Of a DNA stretch of 64,000 nt, positions 1 to 64,000 are shown one piece after another. How positions within the stretch are numbered: the stretch's first letter is position 1; every line of letters starts with the position of its first letter. The stretch spans positions 268,792-332,791 of the forward strand of contig LEKQ01000001.1 of the NCBI GenBank assembly GCA_001443005.1, read 5' to 3'. This DNA comes from a bacterium GBS-1. GTDB lineage: Bacteria > Synergistota > GBS-1. Position numbers and translations under genes: made by a program. Under the pieces are notes generated by a model. That model worked only from the letters and a program-made list of their open reading frames with translations, ran no database searches and was not told the origin of the DNA.

Positions 1-267
1 AAAGCGAACCCCCCTAAGCACACTTACTATCTCCTCATAACCACCTCTTAAAAGCAATCCCTCACTATTCAACTGTTCAACCCTATCCCAACAAACCTCA
101 GCTTTAGACTGCGGTGTCAACAAACAAAAGACCAACTCCTTAAACAAATCCTCTTCACTACCATAAAGCCATAAATTCTTAAAACAAGCCTCCCGCACCA
201 AAATTTCACTTAGAATGGACTCATATATTTCTCTAATTTCCTTCACCACTTCAATTCTTAGGGTCAT
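1..267 (-). CDS. N-glycosylase/DNA lyase, Ogg2-like (N-terminal part, cut by window edge)
   Basis: An open frame of 89 codons starts at an ATG at 267-265, 4 bases after the rsfS stop, and runs off the left edge. Around residues 40-60 it reads EEDLFKELVFCLLTPQSKAE, which resembles the start of the helix-hairpin-helix DNA glycosylase fold in the Ogg2 family of thermophiles and archaea. These enzymes excise 8-oxoguanine and nick the abasic site. The catalytic lysine and aspartate would lie beyond the window, so activity cannot be judged. It appears to be translated from the same transcript as rsfS. The call rests on this N-terminal motif only. Confidence 0.55.
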   Translation of the reverse strand, partial: MTLRIEVVKEIREIYESILSEILVREACFKNLWLYGSEEDLFKELVFCLLTPQSKAEVCWDRVEQLNSEGLLLRGGYEEIVSVLRGVRF

Positions 268-271
268 CGAC

Positions 272-613
272 CTATATCTCTACTCTCTTAGCTTGATTCC
301 ATATCCTCTCAAGATCAAAAAACATCCTTCCCTCTGGCGTAAAGATATGGACAACTACACTTCCATAATCCAGAAGTATCCACCTTCCTCCCCTCTTTCC
401 TTCAACTCCCCAAGCAAAGATCCCATTTTTCTTAAGCTCAAACTCCAATTCCTCAGCAAGAGCATCAACATGAACCTCAGAACGCCCACTACATATTACG
501 AAGAAGTCCGTCACATAGGTTAGTTCCCTTAGATCCAAGACAGTTATATCTTCTCCTTTATGCTGCTCTAAAACATGAACTATCATTCTCATAAGTTCTT
601 CCGACGCTATCAT
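272..613 (-). CDS. rsfS: Ribosome silencing factor RsfS (YbeB/Iojap)
   Basis: This 113-residue protein matches the RsfS family in length and motifs: DLRELTYVTDFFVICSGRSE (residues 26-45), then WILLDYGSVVVHIFTPEGR near residue 80. RsfS binds ribosomal protein L14 and blocks joining of the 30S and 50S subunits when nutrients are scarce. Its ATG overlaps the stop of the upstream LCP gene by 4 bases, so the two are probably translationally coupled. The order nadD-LCP-rsfS downstream of obg is common in several bacterial phyla. Confidence 0.93.
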   Translation of the reverse strand: MIASEELMRMIVHVLEQHKGEDITVLDLRELTYVTDFFVICSGRSEVHVDALAEELEFELKKNGIFAWGVEGKRGGRWILLDYGSVVVHIFTPEGRMFFDLERIWNQAKRVEI

Positions 614-1791
614 TCTTTCATATCCCTTCCTAAGATGATAGTAACCGATGCTTCCACATTCCTTTTCTCACTAGAGAAAACACCGTAACCTAGTATCTCA
701 ACTATCTTCTTTGCTACATCGGGATTTGCACCTGTGTTATCCACGACCTTGGTTATAGAATAATTGAGCCTATCAGCATTTCCTATCTGAATAACCTTAT
801 AACCATACCCTTCCAATATTTTACTAACCTTTGAAGCTGCTCCATAGATACCATTACCATTTAGAACCTCCACTGTAATTTCCTTACCTACTTCATCAAC
901 CCTAGCTTTCTCTCCCAACAAAATCCACCTTTTGATACCCTCAAGCTTTTCCAAATCAGGTAACCAATAGGACACCCCATCTATATACCCTGGCTGTCCA
1001 GGTATCATCTCCCACCTAACACTAGATAAATCGAAACCTTTGAAGAAAGATACCAAATACATTATCTGCTCAGGTGCTAAATCCGTTTTAAGAAACTTGA
1101 TAGCCTCTATCGCAAGGGATGGAAGCCTCCCAGCTATATCCTGACCCCTCAACTTATTCACAACAGCTTCTATGAACTTCTTCTGCCTCCTTATCCTCCC
1201 TATATCTCCTTCTGGATCATTTCTATACCTTACATATTGTAAAGCCTTATTTCCATCCAAAGTTTGGAATCCTTTCCTTAAATTAATATAAAAGCCAGCC
1301 CACCTATCAGAATACTTCATATCCTTCTCAATATAAAGCTCCACACCTCCTAAAAGGTCAACCAGCCTCACAAAACCCGTATAATCTATAGTTATATAAT
1401 GATCAATAGCGATACCCAGAAACTCCTCTAAGGTTTTCTTTAGTAGGCTAATACCTCCATAAGCATAAGCATGATTAATCTTTGTCCATCCCCTATCGGG
1501 GATGCGAACCCTCGTATCTCGAGGAACAAAAAGAACACTTATCCTTCTATCAGTTAGATCAAGGCTTATCAAGGCCATAGCGTCAGCTCTATGAGATCCC
1601 TCCACGCTATCTATCCCAACGAACAGGATATTAATGGGTTTCGCCTCATTCTGTGCCAAAGATGCCTTAACAGCTTTAATATCAGGGTTCATAAAGCTGT
1701 AAAATCTAATGATACCACCAATCAGAACTCCTATTAAAGCTAAAACAATAAAAGTCAACCTTGACTCAAGCATCGATCTAATCACCAACAT
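610..1791 (-). CDS. LytR-CpsA-Psr (LCP) family protein with LytR_C domain
   Basis: The 393-residue protein has one N-terminal membrane anchor (about residues 12-31), then an LCP domain. Visible motifs are ILFVGIDS, RADAMALISLD, SVLFVPRDTRV, KINHAYAYGG and the arginine-rich RYRNDPEGDIGRIRRQKKF. A C-terminal LytR_C domain begins near residue 300 (EITVEVLNGNG). LCP enzymes transfer undecaprenyl-linked glycopolymers to peptidoglycan or other acceptors outside the membrane. Which polymer is used here is unknown. It lies 18 bases after nadD and overlaps rsfS by 4 bases. Confidence 0.88.
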   Translation of the reverse strand: MLVIRSMLESRLTFIVLALIGVLIGGIIRFYSFMNPDIKAVKASLAQNEAKPINILFVGIDSVEGSHRADAMALISLDLTDRRISVLFVPRDTRVRIPDRGWTKINHAYAYGGISLLKKTLEEFLGIAIDHYITIDYTGFVRLVDLLGGVELYIEKDMKYSDRWAGFYINLRKGFQTLDGNKALQYVRYRNDPEGDIGRIRRQKKFIEAVVNKLRGQDIAGRLPSLAIEAIKFLKTDLAPEQIMYLVSFFKGFDLSSVRWEMIPGQPGYIDGVSYWLPDLEKLEGIKRWILLGEKARVDEVGKEITVEVLNGNGIYGAASKVSKILEGYGYKVIQIGNADRLNYSITKVVDNTGANPDVAKKIVEILGYGVFSSEKRNVEASVTIILGRDMKE

Positions 1792-1809
1792 GTCCTCATC
1801 CCGAAAACA

Positions 1810-2409
1810 TTATATCAAATAAAGTCTTCTTCTCTTAATATAATTTTCCACCAAAGATGGGACAAGATACCTAATGCTCTTTCCCACCTTAACTCTATTT
1901 CTTATCTCAGTGGATGAAATCGGAGGCGAAGGTATCTCAACTACATCTATCTTTTCTAGAAATTCTTGAGGCAATCTCTCCTTAAGAAGACTCAAAGAAT
2001 AACCCGACCTTGTAACAGCTATAAATCTGCACAAGCTCAAAAGCTCTTTAGGACTCTTCCAGCTTTGAAGATCCAGAACAATATCCATACCTGTGATGAA
2101 AAACATTTCCACCTCCTCATCTAAATCCTTCCTAAGCTGCTTTACTGTATCCACGCTATAGGATATCCCTTCTCTCTCTATTTCTATCCTTGAAACCTCA
2201 AAATAGGGATTATCTAATGTGGCTAAAAAGACCATCATGTATCTATCCTCAGGATCGCTCATCTGGACCCCAACTTTATGCGGGGGTATCTTAGCAGGAA
2301 TGAATATAACTTTTTCCAAAGAAAAGAGCTGTCTCACCTCCTCAGCTGCTATTAGGTGCCCATAATGTATGGGATCGAAAGTTCCACCCATGATTCCTAT
2401 TCTCCTCAT
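1810..2409 (-). CDS. nadD: Nicotinate-nucleotide adenylyltransferase
   Basis: NadD makes nicotinate adenine dinucleotide from nicotinate mononucleotide and ATP in NAD synthesis. The protein (199 aa, normal length) starts with the nucleotidyltransferase signature GGTFDPIHYGHL at residues 9-20 and has the second ATP motif ISSTEIRNRV near residue 165. The start ATG lies 2 bases after the obg stop. The obg-nadD pairing is widespread. Confidence 0.95.
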   Translation of the reverse strand: MRRIGIMGGTFDPIHYGHLIAAEEVRQLFSLEKVIFIPAKIPPHKVGVQMSDPEDRYMMVFLATLDNPYFEVSRIEIEREGISYSVDTVKQLRKDLDEEVEMFFITGMDIVLDLQSWKSPKELLSLCRFIAVTRSGYSLSLLKERLPQEFLEKIDVVEIPSPPISSTEIRNRVKVGKSIRYLVPSLVENYIKRRRLYLI

Positions 2410-2411
2410 AT

Positions 2412-3668
2412 CTACCCCTCTTTGTATTCGAACTCTATATCACCTATTCTAACAGTATCTCCCTCTCTTATACCAAGCTCCTTAAGCTTCTCCTCCAGGC
2501 CAATTCTCCTCATCTCTTTTTGGAACCTAAGCAGGGCCTCCTCGCTCTCAAAAATGGTTATCGAAACAAGCCTTTCAACCTCATCTCCTTCTACTACAAA
2601 AATCTCCCCTTCTTTGTAAACTCTAAGCGGTCTAATCTGAGGAACATAGTCTACCTTTTCTCGAGGGATATCCTTCGGAAGCTCCTTAACCTTGCCAATC
2701 AAAACATCTCTGAGAAAATTTAAGCCATCTCCTCTAAGAGCCGAAACTGCAACAAAAAGATAACCTTTGCTTTCAAACAGCCCCTTAAGAGACTCTACTT
2801 TTCCTTCCTCAAAAACTATATCCCGCTTGTTGCCAACAACTATTTGGGGTTTAAGAAGAAGCTTATCAGAGTAAAGCTTTAACTCTTCCATTACCTTATC
2901 AAAGTTTCTCTCTACATCTTCCACGGGTAGAGACATATCTACAACATGAACAAGTAGCTTAGTTCTCTCTATGTGTCTTAAGAAATCGATTCCCAAACCC
3001 TTACCCATATGAGCACCTTCTATTAAGCCTGGAATATCAGCTAATACTATTTTGTTCCCTCCCTCAATCTCCATAACCCCAAGGACTGGTGAAATCGTCG
3101 TGAAAGGATAATCAGCGATCTTAGGTTTCGCATTCGAAAGCTTAGATATAAGGGTAGACTTTCCAACGTTAGGCATACCTATTATTCCAATATCAGCTAT
3201 AACTTTTAACTCAAGAATTATCCAGCGAGATTCTCCTTTCTCTCCCTTCTCAGCTATTCTAGGGGCCTGATTGGTGGGAGACTTAAAGTGAGCGTTTCCG
3301 TACCCTCCTCTACCCCCTTTAGCCACTATGAACCTTTCGCCCGGTTCAACTAAATCAGCCATAACTTTTCCGGTTTCAGCATCCCTAACTACCGTACCTG
3401 GTGGAACCTTTACTACAACATCCTCCCCATCCTTACCTTTCCTATTCTTACTGCTACCAGGCTTCCCATCACCAGCCTTAAAATGCCTCTTGTGCTGAAA
3501 ATCCAATAAAGTAGAAAGGGAGGGATCCACTTCCACTATGACATCCCCCCCTTTTCCACCATCCCCTCCATCGGGACCACCACGAGGTACATATTTCTCT
3601 TTTCTGAAGCTTATCGAACCGTTGCCACCTTTTCCTCCCTCTACATATATCTTAGCTCTATCTATCAT
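2412..3668 (-). CDS. obg: GTPase Obg/CgtA
   Basis: A 418-residue Obg GTPase involved in 50S assembly and stress signalling. It has the glycine-rich Obg fold (1-157, with repeated GG, GGDGG and GGRGG turns), a G domain with P-loop GMPNVGKST (164-172), switch [15 protein letters not shown] and the NKRD base-specificity motif, and a C-terminal OCT domain (about 340-415). The start overlaps the rpmA stop by 4 bases. The order rplU-prp-rpmA-obg is the classic ribosomal cluster. Confidence 0.96.
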
Positions 3669-3952
3669 TGGGCGAAAACGGGTTCGGGGTAAACACTAAC
3701 TTTCTTCTTATTCTTACCTAATCTTTCGAACTTAACATAACCATCTATCAAAGCGTATAAAGTAAAGTCATCACCTATCCCCACATTCTTACCCGGATGG
3801 ACCTTCGTGCCCCTTTGACGAACTATGATGTTTCCCGCCCTAACAAACTGCAGATCATATCTTTTAACACCTAATCTCTTACCACAGCTATCTCTCCCAT
3901 TTTGAGAGCTTCCGCCACCTTTCTTGTGAGCAAAGAGCTGAAGATCAATCAT
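3665..3952 (-). CDS. rpmA: 50S ribosomal protein L27 with cleavable N-terminal extension
   Basis: The 95-residue L27 carries [15 protein letters not shown] and [18 protein letters not shown], both diagnostic. Instead of starting at the mature N-terminus it begins MIDLQLF followed by AHKKG. This matches the Firmicutes-type presequence, which the protease Prp removes after the Phe so that the L27 tail can reach the peptidyl transferase centre. The prp gene lies immediately upstream with a 4-base overlap. Confidence 0.96.
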
Positions 3953-4260
3953 TCCTCTATCACCTCCTTACATCTCACATAAGGGGAATACACCTTTTCT
4001 ATCTCTTTTAAACCCTTCCAAAGAACTTTTAAGACAAGATTTATCCTATCGTCCAGGGGAAAATCCACATCTAAAAAACCTTTCTTCTTTTCAAATCTTA
4101 TCTTATCATTATACTCCTCAATAAGCCATAAAAGAAAAGTTTGAAGCAGAGCAGATACACCAGCACATACTATATCTTTACCCTCTTCTGCATAACCAGT
4201 ATGTCCCTCAGCTAAAAGACGGCCTCGTCCTTTAGCACAATGCAAGAAAATTCCAAGCAT
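3949..4260 (-). CDS. prp: Ribosomal-processing cysteine protease Prp (YsxB)
   Basis: A 103-residue Prp family protein. The catalytic pair is visible as [20 protein letters not shown]: His20 and Cys32, with the usual 12-residue spacing. Prp trims the N-terminal extension of L27. It sits between rplU and rpmA, overlapping rpmA by 4 bases. Presence of both the presequence on L27 and the intact catalytic pair argues that processing occurs in this organism. Confidence 0.93.
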
Positions 4261-4266
4261 AAGCTA

Positions 4267-4581
4267 CTAAGCGGATAGAATATCCTTAACCTCTATTTTC
4301 ACAAAGGGCTGACGGTGTCCCCTCTTCCTCCTGTAATTTTTCTTCCTCTTATACTTAAATATTATAACCTTTCCATCTTTACCATGTTCCACGACTCTAG
4401 CTTTGACCTTCACTCCCTCAACGTATGGACTACCTATAATACTCTCCCCATCCCTTTTTATGAACAACACCTTATCCACTTCAAACTCTCCTCCCTCAGG
4501 AACATCGAGCTTCTCAACCTTGATGACGCTTCCTTTTTCAACAACATACTGTTTACCACCTAACTCAATAATAGCGTACAT
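4267..4581 (-). CDS. rplU: 50S ribosomal protein L21
   Basis: L21 of normal length (104 aa) starting [12 protein letters not shown], with the basic [10 protein letters not shown] segment near the C-terminus that contacts 23S rRNA. It heads the rplU-prp-rpmA-obg-nadD-LCP-rsfS group and has its own promoter just upstream at 4627-4656. Confidence 0.97.
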
Positions 4582-4588
4582 CCTTCAT

Positions 4589-5173
4589 CTAACCCCCCTT
4601 ATTATGGTCCCGAAATCGCTTGCAAAATTCTATCACAGCACATTTAGGCATGTCAAGGCATTCAAGACCCAAAAGCAAATTAACTACTGCCCTCCCTACC
4701 GGTGTTCTCCCACCAACTAAATAGTAGGCAAGATGAGCGTGTAGACATTTCACACCACAACTTTCAACTACACCGCCTATCCCCCTACTCCTTATCACCT
4801 CTAGGTAAGAAGGAAACCTTTCCTCTAGATGTTTTCTTACTCCCACGCCCAACAAAGAAAACCTCTCACTTGCATATTCTCTATGCGCTTGCCTAAGCTC
4901 TTCTCCAAAATCCGAGTCATGAAGGGCCAATCTACCAAACTCCTCTATCTTCCCTTTGCTTTCAAGCTCTCCAACATGCTTATTTAAGTAGGGACAAGTT
5001 AACCAATAAAGCGTAGGAAAAGGCCTACCTTTATTCAAGGGATAGCACATAATCACCTGGGGATACCCCCATCTACACCTCTTGGCAACTTTTAAAAAGC
5101 CAGTTATGTTTCTTCCGAGCTGGCTTTTTACCAGTTCAAGATCACTGAAATATTCTTTTCCACCAGGGAACAT
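4589..5173 (-). CDS. DUF501 domain protein
   Basis: A 194-residue protein of the DUF501 family, known mainly from Actinobacteria beside eno/ftsB/ppx and of unknown function. Diagnostic stretches are KRCRWGYPQVIMCYP, FPTLYWLTCPYLNKHVGELE and CGVKCLHAHLAYYLVGGRTP. Conserved cysteines in these motifs suggest metal or redox chemistry, but this is not shown. The start overlaps the PLD gene by 32 bases; the early DLELVKSQLGR segment appears to belong to the family core, so the long overlap is probably real. Confidence 0.8.
   Translation of the reverse strand: MFPGGKEYFSDLELVKSQLGRNITGFLKVAKRCRWGYPQVIMCYPLNKGRPFPTLYWLTCPYLNKHVGELESKGKIEEFGRLALHDSDFGEELRQAHREYASERFSLLGVGVRKHLEERFPSYLEVIRSRGIGGVVESCGVKCLHAHLAYYLVGGRTPVGRAVVNLLLGLECLDMPKCAVIEFCKRFRDHNKGG
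4627..4656 (-). promoter_or_regulatory. Sigma-70-type promoter for rplU operon
   Basis: On the minus strand TTGACA (4656-4651), an 18-base spacer and TAGAAT (632-627 of the 4 kb block) precede rplU by about 45 bases. It lies inside the 3' end of the DUF501 gene. The -35 is a perfect consensus, so the ribosomal genes are probably expressed independently of the genes upstream. Confidence 0.7.
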
Positions 5174-5681
5174 TAAGCTTAAGTAAATAGTTAAATCTCT
5201 CCTTATAAACCTTAGCTACATTATAATCATGAATCACGAGAAGGTTTTCCTCGTTCTTTTCCTCTGCTGTGGCTGTCCAATTATAACTCCCCGTTATGAC
5301 TATTTTATCATCTATGATACAGAACTTGTTATGCATCAAGCCAGGCATCCTATCATAAACTACAAAAATACCCCTCTTACTTAGGAAAGTCCCCTTAGAG
5401 TATTTATCACTTGCCTGTTGCCCATCAAGAAGAACCCTAACCCTGACACCTCGTTCGTAAGCCTTGACCAAAGCCCACGCTATCCGACTATTTGTGAAAG
5501 TGTACATAGCTATATCTATAGAATGCTTAGCAGAAGATATTAGCTCCGTAATCCTTCTCTCACAACCTCCTTTAGGACTAAAGTAAACCTCTACAGTAAG
5601 AGAAAAAACCAAATCAGTAAAAAGCAATAAAAAGATTATAGCAAAGACAAAAGCTCTTTTTAGCTTTAATCTAGCTCTCAA
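5142..5681 (-). CDS. Secreted phospholipase D-like nuclease
   Basis: A 179-residue protein with a signal peptide (hydrophobic residues about 10-27) and one PLD catalytic motif, MHNKFCIIDDKIVITGSYNW, containing HxK(x)4D. One HKD motif per chain is typical of the Nuc/EDTA-resistant endonuclease subgroup, which dimerises to make a full active site. It probably acts outside the cytoplasmic membrane on nucleic acid or phospholipid; which one cannot be told. It overlaps ispE by 4 bases and DUF501 by 32 bases. Confidence 0.85.
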   Translation of the reverse strand: MRARLKLKRAFVFAIIFLLLFTDLVFSLTVEVYFSPKGGCERRITELISSAKHSIDIAMYTFTNSRIAWALVKAYERGVRVRVLLDGQQASDKYSKGTFLSKRGIFVVYDRMPGLMHNKFCIIDDKIVITGSYNWTATAEEKNEENLLVIHDYNVAKVYKERFNYLLKLNVPWWKRIFQ

Positions 5682-6553
5682 CAGGAGGTGCCTCCCTTAA
5701 AAGTTGTAACGATGAACTTAAATTTTCTCTCTAAAAAGTCCCGGAAGTCAGATGGATTAAAACTGACATCGTCAAAGATGGCAAAGACAGTAGACCCGCT
5801 CCCCGACATTAAAGAAATTTTAGCTCCCATTTCCAAAAACCTCTCCTTTAGCATCCTAAGATCAGGACAACGTTCAAAGACAACCCTTTCCAAATCATTT
5901 TTAAGCCTTTTCCTCAGAAACTGCCAATCAAGCTCCCTAAAAGCCCTTAAAAAGGGCTCAACGCTAAAGGGATCTGCATAAGGAGGAGTTAACCAGCCAT
6001 AAACCTCACGCGTACTTAATCCATAAGGAGGTATAGCGAGCAAAACGCTTAACTTTTCACTTAACGAAAAGGGTAATTGCTTTACCCGCTCCCCTCTACC
6101 ATAGCAGAAGCTAAACCCGCCTCTAATGAAGAAAGGAACATCACTACCTAACTCTGAAGCAACTTTAAATATAAGCTCTTCATCCACACTTATATTCCAC
6201 AACTTTAAGACCCCTTTAATAGCAGCTGCTGCGTCAGAGCTTCCTCCCCCTAAACCAGCTTTTAAAGGAACCTTCTTGCGTAAAAGAACCGTCACACCTC
6301 GCCTAACTCTTAGAACATCCTTAAGATTTAAAAGGGCTCTCCTAACTATATTCTCCCCCTCAACATTCTCCCCTTCCACAAAAACCTCAATATCTTTGCT
6401 ATTCCAGAAAAAAAGCTCATCCTTCAGGGATATCTCGTGCATAAAGCTACATATCTCATGATATCCGTCTTCCCTCTTCCCCAAAACCCATAATCCAAGA
6501 TTTACCTTTGCAAACGCTTCCTCTTTTAAAGCAACTTCTGCTGAGTGGAACAA
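5678..6553 (-). CDS. ispE: 4-diphosphocytidyl-2-C-methyl-D-erythritol kinase
   Basis: IspE phosphorylates CDP-methylerythritol in the MEP isoprenoid pathway. The 291-residue protein shows AFAKVNLGLWVLGKREDGYH near the N-terminus and the GHMP-kinase ATP loop VPLKAGLGGGSSDAAAA (about 90-106), plus the C-terminal MSGSGSTVFAIF. Its start overlaps veg by 28 bases; no other start in the same frame gives a complete N-terminus. ispD of the same pathway is at 26017-26730. Confidence 0.95.
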   Translation of the reverse strand: MFHSAEVALKEEAFAKVNLGLWVLGKREDGYHEICSFMHEISLKDELFFWNSKDIEVFVEGENVEGENIVRRALLNLKDVLRVRRGVTVLLRKKVPLKAGLGGGSSDAAAAIKGVLKLWNISVDEELIFKVASELGSDVPFFIRGGFSFCYGRGERVKQLPFSLSEKLSVLLAIPPYGLSTREVYGWLTPPYADPFSVEPFLRAFRELDWQFLRKRLKNDLERVVFERCPDLRMLKERFLEMGAKISLMSGSGSTVFAIFDDVSFNPSDFRDFLERKFKFIVTTFKGGTSC

Positions 6554-6783
6554 AGCTCAACTTCTACCTCTCTTGTTAGAAGTTCAACATAGCTATAGGA
6601 AACCTTATGCCCCGCCTCTATAACTTTAATAGTGAAAAGACATGGATAAGTCTCCTCTATTATCCCATATTTCTCTTCAACCCTTTTTCTCCCTTTATTA
6701 GCTCTTACCTTTACCTTTTCTCCCAGATGAGCTTCTACTATCTTTCTTATTTCGTTGAGAGAATTTTTCACCTCTCCCACCAC
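6526..6783 (-). CDS. veg: Veg family protein
   Basis: An 85-residue protein matching the Veg family: an LNEIRKIVEAHLGEKVKVRA opening, then NKGRKRVEEKYGIIEETYP and a terminal VSYSYVELLTREVEVE. Veg in Bacillus subtilis influences biofilm formation, and its gene sits just upstream of ispE (with sspF between). The same veg-ispE neighbourhood is kept here. The molecular role is not established. Confidence 0.88.
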   Translation of the reverse strand: MVGEVKNSLNEIRKIVEAHLGEKVKVRANKGRKRVEEKYGIIEETYPCLFTIKVIEAGHKVSYSYVELLTREVEVELCSTQQKLL

Positions 6784-6816
6784 CTTTAACTACTAACACT
6801 TTAAGATCCTATACAT

Positions 6817-7332
6817 CTAATCACCCCTTCTGCTGACGCTAAGTTTAACTACAGACCCATCTCCAAATATTTCAAACAACCTGTAAACAACACCATGAAC
6901 TAAAAGGGTAGTTTCATATTTTGAACTTACCCTTATATATAAAGGATCAGGTAACCTATCAAGGGATCCGCAAGATAATAAGCCAAGATCTAAACCCAGA
7001 TCAGTCTTCCCTTTTTCCCTTTCCTTAATCCTCACATCCTCTCCAAAAGCTCCACTCTTAACTACATACAAACAACCTTTAAACAAGAGCAGGTAATCCT
7101 CAACCCAAGCAAGATTATAAGAATGGATAAACTTGAAAACTATGATTTCCCCATCCCTCACTGGAACAAGAAGCCTTTTCCCATCTCCAGATAAAACTAT
7201 AAAAGAAACACATCCCCCCTCCCACCCCCAAGAAAACCTCTCCACACAAACTAACAAAAATCCGACAATAATTAAAAGATAAAGCCTATTTAAGTAATCC
7301 CTTTTCCTTATAAAAGCTCTTAGCTCCATCAT
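6817..7332 (-). CDS. DUF1850 domain protein (TAXI-associated)
   Basis: A 171-residue protein with one N-terminal hydrophobic segment (about 15-32) followed by a domain with FKFIHSYNLAWVEDYL, characteristic of DUF1850. Such proteins are usually encoded beside TAXI-type TRAP transporter genes, as here. The chosen ATG overlaps the TAXI gene by 47 bases and lacks a good ribosome site. A purine-rich site lies about 20 bases further in without an obvious start, so the N-terminus is uncertain. Confidence 0.75.
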   Translation of the reverse strand: MMELRAFIRKRDYLNRLYLLIIVGFLLVCVERFSWGWEGGCVSFIVLSGDGKRLLVPVRDGEIIVFKFIHSYNLAWVEDYLLLFKGCLYVVKSGAFGEDVRIKEREKGKTDLGLDLGLLSCGSLDRLPDPLYIRVSSKYETTLLVHGVVYRLFEIFGDGSVVKLSVSRRGD

Positions 7333-8236
7333 GTAAGGGAGTAGTCACACCCTCAAGAGCAGTATCAAGAGTTATAAGTCTCATCTTAGGATGAAAGAAA
7401 TAAGTTTCATTTATATGAGTGAAGCATCCTTTAACCATCTTATAAGCTATATCCTCTGGAATGGAAGAAGCTCCAATCCACAAAGCCATCACTGAAATAG
7501 TTAAAATGTTTTCTTCTTGCCACTTATAAGTCTTCGCTGGAATAACATGCCTGCTAAGCCAAGGGTACTTTTTACCTATCTTCTTTATAAGATCCTCACT
7601 TAGAGAAAGAATGCTAATCTCCTTTGTTGAAGCTAGCTCTTCGATTACCACAGCTGGATAACCCACAGTATAAAAAAATGCGTCGATTTTGCCTTCCTTC
7701 ATCCTCTGAATAGCAACACTATATTCCAGGTAGTTAACGTCTATATCCTTGTACGATAAGCCAGCCTCTTCAAGGATAAGCCTAGCATTTATCTCAGTTC
7801 CACTTCCCACCTCACCAACTGCTACTCTTTTCCCCTTCAAGCCATAAATATCTTTAATCCCTGAGGACTTTAGGGTTACAAAATGAAAGGCCTCTGGATA
7901 AAGGGAAGCTAAAACCCTAATGTTAGCAAAAGGCTTACTAAAGATAAAGGCGCCCGTATAAGCCCAATTAACGACATCATTTTGAGCAAAAGCCATTTCA
8001 GCTTCCCCACTACCTACCAAGGTACAGTTAGAAACTGATGCATTTCCTGTTTCAACTATAACGTAAACTTCTGGAACGTACTTGTTAATCAAACCGGCTA
8101 TAGCGTTACCTATAGGATAATAGGTTCCCCCGGGGTTTCCCGTAAGGAGCGAAAGATAAACCTTCCCTCCAAACGCTGATGAAATAAAGCTTAAAATTGC
8201 AATAAATGCTACTATGAATCTTACCATCCAAACCAT
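7286..8236 (-). CDS. TAXI family TRAP transporter solute-binding protein
   Basis: A 316-residue exported binding protein with a signal peptide (about 1-23) and TAXI-family motifs: GNPGGTYYPIGNAIAGLINK, then NASVSNCTLVGSGEAEMAFAQ and VGEVGSGTEINARLILEEAG. TAXI proteins deliver ligands, reported as glutamate or other carboxylates, to a fused TRAP membrane protein. No such permease gene is encoded next to it; only DUF1850 follows. The membrane partner must be elsewhere in the genome. Confidence 0.88.
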   Translation of the reverse strand: MVWMVRFIVAFIAILSFISSAFGGKVYLSLLTGNPGGTYYPIGNAIAGLINKYVPEVYVIVETGNASVSNCTLVGSGEAEMAFAQNDVVNWAYTGAFIFSKPFANIRVLASLYPEAFHFVTLKSSGIKDIYGLKGKRVAVGEVGSGTEINARLILEEAGLSYKDIDVNYLEYSVAIQRMKEGKIDAFFYTVGYPAVVIEELASTKEISILSLSEDLIKKIGKKYPWLSRHVIPAKTYKWQEENILTISVMALWIGASSIPEDIAYKMVKGCFTHINETYFFHPKMRLITLDTALEGVTTPLHDGAKSFYKEKGLLK

Positions 8237-8248
8237 GATCCCTCAGAC

Positions 8249-9055
8249 TTACAATTCAAAGCTTATGGATGTTCCCACCCTTACATCTATAAAACCCGGA
8301 AATTGGGAAAGGGAATGAACCAAAGGCCCTGAACAATGACATGGTCCTAAAATCTCGGCTTCCTCACTTGCTAGAAAGGACACAGTCCTTTCCAAGTACC
8401 CTTTAGGTTGCCCGATACCATGAAAGCCTCCTATTATCGCATAAACTCGATCAACCCCAAGAACTTCCTTGGCATGCTCAATAATATTTATGACACCACT
8501 ATGCCCACAGCCTGTTAATATTATTATCCCTTTTTCTCCTAAAATATATAAGGATGTATCATCCAATACCTCGTCAATAACTTCGCCCTTATCGTTCCTA
8601 ACTGGATGCACAGGATTTCCATCTCTTCGGGGAACGCTCCCAGAAAACCAAATACCCTTATAGACGAGTAAAGGAGTATAAGAGAGCCTTAAATCAACCT
8701 TCATATCAAGCAGGTCTTTCTTATCAGAGTTCATCTTTATATCAGCCTTCCGATTGAAAGCTAAGGGATGAATAAATATTGGTATTCCATCTCTGCCTAT
8801 ATAATCCAAAATGGGAATTAGATCATTTCCGTGATCGTGGTGACCATGAGATACAACTATTGCATCGATGTCCTTCAAGCTTTTACCCAAAAGAAGAGCA
8901 TTATGGACGAGAGCTTCCCATTGAGGCCCAGTATCGTAAAGGATCTTAAAGCCGTCTTCTGTCTCCAAAAGGATAGACAAACCATGCTTACCGATGGCTC
9001 CATAGGGCAATCTATCGACCTTATTTTCAACTAAAACAGTTACGTCAAGTCTCAT
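8249..9055 (-). CDS. MBL-fold metallohydrolase (COG1237 / MJ0301-like)
   Basis: A 268-residue metallo-beta-lactamase-fold protein. The metal motif SHGHHDHGND is near residue 70, with further ligands in LTGCGHSGVINI, GGFHG and LGPCHCSG. This layout matches the family that includes the archaeal dihydropterin-ribofuranosyl-aminobenzene phosphate synthase MJ0301. Most bacterial members are uncharacterised, so the substrate is unknown. It overlaps the HD gene by 4 bases. Confidence 0.82.
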   Translation of the reverse strand: MRLDVTVLVENKVDRLPYGAIGKHGLSILLETEDGFKILYDTGPQWEALVHNALLLGKSLKDIDAIVVSHGHHDHGNDLIPILDYIGRDGIPIFIHPLAFNRKADIKMNSDKKDLLDMKVDLRLSYTPLLVYKGIWFSGSVPRRDGNPVHPVRNDKGEVIDEVLDDTSLYILGEKGIIILTGCGHSGVINIIEHAKEVLGVDRVYAIIGGFHGIGQPKGYLERTVSFLASEEAEILGPCHCSGPLVHSLSQFPGFIDVRVGTSISFEL

Positions 9056-9618
9056 AATCCCAACTCCTTTGATATATTAAGCATCGCTTTAAAACCAATA
9101 TCTATAAACTCCTCTAGGGTTATCCCAAAACTCTCACAGCTTTTTATCTGCTCTCTATTCGCACCAGCCGCAAACCTCTTCTCCTTAAATCTTTTCAGAA
9201 TAAAGCTAGTGTCTATCGAGCTTAACTTTTTGGTAGGATGTATTAATGCTGCTGCAACTATAAGCCCTGTAAGAGGATCTACGGCATACAAGGCCTTGTC
9301 CAACAGGGTCTGGGGTAGCAACTCTGGATGACAGGCGTGAGCTATTATTGCACGGGCCATATCCTCAGGAAGGTCATACCCCTCGTTCTTTATTATTTCA
9401 ACACTTCTATAGCCATGCCTTCTAAAATCTGACTTCGTCTCCAAATAATCCACATCATGAAGTAAACCAGTTAAACCCCACTTATCTTCATCCTCACCAA
9501 ACCTCTTAGCTAAGGCTCTCATAACAGATTCAGCCGCTAAAAGGTGCTTCTTCATATTGATATCAGAAACATACTTTTCTACGAGCTTTAGAGCATCCTC
9601 TCTAGTTATCTTATTCAC
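9052..9618 (-). CDS. HD-domain phosphohydrolase
   Basis: A 188-residue HD protein. The metal ligands appear as H24, the LLHDVDYLE doublet near residue 54, HGYRS and IIAHACHPE. This is the HDIG-type fold that hydrolyses nucleotides or phosphodiesters; the substrate cannot be assigned. It starts with GTG at 9618, preceded by a clear GGAGGG site. It is the first gene of a minus-strand run with a good promoter upstream. Confidence 0.82.
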   Translation of the reverse strand: MNKITREDALKLVEKYVSDINMKKHLLAAESVMRALAKRFGEDEDKWGLTGLLHDVDYLETKSDFRRHGYRSVEIIKNEGYDLPEDMARAIIAHACHPELLPQTLLDKALYAVDPLTGLIVAAALIHPTKKLSSIDTSFILKRFKEKRFAAGANREQIKSCESFGITLEEFIDIGFKAMLNISKELGL

Positions 9619-9638
9619 TTTCGTTCCCTCCTTTTATT

Positions 9639-9667
9639 ATAATAACTCATTATTAAAACTTTGTCAA
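9639..9667 (-). promoter_or_regulatory. Sigma-70-type promoter for HD-MBL-TAXI operon
   Basis: On the minus strand TTGACA (9667-9662), 17 bases, then TATTAT (9644-9639), ending about 20 bases before the GTG of the HD gene. The 9619-9748 gap is otherwise AT-rich with nothing else recognisable. Confidence 0.6.
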
Positions 9668-9748
9668 TTACAAAAATATTAGTCCAACTTTCCTACACAA
9701 AGCAAGATAAAACTAAACTAAAGCAGCAAATATACACTTTAGCCTTTC

Positions 9749-10264
9749 TCAAAATTCCAACTTGCCATACTTTTTAATATAAGATATGACTCCTCCTTCC
9801 TCAATCAATCTCAGAAAGCTTTCACTAGGAACTTTAAAGCGAAAGCTTAAAATTCCATCGAAAAACAAACTCCCTTCCCTAAGAAAGATTGAAACCTTCG
9901 CACCACCCCTTATCTCGTTAAGCTTAAGTTCAGGCACATCTAAAAGGAGCAACCCTTGATTCAATGCATTTCTGTAAAATATCCTTCCAAAGGATTTGGC
10001 AACGATAGCCCTTACTCCTATCTCTTTAAGAGCAATGACTGCATGTTCTCTTGATGAACCACAACCGAAGTTTCTCCCAGCCACTACAACAGGCCCTATC
10101 TCAACCAACTGAGAAACTTTTTTGACAAAATCTGGATCAATCCCCTCCATAGCATGTAACGCTATCTCTCTATGATCAGACAAATCCAAGTATCTTCCAG
10201 GGTAAATCTGATCTGTGTCCACATTATCACCAAAAACGAAGGCTATACCTTCTATAACATCCAT
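9749..10264 (-). CDS. leuD: 3-isopropylmalate dehydratase small subunit (LeuD-type)
   Basis: A 171-residue swivel subunit of an aconitase-family dehydratase. FGDNVDTDQIYPGRYL is the N-terminal signature and GRNFGCGSSREHAV the substrate-loop motif (about 63-76). With the large subunit it should isomerise 2-isopropylmalate to 3-isopropylmalate. The short archaeal-type LeuD family also includes homoaconitase and dimethylmalate dehydratase, so substrate is inferred. It lies 20 bases after leuC. Confidence 0.85.
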   Translation of the reverse strand: MDVIEGIAFVFGDNVDTDQIYPGRYLDLSDHREIALHAMEGIDPDFVKKVSQLVEIGPVVVAGRNFGCGSSREHAVIALKEIGVRAIVAKSFGRIFYRNALNQGLLLLDVPELKLNEIRGGAKVSIFLREGSLFFDGILSFRFKVPSESFLRLIEEGGVISYIKKYGKLEF

Positions 10265-10284
10265 ACCTGATCATCCTCCTAAAA

Positions 10285-11541
10285 TTATATAAAGTGCAAG
10301 GGATTAGTTATCCTACCATAAATAGCAGAGTAGGCAGCAACTAATGGAGAAGAAAGATATATCTGGGCATCAGGGCTACCCATCCTACCAGGAAAATTTC
10401 TGCTAGAGGTGGAAATGCACCTTTCACCGGAGGCTAAAACCCCCTCATGAGCTCCTAAGCATGGTCCACAACCTGGGGTCGAAAAAACTGCACCTGCCTT
10501 AAGAAGCTTTTCTACATATCCTTTCTTCAATGCTTCCATAAAAATCCTCTTAGATGCAGGGATAACTATTAATCTTGTGCATTCGCTGACCTTCTCACCA
10601 TCAAGGACCTCAGCTAACACTCTAATGTCATTTAACCTACCACCCGTACAAGTTCCAACGAAAATCTGGTCTACCTTTATACCTTCGCAATCACTCACAC
10701 TTACTACATTATCAACGCTTCCAGGCAAGGCTACTTGAGGAGTAAGATCACTCACATCAAACTCATACTTAGCAGAATAAATATAGTCACTGTCTGTCTG
10801 GTATTCACTAAATACGCTTATATCACAACCTAGCCCCATTAGGTAGTTATAAGTGCTGGAATCAGGCTGTATATATGCCGTTTTAGCCCCCATTTCCACC
10901 GCCATGTTACATAGAACAAATCTTTCATCCATAGAAAGAGCCCGAACAACCCCTCCATTAAACTCGATGGCCTTGTATATAGCAAAATCCTGCTTTAACC
11001 TCCCTAAAATGTGAAGGATTATATCTTTAGCCATAACCCCCACAGGAAGCTTCCCTTTAATCTCTATTTTTATAACCTCTGGAACTTTAAACCAAAGACG
11101 CCCTGTCTTTAATGCTATAGCTAAATCGGTAGACCCAACACCTGTAGCAAAAGCCCCTAATGCACCCAAAGTGGTCGCATGAGAGTCGGTCTCTATAACT
11201 ACCTTACCAGGCCCAACGAATCCTCCTTCAACTAAAACCTGATGACATATTCCTTCTCCAATATCAAACAGGTTCTTAATCCCCTTCTCTCTACAAAATT
11301 CTCTCATCTTCTTATGATTTTCCGCAGATCTTATAGTAGGCGCAGGACTGTAGTGGTCAAAGACAAACACCGTCTTTTCGGGAATAACGATCTCTCCATC
11401 ACCGAGCTCATAAAAGGACTTAATCACCTGAAGGTATAGATCATTAACCTCGGCAACATCTATACGCGCAAAAACTACCTCTCCCGCTTTAACTTCACTC
11501 TTACCTGCAGCAACCGCTAATATCTTCTCTATAGCGTGCAA
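10285..11541 (-). CDS. leuC: 3-isopropylmalate dehydratase large subunit (LeuC-type)
   Basis: A 418-residue aconitase-family large subunit with IETDSHATTLGALGAFATGVGS and the cluster cysteines in VGTCTGGR and TPGCGPCLG, which bind a [4Fe-4S] cluster. Length and the separate small subunit fit the LeuC type shared with homoaconitases. The start is TTG at 11541 with a strong GGGGGAGGAG site upstream. leuA and leuB are not in the window; the nearest synthase-like gene (61147-62312) is broken. Confidence 0.87.
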   Translation of the reverse strand: MHAIEKILAVAAGKSEVKAGEVVFARIDVAEVNDLYLQVIKSFYELGDGEIVIPEKTVFVFDHYSPAPTIRSAENHKKMREFCREKGIKNLFDIGEGICHQVLVEGGFVGPGKVVIETDSHATTLGALGAFATGVGSTDLAIALKTGRLWFKVPEVIKIEIKGKLPVGVMAKDIILHILGRLKQDFAIYKAIEFNGGVVRALSMDERFVLCNMAVEMGAKTAYIQPDSSTYNYLMGLGCDISVFSEYQTDSDYIYSAKYEFDVSDLTPQVALPGSVDNVVSVSDCEGIKVDQIFVGTCTGGRLNDIRVLAEVLDGEKVSECTRLIVIPASKRIFMEALKKGYVEKLLKAGAVFSTPGCGPCLGAHEGVLASGERCISTSSRNFPGRMGSPDAQIYLSSPLVAAYSAIYGRITNPLHFI

Positions 11542-11658
11542 ATTCTCCTCCCCCTTGCCTAATATACTAAATGAAATTTTATCCTAAGAAACCATAGATT
11601 GCCAGCAAAGAAAATGTTATAATCTTGTACGAAAAACTAGTTTGGGAGGGTATGAGGA

Positions 11659-12459
11659 ATGGCGATCGAGGATTTCTCTTCTTTTCCTAAGGAATATGAA
11701 GAATTTAAGAAAAAGTTCTTAGACATCTCCGGAATAGACCTAAACTTTTATAAACATCAGATCCATCGGAGGGTCCATATGTTCATGAAAAGATGGAACA
11801 TAAATAGCTACGATGAACTTCTCAATCTTATAAAGCTTGATAAAGACAAATACAAAGCCTTTTTAGACTACCTTACAATAAACGTTTCTGAGTTTTTCAG
11901 AAATCCGGAGCGCTTTGAGATCCTTGAGAAAGAAATCATCCCACTTGTGATGCGAGAGGACAAATCAATAAAAGCATGGAGTGCGGGCTGTGCTACGGGT
12001 GAAGAACCTTATTCTCTCGCAATAATCTTTGAAGATCTCAAAATAAAAAAGTTTCCTCCCATTCTAGCCACAGATATAGATCAAACCGCTTTAGATAAAG
12101 CCAAGCTAGGCATATACGATATAAAGCAGCTTCAAAACGTTCATCCTCAAAGGCTTGAGAAGTATTTCCTCAGAAAAAAGGAAAACTTATACGAAGTAAT
12201 TCCATCCATCAAAGAGAGGGTTGAGTTCAAAAAGCATGATCTCTTAAACGATCCTTTCGACAGGGACTTTGACCTAATCTTATGCAGAAATGTCGTTATA
12301 TATTTCGAAAAGGATGTGAAAGAAAAGTTATATTATAAATTTAGGGATGCCCTCCGCATCGGAGGTGTTCTCATGGTAGGAAACACGGAACAGATCTTTG
12401 GATATAAGGAGATGGGATTAAAATCAATTAAGCCGTTTTTCTATCAACGCGTTAAATAG
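11659..12459 (+). CDS. cheR: CheR-type chemoreceptor methyltransferase
   Basis: A 266-residue SAM-dependent methyltransferase that would methylate glutamates on chemoreceptors. It shows the CheR N-terminal helical domain, NVSEFFRNPERFEILE, the SAM loop KAWSAGCATGEEPYSLA and DLILCRNVVIYFE. A TATAAT box lies at 11618-11623. No other chemotaxis gene is nearby. Its 3' end overlaps the convergent gamma-carbonic-anhydrase gene by 16 bases. Confidence 0.92.
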   Translation: MAIEDFSSFPKEYEEFKKKFLDISGIDLNFYKHQIHRRVHMFMKRWNINSYDELLNLIKLDKDKYKAFLDYLTINVSEFFRNPERFEILEKEIIPLVMREDKSIKAWSAGCATGEEPYSLAIIFEDLKIKKFPPILATDIDQTALDKAKLGIYDIKQLQNVHPQRLEKYFLRKKENLYEVIPSIKERVEFKKHDLLNDPFDRDFDLILCRNVVIYFEKDVKEKLYYKFRDALRIGGVLMVGNTEQIFGYKEMGLKSIKPFFYQRVK

Positions 12460-12920
12460 GTCTTAGCAAGCTCCCAGTAATTTAAAGCGTGCTCCTCAAG
12501 CTCTTTTTTCTCTTCATCTGTGAGTTCTCTCACAACCTTACCTGGAACACCCATAACGAGAACGCCTGGGGGAATCTCCTTACCAGGCGTTACAACCGTC
12601 CCCGCAGCTATTATCGTATGATCACCTATAGAGCACCCATCAAGTAATATCGCTCCCATACCTATAAGGGAATAATCTCCAATATTGCAAGCATGGATAA
12701 TCGCAGAATGTCCAATCGTAACCCCCTTACCCAAGATCGTTGGAACACCTTTATCCACATGAATAACTACATTGTCCTGAACATTAGTCATGTCTCCAAT
12801 CATTATAGGCGCAAGATCAGCCCTTAAAACTGCACCAAACCATATACTAACCCTATCCCCAAGTCTAACATCACCGATGATCTTCGCCGTATCTGCTATG
12901 AAAACGCTTCTCTCAGCCAT
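12444..12920 (-). CDS. Gamma-carbonic-anhydrase-like hexapeptide protein
   Basis: A 158-residue left-handed beta-helix protein of the YrdA/PaaY/CaiE type. Hexapeptide turns run from about residue 10 to 125. Likely metal-binding histidines are VIHVDKG and IGHSAIIHAC. Many relatives bind zinc or iron, but carbonic anhydrase activity is not universal. It follows the V-ATPase D gene by 19 bases on the same strand, so it may be the last gene of that operon. Confidence 0.8.
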   Translation of the reverse strand: MAERSVFIADTAKIIGDVRLGDRVSIWFGAVLRADLAPIMIGDMTNVQDNVVIHVDKGVPTILGKGVTIGHSAIIHACNIGDYSLIGMGAILLDGCSIGDHTIIAAGTVVTPGKEIPPGVLVMGVPGKVVRELTDEEKKELEEHALNYWELAKTYLTR

Positions 12921-12938
12921 AGAATAGACCCCCCTAAT

Positions 12939-13559
12939 TCAATGCTTCCTCACTATCTCTTTTATCTTCATAAGCCTCGTTAAGGCAGCCCTCTCCACCT
13001 CATCAAGCTTCATGGTTATGAAAGATATTGTCTCCTCAAGCTGAGGAATTAATACATACTCCAGAGCGTTGACTCTTCTCCTGGTCCTTTCTATTTCATC
13101 AGCAAGGAGAATCACAGCTTTTTCCATCTCCGCAAGCTTTATGAGCTTCGGTAAGAGTTTAATAAAGGAATAAAGAGCAGCATCAAGTTCCCCAGAAGTC
13201 TCCCAAAAACCGTAATTAGCCGGATCACCCTCCTGCATAAAGTCAAACCTCGGCACGAAAACGCTCATCAGATTCACCTTACCAACCTTAAGGTAGGATC
13301 TTATGCCAGGGATTAAAAGAGCTTCCTCCAAGCTCCTACCACTCATAACCGCTCGCGCACCAATGAAGTTTAAATAAGCAGACTGAAGCTCCCTCTCCAC
13401 TTCTTCCCTTAACTCCTTATTTTCCTTAACTAAAGCTATAAACTGTTTTATCAAAGCATCTTGTTTGTCCTTTAAGAGCTTATGCCCCCTTCTAGCTATA
13501 GCAAGCCTCCGCCTTAGGCGGAGAAGCTCCATCCTATTAGGGTTAACTCGCAGCTTCAT
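12939..13559 (-). CDS. ntpD: V-type ATP synthase subunit D
   Basis: A 206-residue central-stalk subunit opening with [25 protein letters not shown]-type helix (residues 6-30) and closing with a long C-terminal helix, as in the archaeal/Thermus D subunit. The paired coiled coil turns inside the A3B3 head. Last of the nine ATPase genes in the order H-I-K-E-C-F-A-B-D; its ATG overlaps the end of the B gene by 17 bases. Confidence 0.94.
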
Positions 13560-14946
13560 AGCTCTTTTCCCTCACCCTAGGTTTAAGATACTTCTCTTTA
13601 AATTCGTCTCTTACCCTCTTAAGTTCCTTCACCGGAAGCATAGAAAGAAGCTCCCAACCCAGATCAAGTGTTTGCTCTATACTTCTATCTTCATACTCTC
13701 CCTGCATAACATACCTGTTTTCGAACTCATCTGCAAATCTAACGAAAGCCCTATCCTCCTCGGTTAAAGCCCCTTCACCAAGTATTATCGCAAGCTCCCT
13801 TGCCTCTCTCCCCCTCGCATAAGCTGCAAATAACTGGTTCAAAAGATCCGCGTGATCTTCCCTTGTCTTTCCAGGACCTATCCCCTTGTCCTTAAGGCGC
13901 GAGAGTGATGGAAGAACATCAACTGGAGGATATATGCCCTTTCTGTGCAACTCTCTACTCAATATTATCTGTCCCTCGGTTATATAACCAGTAAGGTCAG
14001 GTATAGGATGGGTTTTATCATCTTCGGGCATGGTCAATATGGGGATCTGGGTTATAGATCCCTTCTTCCCCTTTATTCTACCGGCTCTCTCATACATGGT
14101 AGCAAGATCAGTATATAGATAGCCAGGATAGCCTCTCCTTCCTGGAACTTCCTTCCTTGCAGCGGATATCTCTCTAAGAGCCTCACAATAGTTAGTCATA
14201 TCTGTAAGTATAACCAAGACATGCATATCAAGGTCAAAGGCCAAATACTCAGCAGCAGTTAGAGCTAAACGAGGCGTTGCTATACGCTCTATAGCTGGGT
14301 CATCGGCTAAGTTTATAAACATAACTGCTCTCTTTATAGCTCCTGTCCTATTGAAATCCTCTATAAAGAAGTTAGCTTCCCCGAAAGTTATACCCATAGC
14401 AGCAAACACCACAGCAAACTTCTCCTCCGAAGACAATACCTTAGCTTGCCTCGCTATTTGAGCAGCCATCCTAGAATGAGGAAGCCCGCTTCCAGAGAAT
14501 ATAGGAAGCTTTTGCCCTCTAACCAAGGTATTCATCCCATCTATAGTAGAGATTCCTGTCTGTATGAACTCAGATGGGTAATCACGAGAATATGGATTTA
14601 TTGGGTTTCCATTTATATCAAGCCTCTTCTCAGGAATAATCTCAGGACCTCCATCTATAGGCTTTCCAGAACCATCAAATATCCTGCCAAGCATATCCCT
14701 ACTTACTGGAAGCTCCAACGCCTTGCCAAGAAACCTCACCTTTGCATCTCTGATATCCAGCCCACTAGTCCCCTCAAAGACCTGAACCAAAGCCTTATCT
14801 GTTGTAATCTCAAGGACACGCCCTCTTCTTATCTCCCCACTCCCAAGCTGAATCTCAACAAGCTCATCATATTTAACGTCAGCAACTTTTTCTACGATTA
14901 TTAAAGGACCCGAGATCCCACTTATAGTTCTATATTCCTTTATCAA
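13543..14946 (-). CDS. ntpB: V-type ATP synthase subunit B
   Basis: The 467-residue non-catalytic head subunit. It has the RecA-like fold ([18 protein letters not shown]) but no Walker A lysine at the P-loop position, typical for B, and ends with the alpha-helical domain after [18 protein letters not shown]. It begins ATG at 14946, just 2 bases after the A stop. Confidence 0.96.
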
Positions 14947-14948
14947 GT

Positions 14949-16718
14949 CTATTCACCCCCTGCAGGGATAAGGGCATATATCTCTTTTCTAAGCTTCTCC
15001 TCAATTTCATTAAACCTCTCAAGATTGTCCTCCCGTATATACTTCATGCGCGCCATATCCTCAAGAACCTCCATCCTCTCTATATCTCTAAGGGAAGCCC
15101 CTCTCTTAAGGGCATCCTGAGCAAGCCTATAAAACTCCATTATTACCTTAAGCATCCTATATTGTTTTGCAAAGGATGTATAGGTATCTATCTCATGAAA
15201 GGCACTTTGATGAAGAAAATCCTCTCTTATGGACTTCGCAGCTAGGAGCTTAAGTCTATCTTCCCTGGACAATGCATCTATACCTACGAGCCTGACTATC
15301 TCCTTAAGCTCGGCTTCCTCCTCAAGAAGCTTCATCGCCTCTTTCCTTATCTCAACCCACTCATCCCCAACTTCTCTCCTCCAATACTCCTCAAGCTCAT
15401 CCATATAGAGAGAATAACTATTTAGCCAGTTTATAGCAGGGAAATGTCTTTGATAAGCAAGCTCAGCATCCAACCCCCAGAAAACCTTAACAACCCTTAA
15501 AGTGTTTTGAGTAACAGGCTCAGAAAGGTCTCCACCTGGTGGGGAAACAGCTCCTATAACGCTTATAGACCCTATGCGGTTATCTTTGCCCAAGCATACA
15601 ACCTTACCTGCTCTTTCATAAAAGGAGGCCAACCTTGTCCCCAAGTAGGCTGGATAACCCTCCTCACCTGGCATCTCCTCAAGTCTCCCAGAGATCTCCC
15701 TTAAAGCTTCCGCCCATCTCGAAGTAGAATCAGCCATCAAAGCCACATCATATCCCATATCTCGATAATACTCAGCCATGGTTATACCTGTATAAATAGA
15801 AGCCTCTCTCGCCGCAACTGGCATGTTAGAAGTATTAGCAACAAGTATTGTTCTCTTCATAAGAGGCTCCCCAGACTTTGGGTCCGTAAGCTCTGGGAAC
15901 TCTATTAAAACATCGGTCATCTCGTTCCCTCTTTCCCCGCAACCTATATAAACCACGATATCAGCACTCGCCCATTTAGCAAGCTGATGTTGAATAACGG
16001 TCTTTCCACTACCAAATGGTCCCGGAACACAAGCTGTTCCACCTCTGGCTAAAGTGAAGAAAGTATCTATTACCCTTTGTCCCGTCGTAAGAGGTTCCTC
16101 TGGTGGGAGCTGTTTCTTATAAGGTCTCCTCTGCCTCACAGGCCATTTCTGCATCATTGTAAGCTCCACTTCCTCTCCATCGTTATCCAGCACAGCTATC
16201 ACATCTTCAATCGTATAATCCCCATCTTTAGCTATCTTCTTAACCTTTCCTCTCTTACCAGGGGGAACCATTATCCTATGCTCTACCAACACCGTTTCTC
16301 TCACTACCCCAAGTATGTCTCCTTCCTCTACAAATTCTCCTTCCTTAACTCTGGGGGTAAAGCTCCATCTCTTGCTTCTATCAAGGGCGTTGATTTTCAA
16401 CCCGCGCGCGATAAAACTGCTTTTTGTTATCTCCTCTATAAGATTCAGTGGCCTCTGAATACCATCAAAGATGGATTCTATCAACCCAGGCCCAAGCTCA
16501 ACGCTTAAGGGCATACCCGTAGAAACAACCGGTTCCCCAGGACCAACCCCAGAGGTCTCTTCGTACACCTGAATATAGGCTTGGTCCCCTTTAAGCTCTA
16601 TTATCTCCCCAACAAGCCCATACTTACCAACATAAACCACATCATACATCTTGGCTCCGAGCATATTGTCGGCAACTACAAGAGGACCAGAAACTCTTAT
16701 AATTCTACCCTCTTTCAT
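14949..16718 (-). CDS. ntpA: V-type ATP synthase catalytic subunit A
   Basis: The 589-residue catalytic subunit has the P-loop [17 protein letters not shown] (about 230-246), the bulge domain typical of A subunits (residues 110-200), [10 protein letters not shown] and the [22 protein letters not shown] catalytic segment. It hydrolyses or makes ATP while driving or being driven by ion flow through the I/K ring. Confidence 0.97.
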
Positions 16719-16742
16719 CCCCCGACCTCTCCTTTTAAATAA

Positions 16743-17069
16743 TTATTGTGAGGATTTAAATATATCTATACCAACTGCTCTCTCAACGCTTTTCTTTATC
16801 CTTTCCTTACCTAAACCTTTAGAGCCCTTAACGCTTGGGATAATGAGCACTGCACATTCGGTATCCCTATTAACTTGATCGATTGTATCCTCCAACAGGG
16901 AAGCGATTTCTTCAGTCACAAAAACGATCCCATAACCTTCTTTAGCCAAGGCAAGAAGCATAGCTTTAGCCTCAGCCGGAACTTTAGCGATGTAAGTATC
17001 TATCCCCGCTGCTTTAAAGCCTATAGAAGTCTCATAATCACCTATCATCCCAATCTTAAACGTAGACAT
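16743..17069 (-). CDS. ntpF: V-type ATP synthase subunit F
   Basis: A 108-residue Rossmann-like stalk subunit, with IGMIGDYETSIGFKAAGID at the start and GYGIVFVTEEIA in the middle, matching archaeal/bacterial V-ATPase F. It overlaps the C gene by 14 bases and precedes A. Confidence 0.92.
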   Translation of the reverse strand: MSTFKIGMIGDYETSIGFKAAGIDTYIAKVPAEAKAMLLALAKEGYGIVFVTEEIASLLEDTIDQVNRDTECAVLIIPSVKGSKGLGKERIKKSVERAVGIDIFKSSQ

Positions 17070-18069
17070 ATCTCAATCGCTCCTTCAAGATACCCTCAGA
17101 AAGACCAGCTTGCTTACCCGTTATGACTATCCTAAGGTTCTTAATCTCCATATCTTTAGCAACCATAAAGGCAACTATGGGTTGTATACCAAACATCACA
17201 AATTTACAATTTTTTAAGGTCTCAATCAAATAGTTATCTTTAAGCTTTTCTAAAGAAGCCAAGTCTTGCCCTTGCTCAAAAAGTGCCGCCATCTTCTCAA
17301 CCAACCCACTATAGGGAGAGTAATGAAGCACCTTAACGAAGGAATCCAGGTTATCCTGATATACATCCACGAGCCTATCTTCATCCACGAATCCTCCAGA
17401 GATCAAAACATCAGATAAGAAGCTCTTGCTCCTTCCAGCAAATTTTGCCCTGAAGAAGGTCATTATATTCGTTAAATCTATGAGAAGCTTAATATATTCC
17501 ACCAAAAAGGATTCACCCATCTCCCTAGCTTCGTTAAGCATGAAGTTAAAGTAAAGCTTATCTAAAAAGAGGTCTACGAACTTGGTATCCAGCTCTGCTT
17601 TCTCCATTCTATCCAGAAGATCCCAAATAATGTAAACGCTATCCTTTTTGTGAAAGGGGAGGTAAACATACTGTTCGTTCTCAACTATGGATATCATTTT
17701 GTCTACAGGAACGGTTCCCATATCCACCAGTATATCCCAGTTTTTCTTCATACCTCGCTTCGCTAAAAGCTTATTCTTTAGCAAAACCTTAAGATTAAAG
17801 ATATCGTAGGAGTAAGAGAAGAAATCCTTTAACCTTTTATTAGGCAGTACATCCTTCACTATAGACAAGGTTCTCCTAGACTCCCTTTCCCAAAGAACGT
17901 CAAATTCCTCTCCTTCTCTAATTCCATAAACGGTCTCCTCTAAAATTTTTCTAACCTCAGATAAGGAAGATGCTCCTATAAGTCTATGGAAGAAAGAAAG
18001 CGGCAAAAGTTCTTTTTCCAGGCACCTTATACGAGTAGCAGCGTATGTATACCTGAAGTCCCTTTCCAC
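17056..18069 (-). CDS. ntpC: V-type ATP synthase subunit C
   Basis: A 337-residue, mostly helical subunit that couples the central stalk to the proteolipid ring. It starts DFRYTYAATRIRCLEKELL, matching the V-ATPase C (d-type) family in sequence and length, and ends with RIVITGKQAGLSEGILKERL, the usual C-terminal signature. It lies 1 base after the E gene. Confidence 0.93.
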   Translation of the reverse strand: MERDFRYTYAATRIRCLEKELLPLSFFHRLIGASSLSEVRKILEETVYGIREGEEFDVLWERESRRTLSIVKDVLPNKRLKDFFSYSYDIFNLKVLLKNKLLAKRGMKKNWDILVDMGTVPVDKMISIVENEQYVYLPFHKKDSVYIIWDLLDRMEKAELDTKFVDLFLDKLYFNFMLNEAREMGESFLVEYIKLLIDLTNIMTFFRAKFAGRSKSFLSDVLISGGFVDEDRLVDVYQDNLDSFVKVLHYSPYSGLVEKMAALFEQGQDLASLEKLKDNYLIETLKNCKFVMFGIQPIVAFMVAKDMEIKNLRIVITGKQAGLSEGILKERLRYVYV

Positions 18070-18070
18070 C

Positions 18071-18664
18071 TTAATAACTAACCTCCTCTGAGAAAAGCTT
18101 CCTTACGATTTCATCTTCCCACTTCTCCCTGATCTCCTTCAATATAGCCTCGATGGATAAATTTACATCTATGTCTCCCTGCGTCAGGATTAACCCTCTT
18201 CTAAAGTTTCCACGTGAGCTCAATAGCTTAAGGTTCCATCCGTTTCTCTTATTCAATTCCTGGAAGAAATTCCCGTTTAGAAGCATCTCCTCCCTACCTA
18301 AGATCACGCTTTCCTCCTTCGTCTCAACAGCTTTATTAAGCAATCTCTCAAAGAAAGCAATATAATCATGCTTTGGAAGATTTTCAAGCTTAGACTGCAG
18401 CTTATTAAACACCTTCTCAAGTAAGGTTCTCTTCGCCAAGAGCATTTGTTTTCCTACCTCAAGCTCAGCCACGATCTTTTTGTTCTCTATTTCACGTCTT
18501 TTAATCTCCTCAAACTCAAGTTTAGCTTTTTGAATTATCTCGTTTACCTTAAGCTCCGCTTCCCTTATTATCTGCTCCCTCTTAAGCTCAGCTTCCTTGA
18601 GTATCTTTTCCGCTTCCTTTTTGGCGTCTCCTATAATCTTGAGCTTTATCTCCTCTAGGGACAT
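18071..18664 (-). CDS. ntpE: V-type ATP synthase subunit E
   Basis: A 197-residue peripheral-stalk subunit. The first 90 residues form a charged coiled coil (repeated AEKILKEAELKREQIIREAE-like heptads) that pairs with subunit H/G; the rest is the globular head-binding domain. Position between K and C in the operon supports the call. Confidence 0.9.
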   Translation of the reverse strand: MSLEEIKLKIIGDAKKEAEKILKEAELKREQIIREAELKVNEIIQKAKLEFEEIKRREIENKKIVAELEVGKQMLLAKRTLLEKVFNKLQSKLENLPKHDYIAFFERLLNKAVETKEESVILGREEMLLNGNFFQELNKRNGWNLKLLSSRGNFRRGLILTQGDIDVNLSIEAILKEIREKWEDEIVRKLFSEEVSY

Positions 18665-18677
18665 CTCTCCTGCCTCC

Positions 18678-19151
18678 CTAAATCTTAATGCCGTTAAGAA
18701 GAAGCACAGTCATAAGCAACCCTAAAACCGCATATGTCTCTACCATTGCAGGTAAAATTACAGCTTTACCAGCCTCCTCAGGCCTCTTAGCTATAAGTTG
18801 AATAGATGCCGCTGAAGTCTTCCCCTGCGCTATCCCTGAAACCAAGCCAACTATTCCAACGGGCAAAGCTGCAAAGGCTATTGCCAATCCCTGCTGGATC
18901 GTAAGGCTAACAAGCTGCCCCCCAAGTAACCCTATCTTATTCATTATAAGAAAGCCAGCGAGAAGCCCATATATACCCTGTGTGCCTGGAAGCGCTTGAA
19001 GTAAGAGAACCAACCCAAACTTTTTAGGATCTTCAGTTAGAACGCCAGCTCCAGCTTCTCCTGCGATACCTACCCCCAGAGAGGAACCGCAACCAGCTAA
19101 TCCTGCAGCTAAGGCAGCTCCACATATGGCTATGGCTGTGCTCAATTCCAT
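18678..19151 (-). CDS. ntpK: V-type ATP synthase proteolipid subunit K, Na+-type ligand set
   Basis: A 157-residue duplicated proteolipid with four membrane helices. Helix two has LPGTQGIYG (Leu54, Thr57, Gln58), helix three SGIAQGK (Gln109), helix four AMVETYAVLG (Glu138). These match the Na+ ligands of Enterococcus hirae NtpK (Leu61, Thr64, Gln65, Gln110, Glu139). Only one carboxylate per two hairpins is present, as in E. hirae. Sodium rather than proton coupling is therefore likely, but inferred. Confidence 0.95.
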   Translation of the reverse strand: MELSTAIAICGAALAAGLAGCGSSLGVGIAGEAGAGVLTEDPKKFGLVLLLQALPGTQGIYGLLAGFLIMNKIGLLGGQLVSLTIQQGLAIAFAALPVGIVGLVSGIAQGKTSAASIQLIAKRPEEAGKAVILPAMVETYAVLGLLMTVLLLNGIKI

Positions 19152-19169
19152 CTTTCACATACCCCCTTT

Positions 19170-21188
19170 TTAATCTACGATATCAGTAAACCTGGTTTTA
19201 ATAGCAAAGGGCTCAAAAGCCTTGCCTCCTCCAGAATAAAATTTACTGAAAAACTCAACATATTGAAGACGAGTTGAGTGAACGAAAGCCCCCAAAGCGT
19301 TGACTAAAAGACTCAATGAATGACCTACAATCAAGATCACAAGAGCTACTATAATACCAACGATCGGAACATTAGAAACCATCTTTGCAAGCATGTTAAC
19401 TATCATAGCTATTACTGCGCTACCTAAGCTTAGAGCTAGTATTCTGCTATAGGATAGAACATCGCTCAAATAACCTGTTACACCATAAAGGCTTAAAACC
19501 CCCTTAACTACTCTCTTAAGTGGGTTCTTTTCACCTCTTCCCTGAGTCAATATTAAGAAGACAGCACTTAACAGAACCATAACCTGCGAGAATCTGTACA
19601 AGGAGATGTATATCCAACCCGCATTCACCCCTCCAAAGAATAGCAAAGATGAGAGGAACCAAAGCCAGCCAATTTGATCATAAATAGCATCTTTAAGGTT
19701 CCCCTGTTTTATATTAACATAAGCCTTAAGAACAACCCCTAAGAATATGTGTATTATACCCAGAGCTAGGGATATACCCAAAAACCTCATGGGATCTTCT
19801 AAAGGATCAATAAGCTTTACCTTGTTTAAAACACTTCCTAAAGGCTTCAACCAAGAGACTTGATCAAATAAACCATCAAACCAAGTTCCCTGAAGGGCTC
19901 CAAATATAATGGTAGAAATGCTCCCCAAAAGAAGAAGTGAGAGAAATCTCTTAACGCTAAAAGACATTCTAACGCCGTACTTTAAAAGAAACCATGTTAT
20001 AAGCAGGGTCATTACAAGACCATAACCAGCATCAGAGAGACACATCCCGAAGAAAACGAAAAAGAATGGAGCAAGATAAGGAGTGGGATCTATGTCTTTC
20101 CCATAAAGTGGAAGACCGTAAAGGCTTGTCAAAACCTCAAAAGGTCTTATCACTGGATGATTCTCCACTACAACTGGAACATCATCCTGGAATGATGGTT
20201 CCTCAAAACTATAAGCTATCAAACCCTCATATCTGCTAAAGAGTCCTTCCACCTTCTCTCTATCCTTTTTTCTAACCCACCCCTCAAACATGAAAGCTTT
20301 AGAAGTAGCTAGAAAATTGGAAGTTGCCTTTTGCTTAGCAAGAGCTATGGAAATGTAGTCGTAGATGATTTTCATATCGTTTAAAAAGACAAGATATTCC
20401 TTTAGCCTGGCTAAGATGCTCTCCCTCTCCCTTTCGAGTTCTAAAATGTCCTCTTCTATATCTTTAATCGCCTCCTTAGGTGTGCCCTTTCTCTTAGGAA
20501 CAGTAAAAGCATTAAAACCGTAACCCCTGAGTATCGCTTGAAGTTTTTCAGCTTCCTCTTTTAAATAAACTAGCGCGAATGCCCTTTCACCAGGCGAAGA
20601 TGGAAGAGGAAACATCTGCCACAGAGAGAGGTTCTCCCCAAGGTCCTTAGAGAACCTCTCAAATTCCTCAAGTTTCAGAGAGCCAATTAATCCAGCGGTC
20701 TTCAAAGTCCCCTCCTCAAAGAACTCAAGGGGAATATCTAACTCCTTCCAAGATTCTAATAGATCCCTGTCAGAGAGAAGCTGGGCTTTCCTAATTTTAA
20801 GATCGGCAAGCTTCCTCTCAATGCTCCTTATCTCCTCAACTATGTTTTTATAGCTTACCCTTTTAACCTTCTCCTCTAACTCCACTCTTGAAACACATAT
20901 CCTCTCTCCCAGCAAAGAATCGATTAAACCTCTTTTATTCTCGTTCGCACTCTCAAGGAAATCTATAGCAAGACGAAGATCATTAAGAAAGGTCTCCACT
21001 TCGGAAATAGCTTTTCCGTCCCCCTCCCTATACAAACTTAGATCCTGGATCTTCTCGCTCAAAACCGACGGCAAATCCACAAACTCTACAATCCCCATTC
21101 TTAATAGGGAATCGACTATCTCATCCTTAACCGATTTGTGAGATATAACTCTCAGCTTTAACATCTCGCTAACTGCCATATCTATCAA
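19170..21188 (-). CDS. ntpI: V-type ATP synthase subunit I (a-type)
   Basis: The 672-residue stator subunit has a cytoplasmic N-terminal half with coiled coils (to about residue 340) and seven or eight membrane helices in the C-terminal half. LSYSRILALSLGSAVIAMIV contains the conserved arginine that faces the ring glutamate. The start is either TTG at 21188 or ATG at 21179; both overlap the H gene. Confidence 0.94.
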   Translation of the reverse strand: MIDMAVSEMLKLRVISHKSVKDEIVDSLLRMGIVEFVDLPSVLSEKIQDLSLYREGDGKAISEVETFLNDLRLAIDFLESANENKRGLIDSLLGERICVSRVELEEKVKRVSYKNIVEEIRSIERKLADLKIRKAQLLSDRDLLESWKELDIPLEFFEEGTLKTAGLIGSLKLEEFERFSKDLGENLSLWQMFPLPSSPGERAFALVYLKEEAEKLQAILRGYGFNAFTVPKRKGTPKEAIKDIEEDILELERERESILARLKEYLVFLNDMKIIYDYISIALAKQKATSNFLATSKAFMFEGWVRKKDREKVEGLFSRYEGLIAYSFEEPSFQDDVPVVVENHPVIRPFEVLTSLYGLPLYGKDIDPTPYLAPFFFVFFGMCLSDAGYGLVMTLLITWFLLKYGVRMSFSVKRFLSLLLLGSISTIIFGALQGTWFDGLFDQVSWLKPLGSVLNKVKLIDPLEDPMRFLGISLALGIIHIFLGVVLKAYVNIKQGNLKDAIYDQIGWLWFLSSLLFFGGVNAGWIYISLYRFSQVMVLLSAVFLILTQGRGEKNPLKRVVKGVLSLYGVTGYLSDVLSYSRILALSLGSAVIAMIVNMLAKMVSNVPIVGIIVALVILIVGHSLSLLVNALGAFVHSTRLQYVEFFSKFYSGGGKAFEPFAIKTRFTDIVD

Positions 21189-21492
21189 GCACCTCTTTCA
21201 ATAAAAGGTTAGCCACCTCTTCAACCTTATGAGCATAACTATCCTCAAAACGCTGGGCTTTCTCCCTTCCTTCTTGAACCATCTCCGTAAGAAGCTTTTC
21301 TCCCTCCTCTCTTCCTTCCTGAACCGCTCTCCTCCTTATCCTCATGGACTCCCTTCTTGCTTCGGCAAGCATCTCAACCGCTCTGTTATTAGCTTCCTCT
21401 ATAATCTCCCTTGCTTTCTTTCTAGCTTCCTTAACTATCTCCTCGGCTTCTGCCTCAATCCTCTTTATCTCCTCGATGATATTCTCTTCCAT
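21169..21492 (-). CDS. ntpG: V-type ATP synthase subunit H/G (peripheral stalk coiled coil)
   Basis: A 107-residue protein, almost entirely charged coiled coil (ENIIEEIKRIEAEAEEIVKE), that pairs with subunit E in the peripheral stalk. I chose the ATG at 21492 because GGAGGT lies 7 bases before it; a GTG 15 bases upstream has no ribosome site. It is the first ATPase gene, as subunit G is in Thermus. Confidence 0.88.
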   Translation of the reverse strand: MEENIIEEIKRIEAEAEEIVKEARKKAREIIEEANNRAVEMLAEARRESMRIRRRAVQEGREEGEKLLTEMVQEGREKAQRFEDSYAHKVEEVANLLLKEVLDRYGS

Positions 21493-21520
21493 TCTTACCA
21501 CCTCCACGTCTCATTTTGAT

Positions 21521-21549
21521 ATTTTAACCAGCATACAAAGCTATGTCAA
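21521..21549 (-). promoter_or_regulatory. Sigma-70-type promoter of the V-ATPase operon
   Basis: On the minus strand TTGACA (21549-21544), a 17-base spacer and TAAAAT (21526-21521), about 30 bases before the first ATPase gene. The perfect -35 and spacing make this a good candidate for the operon promoter. Confidence 0.7.
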
Positions 21550-21574
21550 CGTCAACCCTCGCAATTCCCTCAAC

Positions 21575-22216
21575 TTAAACTTCTAAGTCATCCAAGATAA
21601 GTTTAAGAAAGGGCTTTAACTCTCCAACCCTAGGCTTAAGGTGCAGATATACTCTGTTCGTAGAAGGAACCAAAGCTAAATGCTTCACGATCCTAACATC
21701 CCCCTTATATTTTCTGAAGATCCTTAAAAGCCTATCAAGGGAGCTTTCACTCTCATAAAGAGCCTTAAAGTTAACCCCAAGTATAGAAAGGGACCTTTCG
21801 CGCAACTCTCCCCTCCTTCTAATTTTAGGGGTAAACCAGAAAGCATCCTCCCTTATAAGGTGAACTTCACTTGAGATCTTACCATCCCTAGGTGTAAGTA
21901 AGAAGAAAGCCCTGTCCCCCTTAAAGATGAGCAAGGAGATTGGTAAATAAAGTAAACTTTGACGAGGCGCTAAAATGAGGGAAACCTCAAAAAGAGAAAA
22001 GAGGGGATTTTCGATCTTATAACCTGCTTTAAAGCCCACGTATCCCCCTATCCATGTATACTCTTTATCCCTTATACGAAGGATAGACTCGATCTCACTC
22101 AAATAAGTTCTCATTAGGACTATATTTATCCTTCTTCCTTTAAAAAACTGAAGCGTAAGCATGGCTGATCCAATTATGAATATCAAGAGAATATTTATAT
22201 CAGACAAGTAAGGCAA
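21575..22216 (-). CDS. Unknown membrane-anchored protein downstream of ArsA-like ATPase
   Basis: A 213-residue protein I do not recognise firmly. It has one N-terminal membrane helix (about 8-25, LLIFIIGSAMLTLQF), then a soluble part with YTWIGGYVGFKAGYKI and a positively charged middle (KIRRRGELRERS). It resembles uncharacterised archaeal proteins in that segment, from memory only. The start overlaps the ArsA gene by 22 bases, so the two are probably co-translated and functionally linked. It is the last gene of the cstA-90aa-arsA cluster. Confidence 0.65.
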   Translation of the reverse strand: MPYLSDINILLIFIIGSAMLTLQFFKGRRINIVLMRTYLSEIESILRIRDKEYTWIGGYVGFKAGYKIENPLFSLFEVSLILAPRQSLLYLPISLLIFKGDRAFFLLTPRDGKISSEVHLIREDAFWFTPKIRRRGELRERSLSILGVNFKALYESESSLDRLLRIFRKYKGDVRIVKHLALVPSTNRVYLHLKPRVGELKPFLKLILDDLEV

Positions 22217-23100
22217 ACCTCCCTTAAGGCCTTTAAGCCCCTTGGGCTAACATCCATGTAAGGTATGACTTTTATCTCATAATCCTTGAACTTCTTAAAT
22301 ATCTCTTTAATGACCTCAGCCTGCTTAGGTATCCTCTCCGGCATGTATTTATTCACGATTATCCTTTCAATATGCATGCCAAAACGCCTTAAAAAAGAAA
22401 CCAACCTTTCTGTTTCAATAAGGGGAACCTCTTCCGCATTTAAAATCGGTATATAAGTAACATCTTCACTTTTAAGCTTCTCCTCAATAGCTAAGCATTC
22501 CTCTTTAATTCTCTTAAGCTCCTTCATAACCTCATCTTCCTCTTCCTCCGAAGGTGGAGAATCGGGCATTTTCCCCTTAACCCTCTCAATCATTCTACGT
22601 CTATCAAGTATCACCCTTCTGACCTTGATCAGCTCCTCTACCCATATAAGTGACACAGAAGGTAGGCTTAAAACTCTCAACGTGTGACCTGTTGGAGCCG
22701 TATCAAACAAAACAAAATCAAATTCGCCTGAAAAAATATGTCTTTTAATAGCTTCAAGAATAGCCTGCTCTTCCATCCCTGGAGAGAACTTAAGAATATC
22801 GATATAACCTTCCAGATTAAGCACAGAAAGATACCTATACGTCGCCTTAAGGCCAGCAGCTATCTTAGATAGATAGCGAGCTATCTCCCTATCTATGTCT
22901 ACTTCCCTTGCGAAAAGATCATCATCCACTCTAGTTACATCATCGCATAAAGCGAAATCTAAGATATCGCCCAAGTTATGAGCAGGATCAAGAGAAACTA
23001 TGAGGGTTCTATACCCCTTAGATGATAAGTAAGCCGCGTATGAAGCTGCAACGCTCGTTTTCCCAACCCCACCTTTGCCAACGAAAAATTTAACTTTCAT
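22195..23100 (-). CDS. ArsA/Get3 family ATPase
   Basis: A 301-residue P-loop ATPase of the deviant Walker A type: FFVGKGGVGKTSVAAS (residues 5-20), switch SLDPAHNLGDIL and DTAPTGHTLRVLSLPS. The GKGGVGK loop and the PTGHTLR signature place it in the ArsA/Get3 family (arsenite pump ATPase or tail-anchored protein targeting factor). There is no arsB or arsR nearby. It sits between two small unknown proteins, the last with a membrane anchor, so a role in membrane protein handling is more likely than arsenite export. It overlaps its upstream neighbour by 4 bases. Confidence 0.87.
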   Translation of the reverse strand: MKVKFFVGKGGVGKTSVAASYAAYLSSKGYRTLIVSLDPAHNLGDILDFALCDDVTRVDDDLFAREVDIDREIARYLSKIAAGLKATYRYLSVLNLEGYIDILKFSPGMEEQAILEAIKRHIFSGEFDFVLFDTAPTGHTLRVLSLPSVSLIWVEELIKVRRVILDRRRMIERVKGKMPDSPPSEEEEDEVMKELKRIKEECLAIEEKLKSEDVTYIPILNAEEVPLIETERLVSFLRRFGMHIERIIVNKYMPERIPKQAEVIKEIFKKFKDYEIKVIPYMDVSPRGLKALREVCLTCLI

Positions 23101-23369
23101 ACCTCAAAATACCCCACAATTCTACCGAAGAGATCATCAAGATTAAGCGTTATAGAAGACATAACCTTCATCTCTCGTTCCAAAAGGGGAAGAATACGTA
23201 TAGTTAAAGTGGTTGGGGGACTGGGTATCCCCACTAGTCCCCCAACCACTAAAAGGGCAAATATATTTTCATACTCGGCACACTCAAGCTCTATCAAGCT
23301 TACCGCATTTTCTCTAAGACCTTGGCAAAACCCCCTCAAAAAATCTTTAAATAGCTTAAATAGATTCAT
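23097..23369 (-). CDS. Unknown 90-aa protein between CstA and ArsA-like ATPase
   Basis: A 90-residue protein without a recognised family. The start is amphipathic and basic (MNLFKLFKDFLRGFCQGLR), followed by a hydrophobic stretch FALLVVGGLVGIPSPPTTL (about 53-71) that could be a membrane segment or a hydrophobic core. It overlaps cstA by 4 bases and the ATPase gene by 4 bases, the tightest coupling possible. It is therefore a probable partner of one or both. Confidence 0.6.
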   Translation of the reverse strand: MNLFKLFKDFLRGFCQGLRENAVSLIELECAEYENIFALLVVGGLVGIPSPPTTLTIRILPLLEREMKVMSSITLNLDDLFGRIVGYFEV

Positions 23370-25123
23370 TTTGTAACCTCTAAAGCCTCCGGGCCTCTCT
23401 TAAGAGCCTTGAAGAAATCCTGAAGCAGCAGGAAGTTAAGAAGAAGCATTACAGCTACAATCGTTCCAACGCTATATTTGACCATACCAGTTTGAGCGGG
23501 AACAACAACGATAAGGAACCAGAGTAAAGCTGCAGTAACAGTTACCCATAAGAAAAGTCCGGGGATCAAAACCGCTAGCCTATATCCTGAAGAGGCCTTT
23601 TGGACGTTAGTTGCCCAAATAGCCACTGTAAGCAAGGCTATAGAGGCAAGAAGCTGGTTTGCTCCCGCAAAAGCTGGCCAAAGTAGGTTAAGAGCCCCCC
23701 CCCAAGCGAGGCCAACACCTAAAACCGCTGCTACAAGGGAAGCAATCCACCTATTGGTAATGACCGCATGCAAGCCAGGAGAACTCTTGCGAAGAGGCTC
23801 GAAGATCTCAGTCCAAGCAAAGCGCGCTAACCTATTTGTGGTATCCAGCGTAGTTAAAACAAAGCAAGAAACCCATAGACCAGCAAAGGTCCTACCCAAC
23901 TTAAACGGAATCCCTAAGACCTCCTCAAGCCCTTTAGCATATCCAGAATAGAAAGGTCCTAACGGACCGCCAACCGCTCCAGCAGCTTTAAGATAATTTT
24001 GACCTAAATAGGCTCCTCCAGCCTTCAACATATCCAAATTGATTCCCATTCCTGATATCTTTTCAGCTGCCCCTTCCAAAACAGAGAAGCCAAATACCGC
24101 TATAGAGGTAACAACTATAGTGGAGAGAAATCCCTCGGTAAACATAGAGCCATAACCTACAAGCAAACCGCTTAACTCGCTATCAAGCTGTTTGGACGAA
24201 GTCCCAGAAGCCACGAGGGAATGAAACCCAGAAAGGGCCCCACAAGCTACTACAAGGGGAACCGCTGGCCAGAAGGGAGAAGGCTTACCACCGACTATAT
24301 TAGGACTAAAGGTAGTAAAGGCAGGGAAAGCGAACCCTTTAGCAAGCACGAGGAAAGATATGCCTCCCAAAATAAGACCAACCCAGAGAATATAAGCGTT
24401 AAGATAATCGCGAGGTTGAAGGAGAATCCAAACTGGTAAAGACGCTGCGCATACGATATAAATTAGCGTAAGAACATACCAGGTATGAGTCGATAATTTT
24501 ATTGGAACATGATACCCAATCCAAATGGAAATGACCAAAAGTATAATACCTATAATAGTTCCAACCCTCATGCCTAACTTGGTTCTATACATCAGGTATC
24601 CAGTTATAACAGCAGCAATTATAAAACCTATTGAAGCAGTGGGAATTGCAGGATTAGCCGTAAATGTTTGCGCCAGTGTAACCGTAAAAGCAGCAACAAC
24701 TAGAATAAGGGCGAAGTAAACGAATAGCTCAAAGATGTAAGAAGTTCTCTTGCTCATTATCCTTCCAGCAACATACTGAATGGATTTCCCCTCGTATCTC
24801 ACCGAAGCCATGAGAGATAAATAGTCGTGGATGCTACCGATAAATATATTACCAAGCCAAACCCAGATCAAAGTAGGAAACCATCCCCAAGCCATAGCCA
24901 AAGCAGGACCCAATATCGGACCAGCACCAGCTATAGATGCAAAGTGATGCCCATAAAGAACGAAGGGATGAGCTGGGTAATAATCCACACCATCCTTTAA
25001 AGCTACAGCAGGAGTTTTCCTTTGGGGATCTGCTTTAACCACGTTTTTCTCAAGTCCCTTGCCATAGGTGAAGTAAGCTACAAGATAGACCGCCGCCGCT
25101 ATCAAAACTATTAAACTTGACAA
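23366..25123 (-). CDS. cstA: CstA family peptide/pyruvate transporter
   Basis: A polytopic membrane protein of 585 residues from a TTG at 25123, preceded 7 bases upstream by AGGAGGT. An ATG 14 codons earlier lacks a ribosome site. Family motifs are HPFVLYGHHFASIAGAGPIL (near residues 50-70), GSIHDYLSLM and GALSGFHSLVASGTSSKQ. CstA proteins import peptides or pyruvate, usually under carbon starvation. Here it heads an operon with three genes that include an ArsA-like ATPase. Confidence 0.92.
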   Translation of the reverse strand: MSSLIVLIAAAVYLVAYFTYGKGLEKNVVKADPQRKTPAVALKDGVDYYPAHPFVLYGHHFASIAGAGPILGPALAMAWGWFPTLIWVWLGNIFIGSIHDYLSLMASVRYEGKSIQYVAGRIMSKRTSYIFELFVYFALILVVAAFTVTLAQTFTANPAIPTASIGFIIAAVITGYLMYRTKLGMRVGTIIGIILLVISIWIGYHVPIKLSTHTWYVLTLIYIVCAASLPVWILLQPRDYLNAYILWVGLILGGISFLVLAKGFAFPAFTTFSPNIVGGKPSPFWPAVPLVVACGALSGFHSLVASGTSSKQLDSELSGLLVGYGSMFTEGFLSTIVVTSIAVFGFSVLEGAAEKISGMGINLDMLKAGGAYLGQNYLKAAGAVGGPLGPFYSGYAKGLEEVLGIPFKLGRTFAGLWVSCFVLTTLDTTNRLARFAWTEIFEPLRKSSPGLHAVITNRWIASLVAAVLGVGLAWGGALNLLWPAFAGANQLLASIALLTVAIWATNVQKASSGYRLAVLIPGLFLWVTVTAALLWFLIVVVPAQTGMVKYSVGTIVAVMLLLNFLLLQDFFKALKRGPEALEVTK

Positions 25124-25167
25124 CTTACCCACCTCCTCATTTATAAGAGTAAAACATCCGACCATAG

Positions 25168-25196
25168 ATTATAGCATAAAGTAAAGATTTTTTCCA
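25168..25196 (-). promoter_or_regulatory. Candidate promoter for cstA operon
   Basis: Minus strand TGGAAA (25196-25191), 17 bases, TATAAT (25173-25168), 45 bases before the cstA TTG. The -10 is a perfect match and the -35 is 4 of 6. Confidence 0.5.
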
Positions 25197-25218
25197 GAAA
25201 AGCTTTTTAAAATAGAGC

Positions 25219-25247
25219 TTGAATCTTATTTAGTTTTGTAGTAATAT
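25219..25247 (+). promoter_or_regulatory. Sigma-70-type promoter for folT
   Basis: TTGAAT (25219-25224), exactly 17 bases, TAATAT (25242-25247). The predicted start of transcription, about 25254, coincides with the first base of the riboswitch P1 stem, which supports both calls. Confidence 0.7.
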
Positions 25248-25253
25248 TAGCTT

Positions 25254-25358
25254 TGGCAGAGTAGGCATCACACGTTAAGTGCCAGGGGATGGGATGTTGC
25301 CCCTGGATGAAAGGTAACTTAAGAAGTTACCTGCGTTGTGATGTCGCATCCGCTGCCA
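25254..25358 (+). ncRNA. Tetrahydrofolate (THF) riboswitch aptamer
   Basis: The folT-type THF riboswitch consensus is plain: GGCAGAGTAGGCATCACACG, then TTAAGTGCC, GGGATGGGATGTTGCCC and a closing GATGTCGCATCCGCTGCCA. The P1 stem is TGGCAG (25254-25259) with CTGCCA (25353-25358). The variable hairpin AGGTAACTT/AAGAAGTTACCT sits in between. It binds reduced folates and precedes a folate transporter component, the usual arrangement. Confidence 0.95.
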
Positions 25359-25430
25359 CATCTTCACTAAACCCTCATCCCCTTTCCTTAAAGATGTGGC
25401 AGTCTCTGCCCATCTTTGAGGAAAGGAGGT
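25353..25430 (+). promoter_or_regulatory. Expression platform of the THF riboswitch (Shine-Dalgarno sequestration)
   Basis: Two exclusive pairings are visible. CTGCCACATCTT (25353-25364), which includes the 3' side of P1, pairs perfectly over 12 bases with AAGATGTGGCAG (25391-25402). Otherwise the latter is free to join a long hairpin (25381-25426; GGCAG/CTGCC apex, GATG/CATC, CCTTTCC/GGAAAGG base). The 3' arm of that hairpin covers part of the ribosome site AAAGGAGGT (25422-25430). Folate-bound P1 should therefore favour the hairpin and shut off folT translation. Confidence 0.75.
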
Positions 25431-25437
25431 GTGCACG

Positions 25438-25980
25438 ATGAGAATTTCCACATCTTACATCGTCCATGGCGGGATCCTGATGGCAATAAGTATTGTCCTC
25501 ACTCGATTTGCAAGTTTTATGCTGACCCCATACATAAGACTGGGGTTTGGAGCCGTACCTATATACTTAAGCGGAATTCTGCTTGGCCCTTGGGCAGGAG
25601 CAATGGTCGGAGGACTTGCAGACATAATAGGCTTCTGGTTTAACACATTTGGAGCCGCTTTTCCGAATCCATTCATATTCCTAGCATCAGTATGCAGAGG
25701 GCTTCTACCTCCTCTCTTCTTAAAGCTTTTAGGAAACAAACAGCTTACCTTCCGTTCCCTTTTAATCTCTATAATTTTAACCGAAATTGTAGCTGGCATT
25801 GGGCTCACTACATACGGTTTGACAACCATATATAAGGTGCCCTTTACAGTCCTTCTTGTTCCAAGGCTTATATCAACATCTATGCTTGTAGCTATATACT
25901 CTATACTAATTTACCCCATAGCAACCAAGTTATTAAGCTTGAAGCCTTTCCGCAAAGAAGCTCCTATAGCAAAGGGATAA
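25438..25980 (+). CDS. folT: Folate ECF transporter S component FolT
   Basis: A 180-residue membrane protein with about six helices, starting at ATG 25438 with AAAGGAGGT 7 bases before it. Motifs IVHGGILMAISIVLTRF, IYLSGILLGPWAGAMVGGLAD and FIFLASVCRGLLPPL fit ECF S components of the folate group. It binds folate outside and needs the shared EcfA/A'/T module, which is not in this window. The THF riboswitch upstream supports folate as the ligand. Confidence 0.9.
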   Translation: MRISTSYIVHGGILMAISIVLTRFASFMLTPYIRLGFGAVPIYLSGILLGPWAGAMVGGLADIIGFWFNTFGAAFPNPFIFLASVCRGLLPPLFLKLLGNKQLTFRSLLISIILTEIVAGIGLTTYGLTTIYKVPFTVLLVPRLISTSMLVAIYSILIYPIATKLLSLKPFRKEAPIAKG

Positions 25981-25983
25981 CAA

Positions 25984-26017
25984 ATAAGGGGCGTTCTTCT
26001 TTAAGAACGCCCCTTAT
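25984..26017. terminator. Bidirectional terminator between folT and ispD
   Basis: A 15-base-pair perfect stem, ATAAGGGGCGTTCTT (25984-25998) with AAGAACGCCCCTTAT (26003-26017), and a CTTT loop. It lies just after the folT stop and touches the first base of the ispD stop codon, so it can end transcription from both sides. No long T tract follows. Confidence 0.7.
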
Positions 26018-26730
26018 CACTTTCTAAGCTTAGAGATTAGTACCCTCGCGATTTCAACATCCAAAGGATAAGTTATCTTTATATTATAAGGGCTCCCCGA
26101 AATGAGATATACTTTCTCATCCTTAAAATACCTTAAAATAAGGCTACAGTCATCAGAAGCACCCTTAAAACCCTCGTTCCAAGCCTTAACATGCGCTTCT
26201 TTTATGAGAGAAAGGCGAAAACCCTGAGGAGTCTGAAGAGCAAATATTTTATCCCGTTGAGGAATAGATTCAACAACAGGAATTAATGAAGAAAAGGCTA
26301 TTGCCATCGTTTCCTTTGCAGGAGAAGCAAGAACAACTGCTTTTTTATCTTTAAGCTCCTCTACTAACCTATTTATGTCCTCAAGAGGAACAAATGGACG
26401 AACACCATCATGAATCAAAACAACCCCCTCATCATCCTCTATGAGCCCCAAACCAATCCTCACACTATCCTGTCGCGTTTCTCCTCCTATCGAGAATCCT
26501 CTAAGTTTTCTATATCTACCACTCTTTAAGATTTCCTCAGCTAAATGCTTATACTTACTGTTAATAATGAGAAAAATCTCATCTACCTTATCGCTAACTT
26601 CAAAAGAGTCTATAGCCCACTCAAAAACCATCCTACCATTAAGATCAAGAAACTGCTTCGGAACATCACCACCAAATCTAATTCCTTCCCCTCCTGCCAA
26701 TATTAGAGCATACACTTTAAGGAACGACAT
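26017..26730 (-). CDS. ispD: 2-C-methyl-D-erythritol 4-phosphate cytidylyltransferase
   Basis: IspD makes CDP-methylerythritol in the MEP pathway. The 237-residue protein begins with the nucleotidyl-transfer loop ALILAGGEGIRFG...PKQF and has VLIHDGVRPFVP and ALQTPQGFR. It is complete and monocistronic between two convergent or divergent genes. It lies 20 kb from ispE. Confidence 0.94.
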   Translation of the reverse strand: MSFLKVYALILAGGEGIRFGGDVPKQFLDLNGRMVFEWAIDSFEVSDKVDEIFLIINSKYKHLAEEILKSGRYRKLRGFSIGGETRQDSVRIGLGLIEDDEGVVLIHDGVRPFVPLEDINRLVEELKDKKAVVLASPAKETMAIAFSSLIPVVESIPQRDKIFALQTPQGFRLSLIKEAHVKAWNEGFKGASDDCSLILRYFKDEKVYLISGSPYNIKITYPLDVEIARVLISKLRK

Positions 26731-26785
26731 CTTAATTTCACCACCTTAAAACTGTAGTATAATTTATACAAGGAGGTGATTTTAA

Positions 26786-27370
26786 ATGCCAGACATCTTA
26801 GATGAACTAAGACTAGAAAGAAACGAATCTATCTATCGTGACCCCTCTATTCCTCCCGCCTCTAAGGAGAAAATTTTAGACGCTATAGCAAGATCTGCCT
26901 ATAACTATGAAAGGTCCTATAGCGGTTGTACGCGATCTGTACTTTCAGCTATAAACGACCATCTATACTTAGTACCTAAAGACGCCTTCGAATACTGCTT
27001 TAAAGCTAGCTCTACTCTTCCAGGCGGTATAGCAAGGATGGGAGAAGTATGCGGTACTCTCACAGGTGCTCTAATGGCTATAGGTTTAGCTTTTGGCCCA
27101 GAAAAGCCTCAAGATACTCAGAAATATGCAACAGTTATGAAACTAGCGCGTCAGTTCTTTCAAAAATTTAACGAAAAATTTGAGCAATTTAAATGTCGTG
27201 AACTTCTTAAAAAGCTCGTTGGAAAAAGCTACGACTTTTGGAACCCTCAAGATAGAGAAGAGTGGATTAGGAACGGAGGACCCGAAAAGTGTGCTCTTTT
27301 ATGCGCTGAAGTAGCACGCATGGCAGCAGAATTTATAATTGAAGTTAAAGAGAGACAAAGTTCTTCCTAA
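26786..27370 (+). CDS. C_GCAxxG_C_C family protein (redox-type)
   Basis: A 194-residue protein with cysteines spaced as in the C_GCAxxG_C_C family: SGCTRSVLSA, then GEVCGTLTGALMAIGLAFG, FKCRELLKKLVGK and EKCALLCAEVARMA. Members occur in anaerobes and are suspected metal or redox proteins without proven function. The usual GCAxxG is GTLTGA here, a variant. A TATAAT box at about 26757 and AAGGAGGTGA before the ATG show a strong start. The 3' end overlaps the convergent sigma gene by 26 bases. Confidence 0.78.
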   Translation: MPDILDELRLERNESIYRDPSIPPASKEKILDAIARSAYNYERSYSGCTRSVLSAINDHLYLVPKDAFEYCFKASSTLPGGIARMGEVCGTLTGALMAIGLAFGPEKPQDTQKYATVMKLARQFFQKFNEKFEQFKCRELLKKLVGKSYDFWNPQDREEWIRNGGPEKCALLCAEVARMAAEFIIEVKERQSSS

Positions 27371-27884
27371 GTTTTCTCTTTATCCTTTGGAGAGCATTAT
27401 CAACAGTTTTAATGCTGCACTTTAACTCCTGAGCTATCTCACCATAAGCTTTTCCTTCAAGATATCTCTTAAGAATCTCAATTTCCAAGTCACTCAGATA
27501 AAACTGAAGGCTTCTCAAGAAAGTATCAAAGTTAAAATCTCCAATATTTCCACTAAGAGCTAAAGAGAGAGTTTCATTGAGTGGAACTTGCTTTCCTAGA
27601 GGAATGTCTTTCTGCCGCGTAGCCCGCCTTAGAGCACTTATGATCTGTCTCTTAACGCACATTTCTAAAAAGAGACTGAAATCTTCATTTTTGGAAGCAT
27701 CAAAAGAGTTAACAGCTTTCAACAAACCAAGTAAGCCCTCCTGCACCACATCCTCAGGATCTGCACCAGGAATAAAATACTTTTCAGCTATCGCCCTAAT
27801 GGTGGGCAAATATATTTTAACGAGCTCCTTCCAAGCTTGGGAAGAACCATTCTTCGCAATGCGAACTAACTCGCTAACCTTCAA
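27345..27884 (-). CDS. Sigma-70 family RNA polymerase sigma factor (SigH-like)
   Basis: A 179-residue sigma factor. Region 2 is visible as DPEDVVQEGLLGLLKAVNSFD (about 40-60) and SLFLEMCVKRQIISALRRATR, and region 4 as YGEIAQELKCSIKTVDNALQ near the C-terminus. The region 2 style and length resemble the SigH/Spo0H group. No anti-sigma gene lies beside it. It overlaps birA by 11 bases. Confidence 0.87.
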   Translation of the reverse strand: MKVSELVRIAKNGSSQAWKELVKIYLPTIRAIAEKYFIPGADPEDVVQEGLLGLLKAVNSFDASKNEDFSLFLEMCVKRQIISALRRATRQKDIPLGKQVPLNETLSLALSGNIGDFNFDTFLRSLQFYLSDLEIEILKRYLEGKAYGEIAQELKCSIKTVDNALQRIKRKLRKNFVSL

Positions 27885-28626
27885 TTTCAGAAGCTCTCAC
27901 CTCTTCAACTAGCTCTGAGTACAAAATCTCTATAGTTCCATTGACATCTAACAGCAACCCACCATTAGGGTCCAACCCTAAGGCCTTACCCATAAAAATT
28001 TTCTCATCCTTCTTAAAACTAACGGTTTTACCAATGGTTGAGCAAAGGGAACCATATTCGGACAAAACCAAATCCGGGTTAAACTCGAGTTTCTCAATAC
28101 CTTTGCAAAGCTTAAAAACGATCTTAACGAGCAAATCTAAAGGATTTATCGGATGTCCCATCTCCCCTTCAACTGATGTGGCATTAAAATCACCAGGAAT
28201 ATCTTTCAAATTCACGCCAATCCCTAAAAGACAAAACTCCAATTTATCTCCTTCAAATATGCCCTCAGTCAGTATACCACATATCTTTTTACCAGAAACT
28301 AGAACATCATTAGGCCACTTAAGCCAAGCATCTAATCCCAAATCTCTAAACACATAACACAAAGATAAACCCGCAGCTAAACATATAAGCTGAAGTTTGG
28401 AAGACGGTAAGGATGGCTTAAACGCCACAGTAAACCATAAACCCATGTCACGCGGAGAAACCCAACACCTACCATGTCTTCCCCTACCCGAAGTTTGCTC
28501 TCTAGCCCATATTATAGTCCCGTCAACCAGTTTTCCCTTTCTATAAAGCCTCTTCGCCTCTTCCTGAGTAGAATCCACTACCTCCAACACTATCAGCGGA
28601 TGTCCCCACGGACATCCTTTAAGCAA
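27874..28626 (-). CDS. birA: Biotin-[acetyl-CoA-carboxylase] ligase
   Basis: A 250-residue biotin protein ligase. The catalytic biotinoyl-AMP loop GRGRHGRCWVSPRDMGLW (about 51-68) and LKWPNDVLVSGKKICGILTE are intact, followed by a C-terminal SH3-like part. It lacks the N-terminal DNA-binding domain of E. coli BirA, so it cannot act as the biotin repressor. It follows the Lon-like gene by 5 bases. Confidence 0.94.
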   Translation of the reverse strand: MLKGCPWGHPLIVLEVVDSTQEEAKRLYRKGKLVDGTIIWAREQTSGRGRHGRCWVSPRDMGLWFTVAFKPSLPSSKLQLICLAAGLSLCYVFRDLGLDAWLKWPNDVLVSGKKICGILTEGIFEGDKLEFCLLGIGVNLKDIPGDFNATSVEGEMGHPINPLDLLVKIVFKLCKGIEKLEFNPDLVLSEYGSLCSTIGKTVSFKKDEKIFMGKALGLDPNGGLLLDVNGTIEILYSELVEEVRASEIEG

Positions 28627-28631
28627 ATCCC

Positions 28632-31022
28632 CTATATCCTATCACCTTCCTCTTCATTCTCCTCCTTCTCAACCTTTTCTTCCTTCTTCCTTCCCCAATC
28701 CCTTAAAGTTTCTGCCATTTCTCTTAACTTTCTTTCTACAATCTCATGGAACTTTTCTGGTGCAACTCCTGTTAATATCTCGACCCCCTCATCTATGGTC
28801 CTTATAGCATAAATATGGAATTTCCCCTCTCTAACAGCATCGACGACATCTTCTCTTAACATAAGGTTTTCCTTGTTTCGATAAGGAATTATAACCCCCT
28901 GCTTACCAGTTAACCCTCTTATATTGCAGAAATCGAAGAACCCTTCTATTTTCTTATTAACACCACCAATCGGCTGAATATTACCCTTCTGATCAACAGA
29001 ACCTGTGATCGCAATATCCTGTCGTAAGGGTATCCCAGATATGGCAGAGAGAAGCGCATAAAGCTCCGCAGCAGAAGCACTATCCCCCTCAACCCCCTCA
29101 TAAAGCTGCTCAAAACATATGCTTGCAGATAGAGTCAATGGAAAATCTTTAGCATATCGAGAAGCCATGAAATTAGAGAGAATCATCACCCCTTTATCAT
29201 GTATTTTCCCACTCATCCTACTTTCCCTCTCTATGTTTATAACCCCTCTCTGACCAAGATGAATTGTAGCTGTTATTCTACTAGGTTTTCCGAAAAAGTA
29301 ATCACCGATGTTGAGAATTGCAAGCCCATTTATCTGGCCCACCTTTTCTCCCTCTGTTTCAACAATGATCTGATCACGAGCGAACATTTCTTTTAACTTT
29401 TCCTCATACTTATTCTCACGATACCTTTTCTCATAAATCGCCTTTTTAACATGCTTTTCCGTTATATATTCACTTTTATCCAACCGAGCCCAAGCGTCAG
29501 CCTCAACAAGGACGGTTATAAGATCACTAAACCTGGTGGAAAGCTTTTTCTGATCTTCCGCAAGCTCACTGCTATAGTCTATCAAGGCAGCCAAAGCAGT
29601 CCTATCACAGTGCAATAACCCCTCTTCCCTACAGTAATGGGATATAAAGGCACAAACCTGTTTCACATTATCTTCGTTCCTATCCATCTCAACATCAAAA
29701 TCTACTTTTATTTTAAAGAGCTTTTTAAAATCCTCATCAAACAATGAAAGAAGGTGATATATCAATGGAGAACCTATCAACAAAACTTTAACCTTAACCG
29801 GTATAGGCTCAGGAACCAAACCCGATATTGGTATGAGCCCCACATGTTCAGCTATATTCTCTATTCTAACCTCACTAGTTTTAAGAACCCTCTTTAGAGC
29901 ATCCCAGGCACCAAAGTTTCTTAAAACATCAAGAGCATTAAGTATAAGATAGCCTCCGTTTGCCTTATGAACAGCCCCAGCTTTTATCTTAGTGAAATCA
30001 GTAAACAGAAAACCCATCCTCTGCTCATATTCAAGCTTTCCCACGAGGTTATAGTAAGTAGGATTGCTCTCAAATATAACCGGAGCCCCCTCAAGGCAGG
30101 AGTTATCCACCAAAAGATTTACCCTATATCTATCAAAAGAAGGCTGTGCCTTTTTGGGGTCACCCTCTTCGCTCACGAGAAAGTCATGCAAGTGGTCAAC
30201 CACATCTTCCATCATATCTTCTAAGAAAGCTACAACCTTAGGAAGTTCCACATATTTCTCTTTCAAATCCTTAAATAGCCCCCCTATAACAAAGACGCAC
30301 AGCTCCCTCTCTAACCTTTTTATCTTATCCCTGGCCTCCCTTTCCAAGCGCTGGACTTCCCTCATGACCTGCATGGTTCTTTCATGCAGTTCGAGCGATC
30401 TAACTTCGATCTCCTTCCTTTTCTCAATAGGAAGAGTATTAAACTCCTCTTGCGTCATCTCTCTACCATCGATTAACGGAATATTTATAAAACCTGTAGG
30501 GGTTCTCTTCAACGCAAATCCAAGAAGCTCAGCTTCTCGATTAAGCGCCTCCATAAGCTCAGATACCTTCTCTTGGAGCTCCTTAAATACAGTCCTTTTC
30601 TTGGCCTCAAATTCCTCTCCCTCAAAAGCCTTGGGAATCCTTATCCTAAGCTCTTCAAGAAGCTCCTCTATATCCCTCCTAAACTCCACACCCTTACCCG
30701 CTGGAAAAGCCAAAGCTATAGGACGTGAAGGATTCTTAAAGTTATAAACATAACACCAATCTGGTGGTGTAGGTTCCGTCAACGCTACCTCCTGAGCAAC
30801 CTTCTTAGCATAGGTTGTTCTACCCGTTCCAGTTATGCCAACAAAAAATAGATTGTAGCCAGGACTCTTTACTTTAAGACCAAATTTAGCCGCCTTGACA
30901 ACCCTATCCTGCCCTATTATGCCTTCCTTAAGTGGTTCTATATCCTCAGTAGTGTTGAAGTCAAAAGTATCCAAGGGACACCTAACTCTAAGCTCTTCAT
31001 AAGACAATTCCAATAAAGACAC
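28632..31022 (-). CDS. Lon-like ATP-dependent protease (YcbZ/LonB group)
   Basis: A 796-residue AAA+ protease with no Lon N-terminal domain. Walker A is GITGTGRTTYAKKVA (about 61-75) and an insert of about 200 residues follows, as in Lon-related YcbZ proteins. The protease domain has the catalytic serine in EGDSASAAELYALL and the lysine in GGVNKKIEGFF, so the Ser-Lys dyad is kept. The C-terminus is an acidic-basic tail (REMAETLRDWGRKKEEKVEK). Likely quality control. Confidence 0.9.
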   Translation of the reverse strand: MSLLELSYEELRVRCPLDTFDFNTTEDIEPLKEGIIGQDRVVKAAKFGLKVKSPGYNLFFVGITGTGRTTYAKKVAQEVALTEPTPPDWCYVYNFKNPSRPIALAFPAGKGVEFRRDIEELLEELRIRIPKAFEGEEFEAKKRTVFKELQEKVSELMEALNREAELLGFALKRTPTGFINIPLIDGREMTQEEFNTLPIEKRKEIEVRSLELHERTMQVMREVQRLEREARDKIKRLERELCVFVIGGLFKDLKEKYVELPKVVAFLEDMMEDVVDHLHDFLVSEEGDPKKAQPSFDRYRVNLLVDNSCLEGAPVIFESNPTYYNLVGKLEYEQRMGFLFTDFTKIKAGAVHKANGGYLILNALDVLRNFGAWDALKRVLKTSEVRIENIAEHVGLIPISGLVPEPIPVKVKVLLIGSPLIYHLLSLFDEDFKKLFKIKVDFDVEMDRNEDNVKQVCAFISHYCREEGLLHCDRTALAALIDYSSELAEDQKKLSTRFSDLITVLVEADAWARLDKSEYITEKHVKKAIYEKRYRENKYEEKLKEMFARDQIIVETEGEKVGQINGLAILNIGDYFFGKPSRITATIHLGQRGVINIERESRMSGKIHDKGVMILSNFMASRYAKDFPLTLSASICFEQLYEGVEGDSASAAELYALLSAISGIPLRQDIAITGSVDQKGNIQPIGGVNKKIEGFFDFCNIRGLTGKQGVIIPYRNKENLMLREDVVDAVREGKFHIYAIRTIDEGVEILTGVAPEKFHEIVERKLREMAETLRDWGRKKEEKVEKEENEEEGDRI

Positions 31023-31113
31023 CCCCTTTTACTAACTCTCATAAGAATTATATCAAACCTTTATGGTATAATTCTAAGAAGCAGGGTTAAAAGATATAAA
31101 GGAGGTAATAAAC

Positions 31114-32196
31114 ATGTTCAAGACCTTAAGAAGCCAGATGAAACTTATCTTCATCATAGTCGCTGTTTTCTTTGCTTTATCAATCTATATAGGATATGGC
31201 ATCTATACGCGAGGCAGAGGAACAGCACCAGCATCAACAACCGCTGCAGCCATAGTTAATGGTGTTCCGATTTCAGTCGCTCTCTTAAACTCAGCTTTAA
31301 GAAACGAACTCTCAAATTACAAAACAGAAGACCTTAAAAACTTAACGAAAGAGGATTTTGAAAACATAAGAAGAAATGTTCTACAGGCATTGATAAACTA
31401 CGAGCTCCTCTATCAGGAAGCAGTTAAAGAAGGCCTAAAGGCATCTTCCAAGGAAATAGATGAGGCGATAACCGTAATTGAAAAGAGGTTCCCAACGAAG
31501 GAAGAGTTTCTCAGCTTCCTTCAAAGACAAGGGATAGCTATATCAGACCTTAGACGAGAATTAGAAAGGGAAATAACGGTTAATAAGATCTTACAGAGGG
31601 TCCAGGAAGGTGTAAAGGTTGAGGAAAAAAGCGTAAAGGACCTGTACGAAAAGTACAAGAGCGCGTTTGTGGAACCTAAGAAGTACGAGATAGTCTACAA
31701 GATCTTCAACAACCAAAGTGAAGCTGAGGAGTTTTACAAAAAGTTAGCAAGCGGCAAGAAGTGGGAAGAACTTTATCCAGAAACGAAACCGGAGAAGAGA
31801 AGCCTATCTGAGCTTCCAAAAGCCTTTTCGCAAAATGAAAAAGAATTAAAAGAAAATAGCCCCTTCATAATAAAGAGTGAAGAAGCATCATGGGTAGGAT
31901 ATGTCTTTTCGATAACCCCATCTCGTCAAAAAACCTATGAGGAAGTAAAAGATCATATTGAAAATATTCTTAAATACACTGAGGGCTTAGAAGCACGCAG
32001 AAAGTTTATTCTTTCTCTGAGAGAAAAGGCTAATATAACGTATCCTGATCCTAGCTTAGCGCCTCTTCCGCCATCGCCTCAGGGAGAAACCACTGAAAGT
32101 CAAACTGTAAAGCCTGAGAATGAAGCTACAAGCACTACAAATCAAGACAATGAACCTAAGCCTAAAGAGAAAGCCACGGAAAGCAACAAGAATTAG
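31114..32196 (+). CDS. SurA/PpiD-like peptidyl-prolyl isomerase-type chaperone
   Basis: A 360-residue protein anchored by one N-terminal helix (about 10-30), then a SurA_N-type chaperone domain (VNGVPISVALLNSALRNELS, EVKEGLKASSKEIDEAI-like segments, about 45-170). A region at 180-290 looks like a worn parvulin domain (YEIVYKIFNNQSEAEEFYKK). The C-terminal 45 residues are Pro/Thr/Glu/Lys-rich and probably disordered. It likely folds exported proteins. A TATAAT box is at 31067-31072. Confidence 0.8.
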   Translation: MFKTLRSQMKLIFIIVAVFFALSIYIGYGIYTRGRGTAPASTTAAAIVNGVPISVALLNSALRNELSNYKTEDLKNLTKEDFENIRRNVLQALINYELLYQEAVKEGLKASSKEIDEAITVIEKRFPTKEEFLSFLQRQGIAISDLRRELEREITVNKILQRVQEGVKVEEKSVKDLYEKYKSAFVEPKKYEIVYKIFNNQSEAEEFYKKLASGKKWEELYPETKPEKRSLSELPKAFSQNEKELKENSPFIIKSEEASWVGYVFSITPSRQKTYEEVKDHIENILKYTEGLEARRKFILSLREKANITYPDPSLAPLPPSPQGETTESQTVKPENEATSTTNQDNEPKPKEKATESNKN

Positions 32197-32199
32197 TAA

Positions 32200-32243
32200 A
32201 ACTTAAGGGGGGGAAGCTTGTACAAGCTTCCCCCCCTTAAGTT
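32200..32243. terminator. Perfect 44-base palindromic bidirectional terminator
   Basis: The 22-base half AACTTAAGGGGGGGAAGCTT-GT is followed at once by its exact reverse complement, ending at 32243. The palindrome lies 3 bases after the stop of the SurA-like gene and includes two bases of the ymdB stop codon. It should form a very stable hairpin in either direction. Confidence 0.8.
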
Positions 32244-33039
32244 ACTCCGCCTCTAAAGTTCTTTCAACCCTTCTAATAGATAGGGATTTCAGAGTATCAA
32301 GGTCGATTTCAATGACAACCCCTTGTAATGAAACTTGCCCTTTCGCTACCTCAAGCTTCTCAGGGATACCAGTTAAGAAGCGTCTTAAGACTTTTTCCAC
32401 GTCCATACCTATTATGGAATTTACAGGTCCAGTCATTCCTACATCCGTTATATAAGATGTCCCCTTAGGCAAAATTCGAGCATCCGCTGTAGGCACATGT
32501 GTGTGTGTCCCCACAACAGCAGAAACCTTGCCATCAAAGCAATACGCAAAGGCAAGCTTTTCCGAAGTAGCCTCAGCGTGGAAGTCAACCAAGATAGGCT
32601 TCCTCACATCAAGTTGGCCCAAGAGCTCCTCCATCCTATAGAAAGGACAATCAATAGAGGGCATAAACGTTCTACCTTGCAGATTAACGACAATGATTTT
32701 CTCAAGCACGATACAACCTCTACCAGGCGTCCTCAATGGATAATTGTAAGGCCTTAATATGGGATACTTATCCTCCTTAAATAGCTCAAGAACCTCTTTC
32801 TTATCCCAAACGTGGTTCCCCGTTGTAATAACGTCAACACCCAAAGCCAATATTTCCTCTACAACGCCCCGTGTAAGACCAAACCCACCTGCAGCGTTTT
32901 CTCCATTAGCTATCACTACATCAGGGTTGAACTCCTCTTTTAAAGAGGGAAGGAGTTTCTCAAGCGCCCTCCTCCCCGGGTTACCCACTATATCTCCTAT
33001 AAAGAGAACCTTCAACCTTTTATCAGCGGGCATAGTCAA
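32242..33039 (-). CDS. ymdB: YmdB family metallophosphoesterase
   Basis: A 265-residue protein of the TIGR00282/YmdB family, reported as 2',3'-cyclic nucleotide phosphodiesterases. Metal motifs: [50 protein letters not shown] and [11 protein letters not shown]. The gene follows rny with a 17-base overlap, the same pairing as in Bacillus, where YmdB affects biofilm and motility genes. Confidence 0.93.
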
Positions 33040-34612
33040 CGCTTCTCGTCTCCCTCACAACAGTAACCTTTATTTGCCCCGGATATTTCAACTCACTTTC
33101 TATCCTTCTCGCTATATCATAAGCAAGTTTTGCAGAAAGAACATCATCCACAACCTCAGGCTTAACGATGACCCTTATTTCCCTTCCAGCTTGGATAGCA
33201 TAAGCTTTCTCAATGCCACTAAAGGATGTAGCTATCTTTTCCAGGTTCTCTAACCTCTTTATATACTCCTCGAACGTTTCTCTTCTTGCACCAGGTCGAG
33301 AAGCAGAGATAGCATCAGCCGCCTGAACCAAAACAGCCAAGACCGTCTGAGGTTCCACCTCATTATGATGTGCCTCTATAGCATGCACAACCTCAGGTGG
33401 CTCTCCATATTTTTTAGCGAGCTCAGCACCTATCTGAGAATGCGTTCCGTCAAAATCTGCATCTACCGCTTTCCCAATATCGTGAAGCAGACCGGCTCTC
33501 TTAGCTAAGAGCACATCTTCTCCAAGCTCGGCTGCCATTACCCCCGCGATGTAAGCAACCTCAAGAGAATGGATAAGCATATTTTGTCCATAGCTCGTCC
33601 TATATTTCAGCTTACCGAGCAGCTTAACTATCTCGGGATGCATCTTTCCAACTTTAGCTTCGAAAACCGCATCCTCCCCAGCCTTTCTGATATCATCTTC
33701 CACCTCTCTTGTCGCCTTATCAACCATTTCCTCGATACGTGCGGGGTGAATTCTTCCATCAGCTATTAGCTTTTCCAAGGCACGTCTTGCTATCTCCCGC
33801 CTTATAGGATTATAGCAGGAAACGATAACCGCTTCAGGGGTATCATCAACTATAAGATCAGCACCTGTTAGTGTTTCAAAAGTCCTTATGTTTCTTCCCT
33901 CTCTTCCTATTATTCTCCCCTTCATATCATCGTTAGGAAGAGGAACGACGGAAACAGTAGCTTCAACCACATGGTCTACCGCACATCTTTGGATCGCAAG
34001 ACTTATTATCTCTCTTGCTTTTGCCTCAGCATCCCTCTTCGCTTGGGCTTCGATCTCCTTTATCATCAATCCGACATGCTCCTCGATTTCCTTTCTAACT
34101 TCGTTAAGAAGCATGCTTTTAGCTTCTTCCGAAGTCAATCCTGCTATTTTCTCCAAGGTCGCTTTCTGCTCAGCTATAATCTTATCGATCTCCTTCTTAA
34201 GGTTCTCTATCTCCCTTTCCTTAACCTTAAGATCCTCCTCCCTCTTAGAGAGGATATCGCTTCTTCTCTCAAGAAGCTCCTCCTTCTGAAGGAGCCTCTT
34301 CTCAAGCCTTTGAAGCTCACCTTTCCTCTCTCGATACTCCTTATCCCACTCAGCTCTGAGCCTTTGGATCTCCTCCTTAGCCTCATTTAATCTCTCTCTT
34401 TTAACCAGCTCCGCATCTTTCTCGGCTTTGCTTAGTATCTCTCTAGCTAACTCCTCAGCAGCCTTTACCTTCTTTTCAGCTAAGTGTCTTCTAAGCCAAT
34501 AACCGAGAGCAATTCCCCCAATCAAAGCTAAAAAAATGTTTAAAACATAAGTAAAACCGATGGTAATCACCTCCTCTATTCTATTTTCAAGGATCAGTAA
34601 AAAGCTTCTCAA
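33023..34612 (-). CDS. rny: Ribonuclease Y
   Basis: A 529-residue RNase Y: N-terminal membrane helix ([16 protein letters not shown]), long coiled coil (to about 210), KH domain [15 protein letters not shown] and HD domain with GLLHDIGKA and HSQIGAELA. It starts RNA decay by endonucleolytic cleavage. The only ATG/GTG/TTG that gives the whole frame is a TTG at 34612 without a ribosome site. A perfect AGGAGGT (34575-34569) is followed at 7 bases by ATC (34561-34559), so the true start may be non-standard. Confidence 0.93.
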
Positions 34613-34615
34613 ACC

Positions 34616-35683
34616 TTAGTTTTTAGGACCTTCCTCAAAAAGCACTTCCTTCTTGGAAGATTCCGTTTCCGAAACCCTCTTCCGCTCCCTAATCTTATCT
34701 AACACCATCTTCTCAATGCTTTCAAGCAAAGCAGGATTGGCCTCAAGGTATTCTTTCACCGCGTCCTTACCCTGGCCAAGACGCTCTTCCCCGAGATAAT
34801 ACCACGAACCACTTTGTCTCACTATACCAACGGAAATCGCTGCTTCCAAAACGCTCGACGAGGCCGGTACCCCAATCCCATAGATTATATCAAACTCGGC
34901 TTCCTTAAAAGGTGGAGCTACTTTGTTTTTAACGACCTTAGCTTTAACTCTCGCACCTATCAAAGCCTGATCCTTCCTTATACTTTCTCCTTTCCTGACC
35001 TCAAGCCTAATGGAGGCGTAAAACTTCAAAGCCCTACCACCCGTAGTTGTCTCCGCAGGACCTCCTTGAAACCCCATTGCGACTTTATCCCTGATCTGAT
35101 TTATGAATACGACTATGCTTTTAGTTTTACCTATAAAAGCGGTGAGCTTTCTTAAAGCTTGCGACATTAAGCGTGCTTGAAGCCCAACATGAGCATCTCC
35201 CATAGAACCTTCTAACTCAGCTTGAGGAACCAAGGCTGCCACAGAATCCACAACCACCACATCTACAACTCCACTTCTCACAAGCTCTTCTAGTATTTCG
35301 AGGGCCTGCTCACCATAATCAGGTTGAGAAAATACAAGTTTATCGATATCAACACCCACGTTTCTCGCATAGGGGATGTCAAGAGCATGCTCAACATCTA
35401 TGAAAGCAGCGATACCCCCAATTTTCTGGGTAGAAGCGATAAGGTGAAGTGCAAGCGTTGTCTTCCCTGAAGCCTCCGGACCAAATATCTCAACTATTCT
35501 TCCTCGAGGAAACCCTCCAACCCCTAAAGCTATATCAAGAGGTAAGATTCCCGAAGGTATAACCTCAACCGGGCCTATGTCAGCTTCTCCGAGCTTCATT
35601 ATAGCTCCCTTACCAAAAGCTCTCTCTATCCTACCTATCACTTCCTTAAGCATCTTATCCTTTTCTGGAAAAATCTTGTTCAA
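34616..35683 (-). CDS. recA: RecA recombinase
   Basis: A 355-residue RecA with [14 protein letters not shown] (Walker A), [28 protein letters not shown] and the DNA loop [15 protein letters not shown]. It coats single-stranded DNA for recombination and SOS induction. The frame starts TTG at 35683; an ATG at 35653 with AAAAGGA just before it may be the real start, giving 345 residues. It lies 8 bases after thpR. Confidence 0.97.
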
Positions 35684-35691
35684 GGTTCACT

Positions 35692-36282
35692 CTAACCCCC
35701 TTCCAAAGGAAATATAGCTAACGGTGTATAAACTGGACCTTCCGGAAAAAGTTGACTCCTCATGAGAATTAGTTCTCGAACGACAAAACTTCCAAAGTCT
35801 AAATCCTTTTTACCCTCAAGCTCTTTCCTAAGCCCTGGAGATATCTTCCCCATCTTTGCTCTACCTAATGTAATGTGAGGAGAAAAGGGCTTTTCATCTC
35901 TTTGAAAGTCTAACCTCCTTGCCCCCTTTTCAGCAAAATCTCTTAAGACCTTAAGTTGAGTTATACCATCCCCTTCTAGTCCAACCCATATTACGCGAGG
36001 ACGATCCCAACTCTGGAAAACCCCTATACCGCGAACATATATGGCAAAAGGTTTAACACCGAGCTCGGGAATTTCTCCCTCCAAGAAATCTTTCATTCTC
36101 TCAACCTTAGTACGAGGCTCTTCGCCTAGAAACTTTAAGGTGATATGAAGACTATCCTTCTCTACCCATTTTACGCTGCTATCTAAAGCCTTAACTTTAG
36201 ATATAAACTCCCCAATTCTTCCCTTGATTTCTTTAGGAATCTCAATACACAAAAAAGACCTGATTATTTCCCTTTTATCCAA
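35692..36282 (-). CDS. thpR: RNA 2',3'-cyclic phosphodiesterase (LigT/2H family)
   Basis: A 196-residue 2H phosphoesterase. The two catalytic HxT motifs are HITLKFLGEEP (about 46) and HITLGRAKM (about 134). It hydrolyses 2',3'-cyclic phosphate ends of RNA. It overlaps cinA by 8 bases and belongs to the conserved rimO-pgpA-cinA-thpR-recA run. Confidence 0.93.
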   Translation of the reverse strand: MDKREIIRSFLCIEIPKEIKGRIGEFISKVKALDSSVKWVEKDSLHITLKFLGEEPRTKVERMKDFLEGEIPELGVKPFAIYVRGIGVFQSWDRPRVIWVGLEGDGITQLKVLRDFAEKGARRLDFQRDEKPFSPHITLGRAKMGKISPGLRKELEGKKDLDFGSFVVRELILMRSQLFPEGPVYTPLAIFPLEGG

Positions 36283-37489
36283 AAGGATCCACCCCCAATA
36301 AAAGCCTTCTTAGAAGGTCCAAAGCTTGTTGAGTAGCCCTATACTTTATCACCTCACGTGGCCCAACGAAGAGATTCTTTTCGACATAGGTTCCCCCTTC
36401 CCACGACATCCCGATGTAGACAGTTCCTACAGGCTTACTTGGTCTACCACCCGTAGGCCCAGCTATACCCGTTATACCTATACCTATATCACTCTTGCCT
36501 ATATACCTCGCATTTCTTGCCATTCTCTCGGCAACTTCAGCGCTAACAGCTCCCTTTTCATCTATTAGAGACATAGGAACATCAAGAATATTCTCTTTTG
36601 CCTCATTGCTGTAGCTGACAATACCACATTTAAAGTACCTCGAACTCCCAGAAACATTGGTTAACCTATGAGCAAGAAGTCCACCGCTACACGATTCAGC
36701 AACCGAAAGAGTTAACCCCTCTTTCCAAAGAAGCTCAGCAACAACTTCTTCAATCGTTCTACCGTCTTCTCCATATATGTAAGCCTTAAAGATACCCCTT
36801 AAAACTTCAGCGGTCTGGGAAACGGAATCCGCTTCCCCCTTTAGATAGAGAGTCACACCCGAAGGAGAAGCACATATGCCAAGCTTAACTCCCCTTAAAT
36901 CCAGATCCTTAACCCTTGCGTAGACTTCCGCCTCCCTGAGTCCAGTAGTATGCAATCTCTTTAGGAAGATTCGACCAGAAAAAGGCAACTTTGGTAGGAG
37001 ATACTTATTGAACATGTTTTCCGCTTCCCATGGAACACCAGAAAGAGCAGCCACAATTTTACCTTCTTTCTTTACAATAAAGCCACAAGCAGTCCCTAAA
37101 TCGTTTGGGATTATCTCCGAACCTTCTGGAAAAAGAAACTGCTTCTCAGAAAGAGGAGGAAGCGTACGCCCAAGCCTTTCAAAAAAGGCCTCGATATGCT
37201 TTTTAGCCTCTTCTCTCTCCTCAAGCTTAACACCAAAAAAAGAGGCAACCGCTTCTCTTGTAAGATCATCATGAGTTGGTCCAAGCCCACCAGTTATTAC
37301 CACAACTTCAGCGTTATCTAAACCAAAACTCAAGCCCCTTAAAATTTTATCCATGCTATCTTCAACTATAACCCTCGCAATGACATCGAAACCAATTGCA
37401 ATTAAACCTCTTGCTATAAATCCACCGTTTTTCTCATCCACTTCACCTAAAAGAACCTCATCCCCTGTTGACAGTATGGTAGCCTTCAT
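36275..37489 (-). CDS. cinA: CinA family protein (nicotinamide-nucleotide amidase / ADP-ribose pyrophosphatase type)
   Basis: A 404-residue CinA with both domains. The N-terminal MoCF-like domain has ILSTGDEVLLGEVDEKN and VVITGGLGPTHDDLTREAVA. The C-terminal PncC-type amidase domain has SVAESCSGGLLAHRLTNVSG and GITGIAGPTGG. Such proteins deamidate NMN and recycle pyridine nucleotides. Its place beside recA is conserved in many bacteria. Confidence 0.94.
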   Translation of the reverse strand: MKATILSTGDEVLLGEVDEKNGGFIARGLIAIGFDVIARVIVEDSMDKILRGLSFGLDNAEVVVITGGLGPTHDDLTREAVASFFGVKLEEREEAKKHIEAFFERLGRTLPPLSEKQFLFPEGSEIIPNDLGTACGFIVKKEGKIVAALSGVPWEAENMFNKYLLPKLPFSGRIFLKRLHTTGLREAEVYARVKDLDLRGVKLGICASPSGVTLYLKGEADSVSQTAEVLRGIFKAYIYGEDGRTIEEVVAELLWKEGLTLSVAESCSGGLLAHRLTNVSGSSRYFKCGIVSYSNEAKENILDVPMSLIDEKGAVSAEVAERMARNARYIGKSDIGIGITGIAGPTGGRPSKPVGTVYIGMSWEGGTYVEKNLFVGPREVIKYRATQQALDLLRRLLLGVDPFG

Positions 37490-37495
37490 TCCATC

Positions 37496-37951
37496 TTACC
37501 CCCAAAACCAGATTCCAAGGCGTATCAAACCATTGGAAATCAAGCCAGCAACTACATCATCTAACATTATACCCCAACCATTGGGGAACCTCTCAAAAAG
37601 CCTTATGGGAAAAGGCTTAAGTATATCAAGCAACCTAAAGAAAAAGAACGCTGGTAAAAGCATAACATTAGGGAGCCCTAACATAGCCACAAAATAACCT
37701 ATTATCTCATCAACCACTATGGAAGGAGGATCATTTTCTTTCAAGGATAACGCATATGTATTGGAAGCCCAAAGCCCAGCAAAGAAAACCGCAGTTAGGG
37801 TATATATATCTACATCTACTATCCACCTTATAACGAGAGCTATAACTGATGCCACTGTCCCTGGCATCCTATCCTCTAAGATTTTTCCTATACCTCCAAA
37901 GGTAGCTAAGCAAAAAGCTATATCCTCCCTTAAGGCTCGATTCTTCCCCAT
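37496..37951 (-). CDS. pgpA: Phosphatidylglycerophosphatase A
   Basis: A 151-residue membrane protein with about three or four helices and family motifs ATFGGIGKI, VVDEIIGYFVAML and DILKPFPIRLFERFPNGWGI. It dephosphorylates phosphatidylglycerophosphate in phosphatidylglycerol synthesis. It overlaps rimO by 22 bases and precedes cinA by 6 bases. Confidence 0.9.
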   Translation of the reverse strand: MGKNRALREDIAFCLATFGGIGKILEDRMPGTVASVIALVIRWIVDVDIYTLTAVFFAGLWASNTYALSLKENDPPSIVVDEIIGYFVAMLGLPNVMLLPAFFFFRLLDILKPFPIRLFERFPNGWGIMLDDVVAGLISNGLIRLGIWFWG

Positions 37952-39219
37952 AGGTCGTAATCCCCAGCCTTTTCTATTTTAACATTAACGAAAGTCCCCG
38001 GTTTAACATCCTTCCTATCTATATATACTAGCCCGTCGATCTCGGGTGCATCTCTATAGCTCCTTCCAACACCAGGCTTCTCAACTAAAACTCTAAGCGT
38101 CTTCCCTATAAAAAGCTTATTTCTCTTTCTTGATATCTTCTTCTGCAATCCCATAAGAAGGTCTCTTCTCTTACGAGAAACCCTAAAGGGTGGAGGCTTT
38201 AGAAAATAGGATAAAGATCCCTTCTGAGGCGAATATAAGAAGCTCCCTAACCTGTCAAACTCAATTTTAAAGATAAAATTAAGGAGTTTATCGAAAGCTT
38301 TCTTACTTTCTCCAGGAAAACCAAGCATGACCGTTGTTCTCAAGCAAGCTTCTGAATCCAACCCTCTTATCTTTTCAAAAAGAGTCTCTACATAACTTCC
38401 AGCATATGGCCTACGCATCGCCTTTAAAACCTCATCATCTACATGTTGTATTGGGATATCAAAATAAGAGCAAACCTTGTCCGAAGATAAGATGGCTTCT
38501 ATAAGCTCATCGTCCGTTCTTGCTGGATGAAGATAAAGAACCCGAATCCAAAAATCCCCTTTCATCTCAGACAACTTCCTCAAAAGCAGAGAAAGAGAGT
38601 AAGAATAGAGCGTACTATCTTGGGATACGAGGATTAGTTCCTTTACCCCTTTCCTAATGAGATCCTCAGCCTCATTAAGAACATCTTCCATAGGTTTGCT
38701 TCTGTAAGGCCCCCTTATATCAGGAATCACACAATAACTGCATCTATTACTACACCCCTCAGCTATTTTTAGATAAGCATAAAATCTCCTTCTTAATGGA
38801 AAGCGAGTCCCTCTCTCAACCCACTTGTCAGGCAAAGGCTTAAAGAAAGAGGCCTTCTTAAAGTTTCCCTTAAAGGCCCTAGCTAAGAAGGAACCCACAT
38901 CTTGCGGATATCCAACACCAGCAACGTAATCCACCTCATCCAATCCTTTTAAAAACTTTCCTTTATCCCTCTGAGGTAAGCACCCTACTACAGCCAAACG
39001 TTTTATTATACCATCTTTCTTAAGATCACTTAGCTTCTTTATCCAAGACTTAGATTCTAAAATCGCTGAATCTATAAAAGCACAGGTATTCAATACAACA
39101 AGGTCAGATCCCTCTATCTCGGGAGAATACTCAAATCCCTCTTCAAGCAAACTACCTAAAATTAACTCACTATCTACCTCATTCTTAGGACAACCTAAGC
39201 TTATTATGCTAACCCTCAA
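37930..39219 (-). CDS. rimO: Ribosomal protein S12 methylthiotransferase RimO
   Basis: A 429-residue methylthiotransferase. The N-terminal cluster cysteines are in SLGCPKNEVDSE, LNTCAFID and VVGCLPQRD. The radical-SAM motif is AEGCSNRCSYCVIPDIRGPY, and a TRAM domain closes the protein. It adds a methylthio group to an aspartate of S12. It heads the rimO-pgpA-cinA-thpR-recA run after the RodZ-like gene. Confidence 0.96.
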   Translation of the reverse strand: MRVSIISLGCPKNEVDSELILGSLLEEGFEYSPEIEGSDLVVLNTCAFIDSAILESKSWIKKLSDLKKDGIIKRLAVVGCLPQRDKGKFLKGLDEVDYVAGVGYPQDVGSFLARAFKGNFKKASFFKPLPDKWVERGTRFPLRRRFYAYLKIAEGCSNRCSYCVIPDIRGPYRSKPMEDVLNEAEDLIRKGVKELILVSQDSTLYSYSLSLLLRKLSEMKGDFWIRVLYLHPARTDDELIEAILSSDKVCSYFDIPIQHVDDEVLKAMRRPYAGSYVETLFEKIRGLDSEACLRTTVMLGFPGESKKAFDKLLNFIFKIEFDRLGSFLYSPQKGSLSYFLKPPPFRVSRKRRDLLMGLQKKISRKRNKLFIGKTLRVLVEKPGVGRSYRDAPEIDGLVYIDRKDVKPGTFVNVKIEKAGDYDLWGRIEP

Positions 39220-39233
39220 CCTATCTTAACCCC

Positions 39234-40112
39234 CTATTGGGGAAATACTATATCCACAACACCAGTTTTACTAGAAGGAAAGCGAACTTCCTCTCCATTG
39301 AAATAAACCTTAACTTCGTTAATGTTTCCAAATCTAACCGTTATGTTCTCCTCGGCCTCCCAAACCTTTTCATCTCCTTTAACCAAAACACCTTCAAAGA
39401 CCTTCTTCCCATCTATTGAAACTCTTAGCCAGCACCTACCAGTCGCTACTACTTTGAGGTTAAGCTTCTCAACCTTAGGAGAGCTCACGAGCTGGGTTAC
39501 AGAGGATACGCTTGACTCTAAAGCAGCCACAGCAACCGTCTCAGTTCCTAAAGCAACCACCTGAGAAGAAGAACTTTCATAACTTATCATCTCATCTTTA
39601 GAACTACCCTTAAGAGCAGATTTAGTTACCTCTTGACCAGAAAAGCTTGGAGTAGGAGTTTTAACGAAAGTCCTACTAAACAGATCAATCATGCCTGTCC
39701 TCGATGCATATAAATAGAAGCTCCCGCCTATTATCATGACCAGCAGAAACAATATTAAAATCCAAGGACGTTTAGGTTTAACCTTTTTCTCAACTTTAGC
39801 ATCATAGGCTGGTAACTTTTCTTTAGCTTCTTTTAAAATCTTCTCTTCATACAAAGCAGCTCTTTGAGCAGTATAGATTTTCTTTAACTCATCAGGATTA
39901 AGCCCTAACACCAAAGATATATTCCTTATGAAGCCTTTAACATAGACATCGCCAGGTAATAAGTCAAATTTCTCCTCTTCTATCGCTCTTATAAACTCCT
40001 TACTTATCTTGGTAAGGTTAGAAAGATAATCTATACTTATACCTTTTTTTTCGCGTTCCTTTCTTATTATTTCCCCTATACCTAACTTTTCTTCAGCCTT
40101 AAACTCGATCAT
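39234..40112 (-). CDS. RodZ-like protein (HTH, membrane helix, DUF4115)
   Basis: A 292-residue protein with an Xre-type HTH near the N-terminus (IIRKEREKKGISIDYLSNLT, about 14-33), a membrane helix (about 117-136), a Ser/Thr/Val-rich linker and a C-terminal DUF4115 domain (about 215-290). This layout matches RodZ, which links MreB to the elongation machinery. mreB is not in the window. It follows rpe by 3 bases. Confidence 0.85.
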   Translation of the reverse strand: MIEFKAEEKLGIGEIIRKEREKKGISIDYLSNLTKISKEFIRAIEEEKFDLLPGDVYVKGFIRNISLVLGLNPDELKKIYTAQRAALYEEKILKEAKEKLPAYDAKVEKKVKPKRPWILILFLLVMIIGGSFYLYASRTGMIDLFSRTFVKTPTPSFSGQEVTKSALKGSSKDEMISYESSSSQVVALGTETVAVAALESSVSSVTQLVSSPKVEKLNLKVVATGRCWLRVSIDGKKVFEGVLVKGDEKVWEAEENITVRFGNINEVKVYFNGEEVRFPSSKTGVVDIVFPQ

Positions 40113-40115
40113 GAA

Positions 40116-40772
40116 TTATTCACCTCTTAAGGCTTTTATCGCTAAAACAGGGTCACTTTCATAAAAAACTGAAGCCCCTCCAACCAAAACCGTGGCTCCA
40201 GCCTCCCTTAGTAAGGGAGCATTAAAGGGGGTAATACCACCATCAACCACGATCTCAAAGCACAGCCCTCTTTCATCCCTAAATTTCCTTATAGATTCAA
40301 CTTTCGATACAACCCACGGGATAAAGGATTGACCACTAAAACCAGGGTCAACGCTCATCATTAAAACGTAATCAACCTCAGGCAGTATAAGAGTTGCGCT
40401 TTCCCACATAGTAGCAGGGTTAAAAGCCAACCCTCCCTTCTTACTCTTTTCTTTTATGCTCCTGATCAACCTCAATGGGTGCCTCTCAGCCTCCCAATGG
40501 AAGATTAATATATCCGCCCCATGTTCTATAAATCGCTCTACCCAAAAGGAAGGATCCTCAACCATCAAATGAACCTCGAGTAAAAGCTCTGGGAAGCTTC
40601 TCTTTATGTCTGAAACAAGCTTAGGACCAAAGGAAAGATTCGGAACGAAGTGACCATCCATTATATCTATATGAAGGAGATCCGCTTCTTTTTCTATCTT
40701 AGATAAGGTCTCACCTAGATTCAACAGGTTAGCTGCAAGGATTGATGGCGCTACCTTCACTCTTTTTTCCAT
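40116..40772 (-). CDS. rpe: Ribulose-phosphate 3-epimerase
   Basis: A 218-residue TIM-barrel enzyme of the pentose phosphate pathway that interconverts ribulose 5-phosphate and xylulose 5-phosphate. Motifs: VAPSILAANLLNLGETL, LHIDIMDGHFVPNLSFGP, EVHLMVEDP, MSVDPGFSGQSFI and VDGGITPFNA. It overlaps the PASTA gene by 16 bases. Confidence 0.96.
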   Translation of the reverse strand: MEKRVKVAPSILAANLLNLGETLSKIEKEADLLHIDIMDGHFVPNLSFGPKLVSDIKRSFPELLLEVHLMVEDPSFWVERFIEHGADILIFHWEAERHPLRLIRSIKEKSKKGGLAFNPATMWESATLILPEVDYVLMMSVDPGFSGQSFIPWVVSKVESIRKFRDERGLCFEIVVDGGITPFNAPLLREAGATVLVGGASVFYESDPVLAIKALRGE

Positions 40773-41818
40773 GGATATCTATCCTCCGCATAGAACTCTC
40801 CGTCAAGTTGCACCCTTATTACATTATCACCAAACGCAGGAATTCTCAAGCTTATGACATCACCAGCTTTACACTTCTTTTTAAAGACAACATGCTGTCC
40901 ATTAGCATCTATTTGTATTATCTCAACCAATCGTTCCTCTTTACCAGTAGGAACTTTAAAGGTAAAATCTATAATCCTGGCTCCCTTTGGAACAGCAAGC
41001 TCAAGCTTTTCCGCCTCTGTCTTAATCGACTCCGGCTTACGTTGAGTCGCTGACACAGAGAGCTGATTAGTAGCCTTCTCCTGAAGAGTCTCCTTTGGCT
41101 TTTCCTCTCGAACCTCAACCAAAGACTGTTTTCTAATGGTAAGGCTAATCTCTCCACCAATAGAGATGGGAGAAAGAGGTGGTGGATTCTGAGAAATAAC
41201 AACTCCAGCCTCCCCACTCTCTATCTTTTCCAAAACTTTGCCTAACTTAAACCCTCTCTCCTGAATAATCCTCTTTGCCTCTTCGAGCGTCATCCCTATG
41301 AGGTCAGGAACAGAGGTTTCCTTAATTTCATAACCCGTACTAACCAATAGGTCTACTTTGCTGCCCCTCTTAACCCTTTTGGATGGTGGGATGGACTGCC
41401 CGATAACAACGTTTTCTCCTGCCAAGAGAGACCTTATATTTATAACGTCACCGATAACTAAACCAGCATCTCTTATAAAGGCGCTAACTTCATCTAACTT
41501 GCGACCGATAAATTCTGGAACCGAAACCATATCTCCTTTACCACTAATCACAACTTCAATACTACTCCCTTTCCTAATACTAACGCCAGGCAAGGGTTTC
41601 TGGGAAACTATGTAATTTGGAGGAAATGTCGTACTCTCCTCTTCCCCCACCACCTTTATTCCTAAACCCATACCATTAAGGAGCTTCGTGGCTGCAGTAA
41701 GTTCCTTTCCCACAATAGGCGGAACCGAAACCTTAGAAGCACCGAACCCTAAGTACACATAGAGAAATCCTACTAAGACGCTTGCCAACAGCATAAGTAA
41801 AACTATTAACCTCCTCAA
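40757..41818 (-). CDS. PASTA-domain membrane protein without a kinase domain
   Basis: A 353-residue protein with an N-terminal membrane helix (about 5-25) and three PASTA repeats (about 31-97, 98-165 and 166-233), each starting with a VPxxxG-type motif (VSVPPIVGKELTAATKLLNG, VSVPEFIGRKLDEV, SVPDLIGMTLEEAKRII). A lysine/glutamate-rich linker follows, then a C-terminal domain. PASTA repeats bind peptidoglycan fragments. It sits between rsmB and rpe, where Firmicutes often carry the PASTA kinase PrkC, but no kinase domain is encoded. Confidence 0.87.
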   Translation of the reverse strand: MRRLIVLLMLLASVLVGFLYVYLGFGASKVSVPPIVGKELTAATKLLNGMGLGIKVVGEEESTTFPPNYIVSQKPLPGVSIRKGSSIEVVISGKGDMVSVPEFIGRKLDEVSAFIRDAGLVIGDVINIRSLLAGENVVIGQSIPPSKRVKRGSKVDLLVSTGYEIKETSVPDLIGMTLEEAKRIIQERGFKLGKVLEKIESGEAGVVISQNPPPLSPISIGGEISLTIRKQSLVEVREEKPKETLQEKATNQLSVSATQRKPESIKTEAEKLELAVPKGARIIDFTFKVPTGKEERLVEIIQIDANGQHVVFKKKCKAGDVISLRIPAFGDNVIRVQLDGEFYAEDRYPWKKE

Positions 41819-41824
41819 AACAGC

Positions 41825-43123
41825 TCACCTCCTCCTAAGGAGAGAGAAGAAACCATCCTCAAGATAATAACCATGGCTTGTAACCATAATCGTTAGAGGA
41901 GAAACCCAACTTAAGGAAACAAGGTCATATTCAGGATGCTTCTCCAAAAACTCCCTTACCACTTCCTCATTTTCATCAGGTAAAAGAGTACAAGTAGAAT
42001 AAACCAGATAACCCCCTCTTGCGATATATCTTGAAGCGTTTTCAAGCAACATCTTTTGAAGGTAGGTTAAACTGTCTATTTCCTCGGGAGATATCCTCAG
42101 CTTGATTTCCGGTTTTCCTCCAAGATCTCCTATGTTAGAACAAGGGACATCAAGAATAGCTTTAGAAGCCCAACCCTGAAGCTTTGGATTAAAAACCCTT
42201 AAGTCCAGTGCAATGAGCCCATCAACCTCATAGCCAAGATTCTTCAGGAAGTTTCTAAGAACCTTAAGCTTCCATGGATAAAGATCAATGGAAATAAGCT
42301 TCCCTCTACTCCTCAAGCGCTGAACTATATCTGCTGACTTCACGCCTCGCCCAGCACAGAGATCTAACACCCTGTCCCCCTCGCTTATATCGAGAGCTTT
42401 AACAGCCACAGCTGCAGAAAGGCTCTCTAACCAGAAAAACCCCTCTTCCCAACCTGGAATGTCTCTCGGGAATATGGGCGTCTTTATTAAAAAGTAATCT
42501 TCAATTTCTTGTTGCTCCTTGAAATCAATCCCTTTCAACGACAAAAGGGAAGAAAAGCTACCCTTATCAATCTTCCTAAGATTAACTTTTATGCGAAGCT
42601 TTGGCCTCTCATTACCCTTACTCAATAAAAGCTCCACAAAATCTCTATTACCAAAACGATCTAAGAGTCTATCCACTAACCACCGCGGATAGGAATAGAT
42701 TAAAGCTAAATCTTCACGTGGAGGCTCAACTTTCTCCCTAAGGTAAGCACGTAAGACAGCATTAACGAGATTAGCAAGCCCAACGTGAAATAAACGCTTT
42801 GTCAATTCAACCAACCTAAAACAAATGTAAGGTGACTTTTCCTCAGAGTGAAATCTAAGCTGATAGAGCCCCATTAATATTAACCATCTCACCTTATCGG
42901 GAAGTTTACTCCACTTTTTCTCCCCTAGAAGTGCCTTAGCAATCCATTCAAGTAGGTAATAATAGCGGATAACTCCGTAGGATATTTCCGCAACAAATCC
43001 TGAGGCTTCCTTAGGTATCTTACCCCTATCTATAGAGCTCCTCAAAATAGGCTCTAACCAGCTTCCTTTTATTACCTTTGATAGCAGCTCAAAAGCGTAC
43101 TCTTCCCAGATCTTTTCTTTCAA
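41825..43123 (-). CDS. rsmB: 16S rRNA (cytosine-967 C5) methyltransferase RsmB
   Basis: A 432-residue methyltransferase with an N-terminal NusB-like RNA-binding domain and a C-terminal SAM domain: DRVLDLCAGRGVKSADIVQR, ILDVPCSNIGDLGGKPEIK and LVYSTCTLLPDENEEVV, with the two catalytic cysteines. It overlaps the upstream DUF6391 gene by 35 bases. Confidence 0.93.
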   Translation of the reverse strand: MKEKIWEEYAFELLSKVIKGSWLEPILRSSIDRGKIPKEASGFVAEISYGVIRYYYLLEWIAKALLGEKKWSKLPDKVRWLILMGLYQLRFHSEEKSPYICFRLVELTKRLFHVGLANLVNAVLRAYLREKVEPPREDLALIYSYPRWLVDRLLDRFGNRDFVELLLSKGNERPKLRIKVNLRKIDKGSFSSLLSLKGIDFKEQQEIEDYFLIKTPIFPRDIPGWEEGFFWLESLSAAVAVKALDISEGDRVLDLCAGRGVKSADIVQRLRSRGKLISIDLYPWKLKVLRNFLKNLGYEVDGLIALDLRVFNPKLQGWASKAILDVPCSNIGDLGGKPEIKLRISPEEIDSLTYLQKMLLENASRYIARGGYLVYSTCTLLPDENEEVVREFLEKHPEYDLVSLSWVSPLTIMVTSHGYYLEDGFFSLLRRR

Positions 43124-43778
43124 TCGTTCTCACGAAAAAGTCTGTAGGGATATAAAGGAAGGGCAAACCCCACGCCCTAAAACCCCCTCCCCCATATTCT
43201 ACACCTAATATCTCCATATCATCAACCTTGGCTGAGGTCGTAAGCTTCATTTGAATCCACGGAGATAAAAGGGGACCAAGAGCATAAGAGACCAGAAGAG
43301 CTAACAAAACATTAAGTACAGTAAGATATCCTGTCAGGAAAAGCAGGAGTAAAAAGGTCACAGCCGCTATGAAGTTAACCATAGCCATTGTCGTTCCGCA
43401 TCTTTTATGAACGGCTAAGCTCTTTTCTCCTCTCTTCATCCGAAATAAAGCTACTCTTGCTGCTTCCTCAAGCAATATTGGATCAACAAATCCCTTTATG
43501 TAAAAGCCATCCTTCCTGGCTAAACCAGCTAAGTTAGTAGGACCAAAACGTTCCTCTATAACGTTTATAGTCGCATGCTCAAGAGCATGATTCTTTCTCA
43601 GTCTTTTATCTGTAGCTATTCTCCATATCTCAACTGGAACCGTAAGAATAGTATAAAGAGAGTAAATAGTAAAACCAAAGGGAAGAAAGAATATCAGAGA
43701 TAAGAAAAAAAGGAGGAGAAAGGGAAACAACCAAGGCGCAAAAAGCAAAAATAGCAACAGGAAAAATATTAGTGGCAA
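43089..43778 (-). CDS. DUF6391-type membrane protein
   Basis: A 229-residue protein with two or three N-terminal hydrophobic segments and two more near residues 130-165. The central NHALEHATINVIEERFGPTN (about 62-81) is the best match to DUF6391, whose function is unknown. The HALEHAT motif resembles a metal-binding or peptidase-like helix but no second ligand is obvious. It lies 1 base after the YugP-like gene. Confidence 0.65.
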   Translation of the reverse strand: MPLIFFLLLFLLFAPWLFPFLLLFFLSLIFFLPFGFTIYSLYTILTVPVEIWRIATDKRLRKNHALEHATINVIEERFGPTNLAGLARKDGFYIKGFVDPILLEEAARVALFRMKRGEKSLAVHKRCGTTMAMVNFIAAVTFLLLLFLTGYLTVLNVLLALLVSYALGPLLSPWIQMKLTTSAKVDDMEILGVEYGGGGFRAWGLPFLYIPTDFFVRTIERKDLGRVRF

Positions 43779-43779
43779 G

Positions 43780-44466
43780 CTACTCCCTCTCTCCTCTCAA
43801 GACAAGCAATCTTACAAGTTGAAGAGCAGCCATGGCAGTAGCGGCAACATAAGTTAAGGCTGCAGCACCTAACACCTCTTCAATCGCTTCCTTCTCTCTT
43901 ATAGAAACATAGCCACTGGAAAAAAGAGCCGTTATCGCCTTTGAGCTTGCATTAAACTCGACTGGAAGGGTTATAAGCTGAAAGAGCACGGCTAGGGAGA
44001 AGGCAAGTATCCCCACATCCATAAGACTGGGAATGCCAAATATGAACCCAAGAAAGAAGAAAGGTATAGCAAGTTGAGAGCCTATACTAGCAATGGGAAC
44101 TATAGCGTTTCTTATGGACAATGGAAGGTAGCCAGTGGCGTGCTGGATAGCGTGTCCCACCTCATGGGCAGCTATACCAATAGCCGCTATAGAGGGACTG
44201 TTATAGACAGCAGAGGAGAGCCTTAAAACCCTAGACCGAGGATCATAATGATCAGTAAGCTCACCAGGAACCATTTCAATTGCTACATTTCCAAGACCAT
44301 TTATGTCGAGTAGCTCTCGAGCCACAACCCAGGCTGGCTTCCTACTCGAAGCAGGAATAGCAGAATATCTTCTATAAGTAGACTGAACCTTAGCCTGAGC
44401 ATAGATAGCTAAAAAAAGCGCTGGTATCAATATAATGATCGTCCAATCCCAAAAGGGAAATATCAT
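43780..44466 (-). CDS. YugP-like membrane zinc metallopeptidase
   Basis: A 228-residue protein with a membrane helix at the N-terminus, the zinc motif AHEVGHAIQHATGYLP (about 111-126) and more helices after it (LAIPFFFLGFIFGIP). It belongs to the YugP/neutral zinc metallopeptidase family. The substrate is unknown. It lies between iorB and DUF6391 with 1-base gaps. Confidence 0.87.
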   Translation of the reverse strand: MIFPFWDWTIIILIPALFLAIYAQAKVQSTYRRYSAIPASSRKPAWVVARELLDINGLGNVAIEMVPGELTDHYDPRSRVLRLSSAVYNSPSIAAIGIAAHEVGHAIQHATGYLPLSIRNAIVPIASIGSQLAIPFFFLGFIFGIPSLMDVGILAFSLAVLFQLITLPVEFNASSKAITALFSSGYVSIREKEAIEEVLGAAALTYVAATAMAALQLVRLLVLRGERE

Positions 44467-44467
44467 A

Positions 44468-45031
44468 CTATATCACCTCCCTAATTTCCATTTTTCTCCC
44501 CAAATCAAAAGCAGTTAAGTTTATCTCCTTAAACTTGGGAGAGACTATCTTTTCTATTATATTCTTCAGCTCCTCTGGAGGAAACCTCTCCTCCATTAAA
44601 TAGGAAAGCTTCCCCAACATAACCACATTCAGTACCCCAGGACTCTTAAGCTGGTCAAGCGCCACCTTATAACCATCTACCGCATAAACCTCGAGCCTCT
44701 TTTTTCTTATGAAACTCTCTATAGTTGGATGCTCAACTTTAGAATGCTTGTCACTGTTAAGCAAAGCTATACCTTCCTCCTTAAGAAAGGGCAAGTTTCT
44801 TAACCCCTCATGCCAATCAAACGCTATAAGCAAATCTGCTTCGCCTCTCATAACAAGGGGGCTATTGTAATTCCCTATCTTAAGATGAGAAACGACGCTC
44901 CCACCTCTCTGTGCCATACCGTGAACCTCTGAACCTATAACGCTTAAACCCTTAGAAAGAGCATACTCACCTATAACCCTTGTAGCTAAAAGTATTCCTT
45001 GGCCCCCGATCCCAGAAAAAATCATCTGCAT
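44468..45031 (-). CDS. iorB: Indolepyruvate:ferredoxin oxidoreductase beta subunit
   Basis: A 187-residue gamma-type subunit: MIFSGIGGQGILLATRVIGE at the start and SEVHGMAQRGGSVVSHLKIG in the middle, typical of IorB. With IorA it oxidises aryl pyruvates to aryl acetyl-CoA while reducing ferredoxin, in amino acid fermentation. It lies 4 bases after iorA. Confidence 0.93.
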   Translation of the reverse strand: MQMIFSGIGGQGILLATRVIGEYALSKGLSVIGSEVHGMAQRGGSVVSHLKIGNYNSPLVMRGEADLLIAFDWHEGLRNLPFLKEEGIALLNSDKHSKVEHPTIESFIRKKRLEVYAVDGYKVALDQLKSPGVLNVVMLGKLSYLMEERFPPEELKNIIEKIVSPKFKEINLTAFDLGRKMEIREVI

Positions 45032-45035
45032 GTTT

Positions 45036-46835
45036 TCACTCCTCCTTTATAGCTTTAACTGGACAAACCTGAACACAAACACCACAATCTACACAAAATC
45101 TATAATCTATCATAGCTTTTCTCTTATCCTCATCAAAGGTTAAACCTGGGCAAACAAACTCATTTAAGCAATACTTGCAACCCGTGCAAAGACTTTCATC
45201 AACGTATATTCTTTTATCATAATGCTTTCCCTCAATAAGCTTGCATGGGTGCTTCGCTATCACAACGGCAACCCTTTCTTCCCTTTTAACGTAATCCCAT
45301 GCTTCCTTCAAAGTAGATATGGTTTTAGAAACATCATAGGGATCAACTACCTTTACAAACTTAACGCCACATCCCTCAACGAGCTTAACCAAGTCTATCT
45401 TCTCTCCCTCTTTCATGAGATTAACTCCTGTTTCAGGTGTCGGTTGCCCTCCAGTCATAGCAGTGGTGCTATTATCGAGAATGAAGAGAATGAACTTATG
45501 CTTATTATAAACTGCGTTTATTAAACCAGGAACACCCATATGATAGAACGTGGAATCTCCAATCGTAGAAACTATGGGAGTCCCATCTCTTAAGGAGACA
45601 CTAAAACCAGACCCCATTGTAACCGCTCCTCCCATACACATAACGCTATCAACGGCTTTTTGATTTATACCTAAGGTGTAGCAACCGATGTCGCTGGGAT
45701 ACACTCCTTTAGGAAAAGCTTTTCTCATGGCAAAGAAGGAAGCACGGTGAGGGCATCCAGGACATAATATAGGCTTCCTCGCCTTAATTCCTATTGAAGA
45801 AAGGACTTCGTCATATCCAGGTATATCTGCATCGAATTTAAGGCCGAGCTTCTTGGAAAGTACCCCCATTATAACTTCAGGAGTAAGCTCACCTGCTGAA
45901 GGGACCTCTCCATTCCACTTACCCAAAACCCTATGTTTATCGGGCAACTGCATTTCTATCACAGGATAAGTTTCCTCAAAAACAATAACCTCATCGCACA
46001 GGGATAGAAATTCACTTAAAGCCTCTCCATCCAAAGGAAAGACTCTACCCACCTTAAGTAGGGGAAGATCTATAGAGTATCTATCAAACATATCTTTAAC
46101 TATAGCGTAGCTAACGCCACTCGCTATAACTCCCAAACTTGACTTACGATAATTCTCTAACTTAGTGAAAGGATCCCTCTCTTTTGCTATGCTTTTCACC
46201 TTCTCGTTCAGCTTTTCATGGTGCTTTCTCCTTATAGCAGGTAAACAAACCCATCTTTCAGCATCTTTAACGAACTTACCACTCCTGAAATTAGATGGTA
46301 TCTTCTCTACCTCCACATTCTGCCTAGCATGACATACCCTTAAACCTGGTCTAACCATAACCAGAATAGCATATTTCTCCGAGAAATCAAAAGCAAACTT
46401 CACCATTTTCTTTGCCTCTTGAGGAGACGAGGGGTCAAACACGGGAACCTTAGCCATCATCGCAGCAAACCTGCTATCCTGCTCCGTTTGCGAGCTATGA
46501 GGCCCAGGGTCATCAGCGGATATGACCACAAAACCTCCAGCAAGATCATTGTAAGCTACACTCATAAATGGATCATAAGCCACATTAAGCCCAACTTGCT
46601 TCATGGAAACGGCAGCACGTTTGCCAGCAAAAGCTGCTGTAGCTGCTATCTCAAAAGCAACCTTTTCATTTACACACCACTCAACCACAGCATCTATCCC
46701 CTCTTCTTTGTAGAATTTTGCGACAGCAGGCAAAATTTCAGAAGAAGGCGTTCCAGGATAAGAAGTTACCACATCAGCACAACTTTCCACTATCCCCCGA
46801 GCTATAGCTTCGTTTCCAAGCAAAAGCCTTTCCAC
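45036..46835 (-). CDS. iorA: Indolepyruvate:ferredoxin oxidoreductase alpha subunit
   Basis: A 599-residue TPP enzyme. Features include the YPGTPSSEILPA start, the TPP-binding GDSTFYHMGVPGLINAVYN (about 421-439) and a C-terminal ferredoxin domain with two clusters (CTGCKYCLNEFVCPG, FCVDCGVCVQVCPVKAI). It starts GTG at 46835, sharing one base with the stop of the thioesterase gene (TAGTG). Confidence 0.95.
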   Translation of the reverse strand: MERLLLGNEAIARGIVESCADVVTSYPGTPSSEILPAVAKFYKEEGIDAVVEWCVNEKVAFEIAATAAFAGKRAAVSMKQVGLNVAYDPFMSVAYNDLAGGFVVISADDPGPHSSQTEQDSRFAAMMAKVPVFDPSSPQEAKKMVKFAFDFSEKYAILVMVRPGLRVCHARQNVEVEKIPSNFRSGKFVKDAERWVCLPAIRRKHHEKLNEKVKSIAKERDPFTKLENYRKSSLGVIASGVSYAIVKDMFDRYSIDLPLLKVGRVFPLDGEALSEFLSLCDEVIVFEETYPVIEMQLPDKHRVLGKWNGEVPSAGELTPEVIMGVLSKKLGLKFDADIPGYDEVLSSIGIKARKPILCPGCPHRASFFAMRKAFPKGVYPSDIGCYTLGINQKAVDSVMCMGGAVTMGSGFSVSLRDGTPIVSTIGDSTFYHMGVPGLINAVYNKHKFILFILDNSTTAMTGGQPTPETGVNLMKEGEKIDLVKLVEGCGVKFVKVVDPYDVSKTISTLKEAWDYVKREERVAVVIAKHPCKLIEGKHYDKRIYVDESLCTGCKYCLNEFVCPGLTFDEDKRKAMIDYRFCVDCGVCVQVCPVKAIKEE

Positions 46836-47236
46836 TATGGTTCAGCCTCCTTTCTAAACAGGGAAAGAAAATCATTAGGAACCCGAATCATCTTACCACT
46901 TTTATCCACAAAGCAGTGCTTTGTCCTCCCAAGAGCGATAAGTTTACCATCACGTTCAACCCTGTAATAGAAGCTAACATAAAAATCGGTAAGCTCTTCT
47001 ACCCCTACCTTAAGAGTTAAAAGATCATCATAAAAAGCAGGTGATTTATACCTACACCATGATTCAACAGCCGGCATGAAGATGCCTCTCCTTTCAAACT
47101 CAGCATAAGGCATCCCTAAACTCCTACATAACTCAGTTCTTCCAACCTCAAACCAATCAAGATATCTCGCATAATAAACTACTCCCATCTTATCGGTTTC
47201 ACCATATCTAACACGCAAATTAATTTCTATCTCCAT
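46835..47236 (-). CDS. YbgC/FcbC-type acyl-CoA thioesterase
   Basis: A 133-residue 4HBT hot-dog protein: VRYGETDKMGVVYYARYLDWFE (about 8-29) with the catalytic aspartate in the YARYLDWFE segment, and later SFYYRVERDGKLIALGRTKH. It hydrolyses acyl-CoA or aryl-CoA thioesters. Next to iorA, release of aryl acids from their CoA esters is plausible but not shown. Confidence 0.88.
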   Translation of the reverse strand: MEIEINLRVRYGETDKMGVVYYARYLDWFEVGRTELCRSLGMPYAEFERRGIFMPAVESWCRYKSPAFYDDLLTLKVGVEELTDFYVSFYYRVERDGKLIALGRTKHCFVDKSGKMIRVPNDFLSLFRKEAEP

Positions 47237-47261
47237 TATAATTTTCCTCCCCTATAAAATG

Positions 47262-47542
47262 AACCGTGGTCGTGCACCCATCTTCGATCCCCCATCCCAG
47301 GACGTTTCCCAACGTCAGGCTCCAGCCAAGCACCCCCGTGGCACCCAGAGATTACTGCTTACCGTTGCTCCCTTCCGGGCCTGGCGGGGTTCACAGCTCT
47401 CTGCCGCACGGGACCCAGCCTTCAACACCCTCCTGCTTGAGACAGCTCCTAAAACGGGAGACCTCTGATGGGAATTCAACCCCGCTTTAGCGGATTGCGG
47501 GTTCAGGGCACCGCTACCTCCCCATCTAGCACGACCACGGTT
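47262..47542 (-). ncRNA. ffs: Signal recognition particle RNA, large bacterial (Alu-containing) type
   Basis: About 280 bases closed by AACCGTGGTCGTGC / GCACGACCACGGTT at the two ends. Read on the minus strand it has the Alu-like GCTAGATGGGGAGGTAGC and GGTGCCCTGAACCCGCAATC near the 5' end and the S-domain apex CCAGGCCCGGAAGGGAGCA. This is the Firmicutes-type scRNA form with the Alu domain rather than the short 4.5S form. It lies 13 bases after tRNA-Ser(GGA) and is probably cotranscribed with the tRNAs. Open frames across it are shadows. Confidence 0.95.
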
Positions 47543-47555
47543 CTTATAATCTAAA

Positions 47556-47647
47556 TGGCGGAGAGGGAGGGATTTGAACCCCCGGGGCGGGATCAACCGC
47601 CCACTCGCTCTCCAGGCGAGCGCCTTCGACCGCTCAGCCACCTCTCC
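47556..47647 (-). tRNA. tRNA-Ser (anticodon GGA)
   Basis: A 92-base class II tRNA with acceptor GGAGAGG/CCTCTCC, discriminator G and encoded CCA. Anticodon stem CTCGC/GCGAG with loop CTGGAGA gives GGA, reading UCC and UCU. The long variable arm is present. Confidence 0.95.
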
Positions 47648-47663
47648 GCATACAGTCTACTTT

Positions 47664-47757
47664 TGGCGGAGAGAGCGAGATTTGAACTCGCGAGGCGACC
47701 CTGAAGCCGCCTACTCGATTTCGAATCGAGCGCCTTTGACCCCTCGGCCATCTCTCC
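47664..47757 (-). tRNA. tRNA-Ser (anticodon CGA)
   Basis: A 94-base class II tRNA: acceptor GGAGAGA/TCTCTCC, G73 and encoded CCA. Anticodon stem CTCGA/TCGAG with loop TTCGAAA gives CGA, reading UCG. It follows tadA by 3 bases on the same strand. Confidence 0.95.
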
Positions 47758-47760
47758 GCC

Positions 47761-48231
47761 TTACCTTCGCCTCCTTGAGAAAAAATCCCTTAAGAGCTCT
47801 CTGCTCTCTTCTGCTAAAACCCCTCCCCTTACTTCAACAAAATGGTTTAAACTATCATGCTGAAGCAGGTTCATAACGCTACCTGCTGCTCCAGCTTTTG
47901 GGTCAGCCAAGCCATAAACGAGACGTTTGATCCTCGCCTGAACCATCGCACCCGCACACATAGGACAAGGTTCAAGTGTTACATAAATCACAAGGTCCAC
48001 CAAACGCCATGTTCTAAGCTTTGAGGAGACCTCTTTTATAATTAAAAGCTCCGCATGTGCAAGAGGATCTTGCAGTTGCTCTCTCCTATTATGAGCCCTA
48101 GCTACAACCTCATCTCCTATAACCCCTATCGCTCCAACAGGAACCTCGTCCTCAGCTGCAGCCTTTTTAGCCTCCTCAAGAGCAATCCTCATAAAACACT
48201 CATCTTTATCTATAACACCCATCTCTACCAA
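47761..48231 (-). CDS. tadA: tRNA-specific adenosine deaminase TadA
   Basis: A 156-residue zinc deaminase: HAELLIIKEV (catalytic His-Ala-Glu, about 58-67) and LEPCPMCAGAMVQARI. TadA converts A34 to inosine in tRNA-Arg(ACG). The start could be TTG 48231, ATG 48222 or ATG 48192. The TTG lies 6 bases after the encoded CCA of tRNA-Arg(ACG), its own substrate, and the gene ends 3 bases before tRNA-Ser(CGA). Confidence 0.93.
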   Translation of the reverse strand: MVEMGVIDKDECFMRIALEEAKKAAAEDEVPVGAIGVIGDEVVARAHNRREQLQDPLAHAELLIIKEVSSKLRTWRLVDLVIYVTLEPCPMCAGAMVQARIKRLVYGLADPKAGAAGSVMNLLQHDSLNHFVEVRGGVLAEESRELLRDFFSRRRR

Positions 48232-48236
48232 TTCAT

Positions 48237-48313
48237 TGGCGCGCCCGGGAGGACTTGAACCCCCAGCCCGTGGATCCGTAGTCCACTGCTCTATCCAGTT
48301 GAGCTACGGGCGC
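48237..48313 (-). tRNA. tRNA-Arg (anticodon ACG)
   Basis: A 77-base tRNA with acceptor GCGCCCG/CGGGCGC, G73 and encoded CCA. Anticodon stem GTGGA/TCCAC with loop CTACGGA gives ACG; A34 would be deaminated to inosine by the adjacent TadA so that CGU, CGC and CGA are read. Confidence 0.96.
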
Positions 48314-48321
48314 GCTATTAA

Positions 48322-48411
48322 TGGCGGTGAGGGAGGGATTCGAACCCTCGAGAGGGATTACCTCTACTCGCTTAGCAGGCGAGCGCCTTCGACCTACTCG
48401 GCCACCTCACC
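48322..48411 (-). tRNA. tRNA-Ser (anticodon GCT)
   Basis: A 90-base class II tRNA with acceptor GGTGAGG/CCTCACC and CCA encoded. Anticodon stem CTCGC/GCGAG with loop CTGCTAA gives GCT, reading AGC and AGU. It is the first gene of the stable-RNA/tadA cluster. Confidence 0.95.
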
Positions 48412-48429
48412 ATTCACCGTTCTTAAAGA

Positions 48430-48458
48430 ATTGTATCAAGCCACAGAATGATTGTCAA
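48430..48458 (-). promoter_or_regulatory. Strong sigma-70-type promoter of the tRNA/tadA/SRP cluster
   Basis: Minus strand TTGACA (48458-48453), exactly 17 bases, TACAAT (48435-48430), 18 bases before the first tRNA. The near-perfect match is expected of a stable-RNA promoter and suggests one transcript from 48.42 kb down to 47.26 kb. Confidence 0.8.
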
Positions 48459-48527
48459 GGTATTAGAAGTCCTGCTAAAATTTTATAGTGATCCGCCAAA
48501 ATAACTCTTGTATTAAAGGGAAGAGAT

Positions 48528-49541
48528 GTGATAATCTTTATCATAGAAAACTTACACGAAAGGGGGGGCGGAAATCTGGAAGTAAAGATACTCATAGTAG
48601 ATGATAGCAAGCTTATAAGATCCCTTCTTAAAACCACATTAGAGTCAGAGCTAAACTGTATAATCGACGAAGCAAAAGATGGAGAAGAAGCTTTATTTAG
48701 AGCGAAACTTGGCGGTCATGATCTTATAATATTAGACATATTTCTGCCAGATGTACTCGGTATAAACCTGATAAATCAACTAATCGATATAGAGAAAGAC
48801 TGGGTTCCCATAATAATGATAACCTCGGCCGAAGACAAAAACTTATTAAAGGAAGCCCTTGAGAAAGGAGCAATAGACTATATAAGAAAGCCCTTTGATG
48901 ACGTTGAAATCTTAGCAAGAGTTAAGGCAGCCCTAAGAACTAAGAAGCTTTATAACGATCTAAAGGAAGCAAACGAAGCACTCAAAGAGATGGCAATAAC
49001 TGATGATCTAACTAAGCTCTATAACCGAAGATATGTAATGAGCATACTTGGAATAGAGTTTAGGAGAAGCAAAAGGTACAAAACACCCTTGTCCATCATA
49101 ATTGGAGACATAGATCGCTTCAAGAACATAAATGATAGATTTGGACATCTAATGGGTGACGAAGTTCTTAAAAATTGCGCGAGGATAATAAAGGAAAACA
49201 TAAGAGAAATAGATATAGCAGGAAGATATGGTGGAGAGGAGTTTTTAGTAATTTTGCCCAATACCCCTCTTGATGGCGCTGTTATAGTAGCCGAAAGATT
49301 AAGATGCAAAGTAAGCCAATATTCTATAGAGGTTCCATGCGAGGAAAAACCAATACGTATAACTATGAGTTTTGGCGTTTGCTCCTACCCAGAAGCAAAG
49401 ATAGAAACCGAAGAAGATATGCTAAAAGCTGCAGATGAAGCCCTTTACATATCAAAGCAAGAGAGCAGGAATCAAACGACCTTTTACATTCACGGGCGCT
49501 TTATAACTATCCCTAAGGAGGCAATCAGAAGTGAAGCTTAA
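48528..49541 (+). CDS. Response regulator with GGDEF (diguanylate cyclase) output
   Basis: Residues 18-135 form a receiver domain (ILIVDDSKLIRSLLKTTLES, phosphoacceptor aspartate in DLIILDIFLPD, YIRKPFD). Residues 160-320 are a GGDEF domain with DDLTKLYNRRY and the intact active-site motif GRYGGEEFLVILP. Phosphorylation should control c-di-GMP synthesis. The given start is GTG at 48528 with AAAGGG before it; a second site (GGGGGGG before a CTG at 48576) also exists. No histidine kinase is nearby. Confidence 0.9.
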   Translation: MIIFIIENLHERGGGNLEVKILIVDDSKLIRSLLKTTLESELNCIIDEAKDGEEALFRAKLGGHDLIILDIFLPDVLGINLINQLIDIEKDWVPIIMITSAEDKNLLKEALEKGAIDYIRKPFDDVEILARVKAALRTKKLYNDLKEANEALKEMAITDDLTKLYNRRYVMSILGIEFRRSKRYKTPLSIIIGDIDRFKNINDRFGHLMGDEVLKNCARIIKENIREIDIAGRYGGEEFLVILPNTPLDGAVIVAERLRCKVSQYSIEVPCEEKPIRITMSFGVCSYPEAKIETEEDMLKAADEALYISKQESRNQTTFYIHGRFITIPKEAIRSEA

Positions 49542-50298
49542 AGAAGGAGACATGGTATTGCTCTTTTCTGCGGATGGAACATCTTTTTTAACCGTTATCT
49601 CGAGGAAAAAGCTCTCAACCCACCTTGGAGAATTAAACTTAGAAGATGCTCTAGAAAAAAGTTATGGCGATTTCATAGAAACGCACAAAGGGGAAAAACT
49701 CTTCCTAATTAAGCCACCTGTGGGTGAATTCATAAGAAGATTAAAAAGACAAACACAAATCATATTCCCAAAGGAAGCGGGATATATACTAATGTATTTG
49801 GATATATTCCCTGGAGCAAAAGTGATAGAATGCGGAACAGGGAGTGGATCGCTAACTACCGTATTAGCTCACTTCGTCGGAGAAAATGGGAAGGTGTTCT
49901 CTTATGAAAGAAGAGAGGAGTTTGCATCCCTCGCCGAAGAGAACCTTAAGAAGTGGGGAATCAGGGAGAGGGTAGAAATCAAGTTAAAGGACATAGAGGA
50001 TGGGTTTGAGGAAGAGGGAGTAGACGCGGTATTCCTCGACCTCCCAAACCCCTGGGACTACTTGAAACAGGTTAAGAAGGCTCTCCTGCCGGGAAGACAC
50101 CTAGGAGCCATATGTCCTACCTTCAACCAACTTGAAAAGCTAGTCGAAAGCCTTAAGAAAGAGGGGTTTATCTGGATAAGAGCCATGGAGCTACTAAAGC
50201 GAGACATACGTCCGTCGCCGGGCAAGATAAGACCTGAAGATAATATGATAGCTCATACAGGATTTCTCGTTTTCGCCACCTTGATCAATGAAAAATAA
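49531..50298 (+). CDS. trmI: tRNA (adenine-58-N1) methyltransferase TrmI
   Basis: A 255-residue SAM-dependent methyltransferase of the TrmI family that makes m1A58 in the tRNA T-loop. The family opening is seen as KLKEGDMVLLFSADGTSFL, and the SAM loop as VIECGTGSGSLTTVLAHFVG (about 97-116) with VFLDLPNPWDYLKQVK. It starts GTG at 49531 with AAGGAGG upstream and overlaps the response regulator by 11 bases. Confidence 0.93.
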   Translation: MKLKEGDMVLLFSADGTSFLTVISRKKLSTHLGELNLEDALEKSYGDFIETHKGEKLFLIKPPVGEFIRRLKRQTQIIFPKEAGYILMYLDIFPGAKVIECGTGSGSLTTVLAHFVGENGKVFSYERREEFASLAEENLKKWGIRERVEIKLKDIEDGFEEEGVDAVFLDLPNPWDYLKQVKKALLPGRHLGAICPTFNQLEKLVESLKKEGFIWIRAMELLKRDIRPSPGKIRPEDNMIAHTGFLVFATLINEK

Positions 50299-50848
50299 GA
50301 TACTACTGCACATATGTTGTGCCCCAGATGCAACCTATCCTTTTACAGTGCTATCAAAGGAATTTGAGGTAATGGGCTACTTCTACGGTTCTAATATACA
50401 TCCCAAAGATGAATATGATAAAAGATTAGAAGCGGTGGTTAAGCTTTCCAAAGCATGGAGCTTTCCAACCATGGTTGACAAGTATGATCCCCAAAGATGG
50501 CTTAAAGAAGTTGAAGGGCTTGAAAATGAACCGGAAGGTGGTAAAAGATGTCAAAGATGCTTCTACATTCAACTTAAAAGGGCAACGGAAATAGCCAAAG
50601 AGGAAAACATCGCTATCTTCACAACTACTTTAACCATAAGTCCTCATAAAGATGTAAAATTGATAAATGAGATAGGTAAAGAGCTTGCAAAAGAAGCAGG
50701 ACTTATATTCTTGGATATTGTTTTTAGAAAAAAGGGAGGATTTAAAAGAAGCGTAGAACTAAGCAAGGAATTGGGGCTCTATAGACAGAACTATTGTGGT
50801 TGTGTATTCAGCCTTAAAGGGGGGGAGAAGGGAGATGGAACTGGGTAA
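50288..50848 (+). CDS. queH: Epoxyqueuosine reductase QueH
   Basis: A 186-residue QueH (DUF208) that reduces epoxyqueuosine to queuosine in tRNA. Iron and cluster cysteines are in LLHICCAPDATYP (8-9), GGKRCQRCFY and YCGCVFS, as expected. It overlaps trmI by 11 bases and the next gene by 14 bases. Confidence 0.93.
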   Translation: MKNKILLHICCAPDATYPFTVLSKEFEVMGYFYGSNIHPKDEYDKRLEAVVKLSKAWSFPTMVDKYDPQRWLKEVEGLENEPEGGKRCQRCFYIQLKRATEIAKEENIAIFTTTLTISPHKDVKLINEIGKELAKEAGLIFLDIVFRKKGGFKRSVELSKELGLYRQNYCGCVFSLKGGEKGDGTG

Positions 50849-51791
50849 ACTTTCTCCAAAGATAATAGAAAAGATCATATTCCCCTATCTTGGTGCTTCT
50901 AATCCTCGTATAGAACTCGGACCTGGAATAGGAGAAGATGCTGCTGTAATAAACATCGAGGGAGAAAAGTACATCGTAGCATCCTCAGATCCTATAGTAG
51001 GTGTTGATGAGGAACCCGGATTCTATTTGGTTCACGTGAATGCGAATGATGTTGCCTCCAAAGGTGGAGACCCCTCCTTCTTTCTAACTACAATTATAGT
51101 CCCACAAAGTTGGACTGAGGAAGATTTAGAAAATCTATCCAAGGAGATAGATAGAGAATGCAAAAAATTAGGCATAGCGCTCATTGGAGGACATACGGAG
51201 GTAACGAGAAAGTTTGATTATCCTATCTTAGTTGGAACGATGTTTGGCTTCGCCCCCAAAGTTATGAATGCGAAAAACATAAGGCCTGGAGATAAGATAG
51301 TTTTAACCAAAGGAGCTGGAATAGAGGGCGCTTCCATACTAGCAAGGGTCTTTAAAGAAAGGCTGCTTAAAAGCCTCGGCCAAAGGGAATTAGAAGAAGC
51401 ACTAGCTCTTAAAAATCTAATCTCAGTTGTAAAAGAAGCCAAGATCCTTAGGAAATGGGCAGTATTCATGCATGATCCCACAGAGGGAGGAATATTAGGC
51501 GGATTAAACGAGTTAAAACTAAGAAGCGGATTGGATATTAGGATAGAAATCGAAAGAATACCTATTTCACCTATAGTTAATAAAGTATGCAAGATTCTTA
51601 ATATAGATCCCCTAAAGCTTATAAGCTCAGGAGCACTCTTAGCGGTAGTCCCGGAAAGTGATGCAGAAAACGCCGTAGCTATGCTTACAACCCATGGGAT
51701 AGAGAGCAAGATAATAGGTGAATTCACCGAAGGCAAGGGAAACCTGCCTTACTCAGAAGGAGATGAACTCTGGAAACTCCTAAGCTGGTAG
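50835..51791 (+). CDS. AIR-synthase/HypE-like protein
   Basis: A 318-residue PurM-fold protein, from the ATG at 50835. It opens KLSPKIIEKIIFPYLGASNP, then GPGIGEDAAVINIEGEKYIV and VHVNANDVASKGGDPSFFLT, and ends with a second domain with MHDPTEGGILGGLNELK. This architecture is the HypE/ThiL-like AIR synthase group. No hydrogenase genes are present, so a HypE role in NiFe hydrogenase assembly is uncertain. Its 3' end overlaps the convergent THEP1 gene by 43 bases. Confidence 0.8.
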   Translation: MELGKLSPKIIEKIIFPYLGASNPRIELGPGIGEDAAVINIEGEKYIVASSDPIVGVDEEPGFYLVHVNANDVASKGGDPSFFLTTIIVPQSWTEEDLENLSKEIDRECKKLGIALIGGHTEVTRKFDYPILVGTMFGFAPKVMNAKNIRPGDKIVLTKGAGIEGASILARVFKERLLKSLGQRELEEALALKNLISVVKEAKILRKWAVFMHDPTEGGILGGLNELKLRSGLDIRIEIERIPISPIVNKVCKILNIDPLKLISSGALLAVVPESDAENAVAMLTTHGIESKIIGEFTEGKGNLPYSEGDELWKLLSW

Positions 51792-52273
51792 AAGAGAAAA
51801 TCCCTATTCTGAAGAGTAACCTCCACTATCTCTACGTCACTCCTTTTCCTTATCGCATTAACTACTGGGTGCTTTATGTTTCCCATAGTAGCTATTAGCC
51901 TTGACTCATCTAAGGCCTTTTCTAAGACGCTTACAAACTTCTTCGAAAATAACTCCATTTTACCTATTTCATCTACAACAAGAAGAGGGGATTTTTGATC
52001 GATCCCCTCTTCCAATTCCCTGATACCAACTTCCTCAAAACCAGCTAAGTTTACACCATATTTACCAACTTTATAAGGCGAAGGAAAACCAAAATAAGCT
52101 AATATAACTTCCCTACCTGAGAGGGTCAAGAGCTTAAACCCAACCCTAACGCCTTTATCCCTGATCTCCTCAGTTAAAAACCCCCTAATACCAGTCATTC
52201 CTTCTATCAATCTCTTTACGAGTGTTGTCTTACCAACTCCCGGTAAACCAGTTAATATTATATGTCTCTTCAT
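51749..52273 (-). CDS. THEP1-type nucleoside triphosphatase
   Basis: A 174-residue P-loop NTPase of the THEP1 family. Motifs: ILTGLPGVGKTTLVKRLIEG (Walker A), GIRGFLTEEIRDKGVRVGF and LLVVDEIGKMELFSKKF (Walker B). Relatives hydrolyse several NTPs and their cell role is not known. It overlaps hom by 4 bases. Confidence 0.9.
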   Translation of the reverse strand: MKRHIILTGLPGVGKTTLVKRLIEGMTGIRGFLTEEIRDKGVRVGFKLLTLSGREVILAYFGFPSPYKVGKYGVNLAGFEEVGIRELEEGIDQKSPLLVVDEIGKMELFSKKFVSVLEKALDESRLIATMGNIKHPVVNAIRKRSDVEIVEVTLQNRDFLFYQLRSFQSSSPSE

Positions 52274-53301
52274 GCTTTACATAGTTTCTTCGCTAAAGAA
52301 ATTAGGTCAGCAAATAAAGCGTAACCAGCTTCTCTCCCACCAGCTCCTTTACCTACTATGGTAACATCTCCTACAGTATCTGTTGAAAAGGTTATAGCGT
52401 TAAGTGTTCCCAGGATATTAGCCAAAGGGTCACTTAGAGGTACTTCCTGAGGCTTAACACTGACTTTCACAACACTCCCATCTTTATAACCTTCGGCTAT
52501 AAGTTTATACCTCTTCCCACGAGATAAAACCCCTTTAACATCCTCAACCTTAAGAGAAGTTATTCCTTCACATTCTATGTCATTTAGCTTTAAGTTTGCT
52601 CCCATAAGAACGTTAGCTAAGATAAGAGCTTTAGCTCCCGCATCCCAACCCTCTACATCCATCGTAGGGTCGGCCTCAGCGTAACCAAGCTCCTGGGCCT
52701 TTCTCAAAGCATCTTCAAAGCTTAAACCCTCTTCCATACGAGTCAAAATATAGTTAGTGGTACCATTAAGTATACCTCTGAAAGAGATTATTTCGCTTTC
52801 AGGTAAACACTCTCTAACCAGATTAAACACAGGAGTCCCCGAAAGCACCACTCCCTCAAAGCGAAGCTCAACTTCATTCATCTCCGCTATTCTCATCAGC
52901 TCTTTAAAATAAAGGAGTATGGGCCCCTTATTCGTGGTCACAACATGCTTTTTAAAGGACAACGCTTCCTTTATATGGGTGAAGGCAGGCTCCCCGCTCC
53001 TTAAATCTGTCCAAGTAGCTTCAAGGATAACGTTAGCATTTGTTTTGCTTATAACTGCAAATGGGTCCATATTAGTTATGACGCTTGGGTACGCCGAAAT
53101 ATCCGACTTAGAAGCGAGATCGAGAACCTTGGCTATGTTTAGGCCATCAGGATCAAAGGCTGAACCTCTGATCTTATCGCAAACTGCAACTACGTTGATC
53201 TTAATCCCCTTAGCTTCAAGATCCTTCTTTTTCTCAAGGAGCAAGCTCAAAAATCCCTGCCCTACGTTACCGCAACCTATAAGAGCAACATTCACTGCCA
53301 C
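52270..53301 (-). CDS. hom: Homoserine dehydrogenase
   Basis: A 343-residue enzyme reducing aspartate semialdehyde to homoserine. It has the NAD(P) loop VALIGCGNVGQGFL, then VVTTNKGPILLYF and FRGILNGTTNYILTRMEEG, and the catalytic segment GYAEADPTMDVEGWDAGAK. It lacks a C-terminal ACT domain, so simple threonine feedback is unlikely. It follows the pseudo-C11 gene by 4 bases; that operon partnership is odd. Confidence 0.93.
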   Translation of the reverse strand: MAVNVALIGCGNVGQGFLSLLLEKKKDLEAKGIKINVVAVCDKIRGSAFDPDGLNIAKVLDLASKSDISAYPSVITNMDPFAVISKTNANVILEATWTDLRSGEPAFTHIKEALSFKKHVVTTNKGPILLYFKELMRIAEMNEVELRFEGVVLSGTPVFNLVRECLPESEIISFRGILNGTTNYILTRMEEGLSFEDALRKAQELGYAEADPTMDVEGWDAGAKALILANVLMGANLKLNDIECEGITSLKVEDVKGVLSRGKRYKLIAEGYKDGSVVKVSVKPQEVPLSDPLANILGTLNAITFSTDTVGDVTIVGKGAGGREAGYALFADLISLAKKLCKA

Positions 53302-53305
53302 TCTC

Positions 53306-54427
53306 TCACCTCCCCAACTTGGTCTTTATAAACTCGTACCAACTTCTGGCATCTTCAGCTATAGCTAAACTATCATAAACCCCCTCTTTCCCCTCTAAAG
53401 AGTAAATATAAAGGGATAGCCCATGAGAAGATCTAAATATACCATTCGTAGGATGCCATTCATATAAAACTGCTTCTTTTATAGATTTCTTAAGGCTCTC
53501 AATCTTCTTCTTGGTAGATTCTCCAACGTTCAAACTTCCTATTTTCTCACAAAAGTCATATAGGTCTTTAAAGCAAGGGGATTCCCCCGGACTTATAAAG
53601 TAAGGCTGGACTTGAGCTATAACCATCCAAAGGGCAAGCGTATCGTTAAAATTTAAAAGATCGGTGCCAAGATCGTCTAAGCACGTTAAAAGGTTTGAGA
53701 GCTTCGCCAAAGAAATTACAGATATGGCCACATCGTTCCTCTGAGAGTATAGGTTCTTAAAGCTATCAAAGAAATATGAGCCAAAATTTGTAGATCCACA
53801 ACTAGGATTTTTTACTACCTTACTCAATATCTCTTCATAATCAAAACCATCATCAGGCATCACTCCCTGAAGAGCAACGACAACGGAAGCATAGTTTTTA
53901 ACTTCATCGAGAAGCTCAAGCTCAGCTTTAGCTGACGAATCGAAGACGAGCAGATCTATCTTTGAACTAAGTGATGAAAAGGCTTTAACGAGGTTAACCC
54001 ATTCCACCATACCTTCCCAAATGTCTTTATGCCCCCTCTCCCACAATATAAGGGCATACTTCTCCGCTGAATAATTCTCAACGCACCAGTTAAACAAGGA
54101 GAGAAGCGCTTCAGAAGAGGTTGAAGAAGCATCTGGAAGAACATCCAGGAGCTTAAGGTTTCCTTTCTCCACAAGATAACGAACCATCCCACGCCCCGTT
54201 TCCGAAACTCGCTGCACTATAATCTTAACATGGTCAGTCGAACCAACCCTTCTCATCTCATAGATATCTATACCTGCAAGCTCCCTAGCATTAACGTCAG
54301 AATCATTCATGAATACAACAATCGTCCATTCAGGAAGCCCAGACCAAGATCCCCCTCCCCCATCACCACATCCATAAAGAAAGATCATATGTAAGAGCAA
54401 GGCTACAAAACAAAATCGCTTTACCAT
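53306..54427 (-). CDS. Lipoprotein with catalytically dead clostripain-like (C11) fold
   Basis: A 373-residue protein from ATG 54427. The start carries a lipobox, VALLLHMIFLYGC (Cys20), so it is a lipoprotein. The rest follows C11 peptidases (WTIVVFMNDSDVNA, YALILWERGHKD, IDLLVFDSSAKAELE). The active-site His of the WDHG motif is Arg131 and the catalytic Cys of DACLM is Ser165, so it should not cleave. It overlaps the intact C11 gene by 7 bases. It is probably a binding or regulatory partner of that protease; this is inference. Confidence 0.8.
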   Translation of the reverse strand: MVKRFCFVALLLHMIFLYGCGDGGGGSWSGLPEWTIVVFMNDSDVNARELAGIDIYEMRRVGSTDHVKIIVQRVSETGRGMVRYLVEKGNLKLLDVLPDASSTSSEALLSLFNWCVENYSAEKYALILWERGHKDIWEGMVEWVNLVKAFSSLSSKIDLLVFDSSAKAELELLDEVKNYASVVVALQGVMPDDGFDYEEILSKVVKNPSCGSTNFGSYFFDSFKNLYSQRNDVAISVISLAKLSNLLTCLDDLGTDLLNFNDTLALWMVIAQVQPYFISPGESPCFKDLYDFCEKIGSLNVGESTKKKIESLKKSIKEAVLYEWHPTNGIFRSSHGLSLYIYSLEGKEGVYDSLAIAEDARSWYEFIKTKLGR

Positions 54428-56367
54428 TTCCTCACCCCCAGGACGATAAGCCATCCAACAGAAAGCAATATAAGAACACTTAGACTACCACCATTTGAAA
54501 CAGAACACCCCGATGAGGCAATAAACTCATCATCATCGTCATCTCCATCTCCACTGCTACTTAACTTCAATCCCCCGTACATCAAGGGCTCTAAGCGAGG
54601 AGGAATATATATCGTAGGAACTTGCTCACTCCAATCCATCGACATAAGTTGAGGATATTCTCCAACAAAGGAGGAGCTTTTCCCATCATACACTTGAACA
54701 TAATAGCCTATAAGATCACCGGCCTTGAAGGGGAACCTGCTTCCCATCGGAATCCCCACTTCGATTTCAAGGTAATTGTTAGCGCTCACCTTACCCTCGA
54801 TTTTGATCTCCCTACAAAGTATGGGATCTAAGGAACGCACCCTATACTCAGAGTAGTCATACCATAAAGGATAGAAATAAGCTAACCAACTCCTTCCATC
54901 ATAAAGTATCCTGAGCATACCCTCACTTTGAGTCCTATCACTAGGGAAGGAAAAGCTCCTATCGGAATCTAAGTAAATAATGATCGAATCCCCCACATCC
55001 AAGGAATTATCCGCATAGATTCTAAAAGCCATATAGAGACTGGACTGATTATTCTTTGCAAAAAGAGCGAAAGAGGTGATTTCTTGGGAAGTTATCACCG
55101 CAGCATTTTTAACTTCACTATCGCTTATTACTCCATTTATCTCCATTTCTCCCCAAGCTACACTTATAATCTCCTGGGTTTCCCTCAAATAGGTCTTTAG
55201 AAACTCATTCCATTTAGTAAAACTGGGGAAATCATGTCTAGGGTCGTCGTAAAATCTGTCATAGCTTCCTTCTCCCCTGTCGGGGAAATATATGCTTAAG
55301 CCATAACTATTACCATCTCTCGAGTAATTATCTACTACCGCACCCTTGATAGATTCGCACAAAGAGGAGGCAAGTTCCGAAATAGGGCTCTTCCATCCAG
55401 CGAGAAACGCGGAAAAGGAATAAAGATCCATTATGGAGGAATCAAAAAACTTGGTAGCTTGCCTCCGCGCAAGCTTAGCTAGGGATATGTTATCCTTCAG
55501 CTTATCAGAAAGCTCCCTTAGAAGGGAAGTCATATCATCTATTCTGCGAAGATCTATTAAAGAAAGGGTTTTCCCCGAAGTTTCCTTATAGCTCTCTATC
55601 ATCAGCTTACCCAAATCCTTTGGAGAAACATCTCCTTGTCTAAGAAGGCTAACTAAATCTGTTAAGAACAAGTCGTATCTAAATCCCTCTCCTGGCACCA
55701 AATCTTCTGAAGCTACCATGTAAGAAGCAAAATCCTTAAGCTCATAGGCAACCTCAACCATACCCATAAGACAAGCATCAAAAACTATGATGTCTATTTT
55801 ATACCCCTTATCCTTCAAGATCCTAAGAGCAGTTTGCAACTCATCCATATACAGATAGTCACCGCTTGTCTCATCATAACCCGCGATTTTCCAAGAGCTT
55901 CTCCGTCCTTTATTAATTGTCCTCCAACCATCACCATGATCCCAAATTATAAGAGCGTAATGATTGGCAGGATATCTATCCATAGCCCAAGAAACGAAGT
56001 CCACCAACGCTTCAGCGCTTCCCATATTAACCTCACCTAGGTTTTGAACTGCGTTATTCGAGAAGGGGGCTAGAAGAGGAGATAAAACGAACCTCATGGT
56101 CCCTGCCCAGTCATCCCAATACCCCTCTCGCGCTGAAGCATAACCCGGGACTCTGTCAAGCTGAACCAAAACTTTTAGGGTGGAATCGGCAGATCCTGGA
56201 AGAGGAGCACTAACCATCTCTATGAAGTCTACCAAGGCTTCTTCCTCAAGGTTATTATCAGCATTCATAAAAACCATAATCGTCCAAGAAGAAGCAAGGA
56301 CAGGGCCTGAAAGCGTAAAGGTAAAAGAGAGAAAAACCAAAAGACCAATAGATAAAAAGCTACGCAT
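54421..56367 (-). CDS. Clostripain-like (C11) cysteine protease with C-terminal sorting signal
   Basis: A 648-residue exported protease: signal peptide (1-25), C11 catalytic domain (about 27-390) with His144 in YALIIWDHGDGW and Cys199 in IDIIVFDACLMGMVE. A beta-rich domain of unknown type follows (about 395-600, DSEVKNAAVITSQEITSFAL). An Asp-rich stretch (DDDDDEF) leads to the tail SSGCSVSNGGSLSVLILL and basic VRKW end, resembling SYNERG-CTERM. Such signals target proteins to the envelope. It should cleave after basic residues like clostripain, not shown here. Confidence 0.88.
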   Translation of the reverse strand: MRSFLSIGLLVFLSFTFTLSGPVLASSWTIMVFMNADNNLEEEALVDFIEMVSAPLPGSADSTLKVLVQLDRVPGYASAREGYWDDWAGTMRFVLSPLLAPFSNNAVQNLGEVNMGSAEALVDFVSWAMDRYPANHYALIIWDHGDGWRTINKGRRSSWKIAGYDETSGDYLYMDELQTALRILKDKGYKIDIIVFDACLMGMVEVAYELKDFASYMVASEDLVPGEGFRYDLFLTDLVSLLRQGDVSPKDLGKLMIESYKETSGKTLSLIDLRRIDDMTSLLRELSDKLKDNISLAKLARRQATKFFDSSIMDLYSFSAFLAGWKSPISELASSLCESIKGAVVDNYSRDGNSYGLSIYFPDRGEGSYDRFYDDPRHDFPSFTKWNEFLKTYLRETQEIISVAWGEMEINGVISDSEVKNAAVITSQEITSFALFAKNNQSSLYMAFRIYADNSLDVGDSIIIYLDSDRSFSFPSDRTQSEGMLRILYDGRSWLAYFYPLWYDYSEYRVRSLDPILCREIKIEGKVSANNYLEIEVGIPMGSRFPFKAGDLIGYYVQVYDGKSSSFVGEYPQLMSMDWSEQVPTIYIPPRLEPLMYGGLKLSSSGDGDDDDDEFIASSGCSVSNGGSLSVLILLSVGWLIVLGVRKW

Positions 56368-57103
56368 TAGCCTTCCTCCTTATAAGAGAACAAAGCAGAA
56401 TTAGAGGGGGCAACATCAATAGAAGGGTAAGGCTCCCATTTCCAACTGAGCATCCTGCACTAAGGTAGATTTCCCCCTCCTTGGAGCCTGTTTTAACCTC
56501 TACCTCACTAGAGGAGGTCCTTCCAGCATCATTAAAAGCTAACACCCTATAAGTATATTTGGTATTCTCCGAAAGCCCCTCATCAATATAACTATTGGAG
56601 TTGGGAGGAAGAACAGCAATCTCAAGCCAATTATTGCCCAATTTCCTTTCGACTATAAAACCAAGCTCGTTATCAGACTCATCAGTCCATTCCAATTCTA
56701 TTTCAGAAGAGGAAAGAGCCCTCCCCTTTAAGTTAGAGGGAGGCTCTGGATAACCTATAGTGGTAACAGGGGAAGAAAGCTCACAGTAGTCAGTGTAATA
56801 GCTGCCCATATAAGCCCTAACCCTATAATAGTAACTCCTTCCAGGCACAAGCCCTTCATCGTTATACACATTTACATCAGGTGGAACTATAGCTATCTGT
56901 TTCCAAGCCTCACCATAAGCCCTTCTCTCAACTATAAAACCATCCTCATCTACTGAGTTATCCCACCAAGTCAACCTTATATGAGTGGGAGATATTATCT
57001 GAGCCTCTAAATGGGAAGGCGGAAGAGGAAGAGATAAAGCGGAAGAAGCTAAAACAATTATCAAGAAACCTAAAATGAAAAATAAAAAAGCACCCCTTTT
57101 CAC
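56360..57103 (-). CDS. Surface protein with two FN3 domains and sorting-like C-terminus
   Basis: A 247-residue protein: signal peptide (1-27), two fibronectin type III domains (about 28-115 and 120-212; note RLTWWDNSVDEDGFIVERRA and ELEWTDESDNELGFIVERKL), then the tail SAGCSVGNGSLTLLL and basic IRRKANA end. The tail copies that of the neighbouring C11 protease. FN3 repeats bind proteins or glycans. It overlaps the protease by 8 bases and the TPR gene by 4 bases. Confidence 0.85.
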   Translation of the reverse strand: MKRGAFLFFILGFLIIVLASSALSLPLPPSHLEAQIISPTHIRLTWWDNSVDEDGFIVERRAYGEAWKQIAIVPPDVNVYNDEGLVPGRSYYYRVRAYMGSYYTDYCELSSPVTTIGYPEPPSNLKGRALSSSEIELEWTDESDNELGFIVERKLGNNWLEIAVLPPNSNSYIDEGLSENTKYTYRVLAFNDAGRTSSSEVEVKTGSKEGEIYLSAGCSVGNGSLTLLLMLPPLILLCSLIRRKANA

Positions 57104-57717
57104 CTTTTCTTCCTCCTAACCTGATCTAAGAGATATTTGGCTACCTTATCCTCCTTATCCAAGCTCAAGGCCCTCTCAAGATACCACTCAGCTTTTTCGT
57201 AATAACCAAGCTCAAAAGCTACCCTCCCAGCCCAAAGATAGGCCTTTTGAAAATTTGGATTAAGAGCACAAGCTTTCTCATACAAGCTAAGAGCCCTCTC
57301 CTTATCCCCCTTAGAGTAAAACCTATATGCTTCCTCATAAGCCTCAAAAGGTTCCTTTCCTTGCTTTACCACCTCCTCGCACACCTTTACAAAGTACCTG
57401 GCGACCTTATCCTCAGGTTGGACCTCAAGCAGCCTCTGCCAAGTGGCTAAAGCCTCACGATACAATCCAAGCTCCTGATAAAGCCTAGCTAACCAATACA
57501 ACGCTTTCTTATGCGCAGGGTTTCTCTCCAAAACTATTTTATAAAACTTGATAGCCATATCATATTGGCCTTCCTGATAATAGTTATAAGCACCCTCAAA
57601 ATATCTTTCGGTGACAAGCTCTTCTATGTTATCAGACTCCTGAACCTGAGCTATAGCTAAAGAAAACGCACATATCAAAAAACCAAACATAAGGAGAGAA
57701 AATCCCAAAGTACGCAT
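57100..57717 (-). CDS. Exported TPR-repeat protein
   Basis: A 205-residue protein with a signal peptide (1-23) and four or five tetratricopeptide repeats (NYYQEGQYDMAIKFYKIVLE, ALYWLARLYQELGLYREALA, AYRFYSKGDKERALSLYEKA, AYLWAGRVAFELGYYEKAEW). It is an exported scaffold and the first gene of the FN3-C11-pseudoC11 cassette. TPR proteins hold complexes together; the partner is probably one of these proteases. Confidence 0.85.
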   Translation of the reverse strand: MRTLGFSLLMFGFLICAFSLAIAQVQESDNIEELVTERYFEGAYNYYQEGQYDMAIKFYKIVLERNPAHKKALYWLARLYQELGLYREALATWQRLLEVQPEDKVARYFVKVCEEVVKQGKEPFEAYEEAYRFYSKGDKERALSLYEKACALNPNFQKAYLWAGRVAFELGYYEKAEWYLERALSLDKEDKVAKYLLDQVRRKKR

Positions 57718-57777
57718 TTCACGGTCACCCCTTTAAAAATTATAACATAAAACTTTTTAAAGTTCTTAAACATACAC

Positions 57778-57807
57778 TTGATTTTATACGATGGTTGGTT
57801 TTATAAT
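57778..57807 (+). promoter_or_regulatory. Sigma-70-type promoter for the DksA-type/gltX operon
   Basis: TTGATT (57778-57783), 18 bases, TATAAT (57802-57807), 34 bases before the DksA-type ATG. The gap 57718-57840 also holds the start region of the opposite TPR operon; a TATAAT is present there on the minus strand without a good -35. Confidence 0.65.
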
Positions 57808-57840
57808 TTTAGGGAACTCATTAAAACAAGGGGTGAAAAG

Positions 57841-58182
57841 ATGAGAGATCTGTCACGCTTTAAAATACGCCTTGAAGAGATGAGAGAAATCTTGAAAAGT
57901 AGACTTAAGGTAATAGAGGGAGAAGGGCCTCGCTATGCTGGATCAGAGGAAGTAGACATCGCAAACTACATGAATGAGATGGATTCCCTTTACAGGGAAA
58001 AGGAAGAATGTGAAAGGACTTTGAAAAGGGTTGAAAAGGCCCTTAAAAGGTTTGAGAAGGGAACCTATGGCCTATGTGTGGATTGTGGCAAAGAGATAAG
58101 TGAGGAGAGACTTGAGGTTGTTCCCTTTGCAGAAAGATGCATAGAATGTGAGAAAAAAATCAACAAGGTAGGGAGGAAGTAG
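57841..58182 (+). CDS. DksA/TraR C4-type zinc finger protein
   Basis: A 113-residue coiled-coil protein (about 8-75) ending in a C4 zinc finger: YGLCVDCGKEISEERLEVVP and RCIECEKKI. The ATG at 57841 has AAGGGGTGA before it; the frame is open upstream, but that part lies over the promoter. Members bind RNA polymerase or DNA; the missing DxxDxA-type tip argues against a true DksA. It precedes gltX by 4 bases. Confidence 0.87.
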   Translation: MRDLSRFKIRLEEMREILKSRLKVIEGEGPRYAGSEEVDIANYMNEMDSLYREKEECERTLKRVEKALKRFEKGTYGLCVDCGKEISEERLEVVPFAERCIECEKKINKVGRK

Positions 58183-58186
58183 CGCT

Positions 58187-59470
58187 TTGGTAAGAGTCAG
58201 GTTTGCTCCAAGTCCGACGGGTGCTCTTCACGTAGGAGGGGCGAGAACAGCCCTTTTTAATTGGCTTTTCGCTCGAAACAAAAAGGGCGTTTTCATTTTA
58301 AGAATAGAGGATAGTGACTTTCAACGCTCAACGAAAGAGGCAGAGAAAACGATAATCGAAGGGCTAAGCTGGTTAGGGTTGAACTGGGACGAAGGCCCCT
58401 ATAGGCAGAGCGAAAGACTCGATGTATATAGAAAATACGCTGAAAAAATAGTCCAAGAGGGAAAGGGATATGAAGAAAACGGAGCTTTGATCTTTAAAGT
58501 CCCGCTTGGTGAAACAACCTTCAACGATATAGTGTGGGGAGAGATTAAAATCAAGAACGAAACCCTTAAAGACATAGTGATGATCAAATCTGATGGAACC
58601 CCAACCTACAACTTTGCAGTCGTTATAGATGATCACGATATGGGGATAACACATGTAATCAGGGGAGAAGATCATATAGCTAATACCCCCAAGCAGATAC
58701 TAATATATCAAGCCTTAGGGTGGGAAGTTCCCAAGTTCGCCCATCTTCCGATGATCCTAGGACCTGACAAGTCTAAGCTAAGCAAAAGACATGGAGCCAC
58801 ATCAGTGGCCGAATATAAAAACATGGGTTTTCTACCCGAGGCCTTCTTTAACTATCTTGCCTTACTGGGTTGGAGCCCAGGGATAGATAGAGAAATATTC
58901 TCTCGAGAAGAACTGATAGAGCTCTTTTCGCTTGAGCGCGTTATAAAAAGAGGAGCAGTATTTGACATCAAAAAGCTCGAGTGGATGAACGCTCAGTATA
59001 TAAAGAAAACCCCTGCAGAAAAGCTTTACGATTTAGTGTTACCTTTCTGGAAAGAAAGGGGATGGATAACAAGCGAAGAAAACATTGACAAAGAATACCT
59101 AATTAAAGTTATTGAGCTCGTTAAAGAAAGGTGCAAAACCCTAGTTGAACTTGCTAATTTTAGCGATTACTTCTTGCAAAAAGAACCGACCTATGATAAA
59201 ATTCTAGTGGAGCAGGAAATAAGAGGAAAGGAAAAGCTACTGTCCGAAGTAAGTGAGGCTTTAGAAGGAGTTAATCCTTTTAGTAGTGTTAATATCGAAG
59301 ATTGTCTTAAGAATTTTGCGGAGATAAAAGGGCTTAAGTTAAAGGACATAGCTCAAACGGTTAGGATAGCCATAAGCGGTAAGAAGGTAACTCCTCCTCT
59401 CTTTGAGGTTATGGAGACGTTGGGTAAGGAAAGAGTTATCGAAAGGATAAAACGCTGGGGAATCGTCTAA
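58187..59470 (+). CDS. gltX: Glutamyl-tRNA synthetase, compact form without the zinc segment
   Basis: A 427-residue class I synthetase charging tRNA-Glu (and possibly tRNA-Gln). It shows RFAPSPTGALHVGGARTALF (HIGH-type), GVFILRIEDSD and SKLSKRHGATSVAEY (KMSKS-type). Common GluRS proteins have about 40 more residues with a Cys-rich zinc segment after ERLDVYRKYAE; here KGYEENGALIFKVPLG joins directly. The start is TTG at 58187 with GGGAGGA. Its last 15 bases are also the start of tRNA-Gln. Confidence 0.95.
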   Translation: MVRVRFAPSPTGALHVGGARTALFNWLFARNKKGVFILRIEDSDFQRSTKEAEKTIIEGLSWLGLNWDEGPYRQSERLDVYRKYAEKIVQEGKGYEENGALIFKVPLGETTFNDIVWGEIKIKNETLKDIVMIKSDGTPTYNFAVVIDDHDMGITHVIRGEDHIANTPKQILIYQALGWEVPKFAHLPMILGPDKSKLSKRHGATSVAEYKNMGFLPEAFFNYLALLGWSPGIDREIFSREELIELFSLERVIKRGAVFDIKKLEWMNAQYIKKTPAEKLYDLVLPFWKERGWITSEENIDKEYLIKVIELVKERCKTLVELANFSDYFLQKEPTYDKILVEQEIRGKEKLLSEVSEALEGVNPFSSVNIEDCLKNFAEIKGLKLKDIAQTVRIAISGKKVTPPLFEVMETLGKERVIERIKRWGIV

Positions 59471-59530
59471 CTGGCAGGACACGGGACTCTGGATCCCGGC
59501 ATGGAGGTTCGAGTCCTCCTTCCCCAGCCA
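59456..59530 (+). tRNA. tRNA-Gln (anticodon CTG), overlapping the end of gltX
   Basis: A 75-base tRNA with acceptor TGGGGAA/TTCCCCA, G73 and encoded CCA. Anticodon stem CGGGA/TCCCG with loop CTCTGGA gives CTG. Its first 15 bases are the final codons and stop of gltX. The two are on the same strand, so making the mature tRNA removes the end of any gltX mRNA that reads through. Confidence 0.94.
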
Positions 59531-59553
59531 TATAGAGGAATAGATACAGTGGC

Positions 59554-59629
59554 GGCCCCTTCGTCTAGCGGCCTAGGATGTCGGGTTCTCAGTCCGACGA
59601 CGCGGGTTCAAATCCCGCAGGGGCTGCCA
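59554..59629 (+). tRNA. tRNA-Glu (anticodon CTC)
   Basis: A 76-base tRNA, acceptor GGCCCCT/AGGGGCT (one G-U pair) with G73 and CCA encoded. Anticodon loop TTCTCAG gives CTC, reading GAG. It lies 23 bases after tRNA-Gln. A run of six T follows at about 59631. Confidence 0.94.
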
Positions 59630-59659
59630 ATTTTTTAGAATAAAAGATTTAGAAAGGAT

Positions 59660-60568
59660 TTAAAACCTATTAACTAAGTAAACGCCACTTAATATTAGTC
59701 CCCCACCAATAAAGAGAGATAATCCCATGGGTTCTCCTAAAATAAGGAAAGCCGTAACCATACCAATAAGGGGCTGTATATACATAAAGGCTCCAACTTT
59801 AGATGCTTCCAAAACATCTAAAGCATCATACCAAAAAGCGTAAGCAAAACCTGTTGAAAAGATCCCCAAGAAGGAGATAGCAATAAAGAGCCTCAAATCA
59901 TACATAACCTTTAAAACATCTTTGAAATCCCCTTTTAAAGGCATGCTTAAAGATGTGAGTATGAGGCCGAAAAGAACTGTATAAAATATAACTACAATCT
60001 GAGGAATATCCTTGTGTTTATTAAGGAAAAACCTTGATATTACGGAAAAAAGAGCCCAGTTAAAAGAAGTAACAAGGATGATTATGTCCCCCGTGCTTCT
60101 TAGTCCGTTCTTTAGAGCAGAAGCAATATCTCCTTCCGAAACAACCATCAAAACACCAAAAAAGGATAAAAATATACCAGTTACCTTTAAAAAGGAGAAT
60201 TTTTCCTTAAGCAAAAATCTCCCTAAAATTGCAATAAAGACAGGAGCAGTAGCCACTATCCATGTAGCTGTAGAGGCTTTAGATGTATAAAGCGCATAAG
60301 CTTGAACCCACTGATGCATATAAACCGCCATAAAACCAAATAGGATAAACCATGGCAGGGAGTTAAGAGGTATTCGAAGCGAAACTTGTCTTTTCCTAAG
60401 CAGAGCGAGCATAATCAAAGCTCCAAATAAGGTACGGCAAAAGACTATCGAAAGGGGTTCTATATTCGGGATTAATACCTTTGTTGCCACAAAGGACATT
60501 CCCCACACAATCACAGTTAAAAGGAGCTTAAAATAAACCAAAAGTGAAACTCCGCTTCCTAAATTCAA
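59660..60568 (-). CDS. EamA-family drug/metabolite transporter
   Basis: A 302-residue membrane protein with ten helices in two EamA repeats: VWGMSFVATKVLI...EPLSIVFCRTLFG in the first half and FLGIFSTGFAYAFWYDALDV in the second. Family members export amino acids or metabolites; the substrate is unknown. It stands alone between a tRNA and trmO. Confidence 0.9.
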   Translation of the reverse strand: MNLGSGVSLLVYFKLLLTVIVWGMSFVATKVLIPNIEPLSIVFCRTLFGALIMLALLRKRQVSLRIPLNSLPWFILFGFMAVYMHQWVQAYALYTSKASTATWIVATAPVFIAILGRFLLKEKFSFLKVTGIFLSFFGVLMVVSEGDIASALKNGLRSTGDIIILVTSFNWALFSVISRFFLNKHKDIPQIVVIFYTVLFGLILTSLSMPLKGDFKDVLKVMYDLRLFIAISFLGIFSTGFAYAFWYDALDVLEASKVGAFMYIQPLIGMVTAFLILGEPMGLSLFIGGGLILSGVYLVNRF

Positions 60569-60669
60569 TTACTTAAACACCCCATCCTTTAGTTGATATA
60601 AGCTCCTTAAGAACCCAAGGATATCTTAACAAAAAGGCTTTAAAAATCAAGAGGGCATTAAACTATCCT

Positions 60670-61143
60670 TCAGCAACTTACAGAGTCAATATCTGGCACA
60701 TAGGGTTTGATATCTATAATCGGAGAACCGTCAAGAGCGTCAAGCCAAATCACCTTTAAAAATCTTCCTTTCTTCTCAAGGAGCTTAACTACACATAAGC
60801 CTATAGGATTCGGCCTGTTAGGAGAACGAGTAGCGAAAACTCCTCTTTCTTCATCTGAATGACACGGCCTTGCCAATAACTTATCCCTTTTAGCTCTATC
60901 AAGCCAATACAGGATTATTAAATATGAGAAGCTCTCTATGCCCTTTAGTCCGTCCTCATACTCGGGGAAAATTTCTATGTTCGATACCTCAGCAGAAAGC
61001 CTCCCTTGCCGTGGAGCATCTCCATCTCTCCTGTAGGGAGACCTAACTACCCCTATTGGTCTTAAATCAAAAGGCAAGAATATCACCCAACCCCCCTCAA
61101 CGCTAATCTTTACATTTTTCAACCAAAGACAAAAACTCCTCAT
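60670..61143 (-). CDS. trmO: TrmO-type tRNA N6-methyltransferase (TsaA domain)
   Basis: A 157-residue protein with the TsaA/YaeB domain: PIGVVRSPYRRDGDAPRQG, GIESFSYLIILYWLDRAKR and RGVFATRSPNRPNPIGLCVV. TrmO methylates t6A37 of tRNA-Thr using SAM. A GTG at 61086 with GAGGGGGG just upstream gives a more usual N-terminus, so the first 19 residues are uncertain. It lies just 3 bases after the broken synthase gene. Confidence 0.85.
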   Translation of the reverse strand: MRSFCLWLKNVKISVEGGWVIFLPFDLRPIGVVRSPYRRDGDAPRQGRLSAEVSNIEIFPEYEDGLKGIESFSYLIILYWLDRAKRDKLLARPCHSDEERGVFATRSPNRPNPIGLCVVKLLEKKGRFLKVIWLDALDGSPIIDIKPYVPDIDSVSC

Positions 61144-61146
61144 CAG

Positions 61147-62312
61147 TCAAACTTCTCTTTCTCTCTCTATAGCCAACCTCTTTACATCTTCTAGAAGAGC
61201 TCTCTTTCTTTCTTCTTCAACCTCTATACCATATTCCTGAAGCTTAAAGTTAATGGATGCCATTCCACTTTTCTTGCCAAGTACAAGCTTAGGCCGTTTC
61301 TTAAGAAAGACAGGGTTCAAAGCGAACATGGCAAAAGGAGCTTTAAAAATGACATCTGCCCCTATTCCCGATTCCCTGCTAAATATCTCTGACCCCACAA
61401 TAGGTTTATTTTGCGGAAAGCTAAAACCTGTTAGCTCACTGACTAAATCAGAAAGCTCCTGAAGCTTAGAAATATCCACACCTATATCTACGCCCATTAG
61501 GAGAGAGATAAAGGCAACAATCTCCTCAGTACTGCAGTTTCCTGTTCTTTCCCCTATCCCATTTACGCAACAGTGTACAACTCCGGCCCCAGCCTTAAGA
61601 GCAGCTATACTGTTAGCTACAGCTAACCCAAAATCATTATGAGCATGAACTTCTACAGACATATCCCAAATAGACTTTACCAAGGTAACTAAATACCCCA
61701 TAGCTTCGGGAAGAGCACAACCCATAGTATCAACGATACCTATGGAATCGGGAAGGAAGTTAAGTTCCTTTAAATCCTTCAAAAGCTTAACAAGGTCATC
61801 TTCTTCCGCTCTCGTGGTATCGTAAGGAAAGAAGACGGTATATAATCCCAGTTCCTTAGCCTTGCCTATGGACTTAGCGCTCTCCTCGACAACCCTATCT
61901 ACAAACCACTTAAACTGATAATCAAGCTTAGGTTTACCGATTGGAACCTCTATAACTATTCCATCAATCTAACAGTCAGCAGCTATAACAATGTCTTCCT
62001 CTCTCGCTCTAACGAAACCAAAAATTTTAGACGGGAGCCCAAGTTTTTAATCCCCTTGAGAGCCTCCCTGTCCTCAATCGAAACAACAGGCATCCTTGCT
62101 TCGATTCTATGGATACCAACATCACTGAGCTTAGCAGCTATTCTAATTTTCTCCTCTTTCCTCAACACTATTCCTGGCGTCTGCTCACCATCACGCAAAG
62201 TAGCATCGTGAATCTTTACCGAGGGAGATAGCTTCCACCCTTCCCTAATCTCCTTCCTGAAATTATAGGGACTAACCCACCAGTTCTCCGTTCTATAAGA
62301 AAAAGCTTTCAT
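61147..62312 (-). pseudogene. Broken HMGL/isopropylmalate-synthase-like gene
   Basis: Two open frames with a homologous break make one gene of the 2-isopropylmalate/homocitrate synthase family. The first (62312-61983) has KIHDATLRDGEQTPGIVLRK, the second (from about 61782) has VDTMGCALPEAM, VEVHAHNDFGLAVANSIAA and VNGIGERTGNCSTEE. Between them are one missing base (an A run at 62022-62025 of length four where five would keep the frame) and, in the restored frame, a TAG after IVIAADC. The N-terminal WWVSPYNF motif is unusual. Substrate cannot be assigned. Confidence 0.87.
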
Positions 62313-62348
62313 TGATTCCCCTCCCCCTTCCTAAGTCTAAAGTTTCAT

Positions 62349-62480
62349 CTAGAGCTTCTCATATATAGTATCCTCCCCACTGATAAGCCAATCACCAGTT
62401 TTATAAGTTACACTTACGATATCCTCTCTTAACCTCTCACAAACCGCTTCCACCTTATTTTTATAGTTTAGCATTTCCAT
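62349..62480 (-). CDS. 43-codon open frame resembling a GntR-type N-terminus
   Basis: An ATG-started frame upstream of the broken synthase gene. Its sequence VCERLREDIVSVTYKTGDWL has the feel of a GntR-type HTH start (ILSGxxxPGDxL), but it stops after 43 residues. It may be a remnant of a truncated regulator or a small protein. A weak AGGTG precedes the ATG. The match is weak. Confidence 0.35.
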   Translation of the reverse strand: MEMLNYKNKVEAVCERLREDIVSVTYKTGDWLISGEDTIYEKL

Positions 62481-62528
62481 CACCTATTATATATGATATA
62501 ATGTTAAAAAAAAGAATATCGAACTGAT

Positions 62529-62619
62529 TTCCCTGGGGGAGCTCCTGGAATGGGGCTGAGAGGGGGGTTTTAAACCCTCGACCCTTTGAACCTGATCCGG
62601 GTAATGCCGGCGGAGGGAA
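62529..62619 (+). ncRNA. TPP riboswitch (thi-box) aptamer
   Basis: The thi-box consensus is nearly complete: GGGGAGCTCCTGGAATGGGG, CTGAGAGGGGGGTTTTAAAC, CCTTTGAACCTGATCCGGGT and AATGCCGGCGGAGGGAA. P1 is TTCCCT (62529-62534) with AGGGAA (62614-62619). It binds thiamine pyrophosphate and precedes thi4-thiC. A TATAAT box is at 62497-62502. Confidence 0.95.
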
Positions 62620-62637
62620 GGGGATAAGTCATTTAAA

Positions 62638-62669
62638 ATCCCTCCGCTTAGGCGGAGGGATAAATTTTT
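62638..62669 (+). terminator. TPP-controlled intrinsic terminator
   Basis: Stem ATCCCTCCGC (62638-62647), loop TTAG, GCGGAGGGAT (62652-62661), then AAATTTTT. The 3' strand of P1 contains GCGGAGGG (62610-62617), which can pair instead with the terminator's CCCTCCGC. Ligand binding should favour the terminator. The SD AAGGAGG of thi4 is at 62670-62676. Confidence 0.85.
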
Positions 62670-62685
62670 AAGGAGGGCGATAAAA

Positions 62686-63429
62686 GTGAAAGACACAGTC
62701 ATATCGAAAGCCATCATTGAGAGTTTCTTTAAGAAGCTTAGAAACTCACTGGAAGTAGATGTGGCAATAGTAGGAGCTGGACCAAGCGGACTAGTGGCAT
62801 CTTATGAGCTTGCCAAAAAGAACTTTAGGGTAGCAATATTCGAAGAGAAAAACATGCCCGGAGGGGGAATATGGGGAGGAGGAATGATGTTTAACGAAGT
62901 AGTCTTAGAAAAGGAGCTTGAGAATTTCCTAAAAGAATTAGATATAAGCTACGCTGAATATGAGGACCTTTTGATAGTAGACTCATGCCACTTCGCCTCA
63001 GCCCTAATCTATAGAGCAACTAAAGCCGGCGCAAAGTTATTTAACAACGTAAGCGTGGAAGACATCGCCATGCGTGAAGAGAGGATATGCGGAGTTGTCA
63101 TAAACTGGGGACCTGTCAAAAAGCTAGGACTTCACGTTGATCCAATAACTATAAAAGCCTCGTATGTGGTTGATGGAACAGGACACCCAGCAAATATCGT
63201 TTCGCTCTTAGTAAAAAGAGGACTGATGGAAAAGAAAACCGAATTTCCCATGGATGCAGAAATAGCAGAAAAATTCGTAGTTGAAAAGACGGGAGAAGTT
63301 TTTCCAGGATTACTTGTGTCAGGAATGGCTGTATGTGAGGTTTATGGTGGTCCAAGGATGGGTCCGATATTTGGAGGCATGATCCTTTCGGGAATGAAGA
63401 TCGCAAAAATGATAAGTGAAAGGAGGTGA
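62686..63429 (+). CDS. thi4: Thi4-type thiazole synthase, probably sulfide-dependent
   Basis: A 247-residue FAD/NAD-fold protein making the thiazole moiety of thiamine. It has VAIVGAGPSGLVASYELAKK, EEKNMPGGGIWGGGMMFNE and GPRMGPIFGGMILSGMK. At the site where yeast Thi4 uses a cysteine as sulfur donor (GHDGPFGAFCAKR), it has GHPANIVSLLVKR with no cysteine. Cysteine-less relatives in archaea use sulfide instead and are not single-turnover. It starts GTG at 62686 after AAGGAGG. Confidence 0.92.
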   Translation: MKDTVISKAIIESFFKKLRNSLEVDVAIVGAGPSGLVASYELAKKNFRVAIFEEKNMPGGGIWGGGMMFNEVVLEKELENFLKELDISYAEYEDLLIVDSCHFASALIYRATKAGAKLFNNVSVEDIAMREERICGVVINWGPVKKLGLHVDPITIKASYVVDGTGHPANIVSLLVKRGLMEKKTEFPMDAEIAEKFVVEKTGEVFPGLLVSGMAVCEVYGGPRMGPIFGGMILSGMKIAKMISERR

Positions 63430-63435
63430 AAACTT

Positions 63436-64000
63436 ATGACGCAGATGGAAATGGCGATAAAGGGAATCCTCTCGGAGGAGATGAGAAAAGTAGCAGAATA
63501 TGAAGAGGTAGACGTAGAAACGGTGCGTAAAAAAATAGCCCAAGGGAAAGCAGTTATACCAGCGAATAAGCTTCACAAGCCCCAAAAACCAATGATAGTT
63601 GGAGAAGGCTTTTCGGTAAAGGTAAACGCAAACATAGGAACATCAAAGGGATTCTCATCCTTAGAAGAAGAAAAAAGGAAAGCAATTTTAGCCATAGAAG
63701 AGGGAGCAGATTCGATAATGGTTCTTTCTACCTGGGGAAATTTAAGGGAAATTAGAAGAGCTATAGTTGAGATATCCTCCGTACCTGTCGGATCTGTCCC
63801 AATTTATGATTCTGCTGTTAAAAGCTATGAGCTTGGAGAAAAGGTAGTTGATTTCTCTGAGAAAGATTTTCTTGACATGGTCATAGCTCACGCTGAAGAT
63901 GGAATAGACTTTATGACGATACATGTTGGACTGACAAGGAAAGTATTGGAATACATTAAAGAATCTAAAAGAACGCTAAAAATAGTCAGTAGAGGCGGAA
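63436..64000 (+). CDS. thiC: Phosphomethylpyrimidine synthase ThiC (N-terminal part, cut by window edge)
   Basis: An open frame of 188 codons from ATG 63436 (AGGAGGTGA 7 bases before) to the right edge. ThiC motifs are [40 protein letters not shown] and [20 protein letters not shown]. The enzyme makes HMP phosphate from AIR using a radical-SAM mechanism whose cluster motif would lie off the window. The usual DLSTGG stretch reads VLSTWG, a departure. Confidence 0.87.

Follow-up and report, generated by a model that had tools for sequence, protein, structure and literature searches.

Why does a bacterium keep a catalytically dead homologue of a C11 (clostripain-family) peptidase directly beside an active one? 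This question is raised by a four-gene cassette in the window, i.e. the whole stretch of 64,000 nucleotides of the Synergistota bacterium GBS-1 that was analysed and to which all positions refer. The cassette runs on the minus strand from 57717 to 53306 and comprises, in the order of transcription, the ORFs of a TPR protein, an FN3 protein, a C11 peptidase and a pseudo-C11 lipoprotein. Successive ORFs overlap by 4, 8 and 7 bases; together with the Pfam matches given below, this bears out the four overlapping genes of the initial annotation. We propose, with a probability of roughly 45%, that the cassette encodes a lipid-anchored Arg/Lys protease module of the envelope, in which the lipoprotein pseudo-C11 is the partner of the active C11. 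The pseudo-C11 gene is followed on its own strand, 4 bases downstream, by a homoserine dehydrogenase-like gene, whose end is overlapped by an NTPase-like gene. Upstream of the cassette, DksA-like and gltX genes are found in opposite orientation. These flanking genes were named by reading their sequences rather than by family search. Promoter-like and terminator-like sites around the cassette are not more frequent than in shuffled sequence, so that the cassette transcript may continue into the housekeeping genes. For comparison, 61 genomes of the phylum were used, 4 of which belong to the family of the host (3 genera) and 57 lie outside it.

The TPR protein (205 aa, 57100..57717, minus strand) is encoded by the first gene and has a signal peptide followed by TPRs (TPR_19, E = 1.3e-18; TPR_2, E = 2e-18). 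Its orthologues are 62-76% identical across the four family genomes. The FN3 protein (247 aa, 56360..57103, minus strand) is predicted to be exported and carries two FN3 domains (PF00041, E = 1.9e-17) and a CTERM tail; its orthologues are 61-70% identical. The third gene (54421..56367, minus strand) encodes the active C11, a 648 aa protein composed of a signal peptide, the catalytic domain, a CBM9-like domain and a CTERM tail. It matches Peptidase_C11 (PF03415) with E = 7.1e-51 and 174.3 bits (cut-off 25.8) and clostripain (9cip) both in phmmer (E = 2.4e-21) and in Foldseek (E = 2.6e-23). The alignment assigns the catalytic residues to His144 (WDHGDGW, codon 55936..55938, minus strand) and Cys199 (DACLMG, codon 55771..55773, minus strand), and this dyad is kept in 4/4 orthologues. 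The loop after His144 contains basic residues (RTINKGRRSS). The beta-sandwich domain (54682..55170, minus strand) is weakly CBM9-like: Foldseek relates it to the CBM9 structure 1i82 (probability 1.00, E = 3.5e-3, TM(target) 0.41) in a low-confidence stretch of the model, and Pfam yielded no CBM9 match, so that weak structural likeness alone remains. The active C11 is most likely a tail-anchored Arg/Lys protease of the surface or the periplasm.

The last gene (53306..54427, minus strand) encodes the pseudo-C11, a 373 aa protein when counted from the MVKRF start; a longer ATG ORF begins at 54454. It matches Peptidase_C11 (PF03415) with E = 1.4e-24 and 87.8 bits (cut-off 25.8). An AlphaFold2 model with a pLDDT of 90.8 has a confident C11 fold, and its best PDB matches in Foldseek are the C11 zymogen 6mzo (E = 3.0e-19) and clostripain 9cip. 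With MVKRFCFVALLLHMIFLYGC as its N-terminus, the protein has a signal of the lipoprotein type, whose lipobox (LYGC) Cys is at position 20 (codon 54368..54370, minus strand). This Cys is kept in 4/4 orthologues, which agrees with the lipoprotein nature suggested in the initial annotation, and a gene for Lgt is present in all four family genomes. At the position of the catalytic His the pseudo-C11 has Arg131 (codon 54035..54037, minus strand), and at that of the catalytic Cys it has Ser165 (codon 53933..53935, minus strand; both in MVKRF numbering). Arg and Ser are found in 4/4 orthologues, so the His/Cys dyad of a C11 peptidase is absent throughout. The assignment of all four residues, His144 and Cys199 as well as Arg131 and Ser165, had been proposed before and proved correct by alignment; homologues of the pseudo-C11 with an intact dyad, which had been named as an argument against the proposed system, did not appear among the orthologues. 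The two dyad positions are 34 residues apart in 4/4 pseudo-C11 proteins versus 46-119 residues in 83 C11 proteins whose motifs could be recognised at the two positions. The active-site region is 21 residues shorter than that of the neighbouring active C11. C11 zymogens are cleaved in the activation loop, PmC11 at Lys147 (PMC4850288) and globupain at Lys137 and Lys144 (PMC10315481). Because the dyad is replaced and the stretch of zymogen cleavage is missing, the pseudo-C11 should be devoid of both chemistry and activation.

The pseudo-C11 is a maintained pseudoenzyme and not debris. Its pN amounts to 0.21-0.30, that of the active C11 to 0.20-0.27, with synonymous sites near saturation. As these values are similar to those of the active copy and far below synonymous divergence, the gene is under purifying selection. 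Decay is ruled out by the four constrained orthologues. Orthologues are present in 4/4 family genomes (54-68% identical to one another, 59-62% to the copy of the window) and in none of the 57 phylum genomes outside the family, where one marginal match (E = 9e-4) is a plain C11 domain. Among the 61 genomes of the phylum, the FN3 protein, too, is limited to the family of the host, with one marginal match elsewhere (E = 8e-4). In the trees, the four pseudo-C11 proteins group together as a single clade with a long stem, and their nearest relative is uncertain. Due to this single clade and its long stem, the loss of the dyad must be older than the family, and an origin by recent tandem duplication is ruled out by the long stem common to all four. 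A sister relation between the pseudo-C11 and the neighbouring C11 stays compatible with the data (p-AU 0.134). The tree, which does not place the pseudo-C11 as a close sister of its neighbour, counts against a role as its partner.

The FN3 protein and the active C11 share a C-terminal tail of the myxosortase type. In the FN3 protein (56369..56473, minus strand), SAGCSVGNGS is followed by a hydrophobic helix and RRK; this tail matches our first profile with E = 7.8e-17, as a member of its training set, and the second-round profile with E = 5.3e-14. In the C11 peptidase (54424..54528, minus strand), SSGCSVSNGGS precedes a helix and RKW; this tail matches both profiles and weakly resembles JDVT-CTERM (17.4 bits, cut-off 27). 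Common to both are an invariant Gly-Cys, which recurs in all of 18 tails, a hydrophobic helix and a basic end. A shared tail with sorting-like features had already been noticed in the initial annotation; the two tails are indeed alike and are found again in the orthologues. The first profile was built from the cassette tails and the tail of a second C11. Outside this training set, it matched a 262 aa protein of the same genome and a tannase-like esterase of another genome (G003), each with E = 3.4e-5. The second-round profile found exactly four tail proteins with E < 1e-9 in the genome: the C11, the FN3 protein, the second C11 on contig 9 and the 262 aa protein. All four were part of its training set, which means that nothing further was found beyond them; the count of clients is based on this profile search rather than on a scan of every C-terminus. 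Two of the four are encoded in the cassette, and two are C11 peptidases.

Besides invariant Cys, hydrophobic helix and basic C-terminus, a Cys-containing CTERM system in general comprises a CPBP protease in the genome. One Rce1/CPBP protein (PF02517) is present here. It contains the motifs EExxxR and HxxxN, which make up the catalytic centre of MrtX (PMC11980579). With the NCBIfam model Mrt_core (NF040914), it reaches a marginal 101.5 bits at a cut-off of 100, and its orthologues score 84.5 and 95.8 bits, below this cut-off. With the MrtS model it scores 94.5 bits, under the cut-off of 130; two relatives in another family of the phylum reach 248-251 bits, which makes Synergistota the most likely phylum. 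On the basis of its sequence, the sole CPBP protease of the genome is assigned to the myxosortase family as a member divergent from MrtS, which provides the sorting-like tails with a candidate enzyme and made a sortase, exosortase or rhombosortase the less favoured choice. A myxosortase is present in two further family genomes, and none was seen in the incomplete one (77%). The Synerg-CTERM model TIGR04564 (cut-off 22.5) gave at best 14.9 bits with a whole protein and 12.5 bits in a six-frame scan; the FN3 and C11 tails of the cassette did not match it at all. Membership in the MrtS/Synerg-CTERM system is ruled out, as both enzyme and tails are under the cut-offs.

What happens to such tails is best known from TraA, whose cleavage by the myxosortase needs the Cys of MYXO-CTERM that is thought to be lipidated beforehand (PMC11980579). 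For MrtX/TraA, cleavage and anchoring have been shown and lipidation has only been proposed (PMC11980579). Because the cleavage of TraA depends on this putatively lipidated Cys, a lipid-anchored C11 protease and a lipid-anchored FN3 protein are the likely products in our case. The module is probably surface-displayed. The only secretin of the genome is located in a type IV pilus cluster (pilM-pilN-pilO-pilQ, pilB, pilT, pilC), and a type II secretin apart from it did not turn up in the genome. Type II secretion was rejected as the surface route since the sole secretin locus is this pilus cluster, and crossing of the outer membrane is unsupported because no dedicated type II secretin was found.

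From known families, the following sequence of events can be envisaged. The C11 and the FN3 protein would be exported by Sec and retained via the C-terminal helix; after lipidation of the tail Cys and cleavage by the myxosortase, they would end up lipid-anchored together. By analogy to characterised family members, the C11 zymogen may cleave itself at a basic residue of the loop after His144. The activated enzyme would then cleave proteins near or on the surface, and the CBM9-like domain perhaps tethers it to glycan. The TPR protein could act as a periplasmic scaffold. The pseudo-C11 would arrive in the same envelope via the usual pathway for lipoproteins with an N-terminal signal. Unable to cut or to be activated, it would most likely bind the active C11 and either keep it inactive or stabilise it by pairing. 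The roles suggested for it in the initial annotation, activator, inhibitor or substrate receptor, are likewise conjectural.

Partners of the pseudo-caspase type have precedents in clan CD, namely cFLIP-L with caspase-8 and TbMC4, which is processed by TbMC3; cFLIP-L is a dimerisation partner, TbMC4 a link in a cascade (PMC6426788). Since the globupain zymogen is a homodimer (PMC10315481), a contact between two C11 proteins is possible. The direct pairing of the active C11 and the pseudo-C11 is a putative one. PmC11, which is a monomer (PMC4850288), counts against it. The narrower proposal that the active and the pseudo-C11 are a dedicated pair, and that a lipoprotein pseudo-clostripain here regulates or targets a surface neighbour placed by an uncatalogued myxosortase branch with about four clients, is a tentative one.

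Alternatively, the pseudo-C11 could be an independent envelope binding protein, e.g. a receptor for peptides or other ligands, that merely shares an operon with the active C11. The long separate stem in the tree is in line with this, and so is conservation outside the dyad. The Asp of DSS just before the nucleophile position, which corresponds to the S1 residue Asp177 of PmC11 (PMC4850288), is kept in 4/4 orthologues, and the same holds for the stretch ALQGxMPDDGFxYE, the aligned counterpart of VASEDLVPGEGFRYD in the active C11. Likewise, most prokaryotic pseudo-orthocaspases are thought not to regulate active copies, and an independent role is considered likelier for them (PMC6426788). The occurrence of the genes speaks on both sides. 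As the initial annotation had proposed to check beforehand, the adjacency extends beyond this genome: all four cassette genes are present in the same order in 4/4 family genomes examined (3 genera), and in the other three the frames overlap or abut. However, gltX, the DksA-like gene, homoserine dehydrogenase and the NTPase are as syntenic as the cassette in the same genomes. Cassette adjacency is, therefore, weak evidence of joint function and can be explained by general synteny. On the other hand, the reading frames overlap, and the pseudo-C11 strictly co-occurs with the active C11 and a tail-bearing FN3 protein in every family genome examined, which argues against a standalone protein. We consider this alternative possible, yet doubtful.

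A role of the pseudo-C11 as initial substrate or decoy of the active C11, with cleavage or binding at the envelope, is quite unlikely. Such a cascade has a precedent in the trypanosome metacaspases TbMC4/TbMC3 (PMC6426788), and both C11 proteins are predicted to reside in the same envelope. However, the pseudo-C11 no longer has the loop at which C11 zymogens are cleaved. Among C11 enzymes, ordinary secreted proteases are numerous. The cassette might accordingly be an ordinary exoprotease operon for nutrient scavenging with two C11 paralogues that have no special relation, and tandem C11 copies do occur in Elusimicrobiota loci, none of them dead; the conservation of a dead copy under constraint across genera makes this reading highly improbable. 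It is barely credible that the pseudo-C11 is catalytic after all, with Ser165 as nucleophile and the His two residues past Arg131 (WERGH) as base, for although this His is found in 3/4 orthologues, where the automatic alignment shifts it into the catalytic column, and Armatimonadota have C11 proteins with Cys replaced by Ser and an intact His, the fourth orthologue (G001) has WSRDE and thus no His there, the His is part of a loop that is shortened and modelled with less confidence (pLDDT 67-76), and the 21 active-site residues are missing.

Compared with known systems, the active copy resembles clostripain family C11 of clan CD (PF03415; 9cip, PmC11 3uws, globupain) in fold, His/Cys dyad, basic activation-loop residues and signal peptide, but adds the CBM9-like domain and the Cys-containing CTERM tail, whereas the second copy has neither dyad nor activation loop. 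In clan CD, most of what is known of pseudoproteases concerns caspases, metacaspases and orthocaspases. As in pseudo-orthocaspases, cFLIP-L and TbMC4, a dead homologue exists beside active ones, and YS pseudo-orthocaspases have the same exchange of Cys for Ser at the nucleophile position. In contrast to them, the pseudo-C11 belongs to family C11 and not C14, is a predicted lipoprotein whose gene lies in one cluster with that of the active copy, and has Arg in place of His; its partner role is putative. Elsewhere, single C11 proteins have lost the Cys, which is replaced by Ser in Armatimonadota and by Gly in Bradyrhizobium; the tandem C11 loci of Elusimicrobiota contain no dead/active pairs. 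In open-licence full texts, we found no C11-family pseudoprotease that was named as such. With MrtX/MYXO-CTERM, MrtS/Synerg-CTERM and MrtJ/JDVT-CTERM, the sorting system shares a single CPBP protease with EExxxR and HxxxN and clients with an N-terminal signal, an invariant Cys after Gly, a helix and a basic end. However, the protease clears the cut-off of the generic Mrt_core model alone and is under those of MrtS, MrtP, MrtC, MrtX and MrtJ, the tails are under all CTERM cut-offs, and there are only about four clients in the genome. The statement of the initial annotation that no such system has been described stands for the combination, as far as searched, and not for its parts, as pseudoproteases of clan CD (PMC6426788) and CPBP-sorted Cys-containing CTERM tags (PMC11980579) are known. 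The cassette is a real, conserved combination of known part types and not a new category. If the pseudo-C11 does act on its active neighbour, it would, to our knowledge, be the first pseudoprotease regulator of family C11. With a dead C11 beside an active one in all family genomes examined, the regulation of bacterial clostripain-like enzymes becomes directly testable with two small soluble domains, and the single myxosortase with its about four clients offers a compact natural system for finding the enzyme that lipidates Cys-containing CTERM tags.

The genome that contains the window encodes a second C11 (clostripain-family) peptidase of 729 aa (contig 9, 24500-26690; loci L001/L023). Its beta-sandwich region is similar to that of the cassette C11 protein, and it carries a choice-of-anchor D domain as well as a CTERM tail. 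Its gene neighbours a prepilin-like gene. The other three family genomes also have C11 copies of about this length, in frames of 732-745 codons. In one genome (L022), an FAD-linked oxidase-like gene (2275-3606) separates the DksA-like gene from the cassette. It lies upstream of the cassette, which it does not interrupt.

Intact C11 peptidase genes are found near each other in Elusimicrobiota, two or three per locus (L078, L079, L080, L083). C11-family proteins with an altered Cys are encoded in six Armatimonadota loci (L074, L075, L088, L091, L100, L102; Cys to Ser, His retained) and in two Bradyrhizobium species (L128, L139; Cys to Gly), one per locus. These Cys-altered proteins are likely further C11 pseudoproteases.

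The candidate sorting enzyme is a myxosortase (L024; contig 7, 522-1076), the sole CPBP/Rce1 protease of the window's genome. Another family genome, G003, encodes a subtype B tannase-like esterase (L056, contig 74; 581.9 bits, cut-off 300). Since its CTERM tail is of the cassette type, this esterase probably also belongs to the sorting enzyme's clients. The only model passed by the myxosortase is the generic Mrt_core. Together with its orthologues L028 and L029, it appears to form an uncatalogued myxosortase branch that has a tail type of its own and lies close to MrtS and MrtP.
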